From Exophiala sp. HKRS030 (lineage: Eukaryota; Ascomycota; Eurotiomycetes; Chaetothyriales; Herpotrichiellaceae), in the NCBI GenBank assembly GCA_023897205.1, contig JAHWDD010000004.1, positions 4,774,001 to 4,838,000 of the forward strand: a stretch of DNA of 64,000 bases. The letters run 5' to 3'. The notes beneath the pieces were generated by a model. That model was not told the DNA's origin and ran no database searches. It saw only the letters and a program-made list of their open reading frames with translations. The translations under genes and the position numbers were made by a program. This document shows positions 1 to 64,000 of the stretch, piece after piece (the first letter of the stretch is position 1; each line of letters begins with the position of its first letter).

Positions 1-1476
1 TACGAGACTCCGGATCTGGGTCGCAAGGCTGTCGTTTACGAAATACTCCATGGCGTGCTTGTCGTCCTTGACGATATACTGGCTGACCACGTCACCGAAC
101 TGGTTTTGCGGCAGAATAGTGAGTGATTGGGCTTCTAAGAATTCCCTGACGAGCTGTTCGACCTTGACGCTATCGATGCCCTGAAACTTCTCGAGGATTT
201 CCTTCTCGACGGCTTCGTCGCGAGCGGCACGTGCCGCTGCATTCTTCTTCTTCACGTGGAACGACACTACGTCTTCGGTGTTGGCAACCCTATCGATGAA
301 TCTGTGCGAGAAGCGCTGGGCGTTTTCAATTTGAAATTTTCCCACACCGTCCGCAGAAGTCGTTTCTATCCGAAGACGGATCAGGGGTAGTGGGCATTCT
401 TCGACTTCGTCGGGATAGACTTCGCGCTCGCCTTGAGCTTCTTGCCATTCTTGTTTGGCCTGTTTGATCAATCCTTCGACGATCTTGATGAGGTACTGGG
501 TCAGCTGCGTACCATGATCCTCTTTGCTCTTGGCTATCTTGATGGCTTCTTTGTCGGTCTTGAGCGCGATGTCTTTGTACACAAATGGTCGGACTGTGGT
601 GAGGCGAATGGGCTCGCTCTTCATCTCTCGACCTGTTATGGACACAATGGCGACGTGTTTTGGAACCGCTTCGCCTGGAATGAGCGACGTCGCAACGGAT
701 GAGCCAGGCTGCATGACTTGGAAATTCATTTCAGGGTTTTCGCGGGGATCAATAAGACATTCATGCTCGTGGCCCCAGATCACCAAGTCGAGGAAGTCGG
801 GTAAGAAGTTCTCGGGGAGATATGATGTTTCGGTGTGGGCGTGATGGTTTTGATGCACGCATATCAAGTTGTACCAGTCTCCCATCTGGATGCTTGGACG
901 GTGGAATTGGACTTTATGGTCTCGAAACGTTCGGTATAAACGTTCATCTCGGACATTGGACAAGCCGTACAGAGCAAGTTTAGTGCGCCCCTTCTGGATA
1001 AGGACAGGCTTGACCACGATATTGTCGCTTTGAGGTGTCTTGCCGTAGTAGTTGATAAGGCCTGAGACCGCAAGCAGGTCTAGTGCGGCATAATGGCCGT
1101 CTCCTGTTGGATCATCGTGATTGCCGTGTATCGAGAAGACAGGAATGGCGACGTTGATGTTTTGATCTTCATAATTGACATGGTCGAAGGTTTCATCGAA
1201 ATGTTCGGATTCATCGCTCAGCATTTCCAGCTCGCATGGCTTGTCGCCTAAGCAGTTGAGGCGTAGTGAACGCATGACGTTGTACATGGACTTTCGAGAT
1301 GGCTTGTTTTCGTGAAATAAATCTCCTGCCAGCAGGACCATATCGACATCATGTTCTTTGGCTAGACACATGATTTCATGAAACGTCTTCCACGAATCGT
1401 CACCCCTTATGGGATCTCGTTCATGGGCGCCCACATGATTATCTGTTGCCACCAGGATCTTGATTGTGTCTGCCAT
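1..1476 (-). CDS. mre11: MRE11 double-strand break repair nuclease (N-terminal 492 codons, cut by window edge)
   Basis: Nuclease subunit of the MRE11-RAD50-NBS1/XRS2 complex that processes DNA double-strand breaks in the nucleus. Translation from the ATG at 1476 gives MADTIKILVATDNHVGAHERD, followed by the other phosphoesterase motifs: GDLFHENKPSR and GNHDDPTG, which supply the metal-binding Asp, Asn and His residues of the calcineurin-like fold. The frame stays open, without an intron, to position 1, so the gene continues left of the window. The left-most residues (FGDVVSQYIVKDD...) are the region that follows the capping domain in fungal MRE11. It is divergent to the F-box gene, with 577 bp between the two starts. 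Identity is certain from the motif set; only the C-terminal DNA-binding region is missing from view. Confidence 0.95.
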   Translation of the reverse strand, partial: MADTIKILVATDNHVGAHERDPIRGDDSWKTFHEIMCLAKEHDVDMVLLAGDLFHENKPSRKSMYNVMRSLRLNCLGDKPCELEMLSDESEHFDETFDHVNYEDQNINVAIPVFSIHGNHDDPTGDGHYAALDLLAVSGLINYYGKTPQSDNIVVKPVLIQKGRTKLALYGLSNVRDERLYRTFRDHKVQFHRPSIQMGDWYNLICVHQNHHAHTETSYLPENFLPDFLDLVIWGHEHECLIDPRENPEMNFQVMQPGSSVATSLIPGEAVPKHVAIVSITGREMKSEPIRLTTVRPFVYKDIALKTDKEAIKIAKSKEDHGTQLTQYLIKIVEGLIKQAKQEWQEAQGEREVYPDEVEECPLPLIRLRIETTSADGVGKFQIENAQRFSHRFIDRVANTEDVVSFHVKKKNAAARAARDEAVEKEILEKFQGIDSVKVEQLVREFLEAQSLTILPQNQFGDVVSQYIVKDDKHAMEYFVNDSLATQIRSLV

Positions 1477-2053
1477 GTTTATTCCACACCTGGAAGAATA
1501 GGAGGGAGAGGATCTCAAGAAATCATCGAAGCAAAGCGAAATACAGAGCACCTAGACTTGATTCAATGAGTGTCCAATTTGGATCTAGCGTGTTTGCTGC
1601 CTGCTTGACGACGATGGCAAAATGCCATTAATACGGACGCAGCAAAGGAGCGGATAGCACCGAGAGTGCCAGTGTTGGAATGAAAAGATCCTGAAGGTGA
1701 ATGGTAAGTTATCTTGGACTAGGTCGCGGCGTCTACGTCTGGACGAGTTCATGGGATCAAGAACTCGAGGTAGAAACTCCGTTCTGTATGTAGGAGAGTC
1801 AAAGTGAATGAGATGACTAAGCTAGTAATGATGATTGAATTTTTCCTCGTTAGGCTTAGTGTATATTGACCTCAGGGCATTGGAATCTCGGATAGACTCA
1901 TCTCATTCTTTTCATCTTCCCTTCATTTGCCCTGCTACGATAACCACCAGACACGCGCGACCACTTTCAATTGACTCCTACACTGCATTTTCAGACTGGT
2001 CCATAGGTTGGCTCAGTCTTGACGTCCTTTCCTAACTTTCTACAAGCCCTTTT
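1477..2053. promoter_or_regulatory. Divergent promoter region of MRE11 and the F-box gene
   Basis: 577 bp between two start codons pointing away from each other. It must hold both promoters. Pyrimidine-rich stretches lie before the F-box ATG. I see no convincing gene in it. Confidence 0.4.
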
Positions 2054-5000
2054 ATGCAACCTGCGCGTCCTGAAGTCTCCCAAAACGCGACTTTAGTAGA
2101 CCAGCCCCGAAATCCCTCGCCTTCCACACAATATGGACAACCAGTCAATGACCGGCCGGCATCTGGCGGCATGCTTCACAGAAGCAGCCCTGGAGTATCA
2201 TCGGCAATCTCGGACGACCTTGACAGCGTCTCGATCAGCTCTGGAGATACTCAGCGCGGCCGATCTTTCAACGCCGGGCGGATAAGCAGTCGGAACGATT
2301 CTTCTCAGAGTAGCTCCCCTGGCAGTCGTATCGACGAGTATGAGAAAGCACATGCATCACATCGCAAACGCTCAAAGGGGTTGATCTTCCAGGTCATTCC
2401 ATCTTCAAGAGATAAGGCTCAGAGCGTGTCACTCGAGAGTTTCCCAAATGGTACGGCACGATTTGTTCCATTCTGCTGCTATATCTAACAACACGCAGAG
2501 GTTTTGACCCATATTCTCTCGCATCTCCCACCCGAGACACTCTCCTCAATGAGCTTGGTTTCCCAACGATTTCATAGACTTGTTACCACTCCTCCAGCCT
2601 GGCGCATTGCTTTTGCCCGATTTTTCCCTGGGGCCGATGCACTCGATGCAGACCTCGTCAAATCCAGCCGAGAATCTGCTTCCGACTCCGATAGAGCCCA
2701 GCGACGATCTTTTACACGACTATCAGCACTCGCGTCCTGGAGAAGTGAATACATTCTGCGGACGCGCTTGCTTCGATCCCTGGGAAGAGGAAGGCCTGCT
2801 TTAGAGGCGATTTCACGATCCACCTCATCTCGTCATGCGAGTAGTGCTTCAGCTGCAGCCGTTACCACCTATCCGTCCGGCTTGTACTATCCGGTCAGCC
2901 ACATCCATGCTACTTTCGGCATAGGATTGAACAAGAGACAGCCTCTGTTTATGCATGGCGCCGTCGAACAGGGTGGAGTTTCTATAAGTGAGCCAGGCAC
3001 CGGGAAACCAGGCGCTTGGGGCTTGGCCGACTTTGAGGGTTTCAAGCATTTTGCTGACCAATTTTCCGGTGAGCTGCCGTACGGCTTGGGCCCTGGAAAT
3101 GTGGTTGGCATGGAGAACGTCATGGATATCAGCCAGCAATATGGCAAATTGTACGGAGAAGCCTGCCCTGGTGGACGGCTTTACTACACCTCGACTAGCG
3201 AACAACGTGGACGTTTTGTCCCCATCGCCTCACCTGCCAACCACGCCTGCGGAATTCCTGAAGTGACCATGATTGGATGCGCTGTCTGCTCAGTCTACAT
3301 TGCCAAATCCGAGTCGCTTCTTGGGGTCACCAGCGGCATGTTCGGCTTTCTCGCTGGATTTTCAAATGGTGTACTTGCTGCCTATGCTCTTGGTGTCAAC
3401 CCTGTGCACGATCGCCGCTTGGACAAGGGCGAACCTACTGCGAAGTGGGTGCTTTGCCCTGGAGTTCCCGTCGTACAAATTTGCATTGACGAGAAAGTTT
3501 CTCCTCGGAGAGTCAACTCTCATAGGATTTGGGCTGTTGTCGTCAATGCGCTTGGGGAGGTCTTTTACCTCTCAGAGACACCAGTGAGGCCAGACTCATC
3601 AGGCAGGCTCTCGCCTTCCGACATCGATCGTCTTGCCTGGCAGACGGGAAGAAGCGTGGAATGGACACTTGTAGAATCCACAAGACGACAAGCCAAACCT
3701 GACCCTTTCGGCACAGCTCAAGTGGATGGCAGTTACACACCTCGGACCTCTAGCGATCGATGCGGATTGAGTCAAGAACAGATCATTGCCGAGACGAAGG
3801 AAGTCGAGCGGTTCTTACTTCATAAACCCAAGCATTTTCAGGCCATATGTGAAGGTTGGGACATGAGACGTACAATCGTTCTCGACTTTGCTGGCGATGA
3901 CCACCATGGCGGCGGAGAATCAATTTTCATTATCGAGCGTGGAATGGATGCTGGGCGTCCAATGGCAATCCGTCGATACACTCGTTGTAGGACGAAGATT
4001 GCTATAGACTTCGACTCCGAAAAGTGGCCAGCTATACCAGCAACGACGGCTCGATCTTCGATCTTTGGAAGCGGGCTCACTTCCCAGCCGCAATCTCATA
4101 CCTCTCCTGCTTCGAGAAGCACGTTGAGATCTCGTACATCCAGTCAAGATGACTTTGCGGATACAAAGTTTCGTGAAGATTGGCATATTTCACACATGTC
4201 TTTCGCCGACCATCGGAACGTCGCCATTTCCGCAGTCGCGTCTGATGATTCAGACTTTGCAACGTTGACGGTCAACGAGGATCCTCTCCTTGGGATGTCG
4301 GGAGGTTCGGATAGTTCATCTCCCATTGCTTCGCCAATGGGTCATATGCAGCCAGCCACCTCAGCTGCGGAGATACCTGGTCATCGTGCTCGACTTTTTG
4401 GGATCGGCACAATGTCTGGCATCGTTATGCTATGGAACATGCGGGCCACCATCGCCTCTAGCCCAGACGTCGTCAACACGATTCCACCCGTCAGGGTCAT
4501 CTACACGAAGAGTCCCCAGATTGCATCGCTTGCAATGACTTCTCTGTATGTGGTGCATGGAGGAAATGATGGTTTGGTACAGGCTTGGGATCCGCTTGCA
4601 TCTACCAATGAGGCGATCAGAACTTTGAATTCCCGTTTCTCTGATCGAGCGAGGCGACGTATCGCTCAGGCCGAAGCATCTGTGCAAGGTGTGGGCAATA
4701 ATTATTATGCTGCGGGCGCAATTGTTCTCGACCCTGATCCTACCGCCCTACGTGGAATGGTCTCCTTGGGAGCATATTTGCGCTATTGGTCATACAGCTC
4801 AACTGCAGCTGATGCGTACAAAAGTCGCAAGCGTGGGCAGCTCCGTCGCCGTTCTGAACGTGGCAGCAATTCTACACCAGCCAGTCAAAAGGTCAGTGCC
4901 ACTGGCCGCGGTCTCCTCAAAGACTACATTAGCAACGAACGATTCGAAATGGAGAGGGAGAAAGTGGCCAGGCACAAGGAAAACGAACGTTTGAGTGGCC

Positions 5001-5506
5001 GCTTCGGCACAAATCTGCTTGGTGAAGGTGCAAGCGAGGAGGAAATACTTGCATACGCCACCATGCTCAGTGAGGAAGCTTTCTCGAACGATGAAATAAA
5101 GAGAAAGGCCAGTGAACGTTCAAGTTCCTATGCTTCGCCGAGTTTTGCTCCAGAGCACAAGAGCACTGATATTGACGATGATCTTGACGAGGCCATCCGT
5201 CTGAGCTTACTCGGCAGCACCCCGGGCTCCTCGTCTCCTCTTACGACAGAATTTGACATCCCTATTCGCTACGCCAAAGGTTCCAAGCACGGCACACCCT
5301 ACCGCAACACTCAAGCTGGCAGCAGCAAAGTCCCTGACGCGACCAGCAATGAGGACGAAGATTTGGAGTTTGCGTTGCAGCTCAGTCTCGCAGAGGAACA
5401 GAGCAGGAAGATTATAGAAGACGAATTTCCAGCACTGACCCCTTCGTCTAGTCCAGGCTCCGATGGCAGTGGGAAAGGGAAGGGCAAGTCACGACGTCGA
5501 CATTAG
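2054..5506 (+). CDS. F-box protein with C-terminal ubiquitin-interacting motifs
   Basis: Two exons, 2054-2450 and 2499-5506, joined over a 48-bp intron (gtacgg...acgcag); 1,134 residues. The splice restores the F-box at about residues 131-175 (FPNEVLTHILSHLPPETLSS..SLVSQRFH), which is broken in the unspliced reading and so fixes the intron. The N-terminal 130 residues are Ser/Pro-rich and look disordered. The middle (about 210-780) has beta-propeller-like stretches such as GIGTMSGIVMLWNMR and LYVVHGGNDGLVQAWDPLA, resembling degenerate WD repeats. Two UIM-like helices close the protein: DDDLDEAIRLSLL near residue 1025 and DEDLEFALQLSLAEE near 1083. By family knowledge the F-box binds Skp1 in an SCF ubiquitin ligase, and UIMs bind ubiquitin; the substrate is unknown. 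Confidence 0.88.
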
Positions 5507-5914
5507 GTGAATTTGTTTATTGGACACTTCAGTTCTTGTGCTGCTGTTTTGTTGATGAAGGGCTCTTTCACTTTTCTTTTCAGAGCTACTTTTTCTTGGT
5601 ACGCTTTCGTGAGGAAGGCGGCCAATTAGTATTTTAGTGTTGTTGTGAGTTGAAGAATAGTAATAATGATGCCAAGGACGAACCTCGGCTAGCTTCGGTT
5701 CCGTAGTTTCCCCTGCATTCTTCCTGTAGCTCGCAATCTTCATCTCCCACAGCTCCAGCTTTTCCCCGAGCTTCGTGCAGGCAGCTTACAGTTGGTCTGT
5801 ACTGTACCTCGGGCAGCACTCCGCACCGAGTCCGCCCATTCAACCTCGACTACGTTTACATGCACGTCTCGCTGCGCTGTTGAGAATGCTTCACTTGAAG
5901 TGTGCACAGCAGAG
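5507..5914. other. Intergenic, 3' end of F-box gene and promoter of the dehydrogenase gene
   Basis: 408 bp between two rightward genes. It reads open in places upstream of 5915 but has no in-frame ATG there. I see no separate gene. Confidence 0.4.
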
Positions 5915-7179
5915 ATGACTGCGATTCTGGTGTCTTCCGCTTTCAAGCGGACTACTTCACGACTTTCATCAACCACGAGGCACTTTTCTTGCTCAGCAAG
6001 CAGAGATGCATCATGGGGCTTTATTGGCTTGGGTGCCATGGGTTCGTACATTTACTTGCTGAACGAGAATGGGTCTAACTGGTCTCTCAGGATATCCCAT
6101 GGCAAAGAATCTCCGAGCAAAGATGCCAGAAGGTGACACCCTGACGGTGTTCGACGTCAACCAAACCTCGCTAGACAGATTCTCACAAGAAGCGGTGCCA
6201 AGTGGGATTACTATCGCAAAGAGTCCCAGAGAAGTGGTCGAAAATGCTGTATGTGGACAATCTGTTTGTTTTGCCTGCACCTTCACATGATGAGCCTATT
6301 GTTCTATCTATGATCTAAGTTGGGGACTTCCTCTTGGTTGTCCTTGCCATGATTCTCCAAACTAAAGCCAATCCTCTGAAATGTTTCTCGATACTCTCTT
6401 TTTGTCATTTCGGAAGCTGGTTTTGAAATTCTTCTGATTCTTGTCACTATTAGGACACAATCGTCTCTGCCTTGCCAGAACCTCGACACGTGAAGGGGGT
6501 TTTCGAGGAAGTGCTAGCGTCAGCTTTGCCTGCTGCTCCTACACAGAGCTCAAGACTCTTCGTGGATTGCTCAACTATCGACCCCACTACCTCGCGAGCG
6601 GTTGCGAAAATGGTACAAGACAAGGCCGGAGCCAAATTTGTGGACGCCCCAATGTCAGGCGGTGTAGTTGGAGCTAGAGCTGGCACCCTGACCTTCATGG
6701 TCGGAGCAGAAAAGGAGGACATGCCCAAGATAACAGAAGTGTTACTTCTCATGGGAAGGAAGGTTTGGCACATGGGACCTCAAGGCACTGGCCTCAGCGG
6801 CAAGTTGGCCAATAACTACGCACTGGCTATCAACAACATTGCTTGTGCCGAAGCAATGAACCTAGGATTGAAGTGGGGTATTGAAGGCAAGGCACTGGCC
6901 GATCTGCTGAACTCAGCAACAGGGAGAAGTTGGCCGAGTGAGATCAACAATCCAGTACCTGGTGTGATTGAGACGGCCCCCGCCAGCAAGGAGTACGAAG
7001 GAGGCTTTGGAGTCAGCCTGATGAACAAGGATTTGCGGCTTGCTATTTCAGCAGCATCAGAAGCTGGCGCTAAACTGGTGCTCGCTAAGACGGCTAAGGA
7101 TGTATATGATGAGACCGAGAAAGCGTACAAGGGAAAGGATTTCTCAGTCGTATACCGATGGCTTGGTGGGAAGGAATAA
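5915..7179 (+). CDS. 3-hydroxyisobutyrate dehydrogenase, mitochondrial
   Basis: Oxidises 3-hydroxyisobutyrate to methylmalonate semialdehyde with NAD in valine breakdown. Three exons: 5915-6041, 6091-6248, 6454-7179; 336 residues. The first splice rebuilds the dinucleotide-binding motif GFIGLGAMGYPMAKNL. The substrate-binding signature DAPMSGGVVGARAGTLTFMVG and the catalytic-Lys helix GTGLSGKLANNYALAINN are both present. The start MTAILVSSAFKRTTSRLSS... is Arg/Ser-rich with no acidic residues, as expected of a mitochondrial presequence. The second intron is long for this window (205 bp). Length and motifs match the family throughout. Confidence 0.93.
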
Positions 7180-7590
7180 TCATAGAGAAAATATGAAAAC
7201 CACTACTACGTACTCGTATGTCAATGATATCGATGCCTAGCGTATTGCATGCAACTCATGTCGTGACTCCGCGTTCGAATCTATATAAATCAAGGTACCC
7301 GGGACGTTTGCATAAATAATGGCGCGTGCTGAACTCCATTCTTTGACTGACGAAGCGCCGCATCTCGATTCCCCACATCCACATAGTGATGACCAAATAC
7401 ACTCATCCTGCTTAGCCTGCCCATTGGGAAAGATAAGTATTCTGCCTTGATCCATATACTCATTGCCTTGGGATGTTAGGGTGTTCTTAAGATCTCAGGT
7501 ATCCCTGACGCAACTCTCCAAGCGTCATGAACAGCTGGTGCGGAGGACTATCTGCAACTTGAAGGCGATCGCGTTGTTGAAGGCGCCAAA
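7180..7590. other. Intergenic, promoter of DDB1
   Basis: 411 bp between two rightward genes. It contains a tatataaat-like stretch near 7280, but nothing else I can support. Confidence 0.35.
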
Positions 7591-10500
7591 ATGTCCTACA
7601 TTGTCCCAATCCACCGGCCGAGCGGTGTGAGGCATGCGATCAAGCTCAGTTTTCTAGAACCGGGCGTGGACACTCTGGTCATCGCGTTAGTACAATCCTC
7701 GGGCTCATCACAGGTTCAACAACTGACCCATGACACAGGAAGGCCAATCGCCTAGAAATCTACGAGCAGGGAGCCGAAGGCCTCACTCTCCTGTACGCAA
7801 AGACAGTGTTCGGATACATCACGATCCTCGAGAAATTCAGACCATCCTCTTCTACAACGGACCACCTCTTTGTCGGTACCGACCGCTATCAATACTTCAC
7901 GTGTTCATGGGATTCCGATATAAAGCAGTTACACACCGAGCAGAGCTATGTCGACCTGGCAGATAAAGTTCTACGAGACTCAAGAGAATTGGATAGATGC
8001 CATATTGACCCGACAGGACGATTCATGACCCTGGAACTCTACGATGGTGTGGTCACCGTATTACCTTTTGTACAGCCTTCTACTAAACGAGTGAAGAGGG
8101 AGAGTGCTTCGAACACTGTTGGAAAACTAGGGGAACCAGTTCAAGTGAGGATCGAAGAGCTGTTGACTAGATCGTCTGCCTTTCTGGAAGCCGATCCTGA
8201 CAGCAAAGAAAACCCAAAGTTGGCTATACTATGGGAGGACAACCAGGAGAATCCACAGCTGAAGATTCGAGAACTCAAATACTATCCTGGCGGCGAACAG
8301 GCGACGGCTGATCTGGATACGTTGGCTGAATTGAATAGCGACCAGCTCGACAAAGGGGTCAGTCATTTGATTCCCGTTGCCGCCCCGTATGGAGGTTTTC
8401 TCATCCTCGGAGATCATGCAATCCGTTTCGTTGATCGTCATATGAACAATGTCATTACACAGCCATTGGACGATAACGCCACGATATGGACATGCTGGAC
8501 GAAGATCGACGAGCAGAGATTCCTGCTAGCAGACGACTTTGGACGATTATTCTTCCTCATGATCGAAGTGAGCGACTTTGAAGTCTCATCTTGGCGGCTG
8601 GATCCTGTCGGCGAGGCTTCCAAGGCTGCGTGCCTCGTCTATCTGGATGAGGGATATGTCTTTGTCGGTTCACATTCAGGTGACTCACAGGTTGTGCATA
8701 TCGAAGAGGGTGGAGTCCGAGTTGTGCAAACCTTTTCCAATATTGCACCCATTCTAGACTTTACAATTATGGATCTCGGCCGGGGCTCCGAAGGCTCTCA
8801 GTCACTTGAATTCTCTTCTGGTCAAGCACGAATCGTGGCCGCATCTGGTGCATGGCAGGATGGCACAATACGTAGCGTTCGGAGTGGTGTTGGTATGGAG
8901 GAGCTCGGCACCATTGGTGAGCTGGCTCATGTCACAGATCTTTGGGGCTTGAATTCAACCGGTCTGAGCGAGGCACACGATACTCTTCTTGTTTCTTTCG
9001 TCACAGAAACGCGGATTTTCAGATTCGATGGCGAAGCATCAGTGGAGGAAGTGGACGAACTTCACCATCTCGACTTCACACAACCTACACTTTTTGCGAC
9101 AAATCTACCCGACCGCAAACTCGCGCAGGTCTGTGAAGGCGGACTACGGATTACAGATCTGGAGTCTAGTATGCTTACGCTTGAGTGGCAACCCCTCGAT
9201 GCGGCGGCCAAGATCACGGCTGCATGTGCAAATTCAGTCCACTTGCTTGTGGTTGAGGGTGGTCATACACTGCACGTCTTCCACACGGCAAACAGCGACT
9301 CAAAACCGACAGTATCAAAGACGCTTCCTCATGATTCACAGATATCTAGCGTCACAGTACCTGATTCACAGAGCAACGTATGTATTGTGTCCTTTTGGCA
9401 GACGGCGACCGTGGCAGTACTTGATCTCCATTCCCTCGAAGTTCTATACACTCAAAGCGTCGGCACGCCTGGAAGAGATATCCCACGTTCGGTACTTGTT
9501 GCAAACGTTCTTCCCGATGCTGCCCCGACTTTATTCGTCGCGATGGCGGACGGCACTGTCCTGACATATTCTTTCGACACCGGCAGGAATTCCCTTGCCG
9601 GTATGACGAGGATACTTCTGGGAACCGAACCTGTGTTTTTCAAAAAACTCCCGAAAGATCCCGAATCAGGATCAGGGTTATCAAATGTCTTCGCCTCGTG
9701 CGAACAGCCATCACTCATCTACAGTTCCGAGGGCCGCATAGTGTACTCGGCAGTCAACGCAGAGAGTGCGTCGAGGGTATGCGATTTCAACAGTGAGGCA
9801 TACCCTGGGGCCATTGCGATTGCAACGCCGAACGAGCTCAAGCTGGCCATGATAGGACGAGAACGTACGACGCAATTGCAGACACTACATATTGGCGAGA
9901 CGGTCCGCTGTCTCACGTACGGTGCTAATGCCAAGCTGTTTGCGATGGGATGTGTACGCAGAATTATGGAGAGCGGCACGGAAGCGCTACTCTCGGCAGT
10001 CAAGATCGCGGATGAAGTAAGTTTCCGCGAGTTGGACTCGGTCGAGTTGCAGGATCGAGAATTGGTCGAGTGCATTGTCTCGACTGGCAGCTTTGACACC
10101 GAAGACACGGGCCTTGGTGAGATGTTCGTCGTCGGCACGAGTATACTCGAAGAAGATGGCCTCGGTGGTGAGGACGTCATGAGAGGACGGATAATCGTGT
10201 ACGAGGTCAACAAGGAAAAGAAGTTGAAATTGGTCACGCAGATCAACTTGAAGGGAGCTTGCCGCAGTCTAGCCATGTGCGATGGTAAGATTGTGGCAGG
10301 TCTGGTCAAGACTGTAAGTTTTGTACTCGTGTCCTTTTTGATGATCAACCCTGATGTTATTGTCTCGCTGACATTTTGATTTCCACTGAAAAAAGGTTGT
10401 CCTTTACGGCCTCGTACCTTCGTCGAGTAGAGGCGGCAGTTCGCTGGAGTTGTCAAAGTTGGCGACATATCGCACGTCGACGAACCCGTTGTCACTGGCC

Positions 10501-11352
10501 GTCACTCCAGCCACGAATGATGCACCCGCTCAGATTGCGGTGGCAGATCTGATGAAGTCGCTTTCGATCTTGCAAGTTATTCCTCCGAACCCTGACAATT
10601 TCGAGTACAGTCTTCGCGAGACGGGGAGACACTTTGCGACTTTGTGGTCGTCGGCGACGGCGGTGATTGCGGAAAATGAATGGCTCGTGGCGGACATGGA
10701 AGGTAACCTCATAACGCTCCGTCAAGGGTCGTCGTCACAACAGCAACAACAGGACACAGAGGGAGGAGGGGCAGACTCCTCCTCCTCCTCATCATCATCA
10801 CGCCGACGGCTCGAGGTGACTGGCGAGTTCCGATTGGGCGAGGTGGTCAACAAGATTGTGCCAATCTCGTCGACTCCCGCACATGTACAGAAGGAGTCTG
10901 CGAAAGGCAAGGCGAATGGTGATGATAATAGCGACCCCGCAACGTCATCATCGGCAAGAACCAAAAGCGGTCTGGACAAGTTACCAAGGACAGGCCCCAT
11001 CGTCACCCCTCGAGCCTTTTTGGCGACGGTCGAAGGGGCAATCTACATGCTCGCCACCGTCAACCCGGCCTTCGTGAATGTCATGCTGCTGTTGCAGTCG
11101 GCGTTGGCCGGCCGGGTCCAGGCCCCCGGGTACATGCCCTGGACAAAGTTTCGGGCGTGGAAGACCGAGGTCGCGGAGAAGGACGAGCCCTTCCGCGTGG
11201 TGGACGGGGAAATGGTCGAGCAAGGTCTGTCGGCCCTCACGGACGATGAGCTCGAGGTGGTCTTGAGGGAAGGTGGACTCTCGGACGAAAACGTCCACGT
11301 GACCGTCGAGGAAGCAAGAGCTTGGAGCGACGAGTTGAGGAGGTTGTACTGA
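7591..11352 (+). CDS. ddb1: DNA damage-binding protein 1 (DDB1), CUL4 ligase adaptor
   Basis: Three exons, 7591-7685, 7739-10313 and 10396-11352; 1,208 residues, slightly longer than animal DDB1 (1,140). The start MSYIVPIHRPSGVRHAI and the motif AKANRLEIYEQGAEGLTLLYAKTVFG (split by intron 1) identify DDB1 rather than its paralogues Rse1 and Cft1. The family has three seven-bladed propellers, MMS1-like N-terminal and CPSF_A C-terminal regions, and links CUL4 to substrate receptors in nucleotide-excision repair and heterochromatin control. An insert near 10735-10810 encodes a poly-Gln run and a poly-Ser run absent from the fold. The C-terminus (LSDENVHVTVEEARAWSDEL) matches the CUL4-adaptor end. 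MRE11 and DDB1 lying close is probably chance. Confidence 0.92.
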
Positions 11353-12147
11353 GGTAATACTGTCTTTATGTCTCAAACTTTGAATACCCACCTGCATATA
11401 GGTGGGTATGGAATACTTACTGATACAGGTAGAATGACATGAAGATGAAATGGCTCTTATCCTATCTAGGTAGTAAGAATCGAGTAGAAAACAAGGAGCC
11501 AAAAAAAGTCAGCCGGCCGACTTTGTCCCGTATCACTGCTGAAGATCTAACTTGGCATACTACGGGGGGTCTATGATAGTACTGTCCATACTTTTCGGTC
11601 ACAAGGGGTTTTGTTCTCAAAAGTGTAATGAGACATGACGTGCGTCAAGGGGGTGCCCTTTTATAGTGGAGGAAAGATATCTCCTCCCTGGCGAGTTCCC
11701 CTTGGTAGTCGTAAGAGCACTATGGCGGTTCTTGTCGTTTCGATTCAACTTCTAATAATATATCCTTCTGCTCCGTATAATGTCAAATGCTTGCAAAGTT
11801 GGGGGGGTTATCGAAGTTGACTTCACTCTGTACGAGTATGAGGAGTGGATCGTTTGCTTGGAGTGCATATCGATGAATGCATTCTCTCACAGTTCTTGTC
11901 TTGATAGAAATGGTTCCAAACCGAGTCAAGCAAGTATGTCTTGTCAGTTCCGTGCGTGACAGAGGCACTTGTAGCAGTAACCAAGCAACATTGTATTGCT
12001 CTCCTTCAAGATGGTCTCGTCGGGTCGCCGTCGGGTCGCGGTGGTCGCGGGGGACACTGGTCTGTTCTGACTCGGACGGTTGACTTTTTTTTTGTGGTCA
12101 TGTATTCGCATATTGTGCTGTTACGGTAGTATCCCGTACTGACTTTC
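11353..12147. other. Intergenic between DDB1 and PGA2-type gene (tail to tail)
   Basis: 795 bp of 3' flanks for two convergent genes. Apart from the hairpin at 11384-11409 I find no gene or repeat. Confidence 0.4.
11384..11409 (+). other. Perfect hairpin in the DDB1 3' flank
   Basis: ATACCCACCT, six-base loop GCATAT, then AGGTGGGTAT: a 10-bp perfect stem starting 31 bases after the DDB1 stop. It would fold in the 3' UTR. Function unknown. Confidence 0.6.
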
Positions 12148-12603
12148 TCAAGCCTTCTTCTTGGACTTTCCTTTCTTCCCCTTCCCAGCACCAGCACCAG
12201 CACCGCCGGGGCTGTTTGTACTTCTCGGTGACGGACCATCCACGGCCGCACCCTGTGCCTTCAACATTTCGGCCTCCTCGGGAGTCACCAGTTTGAGGAC
12301 TTTGCCCTCTTTATTGAGGACTGGAATCTTGCCACCGAACATGGCCATGGCCTCTGATTTTTCTTTTTGCCGTTGCAAAAATTCCAACCTCGCCTTGATC
12401 TCTTCCTGTCTCTTGTCGGGCGTCCCGGTGATTTTCCGAAAGATACTCTCCAAGTGTGGTCGGAAGAGGAGGTAAGTGGCTATGATGACCACTATTCGTA
12501 AAAAAGATTGTAGGTTGGTGTGTGTGAGGTAAGGTTGAACCTGAAGAGGGAGGGAGGTTTTGATCGAGTCGAGTGTCTGTTGGAACGTTGTACTACTAGA
12601 CAT
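12148..12603 (-). CDS. PGA2-type protein trafficking membrane protein
   Basis: 151 residues, single exon, ATG at 12603. One membrane segment near residues 34-47 (FLRIVVIIATYLLF) is followed by a charged helical stretch, the GGKIPVLNKEGKVLKLVTPEEAEMLKAQG-type region cut here as GGKIPVLN and TPEEAEMLKAQG, and a Gly/Lys-rich tail ending KGKKGKSKKKA. This layout is that of fungal Pga2 proteins, essential ER-associated factors implicated in protein trafficking in yeast. The gene is tail to tail with DDB1. Family assignment is by recall of the short conserved core, so somewhat less sure than enzyme calls. Confidence 0.8.
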   Translation of the reverse strand: MSSSTTFQQTLDSIKTSLPLQVQPYLTHTNLQSFLRIVVIIATYLLFRPHLESIFRKITGTPDKRQEEIKARLEFLQRQKEKSEAMAMFGGKIPVLNKEGKVLKLVTPEEAEMLKAQGAAVDGPSPRSTNSPGGAGAGAGKGKKGKSKKKA

Positions 12604-13230
12604 GGTGGTGCAGAGGCTGTGAAGTAGGGATTAGAAATGTCGTGGGAGGTGAATGAGGTGGTTATTGTACAGTCTGCAAGAGGTGAACTGTTATGCGCCA
12701 GGCATGAATAGTTACAGTTCAAGGAGAGATCTTGGGTATTGGTGTAAAGTGAAGTTCCTTGAGATAATGAAGTTGATACTCCGCAGATATTCGACATTGA
12801 TACTCCGAAATAAAGGAAAGTTTCCCCGATACGATTCCGCCAGCTCCGGAAGCTACAAAATGTCTACTTCAACAACACTTTCCAGCCTGTTTCACCATCT
12901 CAATTGTGACAATATGCTCTTACCATGGCAGATCTGTTATCCAAGCATAGGTCCTGTCCTTACGACTTCTTCATGCTCGCTCCAAATCAATCTGAATTTC
13001 AACCAAGACACCGGCATGCCATATCCCCGTTACGATCCCTTAGCAGGTCCGAATGCGCATGTCTTTAATTAAGCTGGCGTTGATCATAATTCAAGTTCCG
13101 AGCCCAAATTTCGTGTGGCTATGAGATACACCTTGTACAAGGCCAAGCATGTCAAGTCTCTCACTTTGGCCGTGAAAGAATCTAAAAACTTGTGTAAGGA
13201 TTGGGAACTTCCTCTCCGTCGAACTCCTTG
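12604..13230. other. Intergenic, promoter of the PGA2-type gene
   Basis: 627 bp between two leftward genes. It has two ACTCCG-type half motifs near 12776 and 12802. No gene is convincing. Confidence 0.35.
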
Positions 13231-15030
<1,800 letters not shown>

Positions 15031-15760
15031 GTCGAAGAATTCCACTCTGCATACAGATGTCGAAAAGGGCGCTTTGTACTCCGATCCCTTTCCTGTCGGT
15101 CCAAACAAAGCGAGCATTCCCAAGATGACTGGCCAACTAGGCCTCGAAAGGAACTCGAAAGTTATATGGCGCAACCATACTTGACTTGACGTCTAGGGAG
15201 TGCGAGAAAAGTGAAACGACGGTGACAATGCTGAGGGACAAGGAGCCAAGGGATGTGGTTGTTCTGGCTGGCCCCCTTTGCTGGAATGGATCTGATACAC
15301 CAGATTGTGAGTAGGTACTCCGTATGGACTGTGGTACGGAGTACAGAGTTACAGTACAGGAAAGTTACCGCCCGGGAGCTAAGCGAAGCTTCCCTGCCGC
15401 CTCGTGCCTCACTAAATAGTTAAGCAGACCCTCCCCTAACCTTACATGGATAGGCGCCGCTCGGGCCCCATATTTGGCCACTATCGCCAATCTGACATGA
15501 TAACGCAGGCTCATTACTACCGAGTGCCTACTCAGTACAGTACAGCACAGTATTAACCCACAAGATACTCAGTATGGAGAGTCTCATTTCATCCGCCTGT
15601 ATGTATCATCATGCCCCTGTATGCTTTTACAACAGGAATCTAATAGACGCCATACAGGGACTTGGCCACCGTCCTTTGCATATAAACCATTTCGACGCAG
15701 ATCTGTGCCTACTGTACAAGGAGCGACTCAAGTTTGGTCAGTGCCATCTTATCTACTCCG
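15031..15760. promoter_or_regulatory. Divergent promoter region of GH47 and DUF3431 genes, with TACTCCGTA motifs
   Basis: 730 bp between divergent starts. TACTCCGTA at 15316-15324 and its reverse complement TACGGAGTA at 15335-15343 form an inverted pair. Several GTACAGTACAG-like short repeats follow (15345-15360 and 15535-15550). No gene seen. Confidence 0.4.
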
Positions 15761-16669
15761 ATGCTGATGTTAAAGTTGCAATGTCGCTTTTATGTGGTGG
15801 CTGTTATCTTGTTTTTGTTTTTCCTATCCTTCTTCCTCGACACAGATTCAGAACTCAACTTGCCTCTTGCGTTCCGCCAAAACCCCCAAGCATGGATCTA
15901 CTCAGGCCCCGAAGCCGAAGACAAGGCTGTGATTATAGCGAAGATTCAGAGCGACGATGTGAGCTGGGTATTTGAGCATCTCCCAGAGTATGTGCCTCCA
16001 GAACCTTTTCTGTCGCGACTCCGGCGTTTATAACCATGGCTACCCAGTTGGAAGCAAGCTATCTACTACATGACCGAACCCACTGAAGGGAAGCTTCATC
16101 CGCCCCTTAACAAGGGTCGGGAAGCCATGGCATATCTCACGTTCTTAATTGACCACTACAATCAGCTTCCAGCTTACATGGTCTTTGTCCATCCACATCT
16201 GGAAGGTTGGCCTAAAGCATGGCATACGGACAGCCCCGATCACAATCAAGTACTTTCGATCCGATCTTTGAGGTTGGAATATCTTGAACAGCAGGGCTAT
16301 GTCAACATGCGATGTATCCATGACCCAGGCTGTCCCGCTGAGATACAGGTCGATCGACAAGAGGACCACCGCACCACTGAGCACGCCATGAGGGATGCGT
16401 GGCCTTATATGTTTGGAGGCAACTATACAGACATACCCAAGATTATCGCTGAACCATGTTGTTCACAATTTGCCGTTTCGAAAAAGCAAGTCCTCAAACG
16501 CACCAAGTCAGAGTACGAGCACTATCGACAGTGGCTACTGGACACGCCGTTGGATGATGATACAACTGGACGGGTCTTTGAGTATCTGTGGCACGTCATC
16601 TTTGGAAGGGAAGCCGTGCACTGCCCCCCTGTTGAGCAATGCTGGTGTGAGCAATTTGGTCGATGTTGA
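15761..16669 (+). CDS. DUF3431 family type II membrane protein (glycosyltransferase-like)
   Basis: Two exons, 15761-15987 and 16048-16669, over a 60-bp intron; 282 residues. The splice joins WVFEHLP to DWKQAIYYM, restoring the family pattern. A membrane anchor follows the N-terminus (YVVAVILFLFFLSFFL). Conserved DUF3431 stretches are NKGREAMAYLTFLIDHYNQLP, the RLEYLEQQGYVNMRC..DPGCPAEI region, and the end WHVIFGREAVHCPPVEQCWC. No function is established for the family; a Golgi lumenal role is only an inference from the topology. The frame upstream is open from a TTG, so the first ATG (15761, or 15767) was taken. Confidence 0.82.
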
Positions 16670-17575
16670 CCTCAGAATGCGACGTGGCGTCGGACCCATG
16701 AAAGAGTTCAGTGCATTTCTCAACTTTCTGGGTACACAGACCAAGGGAATCCGCGTAACTTCATGCATGCCCCTGGGCTAGAATCAGAACCTGTATTACA
16801 AGAGACCTATTTCCGCCTCGTTGTAAGACTATCTGTGCCTTGTTGCAGGACTAGTTCCGCCTCATTGCAGAAACTACCGTCTGCACAGCTGCAAGAAGAG
16901 ACACGCTACCTAGAGCACAAGACAAGGGTACGGTACTCGCACGGTACAGGGCAGTACGCTCGGCTACGGCGGCAGTCTTATTATGGTTTCATTTCCTGTT
17001 CCACGCGAGCTGCAAGCTCATTTCGATGCCCTTTCCTAGTGACCTTGGCCCTGCGACCAACGTGGCTCGTAACGTCCCATTGAAGAACGCTAGGTTATCT
17101 TTACCAATGAAAGAAATATCTAGTCGCTGGTGGATTGATGATAGTGGATTCCCTAGCCGAAGCCCCAACCCAATGACGATGGCGCTTGATAGGTACGAGA
17201 ATCGAGGCTGCAGAAACCGGGGTCAGGGGACAAAACAGCAAGTACAGAGTTACATTGAACAAGACGAAGGTATACCGTACTTCGTAACAAGATACAGCTC
17301 TTGAGAACGAGACCGACTGATGTTTCGGCCTCTTGGGCTATTCCAGAATCCAGAGTATGGAGTGGTCCAATTTCCACCCACACCGGTCCGGTTGCACTCG
17401 TTCCCTCCGACTTCTAGTCCATTTGGACATGGGCAATACGCCTTATAACTTTTTGCCTTGCCGCTCTGCCAGAATCCTTTCTTTGGCAGGATGCACGCAC
17501 GATAGGTCAACACAATAAGAGAGTACTCGTACGTACGTATACTCCCAAATCCGTGCTCTCCCTTCTCCTCCCACC
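16670..17575. other. Intergenic
   Basis: 906 bp between two rightward genes. Scattered short open frames on both strands show no family resemblance. I see nothing else in it. Confidence 0.35.
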
Positions 17576-18507
17576 ATGGCATTCGTATTCCCACCTCCAG
17601 CTCCAGCGGAAGACGCAGCGGCCAATTTTGCATCGTATGGCATTGGGTCGAGCCTGGCCATATCTTGGACGGGTACCAATTCGACCTGGTCGAACGCGAG
17701 CTTGGTGTTGATGAAGAATGATGCCAACTATACCTGCGATCTTTTGAACCTCGGAGCGGCCTATTGTCAAGCGATACAACGTAGGTCATCACCTCGGAGC
17801 TTCATCCCCCCTCTCATGATCCCAAAAGGGGATGTCGCTCCCCGTTCGTTCTGGATACCGAACTCACCGCCGTCACAGCCTCGTTCAGTGCCACCGAATC
17901 CCACGGGTTTTCCTGGAGGATCACCACGTACGACTACCCCGAGTACCCCGTAGACGCCAACCCATCCTATTACCTGATCATGGGGGCATTCGACACGAGT
18001 GGCGTCGTGGACAAGTTCTACTCTCACGGTTTCTTCATCTATCCACAAGACAGTGTACCGAGTGTCACGTACGACGGTGCATCCACCGCCTCGTCGACGA
18101 CCTCCGTCTCCACGCCCGACTCGTCGTCAACCGCCTCCGCTACCTCGTCCTCGAACGGCCCGCAGTCGTCAGTTTCCTCAACGGCGGCTTCGTCCAGCCC
18201 GACCGCAGGAGCCTCGTCCGGCGGACTCGACGCGGCCACGAAGATCGCCACCGGCGTCGCGGTGGGACTCGGCGTCCCTCTCACCTTCGCCCTGATATTC
18301 GTCGCCTTTTTCTTCTACAAGAAGAGACAAAAGAAACCACATCCGCCCGGCCAAGCTCCGGGGACATCGCCCCAGGGGTCCGAAGTGCGAGAACCTTCAG
18401 AGTTGGCTTCGGCCCGGACACCGATGCCACCTCAGTATAGTTGGCAGTCTTTGAAGACCCGGCCACATCTGTCTGAACTCTCCGGAGATGTGGACTCTGT
18501 GCGATGA
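17576..18507 (+). CDS. Single-pass membrane protein with Ser/Thr-rich stalk
   Basis: Two exons, 17576-17780 and 17879-18507 (98-bp intron); 277 residues. The splice joins YCQAIQ to PSFSATESHGFSWRITTYD, which continues the N-terminal beta-sandwich-like domain (DISWTGTN-type start, DPSYYLIMG-type end). Then come a Ser/Thr stalk (about residues 125-175), a membrane segment (VGLGVPLTFALIFVAFFFY), a basic stop-transfer KKRQKK, and a short cytoplasmic tail. This layout is common for fungal cell-wall or surface sensor-like proteins of unknown role. No signal peptide is visible at the chosen start, so an upstream exon may be missing. Confidence 0.7.
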
Positions 18508-19901
18508 CCAATGCTCAACTAATGGATTTGGTCATTGAGAGAGTAAACATGGCGTCGTGCTTGTTTTGTGGTTCTGCCTTTTTGCGTTCTTGGGGTTTGG
18601 CCATCTGATACCCCCCCCCCCATTTGTGCCTGCTGGAGGCGCCGACTTATGTACATGTATGGAACTGTATGACGTGTGATGTTATGTACTGTATTACCAA
18701 AGTCAGATCTTCTCTTACTCAACCTCTTGGGGCACCCTTGGGCCTCTGAAAAATGTAAAGTAACCTCATATTGAAGGGCAGTGGAGTACATTGACGAATG
18801 GGTTACCTTCCCGACTTGCACATATTAGGTCTATAATCAATTAAGTGATTCCACCAGTTATTCGTGGCCTATATATCATAAAAGTGAGGTTTTCTTCAAC
18901 AATTGATTTGCCTTGATGGCCCAACTACCAAGACTCACCGCGTCGCAATGTGACCTTTGTTACATAACTTGGTTTGGAGGCTGGGCTTATCCTTGGAAAC
19001 CAAGCTTTAGTTGGGATTAAACTGGGAGTCGGGCATGGTTTCCATGACCACTTGCAGCAATCTTCTCTTCCAACAAATGGGGAGATGCGAATGGTGGTCA
19101 TAGTCGGGATAAGTAATAGAAGAGCCTGGGGGTTCGAACGTCCAAACTTTTTGTTTCCCCGGCAGGAATGTTTTTTCTTTTCTTTTCTGTTTTTGTAACA
19201 TTCACTGACCACTTTAGGTATGACAGGTGAAGTGTACTACAAGATCTCAAGTCCACTGATCTGGTCAGACCACGCGTATCTTGGACACGCGTCACGGTGG
19301 AGTGAAGAAGAGTAAGCCTCTGAGAGTGTGAAGAAAAAATAGGAACAGACAGCCAGGACTCGTGCTCACCTGGACTTTCTATTTCGCCATCTCGAGGTCA
19401 GTTGAATACCTGAAATTGTCTTCACAAGTACTCCGTATCATTAATGCTCTTCTTCCCTGTAAACGACGAATCTAATTTATATTGGCCAAGTACGTCCGAA
19501 GTTCAAGAATGTCATACTCGAGGCCCGCTTCTTTCGTCGATCGGGCCGAACCCGCACCCGAATCTGTATCGTCCCTCTCACGACGTAAGTGCTTCTTACT
19601 ATTAGAAACTCTGGGAGATAAAAAATTATTTGGCCCTAGGCAGAAAATACGTGTGACGTTGAAGTTAGTCCAAGTCAAGTCAGCACTGGACGCCTTGAAT
19701 AATCTTCAATCTTGGTATGTACGTCGACTCCGGAGTCTGGAGAACAGTGGCTCAAGACCCACACACTCAACTCCACATTGTCCAAACGATCGATCGACCG
19801 CACTTGTATACGAGGACCCAATTAAAGGTGCTGAGTAAAAAGCACCACCTTTTACTTCTCGCAGGGCATTAAAGTTCTTTACAGAATAAAATAAGCACTG
19901 T

Positions 19902-19960
<59 letters not shown>

Positions 19961-20029
19961 TCCCTTCTCTGCCCTCTTTCTTTACACTGCCCTCGTTGTT
20001 TGTGTGTGCGCGCGTATCGTCAAGACACC
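18508..20029. other. Long intergenic stretch with one weak open frame
   Basis: About 1.5 kb before the hydrolase gene. It has a poly-C run at 18610-18622, a TACTCCGTA nonamer at 19429-19437, and an ATG-initiated open frame at 19509-19838 (109 codons, start MSYSRPASFVDRAEPAPESV). That frame resembles nothing I recognise and is not strong enough to call a gene. Confidence 0.35.
19907..19960 (+). repeat. (CT)n(CA)n microsatellite in the hydrolase promoter
   Basis: About 21 CT units are followed by about 6 CA units, ending 69 bases before the ATG at 20030. Pyrimidine tracts are common in fungal promoters; the length suggests it varies between strains. Confidence 0.9.
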
Positions 20030-20955
20030 ATGTCCACTCTACCGATAATATACATTGTCCACGGATCGTGGCACAGCCCGATCTTTTTCGACCCGGTCAA
20101 GACCCGTCTCGAAAGTCGAGGGTACCAGGTCATCTGTCCCCAATTGCCGTCCATGACCGGCGAACTCCCCGCCGTCAAAACCATGTACGACGACGCCGAC
20201 CCGGTCCGTCGCGACCTGGAGAATCTGATTGAAGACCAAGGTCAGGACGTCTTGTTGGTCATGCACTCGTACGGTGGGATTGTTGGTACACAAGCGGCTG
20301 CGGGACTAGGAAAGGCCGAGAGGCGAGCGGCGGCTGTCGAAAGTCAGCAGCAGCAAGGTTCCAGTAGTGGTGGTGGTGGCGGCGGCGGTGTGATTCGCTT
20401 ACTATACGTCTGCTCCTTCATTTTGACCGAGGATGAACATCTCTGTCAACCACTTGGAGGTGAACCGGCACCGTTTCTCAAGATAGAGGTGAGTAAAATC
20501 CCCTCGACCCAAAACCCGACACCCGATACCTTCGCAGTGAGAACCAAAAAGCGAAAGACGAAGAAAAAAAGAAACTGTAGACGTTGATTCGAAACGTTCA
20601 TTGATTCTTTTGTGTAAAGGAAAACGGAATCTGTATCCCAGTCAACCCCGAACAAGTCTTTTACCAAGACTTGCCGGTCGACGAACAAAAGTACTGGGCC
20701 ACCCAGGTCAAACCTCAACCGCTGATAACTCAGTTCAACCCGATGACAAAAGTCGCATACAAAAACATCCCAGTCAGTTATCTGTACTGCGAAAACGACC
20801 AGGCTTTGCCCTGCAGCATACAAAAGTTCTTCGTCGAGAGGTGCCGCACGACGGTCGACGTGACCACCTTTACTTGTACTGCTGGACATTCTCCTTTTTT
20901 GAGTCAACCGGATTTCTTTGCCGACCTTGTCGTCAAAGTGTCGGCCATGGAATAG
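20030..20955 (+). CDS. Alpha/beta hydrolase-fold protein
   Basis: Two exons, 20030-20488 and 20620-20955; 264 residues. Motifs: the oxyanion-side IVHGSWHSP, the nucleophile elbow VMHSYGGIVG (Ser in G/M-H-S-Y-G), the acid region CENDQALPC and the catalytic His in TAGHSPFLSQP. It belongs to the small esterase-like hydrolases related to plant methylesterases and to fungal proteins of unknown substrate. An insert of poly-Gln and poly-Gly (near residues 107-125) sits between nucleophile and acid. The 131-bp intron removes Lys/Thr-rich sequence that would otherwise end the frame. Convergent with the amino acid permease gene. Confidence 0.85.
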
Positions 20956-21175
20956 ACTTGATCTAGGTTTCACAAGACTTACATGATGACACTGAGAATA
21001 CATCATGACAAGAGAGACATATCACACATGCTTGCATGCCTTTTGGAAAAGGATATGAAATCAAGTCGAGGTCAATAAAGTGACATTCCAATGGCACCTA
21101 TCTTGAGACGACTATACAGCCATCCATTCTCCGTTATCTGTTCCTCCCTCAATGACCTCAATGGCTCGTCAAACA

Positions 21176-23063
21176 CTAGAAAATCATCCTGTAAATGCGG
21201 CGACCTAGACTCAATGACTTTTCTTGTTGTTTCGCCTCCAACTCTTCCGTGGGTCTTCGGCCGACGTCAATGTCCGCGAGTATCTTACCCATGGGTACAT
21301 ACAAGGACCAGTCCTTTTTCCAGACCTTGTAGAATACGTAGAACGGTATCATGACAGGAGCTCCCAAGTAGCTCTCGAAAAAGGTTTCTGCATCCGGTGG
21401 TGACCCGATGGGGAAGAGGGAGACGTAGAATGTGGCGATCAAAGCTAGAACGATCAGAGTCAATCCGATGTAGGACCCAATAATCCCAAAGGAAGATTTG
21501 AAAGGGAGTTCGTCCGTCGTCCGACCAAGCTTTTTCCAAGCACCGCGGAAGCGAATGTGGCAAGCACATATTGAACCCCACGCGAAGAGTTGACTCGGAC
21601 CCCCCAGTGCCAGGAGCCACGTGAACACAACGTCTCCCTGGGCAGACTCATTGATGAATGCAAGGAGACCAGCCGCAAGCTGAATGAGGACACACCACAC
21701 GGGGCGACCTTTCTCGTCGACGTATTGAAGCCATTTAGGACCCATGCCGGCCTGGGCCATGGCTTGCATCGTCCGGGTCGAAGCATAAGTGCAAGAGTTG
21801 GCGACCGAGATGACCGAGATGGTGATGACAGTGTTGAAAACCGACGGAAGGCCTTTGACGCCGGCATATTTCATGGCGAGAACAAAGGGAGACGCCTTTG
21901 TGTTGGCGCCACTTGAACCAAGTAAATCCTTCGAGTTGTTCGGGACGATTATGCCGAGTATGAGAAGAGAGATGATGTAGAAGCACGCTATTCTCCAAAA
22001 CACTTGCTTCGTCGCCTTTGGAATCGCCTGGTAAGGGTTGGCCGCCTCGGCCGCTGCAAGGCCTACCAATTCCGTTCCGCCGAAGCTGAATGCTGCAAGG
22101 ACAAAGACCGAACAGAAGCCTTTGAAGCCTATATCTAGATGTCAACACAGTCCTCTCTGGAACTAATCCTTGACGTACCGTTGCGAAAGGCATAGTTGCC
22201 GTTCTCGCCGTTCCAGAAGCGGAAACCAATGTATCCTCGATCGTCGGTAGGCACACCACCCGTGTTGACGACGATTCCAAAAATGATGAACCCAATAATT
22301 GCAGCAATCTTGACGCAACTGAGGACAAATTCCACTACACAGGGGAAAAATAGTAGTGTCAGAATTGCAAATACATAGGTGTTAGAGCTGCTAACCTTCT
22401 CCATATCCTCTAACACCGAAATAATTGATGATCGATAATAACGTCAAGAACACGGCGATCCAGATGCCAATATTGTATTCGTGCCAGAAGCTTATGGTGA
22501 TACCAGCGGCGGTAATCTCGAATGGGAGGAGCAATAGCCACCCGATTGCGTAGTTCCAGCCCAATGCGAAGGCCCTAGAGTTCCAAGTTAAAAGCCACAT
22601 CGAAGAATGCGCGAGTTCACTTCAACCTTACCATGCCGGATCCAAGAATCTGTATGCGTAGAGAAAGAATGCACCATTGACTGGGTATAGCACTGCCATT
22701 TCACCCAAGGACATGACAGTACACAAGACCATGACACCAGTGATAGCGTAACATAGTACGAGCGAGGCAGGCCCTCCAGACTGTAGGGCTGAGCCAGAGC
22801 CGACAAATAGTCCTGCTCCAATGGCACCACCTGTAACATGTAAGCATGGTCGGATTATAGCTAATGCAAGACGCAGATCGAGACTCACCAATTGCGATCA
22901 TTTGCATATGCCTTCCTTGTAAATGGCGTTTGAGGGGCGCAGCCGTACCATGGCCCTCCTCAACATCGTGTCTCGTGTCATGGTCGGGCTTTTCACTAGT
23001 ATTCTCGTGTAAGCCCTTCGAAGCATCACCAAATGTCGCGAGAGTCGTGTTTTCTGACGCCAT
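21176..23063 (-). CDS. Amino acid permease (AAT/YAT family)
   Basis: Proton-coupled amino acid importer of the plasma membrane. Five exons on the minus strand: 23063-22889, 22830-22632, 22574-22396, 22334-22179 and 22134-21176; 555 residues. All four introns (44-61 bp) join in frame within conserved transmembrane segments: MIAIGGAIGAGLFVGSG, FLDPAWAFALGWNYAIGW, VRGYGEVEFVLSCVK and FRNGDIGFKGFCSVFVLAAF. The soluble N-terminus is charged, and about 12 membrane segments follow, as in fungal general amino acid permeases (Gap1/Agp-like). Substrate range cannot be told from sequence. It is divergent from an FAD oxidoreductase gene that may use the imported compound. Confidence 0.92.
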
Positions 23064-24244
23064 GGCGATGGGTTGTGAATAACGGGAAGTAGAGTCCAAG
23101 ACGAGATGGTCAAATGAAGAGACGAACCGATGCACATCCTCATTAATAAGATAGAAAGGCCGTGGCAATCTACTCGAGGTCGGTCCATGATGCCGATAGA
23201 CTCGCTCAAGTCCTGTCAACTAGCTTGTTCGTGGGGATGTATTACCCCATAGTAACGGTCAATCGTGGAACAAAATCAAGAACGATGTCAAGAGCTATAC
23301 CCTCGCCAGCCATGCGCGGGCTCCCTCTTAGGACAATCTGCCGGCTTATCCAGACTCTGGAGGATACCTGCCGTTTCAAGTCTCCTGTATATCCTGCAAA
23401 TATGCGGAGTAGGTACCCACATAGTCGTTGTCTGGATTGAGCATCGAAATGTAGAATAGTGTCATTTTGTGCCGTAAAGTGGGCAACTTGAAATTCTAAC
23501 GCTGATCACCACGAGCAATCGTGCTGAGGGACCAGAACCACAGTGCCATCGAAACATAAGCGTATAAGTACTCAGCAGACACTAATGTCGAAGCTCTCGC
23601 AAGCCATTTGGCTGTGAATTAGCTGTCAACTTCCGAATACTTTGGAGCGTGGCTTTCGAAGAAGGGGGATAGCCGATGGCAAGTCCAGAGTACACTTGTT
23701 ATAGCCGAACTTAGCGATAGACCAAAGACCTGGTGGTGTAAGAGTGTGTGATTGGCTTTCTGGACAAAGCCGGGATGTGAATTACTCCATATAGCGGGCT
23801 TGGTGGCTAGAGGTGGATGCATGGAGAAGAGCGCTGGCTTTACGGAGTTCTGTGGTCCTATTGATATCGCGGAAAGCCGCCTATCGGTTGTCGGCAGCAG
23901 CCTTTGGGAGTGGTAAGAGGATCGGGTTCGGTGATTCCCTAATGCCCCAGCATGTTCGGAGGGCTCGCGACTCTTTGTGATGAGAGAATGTGTGCCTTTA
24001 GAGATCACGGAAGCTTGTTGTGGACTTGGCAGATATCCCATGTACGGAAGGTACAGCCGAAAAAAAACTTCGCTTTGGTCCAACGGCCAGATCAACGACG
24101 AGTGTTACGATAGTGGCTTTTGGTGGCCTTTACAGACTTGCTTCCGTTGTTTTGATATGCTAGAAATCAGGCTTTAGGGAAGCGTGTCAAGAATATCGTT
24201 AGCAAACTCCAGAGTCGTCAACGACTTGCCGTTGACATTACAAG
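23064..24244. promoter_or_regulatory. Divergent promoter region of permease and FAD oxidoreductase
   Basis: 1,181 bp between divergent start codons. Several GATA/TATC cores, known binding sites of fungal nitrogen regulators, can be seen (for example near 23135, 23195 and 23385). That count is not beyond chance without a test. No gene seen. Confidence 0.35.
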
Positions 24245-25645
24245 ATGGCATTTCCTCACCCACAGCCCATGACGTCCTACTGGCTTTCTGCAGCTGCGGA
24301 CCTGGCCAACCATCGGACGACAGAATCTCTGCCCACGGAAGCAGATGTTGTAATAATAGGGTCTGGATTTTCAGGCTCGGCGGCGGCGTATTTTCTTGCG
24401 ACCCAGAGCAGGACCGGCAACGTCAAATGTCCCTCGACGGTGATTTTAGAAGCTCGTCAGGTCTGTTCTGGAGCCACTGGGCGAAACAGAGGCCATATGA
24501 AACCAGACACCTACTACTCTGCAGCAGAGGCTTATCGAAATTACGGTCCCAAAGTTGCTGATGAGCTAATCCAATTTGAGACTCAACAAATGTTCGACGT
24601 GAAGCGACTTGTGGATGCAGAGAGGATTGATTGTGACTTCGAAATGACGAGAGCCTTCGACGTTTTCACGGATCAGCAGACTGCCGACTCGGTACTGCAA
24701 ACACATAAAGAAATGAAGTCGAAAGGATTCTCCTTTCCTGATGACCTCCACGTCATAACTGACCCCAAGCGGGCAGAACAGATTTCTGGTGTGCGTGGGG
24801 CGAAAGCTGCACTCTCATTCACTGCTGGATCCGTGTGGCCATATAAGATGGTCACTCATCTCCTCCGCCGCAGCATAGAAGAGGGCGTCAATTTGCAGAC
24901 GACCACTCCCGTGCAGCAGATTCTGGGAAACAAAGCGGATGGCAGGTGGACGGTGAAGACGAACAGAGGAAATATTGTGGCAAAGAAAATCATTATGGCG
25001 TCCAATGCATATACAGCCGCATTGTTCCCCGAGTTCAAGGAAAAGATCGTTCCTGTAAGAGGAGTGGTATGCCGAATCTCTGTACCCGAAGGGACAGGGA
25101 AAAGAGCACCACATCTGAACAACACCTATGCCCTTCGATTCAATCCCGAGCACTTTGACTATCTCATCTCCAGAAGTGATGGCAGCATCGTTGTCGGTGG
25201 CGCAGATCGATGTGCTGTGGAGAAGCAGGATTACTGGTACGGCAACACCGACGATTCGCAGCTGATCCCTGAGACCGAGAAATACTTCACGAGATACATG
25301 CAAAGAATGTTCAATGGGTGGGAAGACTCGAAAGCACATATCACCGACATCTGGTCCGGCATCATGGGTTGGTCAAGCGATTCCATGCCGTTTGTTGGGA
25401 AACTACCAGGAAAGCCTGGAATTTTTATAACAGCAGGGTTCACTGGTCACGGCATGCCTCGTATCCTGGGCTGTTCAAAGGCTTTGGTGGAGCTGGTGCA
25501 GTCAGATGGTGAGACAATCGACATGAACACCAAGAATGGGATCCCAACACCATACTTGTTAACGGAAGCAAGGCTCGAAGACAAGACCAACAACATTATC
25601 TCATATGCTCGAAACGTTACGTCCAATCTGAAGTCGAGACTGTGA
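24245..25645 (+). CDS. FAD-dependent oxidoreductase of the DAO family
   Basis: 466 residues, single exon. The Rossmann FAD-binding motif is VVIIGSGFSGSAAAYFL (residues 35-51); the second FAD contact region is CSGATGRNRGHMKPD. The C-terminal half has SGIMGWSSDSMPFVGKLPG and FITAGFTGHGMPR, typical of D-amino-acid-oxidase/sarcosine-oxidase-like flavoproteins that oxidise amines or amino acids. No membrane segment or peroxisomal SKL-type C-terminus: it ends in SRL-stop. SRL is in fact an accepted PTS1-like tripeptide, so peroxisomal location is plausible. Divergence from an amino acid permease suggests uptake plus oxidation of one compound. Confidence 0.88.
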   Translation: MAFPHPQPMTSYWLSAAADLANHRTTESLPTEADVVIIGSGFSGSAAAYFLATQSRTGNVKCPSTVILEARQVCSGATGRNRGHMKPDTYYSAAEAYRNYGPKVADELIQFETQQMFDVKRLVDAERIDCDFEMTRAFDVFTDQQTADSVLQTHKEMKSKGFSFPDDLHVITDPKRAEQISGVRGAKAALSFTAGSVWPYKMVTHLLRRSIEEGVNLQTTTPVQQILGNKADGRWTVKTNRGNIVAKKIIMASNAYTAALFPEFKEKIVPVRGVVCRISVPEGTGKRAPHLNNTYALRFNPEHFDYLISRSDGSIVVGGADRCAVEKQDYWYGNTDDSQLIPETEKYFTRYMQRMFNGWEDSKAHITDIWSGIMGWSSDSMPFVGKLPGKPGIFITAGFTGHGMPRILGCSKALVELVQSDGETIDMNTKNGIPTPYLLTEARLEDKTNNIISYARNVTSNLKSRL

Positions 25646-26399
25646 GATCGACAGGGTTTGGGAGAAATAGACTTGTCGCATTGTCGACCGCGCGCCAATG
25701 TTGGTGCTGCACATGCCACTGACAAGACATTAAAGAAGCGAACATGTTAGAAACCTGTCAGAAGACGTGTTTCCCAGTGTAGCCTTACCCTGTACCGGGA
25801 TACATGGTACAAGATATTCCCAGGTTACTTCGGTAGTCGCGAGCGAAAAACCTGTCGTCGCTCTTCTCTTTTTGATTAGCCGCCCGCCGCTTTGCTCACC
25901 CTCGGCTCACCTGCCGCTCCCTGAGCGATCCCGGAGCGCTCCCTGAGGACTGCCTGAGCACTTGGACTTCTTTCTTCCTCTTCATTCACAACACCAACTT
26001 TCGTCAACTTTAGACGATGGGACCCGTTTGGGATACTGGGGGATCCCAATCCGGCCCCCGATCTAATGCGCTCGAACTGCTCAGTCGTGCGCCTCCTGCG
26101 CTGCTCTCTTGCGTGGCAATGATGGATCGCCGCCCACTTCGTTCGAACGCCTGGTGGAAAGCCGGCCTTGTGGTGGTCCTCTGGGACATAAGTACAACCC
26201 CTTCGCTCGCTACCTGTTCCCCTTCCACTTAGTAGTTGAGCCTGGAATTTTTGCCAGAAAGTTGGGTTTGCAGTCGTCACTACGGCGTTCACGCCCTCTG
26301 TATTTCCATTTCAAGGCTCTCATCGATTGTCCTTCTTCCTAAGCGTGTTTTCCCCCAACGAGTTTCCGTTCGCTCTCAGCCGTACTATTTCTGCGCCCG
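25646..26399. other. Junction between host genes and the candidate mobile element
   Basis: 754 bp between the FAD oxidoreductase stop and the recombinase ATG. In known Starships the captain is the first gene inside the 5' edge, so the insertion edge should lie here. Short direct repeats GCTCCCTGAG occur at 25916-25925 and 25938-25947. TTAC-type sequences occur (for example 25825), but I cannot fix the target site. An ATG-initiated 71-codon frame at 26017 has no recognisable product. Confidence 0.35.
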
Positions 26400-29300
26400 A
26401 TGGCGAAAGGTCGGAAGGGCTTCTTCGACCGAGCAGAACAACGAGGTTCGGAGTTGGACAAGACGGGGATCGATGGCAAACCTGTCCATAAGTCTCTTGA
26501 AGATGGAACGAAGAGACGATACAAAGATGCTATGAACATATGGGCTGAGTATGGTCTTCCGGTGTCACCTTTCACTCCAGCTCTCCCGGTCTCATTCCTC
26601 TACGTATACTAACTGTACGCGCCTCGAATGTACAGCTATTGTACTAAAACCTACAAAGACCCCGTTAAAGCCGCTTACGATCTGAAAACTCTCAAACACT
26701 TTACCAAAGGAATTGTCTGGGGCCTTGATGGCTGTGAGGGAGAAAATGATCTACCCTCGGCAAAATCCGCCAGACAAGTGTGGAAAGACTTTACGGCCCA
26801 GTTCCGCCGGCAGAATGACCCCATTCCTCGCAATACGACGCTTTCTGTTACGAATGTATGTCCCGCCAGATAAGTTCCCTCTCCCTCATTCTCTCTTAAC
26901 ATGGGCAGAACTCATTAAGTGTAGTGGATCAAAGAGCAAATTAAAAAACGTGGTCTGCCTGCTTCGAAGCGGCCTCGCCGTTACGCGTCGGATAACCACT
27001 TGGTTCATCTAGGGACCCAGCTCTGGGAGCGCGACTGGTTTGAATATAAGCGTCCTGGGATCCGGGTATCGACATGGTCTGAGACTCTCGATTACGGCTT
27101 TACCTCTGCACGGGTGGGGGAGTATCTCGAGTCAACTGCCCGTGCCAATTCCGGGCGTGGACTATACCATCGGGTGAGTGGTTCTGGACTGCGTTTTGAC
27201 ATCTCGCGCCCCGTCCCCTCTGGTAGGACTTGCAATATTTTAACCATGACATATACTTAGGACATTATCTTCATCGTCTTCCGGAACGAGCATGGAAAGC
27301 CCGAGTTTGCTGCCCAGCTTACGCGGGACGCAAAGGGCATGACGTGGACACCAGACAAAAGGTAAGTTTCCCAGTCATCCAGGATTCAAGGCTCCCCCAT
27401 GGTCCTACTAGGGTCTTTATTAACATTGTGGACCGTCAAAACAGGCCAGAACAGGCGATCCACGAAGGCTCGGAGCCACGACCTTTCCTCTTAAACCCGA
27501 TTCTCCCGAAACTGGCAATGTGTCTGGCGCGAGGTGCCTTCCGAGACTATAAAACGATAGACGACGTCTTCAATATTCCGGCGCCACCCGAAAAAGAAGT
27601 CTATCAACTTTTCTGGGAACCCAGCATTTGCAACTGTCCTTTCTATGAAGGCGCTACAACCGAGATTGAGAAGGCAAACTCGTATAGTACGCGACTGAAC
27701 GATTTAGGTCGGCGTGCAGACTATGTAAAGCCGCCCACGATCCATGACTTTCGAGCTGAAGGGCTTCATCTCATCGGTGGGTCCCCTTCCCCGGGCTGCG
27801 ATATGAGGCCATGTTAGCGTTGTGGTGACTACTTCTAATGAAACCAACTAGATTCGCTTTATTCAACAGCACAGAGAATGGGCCACGGGGGGCAATGGAA
27901 CGAACGCACTCACCGCCAGCATTACCAGCCTAATAACCCCGGTACCGATGGCCAAGATGCGTACCTTAGAGGGAAGATTCGGACCATTGTGGCTGACCTG
28001 TTTCGTGGTATGACGGTAGCTCGCAACCCTGATCTCTTTCACTGTCTACCGGCGGAGAAGAAGGCGGAGTTGGAAGCGAGCCCCGAATTTACCTCGATGG
28101 ACAGCGAACTCAAATTCTTGAAAACGCAGCCTCCGTCACAGGACCGCGACCGACGCCGCCGTGAGATCTACAGGGACAGGCAGAAAATGAGAAAAAAGGG
28201 ACTTCGTCACGCGCAGAAGGCTCAACCATGTGAACGACCCTGGGAAGCCAAGGCTGAAATCCGATCCATCGGGGGCTACCGGTCCCGCTTCCAGCGTATC
28301 CGCCACCTGATGCCCGAACGAAGCCGCTTGGCGAAGAGCATGTTCGAGGTTAGCTGTCTGAGGAGCTCCGAAGGCCATCAGGTTCTTCAAGACATGATCG
28401 TCCTCTACAAACAGGAGAAGGAGGTGACCGTCAGACTGGGGTTGGAACCGGACAAGTGTCATTGCCACCCGACTGAGTTGAGCGTGGAGCCAGCTAAGTC
28501 TGTCACCCCAAAGAGACCTGGCCCGCACAAGGGGTTTCGGCGTTGGCCAAGTAAAGCTGGCTTGGGGGTGGCTCTGTCTTCTACTCCAAATTCGACCACA
28601 CCGAGCTGGAAACACATATATATGTGTCACAAGCAATATCTTTCGGGATCGAACGGCTTTGCAGAGTTGTGCTCCCTCTGTAACCGCTGGATCGTCGGCT
28701 TGGATGTATGGGAGCAGCATTGTCAAAGCCACCTCATCGCGCCTCAGACAATCCCCATCCAATGTGACCCGCTCATTTATGGCGGTACCCTGGGCGCTTT
28801 CGGTTATTGCCCGATCTGCCTGGGCAACACGGAGCTGTTGGCGAGAGATCGAATGCAACAATTTACAAGACTGGATTATTGGATGTCTCATGTGACCAAA
28901 TGCACCGAAGAGCTGGATCGGGGAAGCGCGGCAGGTTGCTCAATTCCTTGGTGTGACATCCCATGCGAGAATGCACTGAGTCGGCGATATCACCTCCAGG
29001 ATGTCCACTGCGCGCAGTTCAACAAGGGGTTCAAGCGATCGTCTCAGGATGTGACGGCAGAAGATGTCGACGAAATACCCTCCTGTAAACGCGGCCGTAA
29101 GACTCTCAATAACAAACTCACCGCTGGCCCTGTCGACCCTTCGATCCCTACCGAGAAATATCAATTTATCGATGAGACACCAGAAACCACCAAACCGCCA
29201 AACTCGACTGCAGTCCATTCGCGCGCAATAGGAAAGCTACGAAAGAAGCAGAGCTCTGCTAAGCAGCCCAATTCCCTCGTTCTCACTGTGGTCCCTCCGC

Positions 29301-30169
29301 CGCCCCTTGCCAACTGTCCGACAGATGTCAAAGATGATATCGCGCCGCCAACGATCTCAAATAAGGTCTTTTCCGAGGTGGTTGCGGCTCCTGTGGAGTT
29401 AGCTCCCATCAAGCCGGTAAGACCCGTGTCTAGCTCGCCGACCCTACCGCATTCAAAGGACACCGAAGTCACTCGAGACCCCACTGAAGAGTTTGATGCC
29501 GTTCCTCTACGAATACTCACGTCGCCTATGATTGAGAGTTCGACGCCACCCTCTGACCTTCGCACTGGAACGGCTCAAGAATGCTCGGGCGAGCATTTTC
29601 TTTCAACCTCAGCCCAGGCTGATTGGTCAGGTCCCAATGTCTCCTTTTCTGTAGAGGAATCATCGGACCTCGATCCTGACGTTCAATGTCTAGACCTCAA
29701 AGTCGTGGAGCTAAAGGTGGAACTGCCAATTTCCTATAGTCCGCATGGACCTATTCTTGTATCAGACAGTGATTCAGAAGCCACTACAACCTTGGATCGA
29801 TGCGTCAATACATCGTATCAACGGCCCTACCGCGAAGCTAAAGCATCTTTGCCGCCGCGACGACAGCTCGAGGGTATGAATTTGCTGCACCAAAATGCTT
29901 TCTCCGAGATACACAAGCACCAAGCTGAGCTGCATCATGCAGCGGAACTGGAGTGGGTCAGGCGTGGATATCCTCGCATCGGTTGGCGGAGACTAGATGC
30001 CCGCATTCGAAAATTTCTTCCAGCTCTTGACGGTATATTGGACGGAGAGATCTCGTCACCATTTCTCGCTCAAACGAAGTTGGCCAGAAAACGAAAGGTC
30101 CCTCAAACAATTGGCAATGGAAATGGTGAAGCTGGCTATTATGGTCCCCGGGGATCGCAAATCATGTAA
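26400..30169 (+). CDS. DUF3435 tyrosine recombinase (Starship captain-like) with zinc-finger motifs
   Basis: Six exons: 26400-26548, 26636-26855, 26925-27173, 27261-27361, 27445-27776, 27852-30169; 1,122 residues. Splices join in frame within conserved stretches (WADYCTKTY, VTNWIKEQIKKRG, GLYHRDIIFIVF, WTPDKRPEQA, GLHLIDSLYST). Recombinase landmarks: Arg186 in FTSARVGEY, a Lys in the RNEHGKPEF hairpin, H340-D-F-R343, H362 in RMGHGG and Tyr375 in RQHYQPNNPGTDGQ, the likely nucleophile. The DUF3435 helix-rich region follows (ELEASPEF..., MPERSRLAKSMFEV). Cys/His motifs start near residue 624 (CSLCNRW..H..SH; CPICLGN...H..KC). It ends inside an RTC4-like domain (GYYGPRGSQIM) at a TAA that may be intronic or a nonsense change. 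Confidence 0.85.
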
Positions 30170-30484
30170 GTGAATTCTGAATTGGATTCCAGAGATGCGT
30201 CTAGCCGAATTGCTTTGACGTACTTGAGACACGCAGTCGGCGATCTGCTGACACCATCCAGGAGAGCCCAGATTATTCGAGAATTCGAGTCTCAATTTCC
30301 AAGACGAAGACGTCGAAACCAGGCCTTGCGCCGCACCGGGTTCACGGACTTCGTCAGTAAGGTTTTGGTTCCGGAGCTGGCTGCCAAGTTAATAGAGGAA
30401 GATATGGGAGTGGACGGTGGGAAGGCGCGCGAAATTCTTCGTGAGAGTGTTGCCCTCGGAGGTATTGTACATAAGCTTCATTGA
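30170..30484 (+). pseudogene. C-terminal half of an RTC4-like domain, in frame after the captain stop
   Basis: It reads in the same frame as the recombinase, directly after its TAA. TGFTDFVSKVLVPELAAKLI and EDMGVDGGKAREILRES match the end of the RTC4 domain, whose beginning (GYYGPRGSQIM) lies just before the stop. Either a very short intron (gtaagt at 30166 to ttccag at 30192, 27 bases, divisible by three; 39 bases to the next ag) removes the TAA, or CAA became TAA and cut the protein. Yeast Rtc4 is linked to telomere capping. Confidence 0.6.
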
Positions 30485-31158
30485 TACCATCTCATCAGTA
30501 CTCCGTATACAGTTCTCCGACACTTTTAGGTGGGTGGAATAAAGGGGGCTGTTGTTAACAGACTTAGAGATGAAGACTCACGGAGCTTGATGTCGTGGCA
30601 ATCATCTTGGGAAGGCTGGCAGAGTTTCCGCGCCATCGCGAAAGAAGGAAGCCATTGTATATACTCAATTAACACCAGTCTCCAAGTTGCTTGCTGTTAA
30701 CTGAAGGCAGAGATAATTATCACGTTCTAGACCAAAGCGACAAGATGTGCGATGTACTGTAATCCGAATAAAGCATATATCCCCTACATGTGACTCGCAC
30801 GACCGACTACGTATTGTGCAATGCTGTAATTAAGACCTCGACACCTTTACCAAATGGGAACAGTATTGACCAAGACTTAACAGTCCACCAAACGACACTC
30901 CAAGTCCCTTTCGTCCTTTACAGGGTCAACTGCTTGAACGGGGCCATTTCGAGCTCTTTGCTTGATTTGCCTCCTCGATCTCCCGCACGCTCCCATTCCT
31001 CAGGGGCCCTTTTTGGACGCCATTGCTCTCATTGATCTCACACGTTCAGCGAAGGCTAGTGCCTTACTGGATACACCACTTCGTCCATGTTAAAAAGGCA
31101 CTCTACAGTCCTACTTTTCCACCATCGGCAAGATCTCAGGTAGATAGCAGCCTTCGAC
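30485..31158. other. Intergenic
   Basis: 674 bp between rightward genes. A TACTCCGTA nonamer lies at 30499-30507. No gene seen. Confidence 0.35.
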
Positions 31159-32109
31159 ATGGCTGGCTTGGCACGACTCGTCTTTGCCTTGACATTGTTC
31201 CATATCTCTTCCGTTACTTGTGTCGGGACCGCTTCTATCGAGAACCAGTGTGACGTCGACGTCTATGTTTGGAGCGTCGCAAATGTCCCTAACAACACAG
31301 CTAGTTATCTGGAGCCAAATATTGGTACCTATAACGAGGCCTATCGAGTGAACCCGGATCCGAACGGAGGCATCTCATTAAAAATTGCCACGGTTCCTGA
31401 CGATAGCTTCATCACCCAGTTCGAGTACACTTATCACCCCGACAATCCGAGAGTTTATTACGACATCTCGAATATTAATGGGTACCCATTCGAAATATGG
31501 GGCCTCTATCTCTCGCCATCTTCTGGAGACTGCTCCACGATCACCTGCGACCCTGGTGTGGCTATCTGCCCAGAAGCTTACAACCAGCCAAATGATAACT
31601 TTGCCGTACAAAACTGTGAGGTGTCGGCCGATCTGACTCTCACTTTGTGTCCTCCTCAAACCACGTCATTAGAGGCGGCCACAGTAACTGTGACGACGAC
31701 CGACTCCGGAGGCGATGCCACCCTAACTACTCTCGCGACGACCATTACTTCGGTTAGACCCGTGACTACATCTCAAGGCACACTACCCGAAACTGTTACC
31801 GTGGACTCAGAAAGCTCTTCCACGACCGCGACAACGACAAATCTAGAACCTGTTGTCGTGACTTTAATGACAACAGACACCGCCGGCGATCCTACGTTGA
31901 CCACTCTGACGACGACCATTACGTCGGTCGGGCCGGTGGTCACCTCTCAAGATACAGCATCAGAAATTGGCACTACGGACCCGGCCACTACGAGCATGAT
32001 CACTATCAGTTCAGAAACCATACTTAGAGCCTCAGAGACGACGGACGCTGCTGGTCAACTTTCGCTGACCACACTCACCACAGTAATTGCAGTTACTACC
32101 CTGGATTAA
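31159..32109 (+). CDS. BYS1-like secreted protein with Ser/Thr-rich repeat tail
   Basis: 316 residues, single exon. A signal peptide (MAGLARLVFALTLFHISSVTC) is followed by a BYS1/thaumatin-like domain to about residue 155: VYVWSVANVPNN, PNGGISLKI, YYDISNINGYPF and paired cysteines. The rest is Thr/Ser-rich and built from three diverged copies of a module with the core TTDSGGDATLTTLATTITSV (copies near residues 176, 235 and 293). There is no clear GPI signal. BYS1 was first described as a yeast-phase-specific protein of Blastomyces; its function is unknown. The tail would be heavily O-glycosylated and is the least conserved part. Confidence 0.8.
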   Translation: MAGLARLVFALTLFHISSVTCVGTASIENQCDVDVYVWSVANVPNNTASYLEPNIGTYNEAYRVNPDPNGGISLKIATVPDDSFITQFEYTYHPDNPRVYYDISNINGYPFEIWGLYLSPSSGDCSTITCDPGVAICPEAYNQPNDNFAVQNCEVSADLTLTLCPPQTTSLEAATVTVTTTDSGGDATLTTLATTITSVRPVTTSQGTLPETVTVDSESSSTTATTTNLEPVVVTLMTTDTAGDPTLTTLTTTITSVGPVVTSQDTASEIGTTDPATTSMITISSETILRASETTDAAGQLSLTTLTTVIAVTTLD

Positions 32110-32721
32110 TGGGAATCTGAGGATATTATCTAAAGGTTATCATCTGTCATTAGCGGAACACATAGCGTGAAACTAGGAACATTCACAAATTTGAAGGCAA
32201 CCAGGTCGGTGGGGTGGGCGGCGCTGCTCCGGGGTATATAGCTGCTGAACGGGTACGAACCTCTTGCGTTCTGCACACATAGAGTCTTTATCGGTAGCTA
32301 TGCAGTAAATATTGGCTAATTCGCACTACTTTTCAACCATTCTTAGCGCCTCTGTTCATGGCAGGAACCGTGAGCCTAACACTTCGCTATAAATAGTGTC
32401 GTCTCGACAGACGACACGGGCAAAGAGAACAGAGTAATTTAGAGTTCATTTGCAACTTAATTTTTAGTACAGTATACTGCAGCAGCTCTCCACGGCCTAA
32501 AATTTCAGATCCAAACCATTTGTTAGGGCCCATTTCGTCACCCGAATAAATTGAAGATGGAGTCTGTAAACGGCTCTTGATGAGTAGTGAGAACCAGATC
32601 CGGCACCCCCCAGGAGCCGCATATAGATCCTCTTTTCACATTAAGCCTTAGAGAAACTGCAAGTATATAGTACTTTGCTCAGCTTCAATGTCTATCTAAG
32701 GAAGATAATGTCAAGGAAACA
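32110..32721. other. Intergenic
   Basis: 612 bp between rightward genes. I see no gene or strong repeat. Confidence 0.35.
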
Positions 32722-33611
32722 ATGAGCTCCTCATCACGATCCCTGCCGTTGATGGAATTCCCTAAGAATTCTCCGCCTTCCGCACCCGCTGCTGAGGTGA
32801 AACAGACTCCAGTATCCGAAGCGCATATGCAGCAAGCAACATATTCTCAAAAACGATATGTGACCATTCTCCCTCCAAAGTTGAGGGAACAGCCGTCTCG
32901 TCCAGAGTCCAAGTTTCCACAGGCTCCTCTCCCACTGCCTTCGTTTCAGAGAAATGAGGCTCGTCTCCCCAGGCCACTTTCGACGAACCCGCCACGCTCA
33001 CAATCTCGATATGTGGCGATGCTCTTAGAGCTTGATGAGATTCCACGTCGCCACAACTTCTATGCCGGCTTGTTTACGTGGTTGATCCTGGCTGGATATA
33101 TTGTATTCCCGGGCACGTTTACCTCTCTCAAAAGCTCCAATTCGGTGGAAGAAGCGGCAAGCAAGACTCCTGCCGGAAAAATTATTCTACACACCGTTCA
33201 GAATGCCTCGCTCCTCTGGGTAGCAGGAGCTTGCTGCCTATTTGGAGTCGTTGGCATCGCTCTGCTCTGGAAAAGATGGAAGAGGAACTACATTTGGTTG
33301 GTAAATCGAATATTCTTGTAATGACTACCTAGCCGGCAGCTGAAAGCAGACACTGACCTTTTGATATCAGGCCAACTTTGCTTAATGCCATTCTCGGTCT
33401 CGTCAATACACTGATCAATGTGTACACCGCTAAGGACGGGAACTGGTCTGTGACGGCGACCATCACGGTTACAATAACGAGTGCGTGTGCAGGGATCAGC
33501 TTGATTTTGTTTCTGGTCTACAATAATTGGCTATTGTATAAAGTCAAAAAGGACCACGATACTCAGATGGGTAATGAGCGTGGAACAGAGGCGTCATCAC
33601 GACCGGGATAA
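32722..33611 (+). CDS. Four-helix membrane protein, conserved in filamentous ascomycetes
   Basis: Two exons, 32722-33317 and 33371-33611 (53-bp intron); 278 residues. The splice joins WLVNRIF to LPTLLNAILGLVNTLINVYT. The first 90 residues are Pro/Ser-rich and cytosolic; then come four membrane segments: FTWLILAGYIVFPGTF, LLWVAGACCLFGVVGIALLW, LLNAILGLVNTLINVY and ITSACAGISLILFLVYN. This arrangement (SRYVAMLLELDEIPR before the first helix) is recognisable in a widespread family without known function. It reads intact. Confidence 0.75.
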
Positions 33612-33981
33612 CGGGCTCGAAATCTTCATTATCTAAAAGCGATGCTGCACGGTGGAGGCTACTTTGGGACTATGACATGTTTCTTCGAAAATTGAAACGT
33701 ACCTGGCGCAGTAGATGGTCGAACTGCTCATGGCATCTTAATTATTTAGGGGGGAATAGCCTTCAGATCCCCAGCTTCGAACAAATAGATCAAAAAATCA
33801 TTCTTCACAGTCTTGAATACAACAGTCGACCCAAGTGTGAAATCCTTTGTAAAGTTCCAGAAAACTCATCATCGTGCTTCAGCTGTCGTTGCATACACAC
33901 TGGAGATGCCTCTGAAACCAAGGAAGATATTTCATGGACAACTATTTGCACACAAAACCACCAAAGCTTTCGAGCATTTCC

Positions 33982-34610
33982 TCAAACGGGGTTTCTTTCT
34001 CCACGCAAACGTCGTGCGAGCTGTATATCTTTTGATTCTAAAGACGTTAACCAAGAATTTCCTCTCGTAGGAAGCAGAAACTCGCTCACGAATAGTAACT
34101 CGTTTTGCGTGGATAGCGCAGAGATTAGAATCTTCGAAGAGGCTCACAAGATATAACTCGAGAGCCTCTTGCAGAGCTTCAATTGCCGTCGACTGGAATC
34201 GAAAACCATCCCCTTGCCATTTCATCTGGGGGGTTCTCAGATCGTCTGCAATTTCACGGACAAGCCGTTGAAATGGACGTTTACGAATAAGCAACTCTGT
34301 AGATTTCTGATAGCGACGAATCTCTCTCAGAGCAACCGTTCCTAGTCACCGTCAATCACAATTTCACTTACTCAAATACAAGACAATAGAAGAGCAGAGG
34401 AAAACCCTACCTGGCTTGTATCGATGCGGTTTCTTTACGAGGCCCGTGCTGTCAGGGAGGCGTTTTCCTGAGAGCTGATCTTTCGCAAGGCTTCTTAGGT
34501 TCCTCCTTGGGGCGACACCCCCAGTGCTCTTTCCTGTATGTCATCCTCAACACAAATCAGGGACAATAATCAAGGACAAGCTTACGTGCGGTCTGTTTCG
34601 TCCTCGCCAT
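33982..34610 (-). CDS. Divergent histone H3 variant
   Basis: Four exons on the minus strand: 34610-34586, 34533-34411, 34341-34090 and 34037-33982 (introns of 52, 69 and 52 bp, all GT-AG); 151 residues against about 136 for canonical H3. The N-terminal 13 residues after Met match H3 ([13 protein letters not shown]), keeping K4, K9 and S10. K14 is Val and K18 is Arg. The K23-K27 stretch is replaced by unrelated sequence 5 residues longer. From [10 protein letters not shown] onward it is H3 again, but loop 1 has 8 extra residues ([10 protein letters not shown]) before RFQSTAI. The end [20 protein letters not shown] is identical to H3. It is divergent from a small secreted protein gene. Canonical H3 must lie elsewhere in the genome. 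Confidence 0.9.
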
Positions 34611-34945
34611 GAGGGGACACTCGATAATGGACCCCAAAGCAATTTGCCGGATGAGGATTTATTTAACCGTCATCAAAGGGTCCTGATCTGGCTCGCTCGT
34701 GTGACATTAACCTTTTTCGTCCCTTTTGAACTACTGGGACCGAATTGAGCTCCCAGAGCCCTTTTGCGCTCTATCAACTGTTTAGCTTAAATGTGAGCAT
34801 CTCACCTCTGGTGTCTGACCCCAGGTGAATCACCATTCATCTTTTGTTAGCAAGAGTGTCATCTAAACCGAAGTCCCTCGTGTCTCGCCCAAGCTCTCTC
34901 CCTACGGGTCTCTTCTCTTTGAAAATTTCTTCTTCGATTGACACG
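34611..34945. promoter_or_regulatory. Divergent promoter of the H3 variant and a secreted protein gene
   Basis: 335 bp between the two ATGs. An ordinary H3 gene would be expected beside an H4 gene; here none is seen. Confidence 0.4.
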
Positions 34946-35383
34946 ATGTTCTCCAGCTCTATTGGCAAGACTGTCGTGGTTCTTCTTTGGTTGCAACGAA
35001 TGTCCGTTGGACGAGCTATCCCACCCTTACCCGACAACCACGAGTTAGCATCGAACAATACCGCAACAGGTCTTGAGCCTCAGCGGAGGAGTGAGGATTG
35101 GCCAGTGAATGTCGCATTTACTGCTGGCACGCAGACGCTTGGCCTTGAGCTCCCACGAGATGGACAGGTGCACGACTTGGGCTCTATCGAATGTCTCGCA
35201 CTTCCTTCGTACTCCATCGGCGACTGCAACGACATTAGTGTCTCTCAGATTGGTGTCACGTCAGGGACAGCACCATGCACATTCATGGGTATCGATGGGT
35301 TCCAAATCACCATTACGGCCAATGATAAGGGGTACATAGACGTTACTCCCCCGCAAAATATCGTCTCCGGTTCTTGTGGTTAA
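34946..35383 (+). CDS. Small secreted cysteine-containing protein
   Basis: 145 residues, single exon from the ATG at 34946 (the upstream frame is open only from a non-ATG codon). The N-terminus MFSSSIGKTVVVLLWLQRMSVGRA is a signal peptide. The mature C-terminal part has a repeated-type pattern with four cysteines: IECLALPSYSIGDCND, TAPCTFMGIDGF and the end PPQNIVSGSCG. Proteins with this CxxLP...GDC...CTF.G.DG...PPQ.I.SGSC pattern are widespread among plant- and animal-associated ascomycetes; their function is unknown. It shares its promoter region with the H3 variant. Confidence 0.7.
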   Translation: MFSSSIGKTVVVLLWLQRMSVGRAIPPLPDNHELASNNTATGLEPQRRSEDWPVNVAFTAGTQTLGLELPRDGQVHDLGSIECLALPSYSIGDCNDISVSQIGVTSGTAPCTFMGIDGFQITITANDKGYIDVTPPQNIVSGSCG

Positions 35384-36192
35384 ATGCAGAGGAGGAGAAG
35401 CTTGTGGCAGAAGGGTGATTCGAGTTCGCAGGCAGTTGAAGGAGGCTGAACGTGCCAACACTCACGACGAGACGAAGCGTTAAGTAGATTCCTGGCAATA
35501 TAATCTCGTTTACATGCAATCTGATTCCCTTCGAAAAACCGTATAGGGAAAGGAGGAAGAGATGCCCACAGCCACTCCAAATGGCGGCTTCGGCCACTCT
35601 TCACACATCCTTCAATGAGTCTTCATGTGCTGTAACCTGCCTGCGAAGTAGAGTGCAGAAATATATTTGGAATTTAGCTGATGACGAAACGGTCTAATCC
35701 CATGCCTACATGAGCTTCCTGGAGAAGGGGAAACAGGAAAGCGGCTAGCTACATCGTATCATAAATCCCGGCATGAGTCGTCCGATGCTGACCAAAAGAT
35801 GTAGAAATTGGGGAACGAAGAGCGAGAGTTTGTCACTGTTTGGAAATATTGAACATGGCAGTAGGTGAAAAGTTCATAGAAGAGCCTGCAGCTCAAGGCA
35901 GCAGGACTAACCGAAAGCCTCGAAGTACCATTGCCACCCACGACTCTCCCTCCTGTTTTCTCCTCTACGGGACCATTTCGATAATCTGGTGCAGATGCCA
36001 ATTCAGGCTCCTGCTGGATACCTCTTCTGGCTCCAAAGTGGTATCATAGAGACTGTGAGAATATAAGAGTGCGAGTAAACGATGTAGAATCTCGGTCACT
36101 CGTCAGATTCCAACTCAAACCAATCTCCCTAGAACTCTTTTGGAAGGTTAGGTTTCTCCTCTTCTGTGCTTTGGGTCAATCAACTACGAGCC
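35384..36192. other. Intergenic
   Basis: 809 bp. Short open frames on both strands, none recognisable. Confidence 0.3.
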
Positions 36193-36868
36193 ATGGGCAA
36201 GATTGAAATCTCAACAGCGGAGGACTTCGAGAATTGTCGTCGAGAGTTCAGGAAACTCAGTCGGAGGCTTGGCAAAGATTTTAGCCCCGAAGACTGTGAA
36301 GATATGCTCTTTGAAGCTGTGGACTACGGATTCGCCTTCCTACTGTACTGCAAAGAACTTCAAAGCAAGCATGCTTCGAAGCGTCTCCGTGATGAGGTGA
36401 TTACTATCAGCGACAGCGACAGCGACAGCGACAGCAAGTGTTCATCGCGATAATCCATGCTCGGAAGCTGATTACTCTCAGGCGGCGGTGCAGCCCTGAC
36501 CTCGAAAATCCCAGACGTGGCGGTCAGTAAGAAACGTGCACGAAGGAATAGCACCGACAGTGAAGGTATGGACAGTTCGGTGAGCCTGCATTCTCACAAC
36601 TAACTTCGGTCTAGGCGAGGATAATTCAAAGCCTTCGAAAAAGGTGCGCATGAACACGACCAAAAAGCGTACTCGAAATATGATGGAAGACTCTAGTGAC
36701 GGTAAGTTTGCGGCTGGATCGCTCACAGCGCTACACTAACTATTTCTAGACGGACAAACAGGGAGTTCTTCTAAGAAAGCTCGTCTGGGTGGACAGAAGG
36801 TGGAAGCTGCCAAAGTATTCAAAGAACTCGATGCGCTATTGAAGACAACCGTCAAAGGATCAAAGTAG
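36193..36868 (+). CDS. Small Ser/Asp-rich, Lys-rich protein, nuclear type, unknown function
   Basis: Proposed four exons: 36193-36439, 36482-36565, 36615-36701, 36750-36868; 178 residues. The last three joins are clear (gtatgg, gtaagt donors; ctag acceptors) and keep one frame. The first donor (gttcat) is weak, so exon 1's end is less sure. The N-terminal 65 residues look helical (STAEDFENCRREFRKLSRRL). Then comes an acidic (Ser-Asp)n run, and the remainder is rich in basic clusters (SKKRARR, SKKVRM, TKKRTR), which look like nuclear localisation signals. The C-terminal KVFKELDALLKTTVKGSK is helical. I know no family for it. A broken relative of exon 1 lies at about 37,771. Confidence 0.5.
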
Positions 36869-38009
36869 GGCCGATTCTAGAGCTAGTGAGACAGAATACT
36901 ACAAGGAAAAGTTCAGGCGGGGAATGCCGACGATAGGAAATGAGGAATTCTGCAAGCCCGGGATGCAAGGAAAGGACGAGAGAAGGGAAGCCGAAAAGAA
37001 CCAAAAGAAAGATGGGAGGAGCGGAGGATCGACCAATGTACACTCGTTTCGCTATGTTACTGTAAGTCCACCAAGAATAGTTGTCAGTTGATCTGACCTG
37101 TCAAATGTTATCTGGTTCTCGAATAGCATTAAATGAAGATCATATTCAGGTTGAGGAATTATGGATAGGGGTATAGACATGCTAAAGGGTGACCCAAGGG
37201 ATGAGCTGTAAGGCGGCTATGCAGTGCAAAATCCTGTAATTAAAAAAAATCTCTGGTTTGAAAGTCCCCGATGATGTTTAGACAACAGAAACAGTGAACT
37301 CAAGAAGGAGGGCAGCGATCGTTAGATATTCGTTCTATACCCGCTACACTGGAACAGAGTCTCGAAATGGATCTTTAGATATCGATAAAAAGAATAAGAA
37401 TTTTCAAAGCGTTGGTACCAAAAATGATGCTACAGTATGTGGCCTTGAGAGGTAATACATCTCAGGTTGCGCAATAACAGGCCAGGAGTTAGGTATTCCA
37501 GATTGCGAGAGAAATTCAACCTCGTGATTTGAAAATGGTCGACAATGGCAGACTTAGCGGCAATGGCGATGCCGCCTCAGCTTCCTTCTCCATGCCTCAC
37601 TATCCTATTGTCTCAATCGGCAGTCATTCATCCTTGTGAGACACCGTTCATTTCCCTCCCGATATAGAAGCTTTCGTCACACTAACACAAACAACTCTCT
37701 CCTTCAGGACCAGGATTGTTGGTGCTTCGAGCAGCTATCAGCTATGGGTGGCGTTTGTAGTGTTAAAATTTAACAGTAGAAGATTTCGAAGATTGTCGTG
37801 ACAAACCTTTGGGTCGAAAGAAGTTCCGAAATTTAATCCAGGGAGGATCGTCCTTTCAAGTGAGCTCGGAAAACATTGTTCTAGAGTACATGCAGGCTGT
37901 AAACAGATGTGTTGGGATGGACGTCTGTCCTAACCAATCACTGATCATGATGCTGAGAGAAAGGTGTAAAGGAGAAATGTCCTCAGTGACAGAAAGCTAG
38001 GACAATATC
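36869..38009. other. Intergenic with a remnant related to the 36193 gene
   Basis: 1.1 kb. Near 37,771-37,850 one frame reads TVEDFEDCRDK..LGRKKF, resembling TAEDFENCRRE of the upstream gene, but a stop precedes it and it does not continue as a gene. The rest is AT-richer and without recognisable content. Confidence 0.4.
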
Positions 38010-38212
38010 TTGGCGGGACAGGTTGTGCCGGGGACGAGTTGCGTCTGGGGACAGGTTATGGCTGAGGACAAGTTTGGCTGAGGACGAGTTGCGTCTGGGG
38101 ACAGGTTATGGCTGAGGACAAGTTTGGCTGAGAACGAGTTGCGTCTGGGGACAAGGTTGGCTGAGGACAGGTTGTGCTGGGGACAGGTTTGGGCTGAGGA
38201 CGGGTTCGGGAG
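38010..38212 (+). repeat. Minisatellite of GGGGACAGGTT / GGCTGAGGACAAGTT units
   Basis: About 200 bp of imperfect tandem repeats built from 14-18-base units (GGCTGAGGACAAGTTT, GGCTGAGGACGAGTT, GCGTCTGGGGACAGGTTAT). They are organised as a higher-order unit of about 60 bases that appears twice plus a diverged third copy. Confidence 0.85.
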
Positions 38213-38294
38213 CCCATTCAAGTGGCTCAGTGAAGGATCCATTTTAGGACCCCTACAGAGATATTTAAGATAGGATGAACCTCTAAGCAGATTC

Positions 38295-39821
38295 ATGTCC
38301 AGTATCGACACCAAAATGCGACGGGCTCGACTTCTGGGGAAAGAACGCAGCATCGTAACAGAAAAAGCTCTCAAGTGCAAGGGCATGGTCAGTGTCCGAC
38401 TTGAGGTGCTGTCGTTTCCAGAGATTAAGACAAGAGATCCCACGAAGCTGAAGAGCAATGTGAAGAGGCTGAAGAAAGCATTTCGGGATGAAGGTTGCTG
38501 GCGGCTGCCGTTGCCGAATCACATTCCAGCTCAAATCGATAAGCAGAGTCTCGATGCCGCCCTTCGACATTCACAGCGCTCGAGCAAAGAACTTTTTGTG
38601 GGCCCCCGAGACGAATATCCCGAGCTCGAGTTTCCACCGGGTTACCAGCTCATGTGTCTGGATGGGCAGAGCCGCGCTCTTGCTGCCGCAAAGGTTCTTC
38701 CTGTCGCGGACCGGAGGTGGATCGTAGATTTATATGCTGCAGGTATGAGATGCTTACTCTCGTATAGCGAGACATTACATTGATATATGGTTGTTAGACC
38801 TCACAGAAGAGCTCAGGACGATTCTGGTGGAGGAATACTCGAATGAAGACCGTCTGCATCCTGGAGAGATCTACCGAAAACTTCGGCTGTATCACCTCCA
38901 AAGGGACTTGCGAATCGACAATTGGTGGTTTGAAAAACGGTGCTGGGCACGTTTGTCAGCTCATGGACGCCGCAATGTCAAGCAGCTCCTGCGCCACCGT
39001 GAAATAACCGCGGCCTGTGATGCCCTGCTGGACGTTGTCGGGCTTTGGAGCGGTTGGAGAACAAGCACCTGGCACAAGATACTTCCAATGGGTGTTGACG
39101 AGGTAAGTTCCACCTTGCGGGCCATTTAGGTTCTCACCAATTATTGTAGTGCATCCTATACAGCCTCGATCTCATGAAAGATTTTTGGTACGAGAGCGTT
39201 GGGGTAGAACGGGATGCGATGCAGAAAGTCGACGAAAACAGCGTCAAAGAACTTGAGGGTACCGCCCCTGGGGCGTGCAAAGCGGATGCTCGGGATCTAT
39301 ATAAGAAGTTGAAGGCTGGAAAAATCTTCGGAGCTTTCAATGACCAAGATCGCGAAAAAATCTGGGCCGAAGTGTGTCGTCGGACGAAAGATCGCTTGGT
39401 CCCGTCATTTTTCACCTTCTTCGAGGATTTGAACTGGCTGAAGGGCCCAGCGGACTGCGTCAAACGGTTGATACCTATATCACCCGATGACACGATCCTC
39501 TACGCACTGGAACAGTACGTTTTCACAGGCGTTAACCAGCGAACCGGCCAGTGCTTGATCCAGAAACCTGATCATACTTTCGTTTCTAAGCCAGGAACTG
39601 AGGCCGATCAAATGAATCTGGGAGTTTTACAGCTATTTCTCATCGCCATGCGCAACCACCTTAACATGCCGGCCGAACCTAAGAAAAAGAATTTACTCGC
39701 AAAGCCAAGACCAAAGAAAGCGGATCCTGAGGTCCTACACGAATTTGCCGCCTATGCCCACAAGCTAGGCTTTGAGTCAGATGAGATTCGTGAACTGACG
39801 GAACTCAGAGCGTCATCGTAA
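38295..39821 (+). CDS. DUF3723 protein, N-terminal and middle part (Starship accessory family)
   Basis: Exons 38295-38742, 38798-39102 and 39150-39821. Joins LYAAD/LTEELRTIL and MGVDE/CILYSLDLMKDFW are in frame. Family landmarks: LKCKGMVSVRLEVLSFPE, GCWRLPLPNHIPAQID, PPGYQLMCLDGQSRALAA, FTFFEDLNWLKGPADCVKRL, FTGVNQRTGQCLIQ and YAHKLGFESDEI. The DUF3723 family has a ParB-like look (LDGQSRALAA resembles the GxxR..A nuclease/CTPase box), but its function is unknown. It is one of the recurrent accessory genes of Starships. The natural gene continues into the next feature: a gtaagc donor at 39818 precedes the family continuation at 39937, though the two phases do not match cleanly. Confidence 0.82.
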
Positions 39822-39936
39822 GCACTGCAAAAGGAGTCAGCGTCATCGGGTTCTAAAGACTCTAATCCACCTATCAGGCGATGCGGTATCCCTTAGAGTT
39901 ATCATCACGAACAAGACAAGCTAACCCTCTTTCTAG

Positions 39937-42560
39937 AACCTTTGTACGCCGCACGGAGTGGGGAGTTTGAAGAGATGACATCTTCATTTGTGCGGCGGTC
40001 TGTCATTCTTACTTTTTTTGAGAAACCAATAAGCCTCTACTTAAGCGACGCGACGTCTCACCCTTCCAAACCTACGGCAGACCAAGGGACGATTGGTAAA
40101 GAACCTTCACCGAGGCTTGGACAGCCAAATCAGCAGGGTCTGGAGCAGCGTCATGTCGAATAACACTTAGGTCCTCACAATACCCAGGATCCCTCGCAGC
40201 AGGGTTTGCAAGCTGGTAACACCGCGGGGGAGGCTGAAAACTTTCCCTCGATCCAGCTTAATCAGCAAATAGCTACAAGGGAGGGACAAGTTGAGTCGGA
40301 GTGGCTATCCGACTTAGAGATGCTTGATGAAACAGAAGAAGTCCAACATAATACAAGGCGGGACAGGCAAAGGAATGAGCGGTTATAGAAGAAGAAAGCA
40401 CGGCGGCTAAATAAGTAGAGAAAGACCTCTAAGAAGAAAGGAGCAGTCAGTGCGAGAAAGAGGCAAGACGTATTAGACGTGGGAGCAATGCTACTGAGGA
40501 GCGCTGAAGAGAGTAGTATTCAGTCAAAACAATAAGAGGTGCATAAGGAATCGAAAAGTCCGAGCCAAACCACGCAGATTAACCCTGACGGGTTCACAGA
40601 AGGTAACATCCCTATGCTACCGCAGAACCAATCTTCAACCCCGGATCATAACGAAATCATGGAAACAGGGCAGTCCACAGCGACAGAGCGACAAAGTGAG
40701 GATTAAGGTATGGTGCAGACGGTGACAGAGAACGTTGTTCACGAAATCATCACATCAGATATTCCAACACCCCACGGAGAGGTGACTGCGCCAAAGACCG
40801 TGGCGCCAGCAGAAGCAGAGCGTCGTCGCGAAGCGCAAGAGCAACAAACGACCGAGCAAACCTTCAGGGAGGTAGATGAGCGACAGATGATGGAGAGAAC
40901 CCAAAATGGGAGAGGGGGACGCGAAGGACAGCATGACACTGAGAAAGAGCAAGGACATCAGGCTACATCAGAGAGGATTGATGAGGCGCAGACAACACCA
41001 CCGCGAGAAATGGGCCAGGCCGATAATTCACCCACTACAGATAAGGTCCTTCCGGATGACGCGGAACAGGGATGGATTGACAATCAGATGAGGCGTGATC
41101 GAGAAGAGTCTCTATTCGCTCCTGAGCCGCCGTCGCCAATAGACGAATCGAAGAAGGCAGAGAAGACAGCGCCACAGCGCGGAATCGAAAAAGAGCCATA
41201 GGAACGCATTCAAGGGAACGACGGGTCCGTGAACAATATCGAAGAGCCTCCGCCAATGTCGATCACAGATCAGCAGGGTTGGCTTTCGCCGGCCCAACAG
41301 GCAAACGCCGCTACAGAGGAGGTAGAACGCATGTCCACGGCCGAAATGAGGGACTCAGCAGACCGGGAAGCGATTCCAAACCTTCCACAATCCGAGACAC
41401 TTGGGAGTGGCCAAGAGAGGCTCAAAGAGCTGGGTGGACGTGTGAGCCAAGAAAAGGAACAGTATGAAGACGAGATCGGACTGGAGCAGAGAAACCGAAA
41501 GACACCGGATCGGGATTCAGGCCCAGCTATTGAAGACCCTAGCCAGTTACAGCATCCGAATTCATCACCCATAATACGAGAATCGGACCGAAAACGTGTC
41601 ACTCAGATCAACTTTAGCAGACTAGAGGAATTAGAGAGCTTAGAACGAGCGCACGAAATATTGTCTCCCGGACATCATCAGGATGGAGTTCGCGACAGGG
41701 CAGAACCGATTGCTCTAGAAGTTGAGAATGGTCAAGGAGTGCAGGAAGAGTTAAGAAGCGGTGACCAAGTGCGATACGAGCAGCTTCCGGACGAGGATGA
41801 TCGAGCAGGACGGGAGGACTTCGAACGGAATATCAACGACCGACTACGAGAACAAGAAACTGAAGAAAGGGCGGCGAGAGAACGAAAGAAGGCTGCGATG
41901 AAAGAAGCTGAGAGACGAAGACAAGAAAGAGTACGGCAACTCAAGAATGAGAAACCTGAGTTCGTGTCGGAGCAAAAGATGAACAGAGAGCGAGCAAGGG
42001 ATCAACAAGAGAGGCAAGTAAAGGAAGACAAAGGCATGCGCCGAAAACGGACCACACAGATCGACTTTGGGAGGCTCGGAGACGCTGTTCATGGGCAACC
42101 CAAGCCTAAAGAGAGCGCCGGCCGGCGCCCAATCACAGAAAACGAAACCGGGGGCGGATCAGCCGAAGTTGTCGTGCTTGATTCTGATGTCATCGCGACG
42201 ACTAGTCTACAACCAGCAGATCCTCCGAAATTGACCATGGAAAGACCCGGCCCTCAGAAGATTCGAATCCATCTCAAGATCTCCGACGGGAGGCTTAGTG
42301 GTGAGGACTGGAAAAGTCTATCCTCACACGACGTTAACCCCTCCGAGCCGGCAGACTTCATGCGACTCTTGAGGAAATACACCAGAAAGGATACCGAAAA
42401 TCCGTGGAATGTGTTTGCCGGGTCCCATATGATAACCCCATTGACAAAGTTTGAAGACATCATCAAAGATGGAAACAGCACCTTATACATAACTCAAGAA
42501 GGGGTTATCAACACTTATCTTCATCCTAATTCTCCTGCCGGCAAAAGAATTCGATCTTAA
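39937..42560 (+). pseudogene. C-terminal part of the DUF3723 gene, broken by six in-frame stops
   Basis: One frame runs through this stretch with DUF3723-type sequence at both ends: PLYAARSGEFEEMTSSFVRR at the start and KIRIHLKISDGRLSGEDWKS...YITQEGVINTYL at the end. It is interrupted by TAA/TAG at 40161, 40386, 40416, 40533, 40704 and 41199. The region is Gln/Glu/Arg-rich, so each stop can come from CAA or CAG by one C-to-T change. The last 443 codons (41229-42560) are open and predicted coiled coil (REQETEERAARERKKAAMKEA). A separate gene starting there is less likely, since no good start is seen. Confidence 0.7.
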
Positions 42561-42790
42561 GCATATAGAAAAGCGATTCTAACATTAGTCCTTAACTCAT
42601 CTTCATTTTTTGACCCATCCCCCACCAAATGAACCTAGTCAATGCCTGGGATAATGGTCCTGTTTATTGGATATCTTCGATGAAGAAGATTGCGAAGAAT
42701 AGTCTGACCGACGAGGTAGGGATAGGCGACTGACAGGTAACGCGGCCTCCCATGTATTAGGCATGATCCCTAATGGAAGTAGTTAACCGT

Positions 42791-44601
42791 CTAGTCACCG
42801 GGCTGATATTCTAGTTCCTCCAGCCTGACTTTCTTGTCTGCCAAGGGACGGACTAGACATCGCAACCGATCTCAAAGGTCATTGCTTCCAGACACTGGAT
42901 AGATCAGTAGGGACCCGAAGTGGGTCAAGTGAGCTTACCAATCACCAACATTTCTCCCCTCTCGCCTGATTCCTCCTATACCCTTTTAATGTGTTTCCCT
43001 GCCGCCTCTTCTTGGAAAATCGCTTCCACATCAGCCAGGCCACTGTACGCGATCGCGCGTCTCCCAAATGGCACTCGATCCTGGCTTGCCCAGCGGATGT
43101 AGATCGAAATACTGAGAATCTATGCGCCAAGTCAAACCGACGCTTCATGATATAGTTTCGCGTGATTTACCATCCCCTTGGCCGACTTTTCGTCGCTCAT
43201 ATCGTCGGTACCGTTATCGACACTGAGTGTGTCACCGACGAGCGCATCATTCAACAAGTCTGCGGCGGCATATCCCAAATCTACTGCAGTTAAACGTTGT
43301 CCTGCGTGAAAAGACGGGCGATCTGATGGTCTGCGTACCTTTTGTCTCCAACTGCCACACCAAATGGATTCGACGAGCGCGAATCTTGCAGGCATTATAT
43401 CCATGAATGAGCTGCTTCAGGTAAGAAAGGTGCGAGACGACACCAAAGCCATCCGCCATCATTAAGACCGTCTCATAAGTTCCAGCTGGGACAGTAGTAC
43501 CGTGAGGCCCACTGAACAAGGCTTTGTACAAAGTGCCGCTCCCGCGGCTAGAGTCCGAATATCGCAAAAGCTTTCTGGTCAGGCCGTCACGTGGTTCCAC
43601 GAAAATGTCCAAGGATTCTAGACTTTCATCCGACCAGGATGTTATCATGAAAGGGTGGCTCTGCAGGAGGCCAAACCAGGGAATCCATAAGCAGATGTAT
43701 TGCCCCGGCTTCACCTGGACTGGCGAGGTGAGGCGTACTTGAAGCGTCATCACTTCCTGCTGTATGATGACATGCTCTCTGGTCAGCATTTCTTTGATAT
43801 TGGTGATCTTGACTCTGGCGAACCCGTTCCCGACCACTCCGGTTTGGTACACGATGAGTCCACATTGGACGAGAACGGTCAGCAGGAATGTACCAATGGT
43901 AACGTAAATGTACTTTTGTGGAAGAGAATGGCTCTTCTTCAAGTGGCTCCATATGCTGTAGGTGGCCGTGACAGCCAGTGTCTGATGCAGGCGAAGGAAG
44001 AACTCGTAGAACGGGCGGCGAAGTAATGGGTGTGAGAGAGGCACGAGTATGCCCAATGATATTGTCCCCTAATCTTTGTCAATTCTGTTGACCGGTTGCA
44101 GGAACCTTTTAGGAAGCATACGATCAGTCCAAAGAGGTTTTCCGAGATCTGCAAGGGAAATGGTTTCTTCTCCACGAGCACAGTGAGAACGTGGAAGCCC
44201 AACAGGAGCGATGACATGAGCCCTAAGGAACGATGAAATCGCCGGTACGTGCGTAATGTGACGCCCAAGAGATCGGCTGGAAAGCTCAGATGAGGGCCCG
44301 CCATGAGAGGGATCAGGTTGATGAGCGAGAGATTGGCCGCCCGCAGACCGGCCACCCAGACAGAGCGCACCTTGAAGCAGACACAAAAGACGTTGACCCC
44401 ACTGTACAGAAGCCCTGCAATGACACCAGCCGGGTGCCACGCTCCAGTCAACCGGTGACCAATCTGTGGATACACAAAATATTTGAGGGAGAAGGGTACG
44501 ACCTTCTTCCAACCAAGCAGAAGCCACTGGCGAAAGTTCATGAGAATGAGGAGAAACAACAAGCCGCCCAAACCGATCGCGTAGGCTAGAGTAATATCCA
44601 T
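42791..44601 (-). pseudogene. Ferric reductase-like transmembrane oxidoreductase, with two in-frame stops
   Basis: Minus strand exons 44601-44122, 44068-43339, 43283-43171, 43119-42939, 42894-42791. Membrane segments and haem-domain region to about residue 250 (RRFHRSLGLMSSLLLGFHV; FFLRLHQTLAVTATY), FAD-binding VKPGQYICLWIPW..LQSHPFMI, NAD-binding ADGFGVVSHLSYLKQL. The end SISIYIRWASQDRVPFGRRA and EELEYQPGD fit the FRE family. Two stops lie in frame inside conserved sequence: TAG at 42978-42976 between HIKRV and EESGERGEM, and TGA at 42874-42872 between VSGSNDL and DRLRCLV. Both fit C-to-T changes (CAG, CGA). Ferric reductases are recurrent Starship accessory genes. The domain truncated by the first stop is the C-terminal NAD-site end. 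Confidence 0.8.
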
Positions 44602-44974
44602 ATTGAACGTTAGAAACGATAGAAATGGAATGACAACAACGCACGGATGGAAAGGCAGTTTCACAGGCGTTAAGAAGCTTGTTGAACGGGGAAAGAGAGT
44701 GAAGTTGAAATATAATGAACTATAGCATAGTATTGAGACGCCAAACCCTCGGAGAGGGAGCCGAGAATGGAACAAGACTCTGAGCAGTTGCAGCCAACTT
44801 TGGATCAAAGCAATTGGAGCCAGAATGGGATCCTCTACCCGACAAATCCACCCTCCTCTAACTTGGCGGCAACCTGTAGCCCCTGAATGGGGCAATCGAA
44901 GTCACATCTGCCAGCCCTTGGAGATATCTCGTTCCCCAGGGCCTGCTGAATAATGGATTCTAGCCAGGTCAGGA
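44602..44974. other. Intergenic
   Basis: 373 bp between two leftward genes, upstream of the ferric reductase. Nothing recognised. Confidence 0.3.
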
Positions 44975-46058
44975 TCAAACCCAGGAGGAAATCTGAGGTC
45001 CGTCACTTGCCTTCAACAACCTCTCTGCCGAAGTTGCAGACGTCGTCTCAGAAAGGAATTCGACCGCCAGAGAATCGGAGGGCCACCGGCGCAGGTCATC
45101 TACTCCGACAGCACCATCAGCTTTGGCATACTTTTGCATCAGCTCCATTGTGATGAAGCTTAGAGCCTTAAGATCTCTCGATACAGAATTACTCAGTGGA
45201 CATGGTCGACAGAGTTCCTGATGTGCTGTGATCTGAACGTCAGCTTGATGTAGAGGTCTATGGAGTGATTACGTGCCTATCTTCACCTCGCCAGCGACAT
45301 TGATGAGAATATTCGAGGTGGTCAGAGAGCCGTGTTCTAGTCCTTTTGTCGCGAGGTACACAAGCCCGTTGAGGATCTGTCACAGTTAGTCGGTCAACTC
45401 AAAAGAGGTGATATTCAAAACCCCCCTGTCCTAAAATGGACGCCAGTTGATCCTCGTCGAGATGTTTCGGAAACCCAGTGAACAGGCTCAGAGACATCGG
45501 CATGTGCTCGAAGACCACGTAGAATAACTCGTCATGGAGAAAGATGTCTCTCACGGACACGATATTCTCATGTTCAACCTGCTGCAACATACGACATTTC
45601 TCTTCGCTGTCATGTATAGAGAAGCTCCTCACAGCGACGACGTACGGCGTCGGACCCTCCTTTTGAGGAGGGACAATAAAGTCGGCGGACCACGGGTGTC
45701 TAATATCGGCCACGTCCACCATGTCGTCGTCTTCCTCGCCAAGCCGTATGCAATGGCTTTTTCTGTACTTTTCCCACGGGGATTGGTGCTTCACGATCAA
45801 GGTATTCTCCATCCCATGTCCGAGTGCTGCTGGGGGGTTCAGGGGCTTCGAACCAGTTGCTGAGGTGGTACGATAGGTTCCGGACGAGAGGGCTCTCGGG
45901 AATCCTGCTGCTGGATTAAATCCAGTCCCGCGGCGACTGGGAGTTTCACCATCCGTGAGGTGATCATCCTGGCGTGTCACGCTCTGAGAAGGCCCCCTAA
46001 ACCCTCTGATTGCATCAAAGTCGATGCGAGTCCGGCGATTTAAAGATTTGGATGACAT
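44975..46058 (-). pseudogene. Protein kinase-like gene, probably decayed
   Basis: The ATG at 46058 opens a frame of about 210 residues: a Ser/Arg-rich N-terminus, then kinase N-lobe-like sequence (VAVRSFSIHDSEEKCRMLQQVEHENIVSVRDIF, HDELFYVVFEHMPMSL). C-lobe pieces follow on separate exons: ILNGLVYLATKGLEHGSLTT..NILIN and ITMELMQKYAKADGAVGVDD..RWPSDSLAVEFL. The catalytic loop reads LEHGSLTTSN instead of HRDxxxxN, so it is kinase-like but probably inactive, as in a family often found around DUF3435/DUF3723 genes. The expected donor after ASILGQ is spoiled by a run of Gs (45421-45425), and the third join does not keep frame. Exon ends are therefore uncertain. Confidence 0.55.
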
Positions 46059-46477
46059 CTTGACAACATGAATGGCTAAAGAGAAGACCAGAGCAAACGG
46101 TACAATCTTTTAAGTAAGGTATGTGAGGTTTTGAGCAAAATTGAGGCAGGGGCGGTGGTCGATCCCAAGAGACGGGAGACGACGTTCGATCTGGACTACG
46201 AAGCAGGCGAGGAACGAAGCGGCCAGAGCCGGCATGTGCAGCAATCGCACACCTTCCTCCCGGGGGCCCATTTTGGTCCTCGGGGCCCAATTCAGACTTG
46301 ATGCTGAGCTCAACGGAATGAGGCCCCTTCTGGATCCGAATAGTGAATAGCGTTGTCACTCAAGAGTACTGCAAAGCTCGATAGGGAGGTACGTAGCTTC
46401 ATTAAATGACATCCGCAGCCCACTAGTGGTAAAGTGTTCATCGTCCCACAGGTTGAATTATTCATACTTATACCACC
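46059..46477. promoter_or_regulatory. Divergent promoter region of kinase-like and SUR7-like genes
   Basis: 419 bp between divergent starts. No gene seen. Confidence 0.35.
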
Positions 46478-47361
46478 ATGCTCAGAGAAAAGCTTTGGCT
46501 CAAAGTAGGTGCGTCGCTCGCATTCGCGGCCGCATTAATCTGCTGCACGGTTTTGAGCTTTGAAGTGCTTTGCAATAAGGACGACATGCAGGCTGGTATC
46601 ATTACGTTCACTGTGAGGGCCTTTCACTGTTTAAATATGTTTAGGTGAGGTAGATCGCTGATGTATTCTTACACAGTTTAGGGCGCCCCCCACACTGGTA
46701 CCGCTCCGTGCAAGGGGCCTGATCCCAACGGCCGTGACCCAAGCTGGGAGCGTCGTAACCAATGCGGCAACAACAGCCTCCGGGGCTCCTAGCCAAGCAA
46801 ACAGTATCGCAAGCGCCGCCGCGACAGCCGTCAATGGCGCCATCACGGCGATCCCCCAGAATCTCTCCATCGGCACAAAACAATACTGCGTGGGGTTCAG
46901 CGACCATGTTGAATGTCATCAATTGCCCGTGAACATATCTAGGATCGTACCCCAGGTCGTTACAAATATTCTGAGCGACCAAATGGAAGATTTGGATCAC
47001 CTGCGCAGCATCTTCGCAAAAGCTACCCCTGGATGGATCGGGGATCCTTTCATTATCGGCATAGCGACGGCCCTGGTGATCGCTGTCGTCTTTTTCACCT
47101 CTATGTTCAGCTGGCCCTTCGGCGCCGGTACTCTGTTGCAGGATCTGATGTTACCATTAATGCCCAGATTGGTTATTGGGCTCTTTTGTTGCATCTCTTA
47201 CCTCCTGCCAACAATTGTTCTTTACCTTCTCTACTCCAAGTCGAAAGACCTCTCTTCCGAGATCAGGGCTGATCAGGGCCCGGTCGGCGGCTACTGCTGG
47301 GGCACTTTCTTTTCGGCTATGTTGATGACGGCAATGACGGCGTGTGTTCACATCTTCATCT

Positions 47362-47363
<2 letters not shown>
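46478..47363 (+). CDS. SUR7/PalI-like four-helix membrane protein
   Basis: Exons 46478-46612 and 46677-47363 (64-bp intron); 273 residues. One membrane helix near the N-terminus (GASLAFAAALICCTVLSF), a long extracytoplasmic loop rich in Ala/Thr with a CVGFSDHVECHQLP Cys pair, then three helices (IIGIATALVIAVVFFTS, PRLVIGLFCCISYLLP, GTFFSAMLMTAMTACVHIFI). This 1+3 helix topology with a Cys-containing loop is that of SUR7/PalI family proteins of eisosomes and pH sensing. I do not see the exact W..GxxC family signature, so the family call is tentative. The frame is intact. Confidence 0.6.

Positions 47364-47402
<39 letters not shown>
47363..47402 (+). repeat. (AC)n microsatellite
   Basis: About 20 AC units begin at the last base of the SUR7-like stop codon. 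Confidence 0.95.
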
Positions 47403-47408
<6 letters not shown>

Positions 47409-47991
47409 ACGCTCGGCGGCGGAGCCGAAAGGGTAGCTAAGGCTGTTCTACTAATGTATTTCTCAAGGTATGTCCTAGTCTCCTTATTGATGCGAAACTG
47501 ATAAAACAGCAGCGTGATGTTGATGGCTTACTCCAACGAGTTATTCAGGCCATATGTTGCAAAGGTGATGTCGATGGCCACTTACTTACCAAGCTTACCC
47601 GACCGTCAATTGAATTTTTCCGGCCAAATGTGTGTCATCACCAGGCCCTTGGCGGCTGATTGGAGAACGAGATGCCAGCGAGTGGGATTCTCGGCAGATA
47701 TTTACCTTACCCACAGCTATGAGTCGGGCAATGACTGGCATAACAGTTTTTGTGGTCACCGTAATAGGTGTGCGCAGAAAACCGCTAACCTGAAAGAAGA
47801 CACGTGTTCCTAGCCCACTAACTCAGTAGTGATGCCGATCATCTTTATCACTTCGTTCTAGTGTAGTGATGTACTAACATCCTTTATCTCATTAGAGGCC
47901 ATTTTTCCCCTAGAATAAGCCTTTTTTTGCTCGGATCTCTTCTTCCCACAGCGGGCAAATCCAACTACAGTGATATGCTTTCTGTTCGCAA
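47403..47991. other. Intergenic between convergent genes
   Basis: 589 bp. A 99-codon open frame at 47514 shows no recognisable product. Confidence 0.3.
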
Positions 47992-50151
47992 TCATGTAGA
48001 ATCACTATCTTCGGCAACAGCATCTTCTGAAGCAGAATGAAGGCGCCGCAACTCATGCAGCTCCCTCAGCGCTACGGCTCGTTCACCTCTGTCCGCCATC
48101 ACACTCTCGCCAGTAGTAGATGCAGTTCTATGAAGTGTAGTACCGCTATCTGGAACTCCGCTTGACGACGTTCTCTCTTGTTTGTAGGAACGACTTCTCG
48201 ACCGGGTCGATGAGATGCGCCGGACGGCGTGAGTGCGCGTCTGGCTCCCGTGACCGCGGTCTTGGCGCAATTCAAAATCGTTTGAGCGCCGAGAACGGCT
48301 TTCGGGGTTTTCAGTCGATACCACACTGGATCTCCTTCTTGTGATAGCCCCACCATCGTAACCGAGACCCCGGAGTTGGCGGCTGTTCTTTTCTCGTTCC
48401 CTTTTTCGCAAGTCATCCTCCCTGTCTCGGATCATTCCACCACCGAGACTTGCATATCCTGGCTCAACATCGTCACCGAGACCCTCGCGTTCCAATCGAC
48501 TCATCCGTACCTCTGGCATCTCCGGCATCCCTCCCAGAGAAGCTAAAACATTGTCGCCAGTGGCGGTGAGGCAGTCCATCACTTCCAATTCATGGCACGT
48601 GAACAGATGAGGCAAGATTTTCCAGCGAAGCGGGATCAACGCCACAATCAAGACAGGAAATCCAATGGCACCAATTGTCTGGCTGATGGCGACCGAGGCT
48701 GCGAACCCCAGGAATTGCCAAAATAGGTAATGCCAGATCTGGCGACGGAGGACCGAATTCAGTGGATCGGAAGGACGCTGAAAGGTCGGATCCCGGAAGA
48801 GAAAGGCCAGTTTATGTGTGAATATTGGGTTCGTCATGATACTACCCATCCCGACGGTGAAAAAGACACCACTAATGATGGCCCGGGGTATGAGAGAGAG
48901 GACCTTCAGTAAAGGTCCGGTCATGGTTCCAAAAAGTGCCAAGGCCATCAGGACATGCGATATACGCTGCTCCGCCACATGGTCAGCCACGGCTTCCTTG
49001 CGGATGATGGTAGGCTCCGTGTCATCTTTCGTCTCGATGACGTAAGGTTCGTCTTTATAAAATGTGAGAGAGTCAGTGTGAACTGGTGCTTGTGGGACAA
49101 GGCCATTAGGGAGCGGTATATTCAGGATACCACCAACAAAGCAGGTGCATCCTAACAGGAAAAAGTCCCAGTGAAACCCGGCCGGCTTTTTCAGCGGAAA
49201 GTTGCGGGCTTGTGCCGTCAATGAGGAGACATTGTGATCATAGTAGAACAGTAGCGTCATGAGGAAGCCAAAAGGGGCGGCAACAAAGACCCATTTCGCG
49301 GACAATGTCCAGAAATCCACCACCCACGGTCTATTGATTGTTGGAGAGAAAGCACGAGTGACCGGAAGGTATTCGAAATCTGCGTGCGCGAGGTTCCCTG
49401 GAAAATGGGTGAAGCCGGTCCACCAGATCGTCGCCAATGGATAGGCGTAGTCTGAAAGGATGGTGCGCAGCCACCCGCGCGTATAGGTTGTTTGGCCGAT
49501 TTGCTCCAGCAAATAGACCGTGAGGAAGTATAGAATTGCCACCAATGCCGAAGCAAAGCCATTCGTGGTATTGCCGTTGTTAAACCCAATGCTGAGCTCT
49601 TCGCAGCCTTTGATGACATAGATCGTGCCGACGTATAGGCCAAACGTTTGAGACGAAAAGTCGGTAATCGTGCGCATATAGTCGCAGAGGTTGAATATTG
49701 CGGTGCACCAGTGGAAAATGGCGGACCAGATACCAACCCAGACAAGAAAGCGAGGATACAGTGTGACATCGTAGATTTTAACGATATCGTAGATCGTATA
49801 GTTGAACAGTGAGATCAACCCCGTCACTCCAACGACCGTCAATGGCTGGCAGGAAAGAAGGCTAAAGACGGCCGCGGCAAGGGCCGAAGAGAGGAGAGCC
49901 TCGTTGATTCCAAAAAAGCCGTCTGTATTGTGTTGCATGTCAAGTTGAAAGGCCAAGGCTGGCAACAGATTGACGAAATAGATCCGAACCGTTCCGGCAA
50001 AGACACGATAAACGAATCCATCTTTGAAGTCGCTCCAATAGTAGGGAAGCCGTCGACGGACATCGTTATACATTCCCCGGCCAAGGCGCTTAAGACGGCT
50101 GAAGAGGCCTTGATCGTCTCGCCATTTGTACGGTTCATCCAGGGCCTCCAT
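47992..50151 (-). CDS. Bor1-like borate/anion exporter (SLC4 family)
   Basis: 719 residues, single exon, ATG at 50151. SLC4/bicarbonate-transporter landmarks: FAGTVRIYFVNLLPALAFQLD with the first core helix, SSALAAAVFSLLSCQPLTVVGVTGLISLFNYT, KWVFVAAPFGFLMTLLFYYDHNVSSL, FHWDFFLLGCTCFVGGILNIPLPNGLVPQAP and SHVLMALALFGTMTGPLLKVL. About 12 membrane helices fill residues 50-560. The remaining 150 residues form a cytosolic tail rich in Arg/Ser (SRSRSYKQERTSSSG). Yeast Bor1 is a plasma-membrane borate exporter, so boron tolerance is a plausible role, but other anions are possible. It reads intact, in contrast to the decayed ferric reductase nearby. Divergent from the SET gene. Confidence 0.9.
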   Translation of the reverse strand: MEALDEPYKWRDDQGLFSRLKRLGRGMYNDVRRRLPYYWSDFKDGFVYRVFAGTVRIYFVNLLPALAFQLDMQHNTDGFFGINEALLSSALAAAVFSLLSCQPLTVVGVTGLISLFNYTIYDIVKIYDVTLYPRFLVWVGIWSAIFHWCTAIFNLCDYMRTITDFSSQTFGLYVGTIYVIKGCEELSIGFNNGNTTNGFASALVAILYFLTVYLLEQIGQTTYTRGWLRTILSDYAYPLATIWWTGFTHFPGNLAHADFEYLPVTRAFSPTINRPWVVDFWTLSAKWVFVAAPFGFLMTLLFYYDHNVSSLTAQARNFPLKKPAGFHWDFFLLGCTCFVGGILNIPLPNGLVPQAPVHTDSLTFYKDEPYVIETKDDTEPTIIRKEAVADHVAEQRISHVLMALALFGTMTGPLLKVLSLIPRAIISGVFFTVGMGSIMTNPIFTHKLAFLFRDPTFQRPSDPLNSVLRRQIWHYLFWQFLGFAASVAISQTIGAIGFPVLIVALIPLRWKILPHLFTCHELEVMDCLTATGDNVLASLGGMPEMPEVRMSRLEREGLGDDVEPGYASLGGGMIRDREDDLRKREREKNSRQLRGLGYDGGAITRRRSSVVSTENPESRSRRSNDFELRQDRGHGSQTRTHAVRRISSTRSRSRSYKQERTSSSGVPDSGTTLHRTASTTGESVMADRGERAVALRELHELRRLHSASEDAVAEDSDST

Positions 50152-51163
50152 TGCAGGATCTCTGTCCGGCCGGGTTATGTTGATATCGGGATAGAACAGA
50201 AGGATAAATTGGGTCAGGCCCAGGGATGGTGTCTGATCGCGCCGTTGTTACAGCGCCGTATAATCAGAAAACTGCAAAGAAAGGAATCACCTGTTTATAT
50301 ATGTGTATTAGGAATCGTTGAATTTCTGCCAATGCCGATCCTCGCTAGGGTAACCCATATCTGGCCAGGCTTGGCGAGTCTGCTCCACATGCGATTTTCA
50401 CCGCTGATTGTGGCACCCACGAACGAGTTATTCGAAGGGGTGGCACAGACTAGTGCATGCGAGGAGGTATAGATCGTGCAACCAAGCAAGCTCAAAGAAC
50501 TTCGGAATGTTTCAAGGCGGACGGGGCATGAGCAGACAGGGAGAGAAATCTACAAGACGACATGCGATCAACAGGCAATTCTAAGCTTGGCGTTGCGGTC
50601 CTGGGCGAGAATTGATCTCGTCCCTCGAGGTTGACCGCAACAATCTAAACCCGGAACCATGACGTGACTGGGCAATTGTGCAAATACGTTTTTGAAAGGG
50701 CCCCGCACATCTCCCCTAAGCGAGCGCTGTCAACTTAAACCACGCCTGAGAAGAGCGGAGTCGCCCAACTTGTTGGGGGAAAACGCACTTGAGCAGCTGG
50801 CACACTGGGGCTTTGGTAGTGCGTGGCTAAATGAGATAGAACTGTCGAACATGAGATCAACTGCTCTGATACAAAATGAATCCCTCCATTTTCGATCATG
50901 ACGTGATGAAAATGTCAACGATGGCTTGTGGACCCCACTATTTGCAGGCCGGCCTTGCCGATAAAAGGGCGAATCACCCGTAGCAAAGAAACATTTTCTG
51001 CCCGGGCAGAAAATGAGCAGGGCAGAAAAAGAGCACAGAGCCTGTAATGACGTCAGCAATACTTGCCAAGGCGCCGGCTGTGTAAATCTTGTCGCAGGAA
51101 TCTCGGTGAGCGAAAACCCATTCCCCGCCCACCTCTCGTCTCTACCCTCGCCATCTACTCGCC
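50152..51163. promoter_or_regulatory. Divergent promoter region of Bor1-like and SET genes
   Basis: 1,012 bp. The SET-proximal end holds a 20-base palindrome (50994-51013), a TGACGTCA CRE box (51048-51055) and TGCCAAGGCGCC (51064-51075). Versions of these elements recur upstream of the broken SET copy near 57.6 kb. Confidence 0.5.
50994..51013. promoter_or_regulatory. Perfect 20-base palindrome upstream of the SET gene
   Basis: TTTTCTGCCC followed by its exact reverse complement GGGCAGAAAA. It begins 170 bases before the SET ATG. The half site GGGCAGAAAA recurs at 51020-51029. Confidence 0.8.
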
Positions 51164-53506
51164 ATGGCTTCAAATTCACAACTGTACGACAATATCTTTG
51201 AGAGGATTCGTGCACCTCTCGCCGAAGCCGTCGATGACGCGCTATCTTCCTTACACCAAAGCAGCGGGACCCCGCTGCTACGCCTTGAGGCATGTCTTGA
51301 TCAAGACCACAGTGAGGCCACACAAGGTGCGCAAAAGGAGGCTAAGCGAACCACGCTTGTAAGTTTGATGCTCCATATAATCTATCTGATCTCTGCACCT
51401 GAAAAACTATCTACCAGGGGCAAGTTCTTCATCGGTCGCTGATTAGGGACCCAGGCGACAATCGAGCTTTCGTCGTTCCAGAGAAGGAGAGGCACCGCGG
51501 AAGGTGGAACAGATGTAGAACAGAACCACAGCGATCAAGAAACCCAACCTCAACGGCCACTCTCCAACGAGAACCGCCCCGTACTGAAATCCTATCGTCT
51601 CAAGCGCCGCAAAGTTGTCGGAGGCTTAAGGTTGGCCCGTTCTGCGCCTCCTACTCGAGTTGCCTCGCCTGAAAGGGAGACATCACGACGCTTGACCAGT
51701 AATTTCCGCCACTTTCCTAAGCGAAATGCTCAAACAACCATTTACAAGCAGCAAATGTCCCCTTTCGAACGACTCATCGTGGGTATCTGGGAACAGATCC
51801 ACGGTACCCCTGAATTAAACCCGTCAGACTGGGTAAGTGAACATGTTCTGCAACTCATTGTCTCCTGGCCCCGCCCCCAAGATGATGAATTGATGTTTTC
51901 GCGGAACAACGTGGAACAAACCATGTCCTGCTATCCCACTCAATCCTAGAGGAAGAAAGCGCGGATCTCCTAGCCTTACTGTTATATTCAAGATACGTCC
52001 GGGGTTTGAAACTAATTTCTCCCTCTCGAAGGTTGATCTCTTGCACCAGGTAAACCAGCCAGGAGCCACAACGTCTATTTGGGATGTCGATTCTAGACAT
52101 GGAATTCCTGATTCTCGATCCATCCTTGGAGACGGTAATTTTCGAAGAATGAATGTCTGCTGTCGAAGAATTACGCAAGCAAGTCGCCAATGCAGATCGC
52201 TCGAAGTCATCGTCCAAGCTCAATGGATACAGTGTTACGAGGAGCAAGTTCAGAAGCTTATGGTAGAAGATCCAGACCTATCACTTAGTAAGGGCCGCGC
52301 GACCGTGCAAGCACAAGCATGTAAAGATTTCGGTTGGTCTTTAAAGGAGCTGCGGAACAAAATGTGAGCAAGCGCTATCGTGCCCCTGGATCTCTCCCTT
52401 TCGGACGAGAAGGAGTAGAGGGATGATGCTTCGGTCTAGCTCTAATTTTATTCTCGCGGCCCCTTTCGCTTTCTATCATATACTGACTAGTGCATTCAAA
52501 GGGCGATATGGCGCGGCTACGACTCGATTCGAGAAGCTGGCGGCTGGGTCCCTCTGATCTTCGCAGGCATGGGTCTCTACCGCTTCTGCAAGTATCGTCT
52601 GGGATTCTGTCCACAGAACATTGCGACACTCAAGAGACTCCGTTTACGATTCGAGGTTGCTGCCGACACAATCCATCCGGAATGGCGCCTCTTGCTCTCA
52701 ATCATTGGGAAGCCGACAACTCGAGTCTATCATGGACATCCCTGTGACTGGGTGGTCAGCAAAGATAGTCAACCCATACCCTTGGCAGATACATACTCCC
52801 AATGGACGCCAGCCTTTAGATTCGAGCACTTAGAGGAGAGCACCATTGATGAGCAGGCTTGGGGCTTGATAGATCCGCGGACTGAAAACAGCCATGTTCA
52901 ATGGACGTTACCGAGACAGTTCTCATGCAAGAAATGCGGATCGACCCAGTCGAATGATGTTAGCACCAATGAATGCCTCTGCTTCCCGGCTTTGTTCGGA
53001 AGTGGTCTGCGGAAACCCTGCCCGGTGCAAGTTTTCCGAACGGAGAACGGAAGGAATAATGGTCTCCTTGCCTGCTGTGTGAGTCTCCTATCCTATCTTA
53101 TCAGACGATTACTATTGCCACTAACAGACAATAATAGCCGTTCGAGCGAGGTGCAGCCATCGGCGAATTCGTTGGCGTCATTACGCAGGGCATTCGACAC
53201 CTGGATGTTATGCAATGCTCAGGGCCCGCTGTTACATATCAGATTTGGCAGGGCCATAAGGGGAACTATACTCGCTTCATCAACCATTCTTGCCAGCCGA
53301 ACTCGCAGTATGAGCCCTTTTTGTGGCTCGGTGTTCAGCGCCACGTGCTCGTATCTAAAGGTATCCTCGCGGGCGACGAAATCACGGTGGACTATTCTGA
53401 CGATTATTGGAATCATTTGGACAAGGAATGCTTGTGCGGTGAAACTAGTTGCCGATTCAAGACGAGAAATGAGCGGATTCCAGGTGAACAGGGCCCAACT
53501 AGATAA
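51164..53506 (+). CDS. SET-domain protein (putative lysine methyltransferase)
   Basis: Five exons: 51164-51358, 51455-51832, 52032-52363, 52502-53078, 53138-53506; 616 residues. All joins keep frame, for example KRTTL/ATIELSSF, PSDW/VDLLHQ, LRNKM/AIWRGYDSIREAGGW and ACC/PFERGAAIGEFVG. N-terminal helical region (residues 1-60), basic linker (SYRLKRRKVVGGLR), a conserved central region (RRMNVCCRRITQASRQCRSLEV...GMGLYRFCKYRLGF) and a Cys cluster (FSCKKCGS..NECLCFP). The SET domain fills residues 495-600: RGAAIGEFVGVITQ, YTRFINHSCQPNSQ, GDEITVDYSDDYW and post-SET CLCGETSCR. NHSC and the Tyr of VDYSDDYW are intact, so catalysis is plausible. Target unknown; histone tails are the obvious candidates. 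Confidence 0.88.
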
Positions 53507-54514
53507 ATCAAGTTCGCCAAGTGAGGAAAGAAGATACATTCTTCGACTCCCGTGGCTTACATCCAGATCAACATGTTTGTCTCGCATTCCGCGCTCATAA
53601 GCTACACGCTTATCCTGCAACGCTAGTTTCCAGAGCATTTCCGCCAGTCATCTGACCAAGACCCATTCCATGGACAGAATAAGCTTGCTTCACACCTGAA
53701 GAAGTGCGTCATAGTGGTTGCATTGCTAGAAGGATGACATACACGTCGTTCACTTCCAGCACGCCATTCAGATTGTCCATGCTAACTGTTGGGTCAGGGG
53801 CAGTCCTGAAACAAGTGATCATTGATTTCTGTCTGCCGTGCCCCAGCTCGGTCAACTGGGCCCGCTTATATACACGAATGGCCAGAGTCGAGTCCCTGCC
53901 ATCCCCCTGAAACCCTACATATTTGACTTCGTCGGGAGAAGAACCGCTCTAGTACTGTACCTAGCCTACCAACAGCGTCGATAGAGAATCTGCCATGGCG
54001 TGTAAAAGCTCTCCGCAGGCGGGCCCAGTAAGAGCTGTGATCGCAAAGCCCACAACTTCCATCAATCCGAGGTTTCGACATCACTCTGCACAGTCAGAAC
54101 CAAACAAAGAGAAAGTGGTCTTGGCGGATGACCCCAAGTGAGAAGGTTTGCCGACCAACCTGGATTGATCCGGGAGAATCGACTCAGCCTTCGAAGGGGT
54201 CAGAGTCTGAGATCGCTGAATGGAACGTCTCTTATCAGGTATCGATGGCGCAGCATTTGACGCGATCGGAGCATTAGTGGAACAAATCCAAAGAGGAATA
54301 GAATCTTGCATTGTTGGCTGGCAAAGTAATGAGACCTCGAACCACCAAGCTAGGGCTCCCGCCCCTGATGCGACTATTAACAAGCCACGAGGCTGGTTAA
54401 TGGCACTTGCGCAGGAGAAGTTGAGCGTCAATTTGCCCCATATGATAGATGCTGCTATCAAACATGATTCTGTAACCGGAGCTACAAAATATCAATTCGA
54501 CGTTTTTGTCCGCA
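53507..54514. other. Intergenic with one unassigned open frame
   Basis: About 1 kb. An ATG-initiated frame at 54220-54579 (119 codons, MERLLSGIDGAAFDAIGALV...) starts here and runs into the arrestin-like gene's 3' end on the other strand. I recognise nothing in it. Confidence 0.3.
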
Positions 54515-55900
54515 TCACGCCAAATACGGGGGCAATTCTTGACCATTGGTGCTGGCCGACAGCGCTACCCCACCGATAGGACCCTCAGTTGTACATGACT
54601 GACTCGATTGGAGAAGACATTGTGAGGGGATGGCTTTGCTCTGGTAGGTGACTTGTACCGGTAGCGTCAAGGTCGCCTTTGAATGCCACTGACCGGATAT
54701 GCTGATTTCTATCGCGATGCTGTACCTCATCGAGAGGTAGGGAAGTGAAAATGTTGGTGGCAGTGCTGGTGAACTCTTTATTGAGAGCCACAGTGGGTAC
54801 GTTGCCGTCCATTCTCTAGAGTCGGGGTCTGCTGAATTCGTCGGTCTCCAATCCGACCACATCATCTTCAAATGATGAGTCGCGGAGGATGTTTTTATGC
54901 ACCCCATTGAAGGTGACCTTGTAAGCTGTCCTATTGTAGGAGTTGCGGCTTGCATATGCATGCAGACAAAGGTTGACGACCGCAATCTCCACTTGATTGC
55001 AGCCTCGAAAACACCTGATTCACAGCCTTCACCTGGATCATATATTGTTTGCAGTCTGAGTTGCAGCAATACTTTGGTTGTTGCTGAGGCGTCAGGTCCG
55101 CTGAATATCAAAGCATCCGGCTGGGTCGCTTTGATCGACATCTTTCCGATTTTGTGGATAAGTTTCTTCCGCATTACGATCTCTTGGCAATTGCTGTACT
55201 CTTTGCCAAAATCTCCAAGACATAACGGCGGAGCAATTTCGCTACAGTTGAATATTCGAACTTTCTGAGAGTGTGAGACGAGCAGAACATTGCCACGCCA
55301 GAGGTCGGCATTCAATGTGTAGGAGACGGACGCGGTAGTCTTTGGTGCCGAGCTCTTCCAATCCAGCGCTGTTGATGTCCTTTGTTCAAGTGACGATGGC
55401 AGTTGTCCACGGTTGTCGCATCTGTCAGCATGTGAGTTGTCATCAGGAGCCGCTATAAGCGCAAGCGGTATTTGGAAGTGGCATATATCGATCGAGCAAG
55501 GCGAGGGTGAGTGCAGTCTTCTTCGAACGTCATATCTTTGAACGACATCTACAATCTACCCAGGCGTCAGCTGGGGAGGTAAATACGGTCTGAACGAAGT
55601 GCTGTACCTTTTGGCGATATCCTAAGCTTCTTGTATCGGTATTAGGGACACCATTTTCTGCCCACAATATAGAGGTATTGACATGACCTAGTCGAACTTA
55701 TTAGTCAATGACTTACTTGAGTCATGTTGCAACCCACCAGTTAGTCGTATCTCGATAACTGCTTCGAACAGCCCGTCAATATCACCATGCGAGGTAAAGT
55801 ATACAATACCCAAGATTTCATCATCCGTAAGAAATGTGGGCACCTCATTCAATGCCCGGTTCTCAGAACCTGAAGAAGCCACGACGAATCTAAGCGCCAT
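54515..55900 (-). CDS. Arrestin-like protein (exon joins uncertain)
   Basis: Starts at the ATG at 55900 (MALRFVVASSGSENRAL, then TFLTDDEILGIVYFTSHGDI and FEAVIEIRLTG), the look of an arrestin N-terminal sandwich with a 'threshold for extracellular strand' pattern ..TDDEI.G.V.F... The second half, 55,480-54,515, has KTTASVSYTLNADLWRGNVL and SMRYSIAIEISISGQWHSKATLTLPVQV, which fit the arrestin C-domain pattern. An intron of about 150-200 bp (donor gtaagt near 55,724) must lie between, but I could not fix its acceptor, and the C-terminal end may contain another intron. Arrestin-related proteins guide ubiquitin ligases to membrane transporters. Assignment rests on pattern only. Confidence 0.45.
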
Positions 55901-56090
55901 TCTATCAGGACCTAATATTCTGAAAGCTAGAGTGTAAATGGTAACAAATTTTATTTATGCTTGACTCGAAGTGATTGCATTCACTGGTCCGAGCATCGAG
56001 GTACGTCCCATATACCTTGCTTGAATAGCGAGAGAGCTCATCGAAGATTCATCAGCATCCACAACATTAACCGCAAGGCGTTGCCGTCGG

Positions 56091-56380
56091 AAATGGAAGT
56101 GCATTTGGAGACTAGGCCAAGCGCAGCTGCCCTGCATGTTGAATGTGGAACAGCACGCATTAACTCCACCGATGATATAATATCGAAGATATTGCTTACT
56201 AGCGTATCGAGCGGTGAGGGAGTTGCTAACATGGGTGGAAGAGAGGTGACCCTGGCCGGCTGGCCCACCGATCACGCCGTCACCATACTCGAAGATGATG
56301 GCACTTTGATGGGATACAGTCGTAGTATTATTGAACAATGCTCAGCAATGGGCCTCGCGAAGCGCTCGACAAACCGTTAA
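56091..56380 (+). pseudogene. Possible second arrestin-like N-terminal fragment
   Basis: The ATG frame MEVHLETRPSAAALHVECGT continues with INSTDDIISKILLTS, resembling the STDDIISG.V.LTS pattern of arrestin N-domains, and stops after 96 codons. It diverges from the arrestin-like gene at 55900 with 190 bp between. The frame could equally be chance; no further domain follows. Confidence 0.3.
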
Positions 56381-56984
56381 AGGCTCGGATAGCTATGTAA
56401 AAAAGCACCAGAAAGCCAGGACCCGTATGCCTCTGCGATTTCTCACCTTCCTCCGTACAACCCCGCATTTCATCCCCAGGTTCCCGCGATACAGGGCTCT
56501 TAGCTGGCTTCAGCTCCCCAACAAGATAGGTCATGCGCTCGGAAATCCACCTGCCCGAACTATCAGTGTGTTCAAATCGCCCCTCCCCTCCCACTTAACG
56601 CGTTGTAACATTCTATTTCCGCACCTCCTTTTCAGTCCAGTCGGAGTCTTAACTGACATCTACAGAGCAACCATGCGAGCCTTGGGAATGATCGGTCGGG
56701 ATTTTCCGCCATGAGCTTTTGCGTCGTAGCATTGTGTCCATCGAGCTTGTACAAATGACTTCCAGCAATTTACGGTAAAGACTTGCCTGTGTGATCTGCG
56801 CCAATAGTGATTCATAATTTTTAACAGCAGCCGTTTTAGGAATTACTAAAGGTGGGCGACTAACTCCATGACTATGGTTAGCACTCCTACAGATGTCGGA
56901 GGACAATTTTTGTTTCTTTTGCCATAGGTCAACCTCACGCCATGTTACTTTTAGGATCAGAAGATAACATAGAGCGAAGGTGAT

Positions 56985-57456
56985 ACACCTTGGCGCAGAC
57001 TTGATGAGCCTCAGACCCCCGAAAACTTTTCGGCGCTTGGATGGCGGGAGCTACATGCCAAGAGCGCCCATCATCGGAAACACTCCGCCGAGGCTGGTTG
57101 GTCTGTTGGTTAGGATCGAATTGCTGGTGTCCATCATCTCTTGCCGGTTCTCCGCTACCAGACCGTCCATGAAATGACTGGAGTTCAATAGTCGCCTACG
57201 ACGGTATGATCAGCGACAGGTCGAGAACTTCGCTCCAAAAGGCTACATTCAAGGTATAATGAGAATACGAGAATGAGCACGAGACCCCACCAGTATGTTT
57301 CTTTGGGTTTCTGTCCCATGTTTCGATACATGCCTCAAGAGACGGTAGCACCCTGGCCCCCCATTGGAAGGAAGAAAATGCGTCATTCACTGCCTTTTCA
57401 AGAGGTGTCCGTATCTCTCCCAAGATCAGTTTGTGCACTGGCGCATTTGAAGCCAT
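56985..57456 (-). pseudogene. Truncated inverted copy of the SET gene (exons 1-2)
   Basis: From the ATG at 57456 the frame reads MASNAPVHKLILGEIRTPLEKAV with ..SLEACIETWDRN, matching exon 1 of the SET gene (MASNSQLYDNIF.RIRAPLAEAV; RLEACLDQD). Further on come ATIELQSFHGR (SET gene: ATIELSSFQRR) and, in a shifted frame, SKRRKVFGGLRLIKSAP (SET gene: LKRRKVVGGLRLARSAP). Homology stops near 56985. The frame shift and loss of the SET domain make it a pseudogene. Its upstream region also resembles that of the intact gene. Confidence 0.75.
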
Positions 57457-57626
57457 TTGGACCAACGCCTTGCTCTATAAGGAGAAACAAACTGGCAAAT
57501 TAGGAGAACTGTGTGGTGGATGGGATCGCAAGACGATGACCAATGCCTGTCGGTAATGGGAGCCACAACCTTCCACCGGGGTTGGCCCCTTGGCACCATT
57601 TGAATGACGTAATATTTTACGCATCC

Positions 57627-57650
57627 TTTTTTCTGCCCGGGCAGAAAAAA
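57627..57650. promoter_or_regulatory. Second copy of the SET-promoter palindrome (24 bases)
   Basis: Same core as at 50994 (TTCTGCCCGGGCAGAA) with six flanking T/A bases on each side. It begins 171 bases upstream of the ATG of the truncated SET copy, the same distance as at the intact gene. A TGACGTAA box (57605-57612) and GGCCCCTTGGCA (57584-57595) correspond to the CRE and TGCCAAGGCGCC of the intact promoter. Confidence 0.8.
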
Positions 57651-58061
57651 GTCCTTGGGTTGGGGGGTCTGCCTGTGAAAGCGACTGGCCAAAACTAGCA
57701 ACCGGAATCCCGACAGGGCTTTTTGCTCAGTGTCGTATGCCTGTCAGATTCTTACCAAGTTTTAAATGGCAATTGGTCACTTTGCTCATGTGACTTTAGT
57801 TAAACTGTAGTCCAGAAACGAGGACTGAATGCACTGAGAAGTCTGTATCAGTCTGCTTCAGAAGATATACCAATCTTATCCTATTTAACCTTTAGAATAT
57901 TCCCGTTCGTTCGGCGGTACAAATTCGAGCAATGTCTGGAATCTCATGTTTAACGACGGAGTCGGGTCTGCAAGATTGTTCTCCTGTTTTACCCATTCGA
58001 CAAGGGTCCCTCTCAGTTGTTACAGAAAGCTTCGCGGCCGAGACGCCGCAAGCCTCCCTTC

Positions 58062-61000
58062 ATGTCTTATGCCAACGCGGACCGGTTCGTACTTTTGGAT
58101 GAAATCCAAGCTCTACGTGCGAACGGCGTGCTTGCTCAGATTAAGTGTCCCTTCACACATAAAGCCAATCGAACGTGGAGAGAACCAGCGATGCTCGCTC
58201 TTGGGGCTTTCTTCGATCGCTTCCTAAGAAGTGAGGCTCTCAGTGAAGTTGTCTTCCTTCTGGAGCAAGATCTCGTACCGCTTGTGTTGGATGCCATGGC
58301 CGATAAAGACGCAGCGGTGAGGGAGGCCGCAAAGTACGCTTTGCTCACCTTGGTCGACAAACTCAGTCCAGAGGCTTTGGTAGTGGCTCTGTTACCTATT
58401 TTACTCGACTATATTCGCAAGAACACGACGAAATGGCAAGGAATTGCGGAAGTGTTTACCCTGATAAGTCAAATGGCTCGTGGAGCAGTGATCCATGCAA
58501 GTGAGAGGGCACAAATACTACGCAAGTATGTCGAAAGCCGACTCGAGGATTTGATACCTCTTGTAGCGGACGCAGTGCTTGACTTGAAGCCCGAGGTAAT
58601 GTTCCTCAATCCGCTGTTCCTACAAATTGCTGGTATCATTGACTCGTTGCAGGTCTCTAAACGAGCCAAAGGAGCACTAGACTCTTTGTTAGCTCTTATT
58701 CACAACCCTGACCTGGTGCCATGTATACCAGTCCTCTACGCATTCATCCGCGATCCTTCGGGTGCGAATCTCCGAAAAGCGATATCCACTGTGTCGCATA
58801 CTACCTTTATTTCCAGTATCAACTCAGCTGATCTTGCGGTCCTTCTTCCTTTGTTTGAGCGCGCTCTTTCATCTCCAAATGCAACCCAAGATTTGCTTAG
58901 GGAGGCCCTTCTCATTGTCGAAAACTTGACGAAGTTACTCCAGGTCCCAACTCAAGCCGTACCATTCTTGAAAAGGTTGATGCACCACGTGGAGAATGCA
59001 AGTGAACGAGCTGCCATCCCGGAGGTTCAAAAATCAGCTAAGAGACTGCTGGGAATGATGAAAGATTGTACCAATCCCAACAAAGGCCAGCTACACCCTA
59101 ACATGACAGTATCCCAGGCTCTTCTTGTGCTCGAGAAAGCAATCCGCTCCTGCGACGGGTATTTTATCCCTTCTACCGATACAGCCCTTTCTGAGTTGAC
59201 CAAGCGGTACGTCGCGAGCTTGGTTACGGAAGTGGTCAACCAACAACAGTTCTCCCGGGTTACAGTTTGCATAGAGCCTTATTTGGATCCAATCATGAAG
59301 CAGGGTAGCGCCTCAGTGGTTGCAGAAAGAGTGCAGAGATTCTTTTCCGAAGCTGATTCTGCGAGGCGGGGACTCCTGAACCGGAATGAACGCAGTGAAG
59401 TGGAAGTGGTTAATACTTGCGTCTCCTTGGGTTACGGTACGATAACACTTCTTTCTCAAACCAACTTGAGACTGGTCAAGGGCCGCCGATACGGACTCTG
59501 TGGTCGAAATGGGGCCGGGAAGTCAACGCTAATTCGAAGTATCGCCCAGGGTAAGCTGGAAGGATTTCCTTCTCCAGACCAGGTGAGGATTTGCTATGTA
59601 TGCCATGAGGAGGATGAAGATGCCGATCTCAGTGTTTGTGACTACATGGCCAGAGGGACAAGAGAAGAGGATATCGCGCAGATCTCTCTAGCACTTCAAG
59701 ATGTCAATTTTGGAGAGAGTGCCCATCTTAGAGTTGGCTCACTTTCTGGTGGTTGGAAAGTGAAACTAGCTCTCGCACGAGCATTTATGACGCCAACGGA
59801 TATCCTGCTCTTTGACGAGCCTACTAATCATCTGGACAGAGCCAGTGTGTCTTGGCTACAGGAACGACTGAAGAGTAACACTGAAGTCACCAGCTTGCTC
59901 GTCAGCCATGATGCTGAATTCCTGAACGAGGTCTGCACGGATATCTATTATATCGATGGGACAAAACTCGTCTGGCATGGGGGCAATTTTGCTTCTTTCA
60001 CGAAAAGGAACTCAAGCGTAGGAGTCGACGACGGTCTCCCAGATGGTGCAAGGCAATTTCAAATACCTCCTCCCGGTCTCCTCACGGGGTTAAAATCTGC
60101 GACTAGGGCAATTCTTCGAATGTCACATTGTACCTATACCTATCCCGGCGCATCACAACCTGCGTTATCCAATGCATCTTGTCAGGTTTCCCTCTCATCA
60201 CGGGTAGCCATTGTCGGTCCTAACGGTGCAGGCAAATCGACTCTGGTCAAAGTTTTGACGGAAGAGCTCATTCCTCAGGAGGGAACGGTGGAAAAGCACC
60301 CTAATTTACGAGTCGGCTACATTAGGCAGCATGCCCTAGAGCATGTTGAAATGCACGAAGAGAAGACTCCAAGCCAATACCTGCAATGGCGCTACATTTA
60401 CGGAGATGATCGGGAAGTCCTGACAAAGCAAACGCGAATCATGACAGCGGAGGACAAGACTCAGATGCAAAAGATGATACACTGGGAGGGTAAGGCTAGG
60501 CAGATGGAAGCGCTCGTGGGGAGGCAAAAGTGGAAAAAGAGCTTTCAGTACGAGGTGTAGGGTCATCACAGCCTTATATGTCTTCACACAGCTAACGAGC
60601 CTTACAGGAAATGGGTTGGTTCACTTGCCAAATATAATTCCTACCTTCCGCGGGAAACACTTATCGACCTCGGCTTCCACAAACTTGTCCAACGATTTAA
60701 CGATCACGAAGCTTCGCGGGAAGGGCTGGGTTTCCGGAAACTTGAAACAGAAGCCATTTCTAAACATTTTCATGACGTCGGCCTGGGTACAGACGTTGTC
60801 TTTAACACCAGCATCGCCAGTCTCTCGGATGGCCAGAAAGCGAAGGTCGTTCTAGCTGGTGCCCTATGGAACAATCCACATCTCCTGATACTCGATGAAC
60901 CTTCCAATTTTCTTGACGGCGAGTCGCTGGGTGCGCTTATAACTGCCTTGGAGGACTACAAAGGAGGCATCGTTGTTATAAGCCACAGTCATGATGTTCT

Positions 61001-61307
61001 GAGGAGGCTTTGTCCTGGGCTGTGGCGCATTAATGCTGGGTATCTCACATGCAAGGGCCACCTTCTCAACGACGACGGTTGCACCAGCATACCGAATAGA
61101 AAAATGTCAAAGGCAAATTCGGCCGGCTCTGGGATTGAGCCTGAGCCTGAGCTTAGCAGGTGTTTCGACGCTGAGACGGCCAGAAAGAAAAAGCTCACTC
61201 GAGCCCAGTTGAAGGAACGCACAGTACGGCGGAGATTGAGACATATTGATTGGCTCAACAGTCCCAAGGGGACGCCTCGACCTCCAGATACTGATGATGA
61301 AGAATAA
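58062..61307 (+). CDS. Elongation factor 3-like tandem ABC ATPase (diverged EF-3 paralogue)
   Basis: Two exons, 58062-60556 and 60608-61307; 1,064 residues, about the length of EF-3. The splice restores SFQYEVKWVG, the EF-3 chromodomain-like insert. Residues 1-440 are HEAT-like helices (LVPLVLDAMADKDAAVREAAKYALL). ABC1: Walker A GRNGAGKST, signature LSGGWKVKLALARA, Walker B LLFDEPTNHLD. ABC2: Walker A GPNGAGKST, signature SLSDGQKAKVV (LSGGQ expected), Walker B LILDEPSNFLD. The tail is Lys/Arg-rich (ARKKKLTRAQLKERTVRRR), as in EF-3. EF-3 is the fungus-specific translation factor that drives E-site tRNA release. The divergence, especially in the HEAT half and ABC2, indicates a second copy, not the housekeeping gene. 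It reads intact. Confidence 0.88.
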
Positions 61308-63059
61308 GCTCTCTGCCGAGCACACTGTTGTTTACTTTGTGGTGGCGGAATCAAAATTTGTATCCGAAAGCGCCTCTCGCTTGGATTGGTCACGTCAGTC
61401 GAAGTGCCCGTCACCCTCTCAAAGCTAGAGAAGTTGGCAAACTATGGTGACTGGCGACAAGCAAATAGTCCTAGAATGCAAGGTTGGATGATTTAAATTG
61501 GAAAGGTCCATGTCGAGCGAAGAAGTCTCCAAATTATGGGGGCGGATCACTTCACGTCTCCGGTGATGTTATGCCGGTGACTGTTTACGCCCGAAGTTCA
61601 CCCCAAGGGCAGGACTCATGAAGATTCAATCGCCGATGGTTACCACAATTGTTGTAATCTATCCGGATATTGTAGGCGATATATGTGCACAAGACTGTTT
61701 GTTCTTCTTGCGAATTCGGGACGAAACTGGGAGGTCTCGGGTCCAAACGTCATTTGACACCTCTTCTGAAACACAACCAGCTGGCTACGCCTCAGAGCCT
61801 ATGTGTATGGACTTGAAGGTTGCGATCTCAACTTGGCAGGGAGAGGTGCTGTCGAAAGGGCGGGCTGGTTCGGTATGTGAGACGAGCTTCCGTGACAGCA
61901 GCCGCAACCCGATCAATCGAGATCTATTGAAAAAGGCAGGGAAGTGGTATCAGCTAAAGGTTGCAATATGGCATGATGATAAATTCGAGGAGACGTGAGT
62001 GTGCGGACAGCGAAAACCTTGGAGACCTTCAGGCAGATTTCTGTGATTCGGAGGCAGCAGGGCTGATGAACGAGTTTCCCTGCGTAGTGATTCGTGACAT
62101 GTGCGAATACGTCGATTTCCAGCGAGAACGATGCATGGGCACCTGTATATTGTGATAATTGCTGCCACATACGCAAAGGAGGTTTCCAGTAGATCTCTCC
62201 CGCATTGGCCGGCCTCAAAGCTTAGAGATACGTATGAAATCAAGCGGATCTACGCCTACCAATAGTCGGTAAGAATGTGGATGTGGCATAACGTTTCCAC
62301 AGAGCCTCTGATTATACGATATGGTCATGTGTGACCGACCCTCCGGGACAGTTGTTGACGTTTCCAGTAGTTGCAACTAGTAAATGACAAAAGCCAGCCT
62401 CTTCAGCATCGAAATAGCTTCTAGTCCGACGCCGAATCTGACAGAAATTACGGGATTCTATCGTCTCCGATTGTGTTCTGTACACTGACTTGTCAAGCTG
62501 TGATCAGATTCCCGTTGCTTGGTTTTCTTCCTCCATGTTGTCATGACGGTCGTTGTCGTTCCAACGACTTTTCCATCAATAGCACCTAGTTCGTAGTGCG
62601 AGTTCTAGCGACCAAGGCGGGCAGTCGATCTATTCCGGCAGAGGTCATAGTTGAGGACGACAATTCTGATTGATCCAAAGGGGGTATCGCATGATATGAC
62701 CAAATGGAAGGGTTTACCGAAAAGGTGCATCTCGATCAGCCAGAGGGATTTGAGTTTCTTGCATAGGAAAAGTCGATTTTTCTCCATGGCAAACTGCTTG
62801 TTCATCCTTGGGAGTATGATCAGCACTGATCTTGGCAAGCCGTGTCTGTCAGTTCATGCCATTAACTATTGAAGAAAAACTTTGGATGCCACCTGATGTA
62901 GGACGGTGAAGACGAGGATTCGTCATTTCTGAGTCGTCTTGTCCATACAATTGGCAGCACGCCAATCTGCTTGCATATGCGGTGGAAAGACAGGACCCGG
63001 ACGATCATGATCATCTGATCAAAATGGATCGTTCCTTGATTTGTGCGTGCACCCTCACG
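61308..63059. other. Long intergenic stretch with one unassigned open frame
   Basis: 1.75 kb. An ATG-initiated frame at 61618-61998 (126 codons: MKIQSPMVTTIVVIYPDIVG..., WYQLKVAIWHDDKFEET at the end) is the only one of interest; no family is recognised. No clear repeat was found. Confidence 0.35.
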
Positions 63060-64000
63060 TCAATGGACACCGTCGCTGCGTGGTGTTCGATTTTGCAACG
63101 GCGTGCTTTCGAGAGCATTCAGAAAACTCCGACCCCATCGGATACTGTTCTGTCAGTTTACTCAATCCGGTCTGGATATACTGGTCTCTTACCTGGTGTA
63201 CTTATTGACCACCTTGGCACACTCGTCATACTTTTTGATTCGTTCAGCTGCCGGTAAGGTAAGCGCTTCATTAATGGCCTCCGCACAGCGAGGTGTGTCC
63301 CATGGATTAGTAATAAGTGCCCCTGGAAGCATCTTTGCAGCTCCAGTGTACTGAGATAAAAGCAAGACCCCTTTCCGGTCTTGTTGACATGCGACATACT
63401 CGTAGCTGACCAAATTCATGCCGTCCTGTATTGAGGAGATAAAACAGACATCCGCCATGGCATACAAGGCGCAAAGTTCCTCGAACGGAACCGACTTATA
63501 CATATAGTGGATCGGAGTATAGTCAATTCGTGCTGACGCCAGAGAGTCAGAATCGAGGTATACCAACTGGGATATTTTGGCTTACAATGTTTACCATTGA
63601 TCCTACCCACCTGCCTCTCAACCGCATCCCGTAGTTTTGCATACTCGAGGACGTCGGTTCGACTAGGCACAGCAACTTGAATTAATACAACCTTGCCTAC
63701 CCATTCAGGAAAGTCATCGAGCAGCTTATCGAACGCCGCGAGCCTCTGCGGCATGCCCTTGATATAGTCCAGTCTGTCAACTCCTAAGATGATTTTGCGA
63801 CCAGCAAATGAGCGTTCTGAGAGCGAAATCTGGCTTTGAACGCCTGCGGTATTGACCGTTTCTCTGAAGCTGTCCGGATCGATACCGATTGCAAAATGCT
63901 CGACCATGACTTTCCGGCCATGGTAGTGCAGGTCGTGCGGAGAACAGTGGACTTCCCTTAACGTTTGTCAGAATCAACCATCGCCATAAGGGCATTCCTT
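63060..64000 (-). CDS. Trehalose-6-phosphate synthase-like protein (C-terminal part, cut by window edge)
   Basis: Exons in view on the minus strand: 63956-63586, 63532-63193 and 63126-63060; an intron crosses or precedes 63957 and the gene begins right of the window. GT20 landmarks: HFAIGIDPDSF, KIILGVDRLDYIKGMPQRL, LIQVAVPSRTDV, RINGKH/SRIDYTPIHYMYKSVPF (over a 53-bp intron), ADVCFISS..DGMNLVSYEYVACQQ, GAAKMLPGALITNPWD. These are the UDP-glucose and glucose-6-phosphate sites of TPS. The end (KYTS FLNALESTPLQ...) is shorter and unlike the usual TPS1 C-terminus, so this is a divergent paralogue or its last exon is mispredicted. Trehalose synthesis supports stress tolerance. Confidence 0.85.

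Follow-up and report, generated by a model that had tools for sequence, protein, structure and literature searches.

A histone H3 variant with an altered tail and a longer loop 1 next to a captain-like gene in Exophiala sp. HKRS030

Histones rank among the most constrained proteins. In several fungi accessory DNA is silenced via H3K27me3, and in yeast the nucleosome surface made up of loop 1 and K79 is important for silencing. Histone genes on horizontally moving DNA are reportedly present on an accessory chromosome of Metarhizium; it is a whole chromosome that moves there, whereas the DNA described here is Starship-like. In Starships, the captain is a DUF3435 tyrosine recombinase that lies next to the element edge and points inward. 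DUF3723 is a Starship accessory family (PMC12506042; PMC11623301, in the portions of both that were available). According to the accessible part of one report, genes marked by H3K27me3 in Verticillium dahliae are enriched in plastic regions, and no difference in the level of the mark was seen between Starship regions and the remaining plastic regions (PMC12289983). The literature searched (titles and the openings of abstracts, with few subscription papers) disclosed neither a histone as Starship cargo nor the H3 reported below. The word 'histone' is absent from PMC12134995, PMC11623301 and PMC12506042, and the histone passage in the available text of PMC11857905 concerns a chromodomain protein.

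The window analysed here, a stretch of 64,000 nucleotides, was found to share with Starships a captain at an element edge, reading inward, that is orthologous to a DUF3435 protein and more alike across species than the core, together with DUF3723 and cargo-like genes that also occur on another captain-bearing contig. It differs from the Starships of the literature searched in carrying a gene for a divergent histone H3 between the captain and the DUF3723 genes.

The H3 variant gene and its protein

33982..34610, minus strand: gene of the H3 variant, with 4 exons encoding 151 aa; P0012 is identical at 149 of 151 residues
34586..34610, minus strand: exon 1, 25 nt, encoding MARTKQTA plus 1 nt
34411..34533, minus strand: exon 2, 123 nt, the rewritten tail with 5 additional residues and K14V, K18R and K27R
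34090..34341, minus strand: exon 3, 252 nt, αN, α1, loop 1 with an 8-residue insertion, and α2
33982..34037, minus strand: exon 4, 56 nt including the stop, the end of loop 2 and α3

The first-pass annotation had joined four short minus-strand exons into an H3 of 151 residues. This model was borne out by three GT...AG introns with lengths of 52, 69 and 52 nt, by a joined coding sequence of 151 codons for amino acids with no internal stop, and by an orthologue in E. dermatitidis. The protein matches the Pfam Histone family (PF00125) at E = 3.2e-41, and CENP-T_C and CENP-S, two other histone-fold families, scored below their own cut-offs. A PDB search retrieved 202 distinct sequences at E<=0.001, and the best 60 of the 202 were all H3 types. 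When the host genome was searched with the DNA of the variant, the only match was the gene itself. The Rfam scan of the window gave no matches.

The orthologue, P0012 ('histone H3 [Exophiala dermatitidis]'), is also 151 aa long and differs only by L40R and N149H (98.7% identity), such that the rewritten tail and the loop-1 insert are the same in both proteins apart from L40R. As a nearly identical protein of the same length is annotated in E. dermatitidis, the odd features are conserved and the gene itself is almost certainly real; a pseudogene was rejected given the intact model and the conserved orthologue. The reference genome of E. dermatitidis (strain ATCC 34100, apparently the strain meant in the truncated UniRef label) was annotated with RNA-seq, with support for 8826 of 9269 genes as stated in the available part of its description (PMC4059230). 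The gene had initially been called hidden; it had indeed not been singled out before, but the E. dermatitidis copy was already annotated as histone H3.

The protein search covered 5.8 billion proteins, and the best 120 of 7991 scored matches were considered. P0012 was the sole near-identical protein among these 120, and its 90% cluster includes two member sequences on four contigs, with E. dermatitidis the only name in the visible part of the label. The remaining fungal matches among the best 120 were 58–76% identical to the variant, which is named there from neither E. spinifera nor E. xenobiotica. An orthologue as near as P0012 should rank high, so that it is more distant relatives that could sit below the best 120 of 7991.

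Residues were compared with the canonical H3 of the same genome, which is encoded by two genes for identical proteins of 136 aa. The variant is identical at 110 of 136 aligned positions and differs at 26, and it has insertions of 5 residues in the tail and 8 residues in loop 1 as well as 2 additional residues at the C-terminus. The substitutions include K14V, K18R, K23L, K27R, S28L, K79R, S87T and G90E, and the intron positions also differ from those of canonical H3. Residues 1–13, the start of αN-α1, α3, and the DNA and H3-H3' contacts are common to the variant and canonical fungal H3; K4, K9, K36, K37, K56, K64, K115 and K122 are kept, as are R83 and F84, which contact DNA, and C110, H113 and nearly the whole of the last third. 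The alignment is thus in agreement with the tail and loop changes described earlier (K14 to Val, K18 to Arg, a changed and lengthened K23/K27 stretch, and a longer loop 1) and with an essentially canonical beginning and C-terminal third, and adds the loss of K79. S87 and G90, chaperone-specificity positions of animal H3s, are T and E in the variant.

The length of loop 1 was expressed as the spacing from REIA to RFQ, which is 15 residues in the variant and 12 in the CENP-A-type proteins of the host. In 114 of the best 120 of 7991 protein matches the spacing is 7; of the others, three do not match the pattern and three have 14–16 residues, namely P0012, P0077 and P0051, the last looking like an artefact of the pattern. 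The AlphaFold monomer was poor (pLDDT 61.5, pTM 0.33), and this low-confidence model draws a hairpin in the loop-1 region with strands at 88–92 and 95–99. The top Foldseek matches of the model were nucleosome H3 chains (TM 0.16–0.21), to which no weight was given because both the confidence of the model and the TM values are low. The dN between the variant and canonical H3 was 0.20–0.21, a rough value since the routine gave 0.02 for two identical proteins, and dS was returned as -1 and taken as saturated.

The genome (59.8 Mb, 50 contigs) has 19 Histone-fold matches. Besides the two canonical H3 genes, there are two CENP-A-type genes on contig C1 (L001, C1:198214, and L002, C1:2206652), which are open after joining and encode 151 and 159 aa. 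The variant is therefore an extra H3, and the possibility raised at first that it was the only H3-type gene of the genome was ruled out by the two canonical genes. In a midpoint-rooted histone-fold tree of 19 rows, 14 of them distinct, the two CENP-As split from the other 17 rows at 100/99, and the variant and P0012 formed a pair (100/100) whose long branch lies within the H3s, in a tree with 8 of its 11 inner forks unresolved. Its membership of the H3 family is indicated by PF00125, the PDB matches and this placement, which ruled out a CENP-A identity, and the 26 differences and two insertions set it apart from canonical H3. With CENP-A/CenH3 the variant shares a longer loop 1, but it does not group with the CENP-As, has no W of the RWQ motif, and possesses an H3-type α2, an H3 tail start and an H3-like C-terminus. 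The original description as neither canonical H3 nor standard CENP-A therefore stands on both the alignment and the tree.

The Starship-like setting

25825..25840, plus strand: TTACTTCGGTAGTCGC at the element's left edge, where resemblance to the sister element at C5:4708765 sets in; flanks unrelated
26400..30481, plus strand: captain (tyrosine recombinase) gene, orthologous to P0122 of E. xenobiotica, a protein of 1195 aa with DUF3435 and RTC4
31144..32109, plus strand: ORF with a Bys1 domain, between the captain and the H3 variant
38274..39821, plus strand: two ORFs matching DUF3723
47992..50247, minus strand: ORF with an HCO3-transporter domain; similar DNA on contigs C26 (1.4 kb from captain matches) and C3
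52491..53600, plus strand: 369-aa ORF with no Pfam family; similar DNA also on C26

The captain starts about 8 kb to the left of the H3 variant, and its 3' end is about 3.5 kb from it. The captain ORF (27842-30169), extended by exons from 26400, is 98% identical over the ORF to P0122 of E. xenobiotica, 89% over 77% to P0124 of E. dermatitidis and 74% to P0123 of Rhinocladiella similis. P0122 scores DUF3435 at 37.7 bits (cut-off 25.8). The ORF at 27842-30169 alone matched no Pfam family, and none of the 36 matches to PF11917 across the genome falls within the window. No DUF3435 was recognised directly in the window, so that the gene is called a captain on the strength of its orthologues.

At C5:4708765-4713453 there is a sister copy with 83% identity. 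The similarity begins abruptly at 25825 (TTACTTCGGTAGTC versus TTATTTTGGTAGTC), and the sequence to the left is unrelated, such that the captain, with its start at about 26400, adjoins the edge. Contig C26 has captain matches at 39.0–40.3 kb along with DNA resembling the transporter gene and the ORF at 52.5–53.6 kb. The NLR, PLP and FRE accessory families were not found among the scanned ORFs of the window. Captain orthology, the shared left edge and DUF3723 thus agree with the Starship-like setting first proposed, and on sequence grounds the H3 variant is likely to be Starship cargo.

No convincing right end with direct repeats was found in 84 kb, so that the element is delimited by its left edge only. 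At 72.5–73.0 kb from the window start there is a 57.5% match to 200 C-terminal residues of P0124, which is consistent with an element extending past the window. The left-edge motif recurs as an exact copy of 10 bp at 31745, inside the Bys1 ORF. If this were a true end, the captain element would be 5.9 kb long, with the H3 variant just outside; the copy was considered a probable chance occurrence because it falls within a repeated coding stretch and Starship-type genes are located further to the right.

The DDB1 gene (window 7734-10376) is 94% identical to that of E. spinifera, 88% to E. xenobiotica, 86% to E. viscosa and 82% to E. dermatitidis. The captain identity of 98% with E. xenobiotica is ten points above that of DDB1, one housekeeping gene, and points to horizontal movement. 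The H3 variant, 98.7% identical in E. dermatitidis and not named from the two closer species among the best 120 of 7991 matches, fits a mobile gene of patchy distribution. Strong purifying selection on a vertically inherited H3, accompanied by losses, would be an alternative explanation of the same pattern.

As a separate observation, the last 200 residues of P0124 match DNA 43–46 kb downstream of the window captain, the interior of the element seemingly having been lost there.

Possible role in chromatin and alternatives

The reading preferred, tentatively and at somewhat less than even chance, is that a cargo H3 enters some nucleosomes, which would then have no K14, K27 and K79 marks, and lets chromatin escape silencing. 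The variant carried by the Starship would be translated, pair with H4 and replace H3 in some nucleosomes; we infer this replacement because residues of the H3-H3' and DNA contacts are kept. Such nucleosomes would still be open to marks at K4, K9, K36 and K56, would be closed to K14 acetylation, K27 methylation and K79 methylation, and would expose an altered loop-1/K79 surface in which a bulky loop 1 adjoins position 79. The chromatin of the element or of the host could in this way escape PRC2-type and loop-1-dependent silencing.

As Aspergillus fumigatus is without PRC2 (PMC7348808, in the part of the text available), the presence of PRC2 in this host had to be tested. Two host proteins with CXC and SET domains are EZH2-like, and one of them also scores the fungal Ezh2-like CXC model. 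A PRC2-type enzyme is therefore likely in the host, and it becomes more plausible that the loss of K27 matters. The first-pass proposal that silencing or acetylation of chromatin would change with the loss of K27 and K14 is a fair hypothesis. A function of the variant in chromatin is plausible, with the chances about evenly balanced, and an anti-silencing role in particular is a minority reading. That black-yeast Starships carry their own loop-1-reshaped H3 devoid of K27, K14 and K79, as a portable anti-silencing device between species, seems rather unlikely. If true, a mobile element with such an H3 would represent a new way for cargo to meet host silencing, and a divergent H3 that is conserved in a second species would be unusual in the Starship repertoire even if it were no more than cargo.

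It is possible, at a lower probability, that a host H3 paralogue was picked up by the Starship and has stayed intact, perhaps weakly expressed, with no role in chromatin. The GC3 of the variant is 0.44 versus 0.61–0.66 in canonical H3, a value in keeping with weak expression, and Starships may mobilise neutral or detrimental cargo, as stated in the portion seen of PMC12134995. Divergent H3-like sequences occur at six places (the window, C5:2948233, C18:178184, C24:597, C19:17974 and C46:15546), which shows that H3 copies have arisen repeatedly away from the usual H3 loci of the genome, although a complete gene with an orthologue that is conserved was seen in this analysis only in the window. 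Three of the copies have stops (C24 TAA, C19 TGA, C46 two TAA), a point in favour of a passenger. Against it, E. dermatitidis has kept the novelties of tail and loop 1, with 2 of 151 residues differing, while between the two captains the difference is 11% (matched 77%) and for DDB1 it is 18%. The almost canonical last third likewise argues against a gene with no role.

It is distinctly unlikely that the variant is an ordinary, vertically inherited Exophiala paralogue merely situated near a captain. Its presence in E. dermatitidis at 99%, the intron positions, which suggest an old paralogue, and the right end that was not found, leaving room for a short element on the left side, would all suit such a gene; it is nevertheless not named from the two species closer by DDB1, E. 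spinifera and E. xenobiotica, among the best 120 of 7991 matches, and the variant is flanked by the captain on one side and DUF3723 on the other.

A centromeric, CENP-A-like H3 serving the element or a neocentromere is highly improbable: its loop 1 exceeds that of H3 by 8 residues (by 5 in the host CENP-As), but the variant groups with H3 apart from the CENP-A pair (100/99), keeps the tail start and C-terminus of H3, is devoid of the RWQ and EAFLVHLFED residues of the host CENP-As, and resides in a genome that already has two CENP-A-type genes. Equally improbable is an interfering histone that poisons the PRC2 or the chaperones of the host, for which the changed K27 motif, the altered S87/G90 (a chaperone motif) and the EZH2-like proteins could be adduced, but the known PRC2 poison is K27M, and this variant has R for K27 in an altered context, K27R/S28L being a loss of substrate and not a known inhibitor.

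Other divergent H3 copies and the duplicated genome

C18:158301-183236 (L024, L025, L018): Starship-like cluster with a captain-like gene, DUF3723, SsdA_C, a patatin-like ORF and a divergent H3

The second divergent H3, at C18:178184-178441, has a similar neighbourhood. The cluster includes a captain-like gene at 160.6–163.4 kb with a DUF3435 match below the cut-off, DUF3723 at 168.6–170.0 kb, a patatin-like ORF at 180.9–181.6 kb, also below the Pfam cut-off, and an ORF with an SsdA_C (deaminase-toxin C-terminal) domain. As the captain points away from the H3, the two need not belong to one element.

A segment of 4969 bp is shared by C24 (L017:324-5273) and C5:2943824-2948740 (L031/L003) at 90.7% identity and contains a divergent H3 followed by a 1137-aa ORF with JmjC and SET domains. 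In the C24 copy it is the H3 that is interrupted by a stop, with the JmjC-SET ORF open; in the C5 copy the exons of the H3 fold are open and the JmjC-SET gene is spread over three frames. Contig C19 (L010) has a partial copy of this segment.

Each of the genes compared is present in two copies that have diverged, with 74% protein identity for DDB1 and DNA identities of about 79% for the canonical H3 loci, 72–73% for the CENP-A loci, 73% for L011/L012 and 72–79% for L013/L014. Of the DDB1 copies, one is close to E. spinifera and the second has 70–77% identity over its larger exon to 12 of 13 relatives and 61% to the 13th. These diverged copies, and the location of both CENP-As on one contig, suggest that the genome is duplicated or has a hybrid origin. 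Two other Exophiala strains have genomes of 27–28 Mb, as given in the part of the report available (PMC10512282), versus 59.8 Mb here. That one fungal genome has two CENP-A-type genes whose frames are open, both on C1, is recorded as an observation in its own right. Finally, a dispersed repeat at window 18804-19189 accounted for 34 of the 41 matches of one DNA search, with 72–86% identity and a genome-wide distribution.
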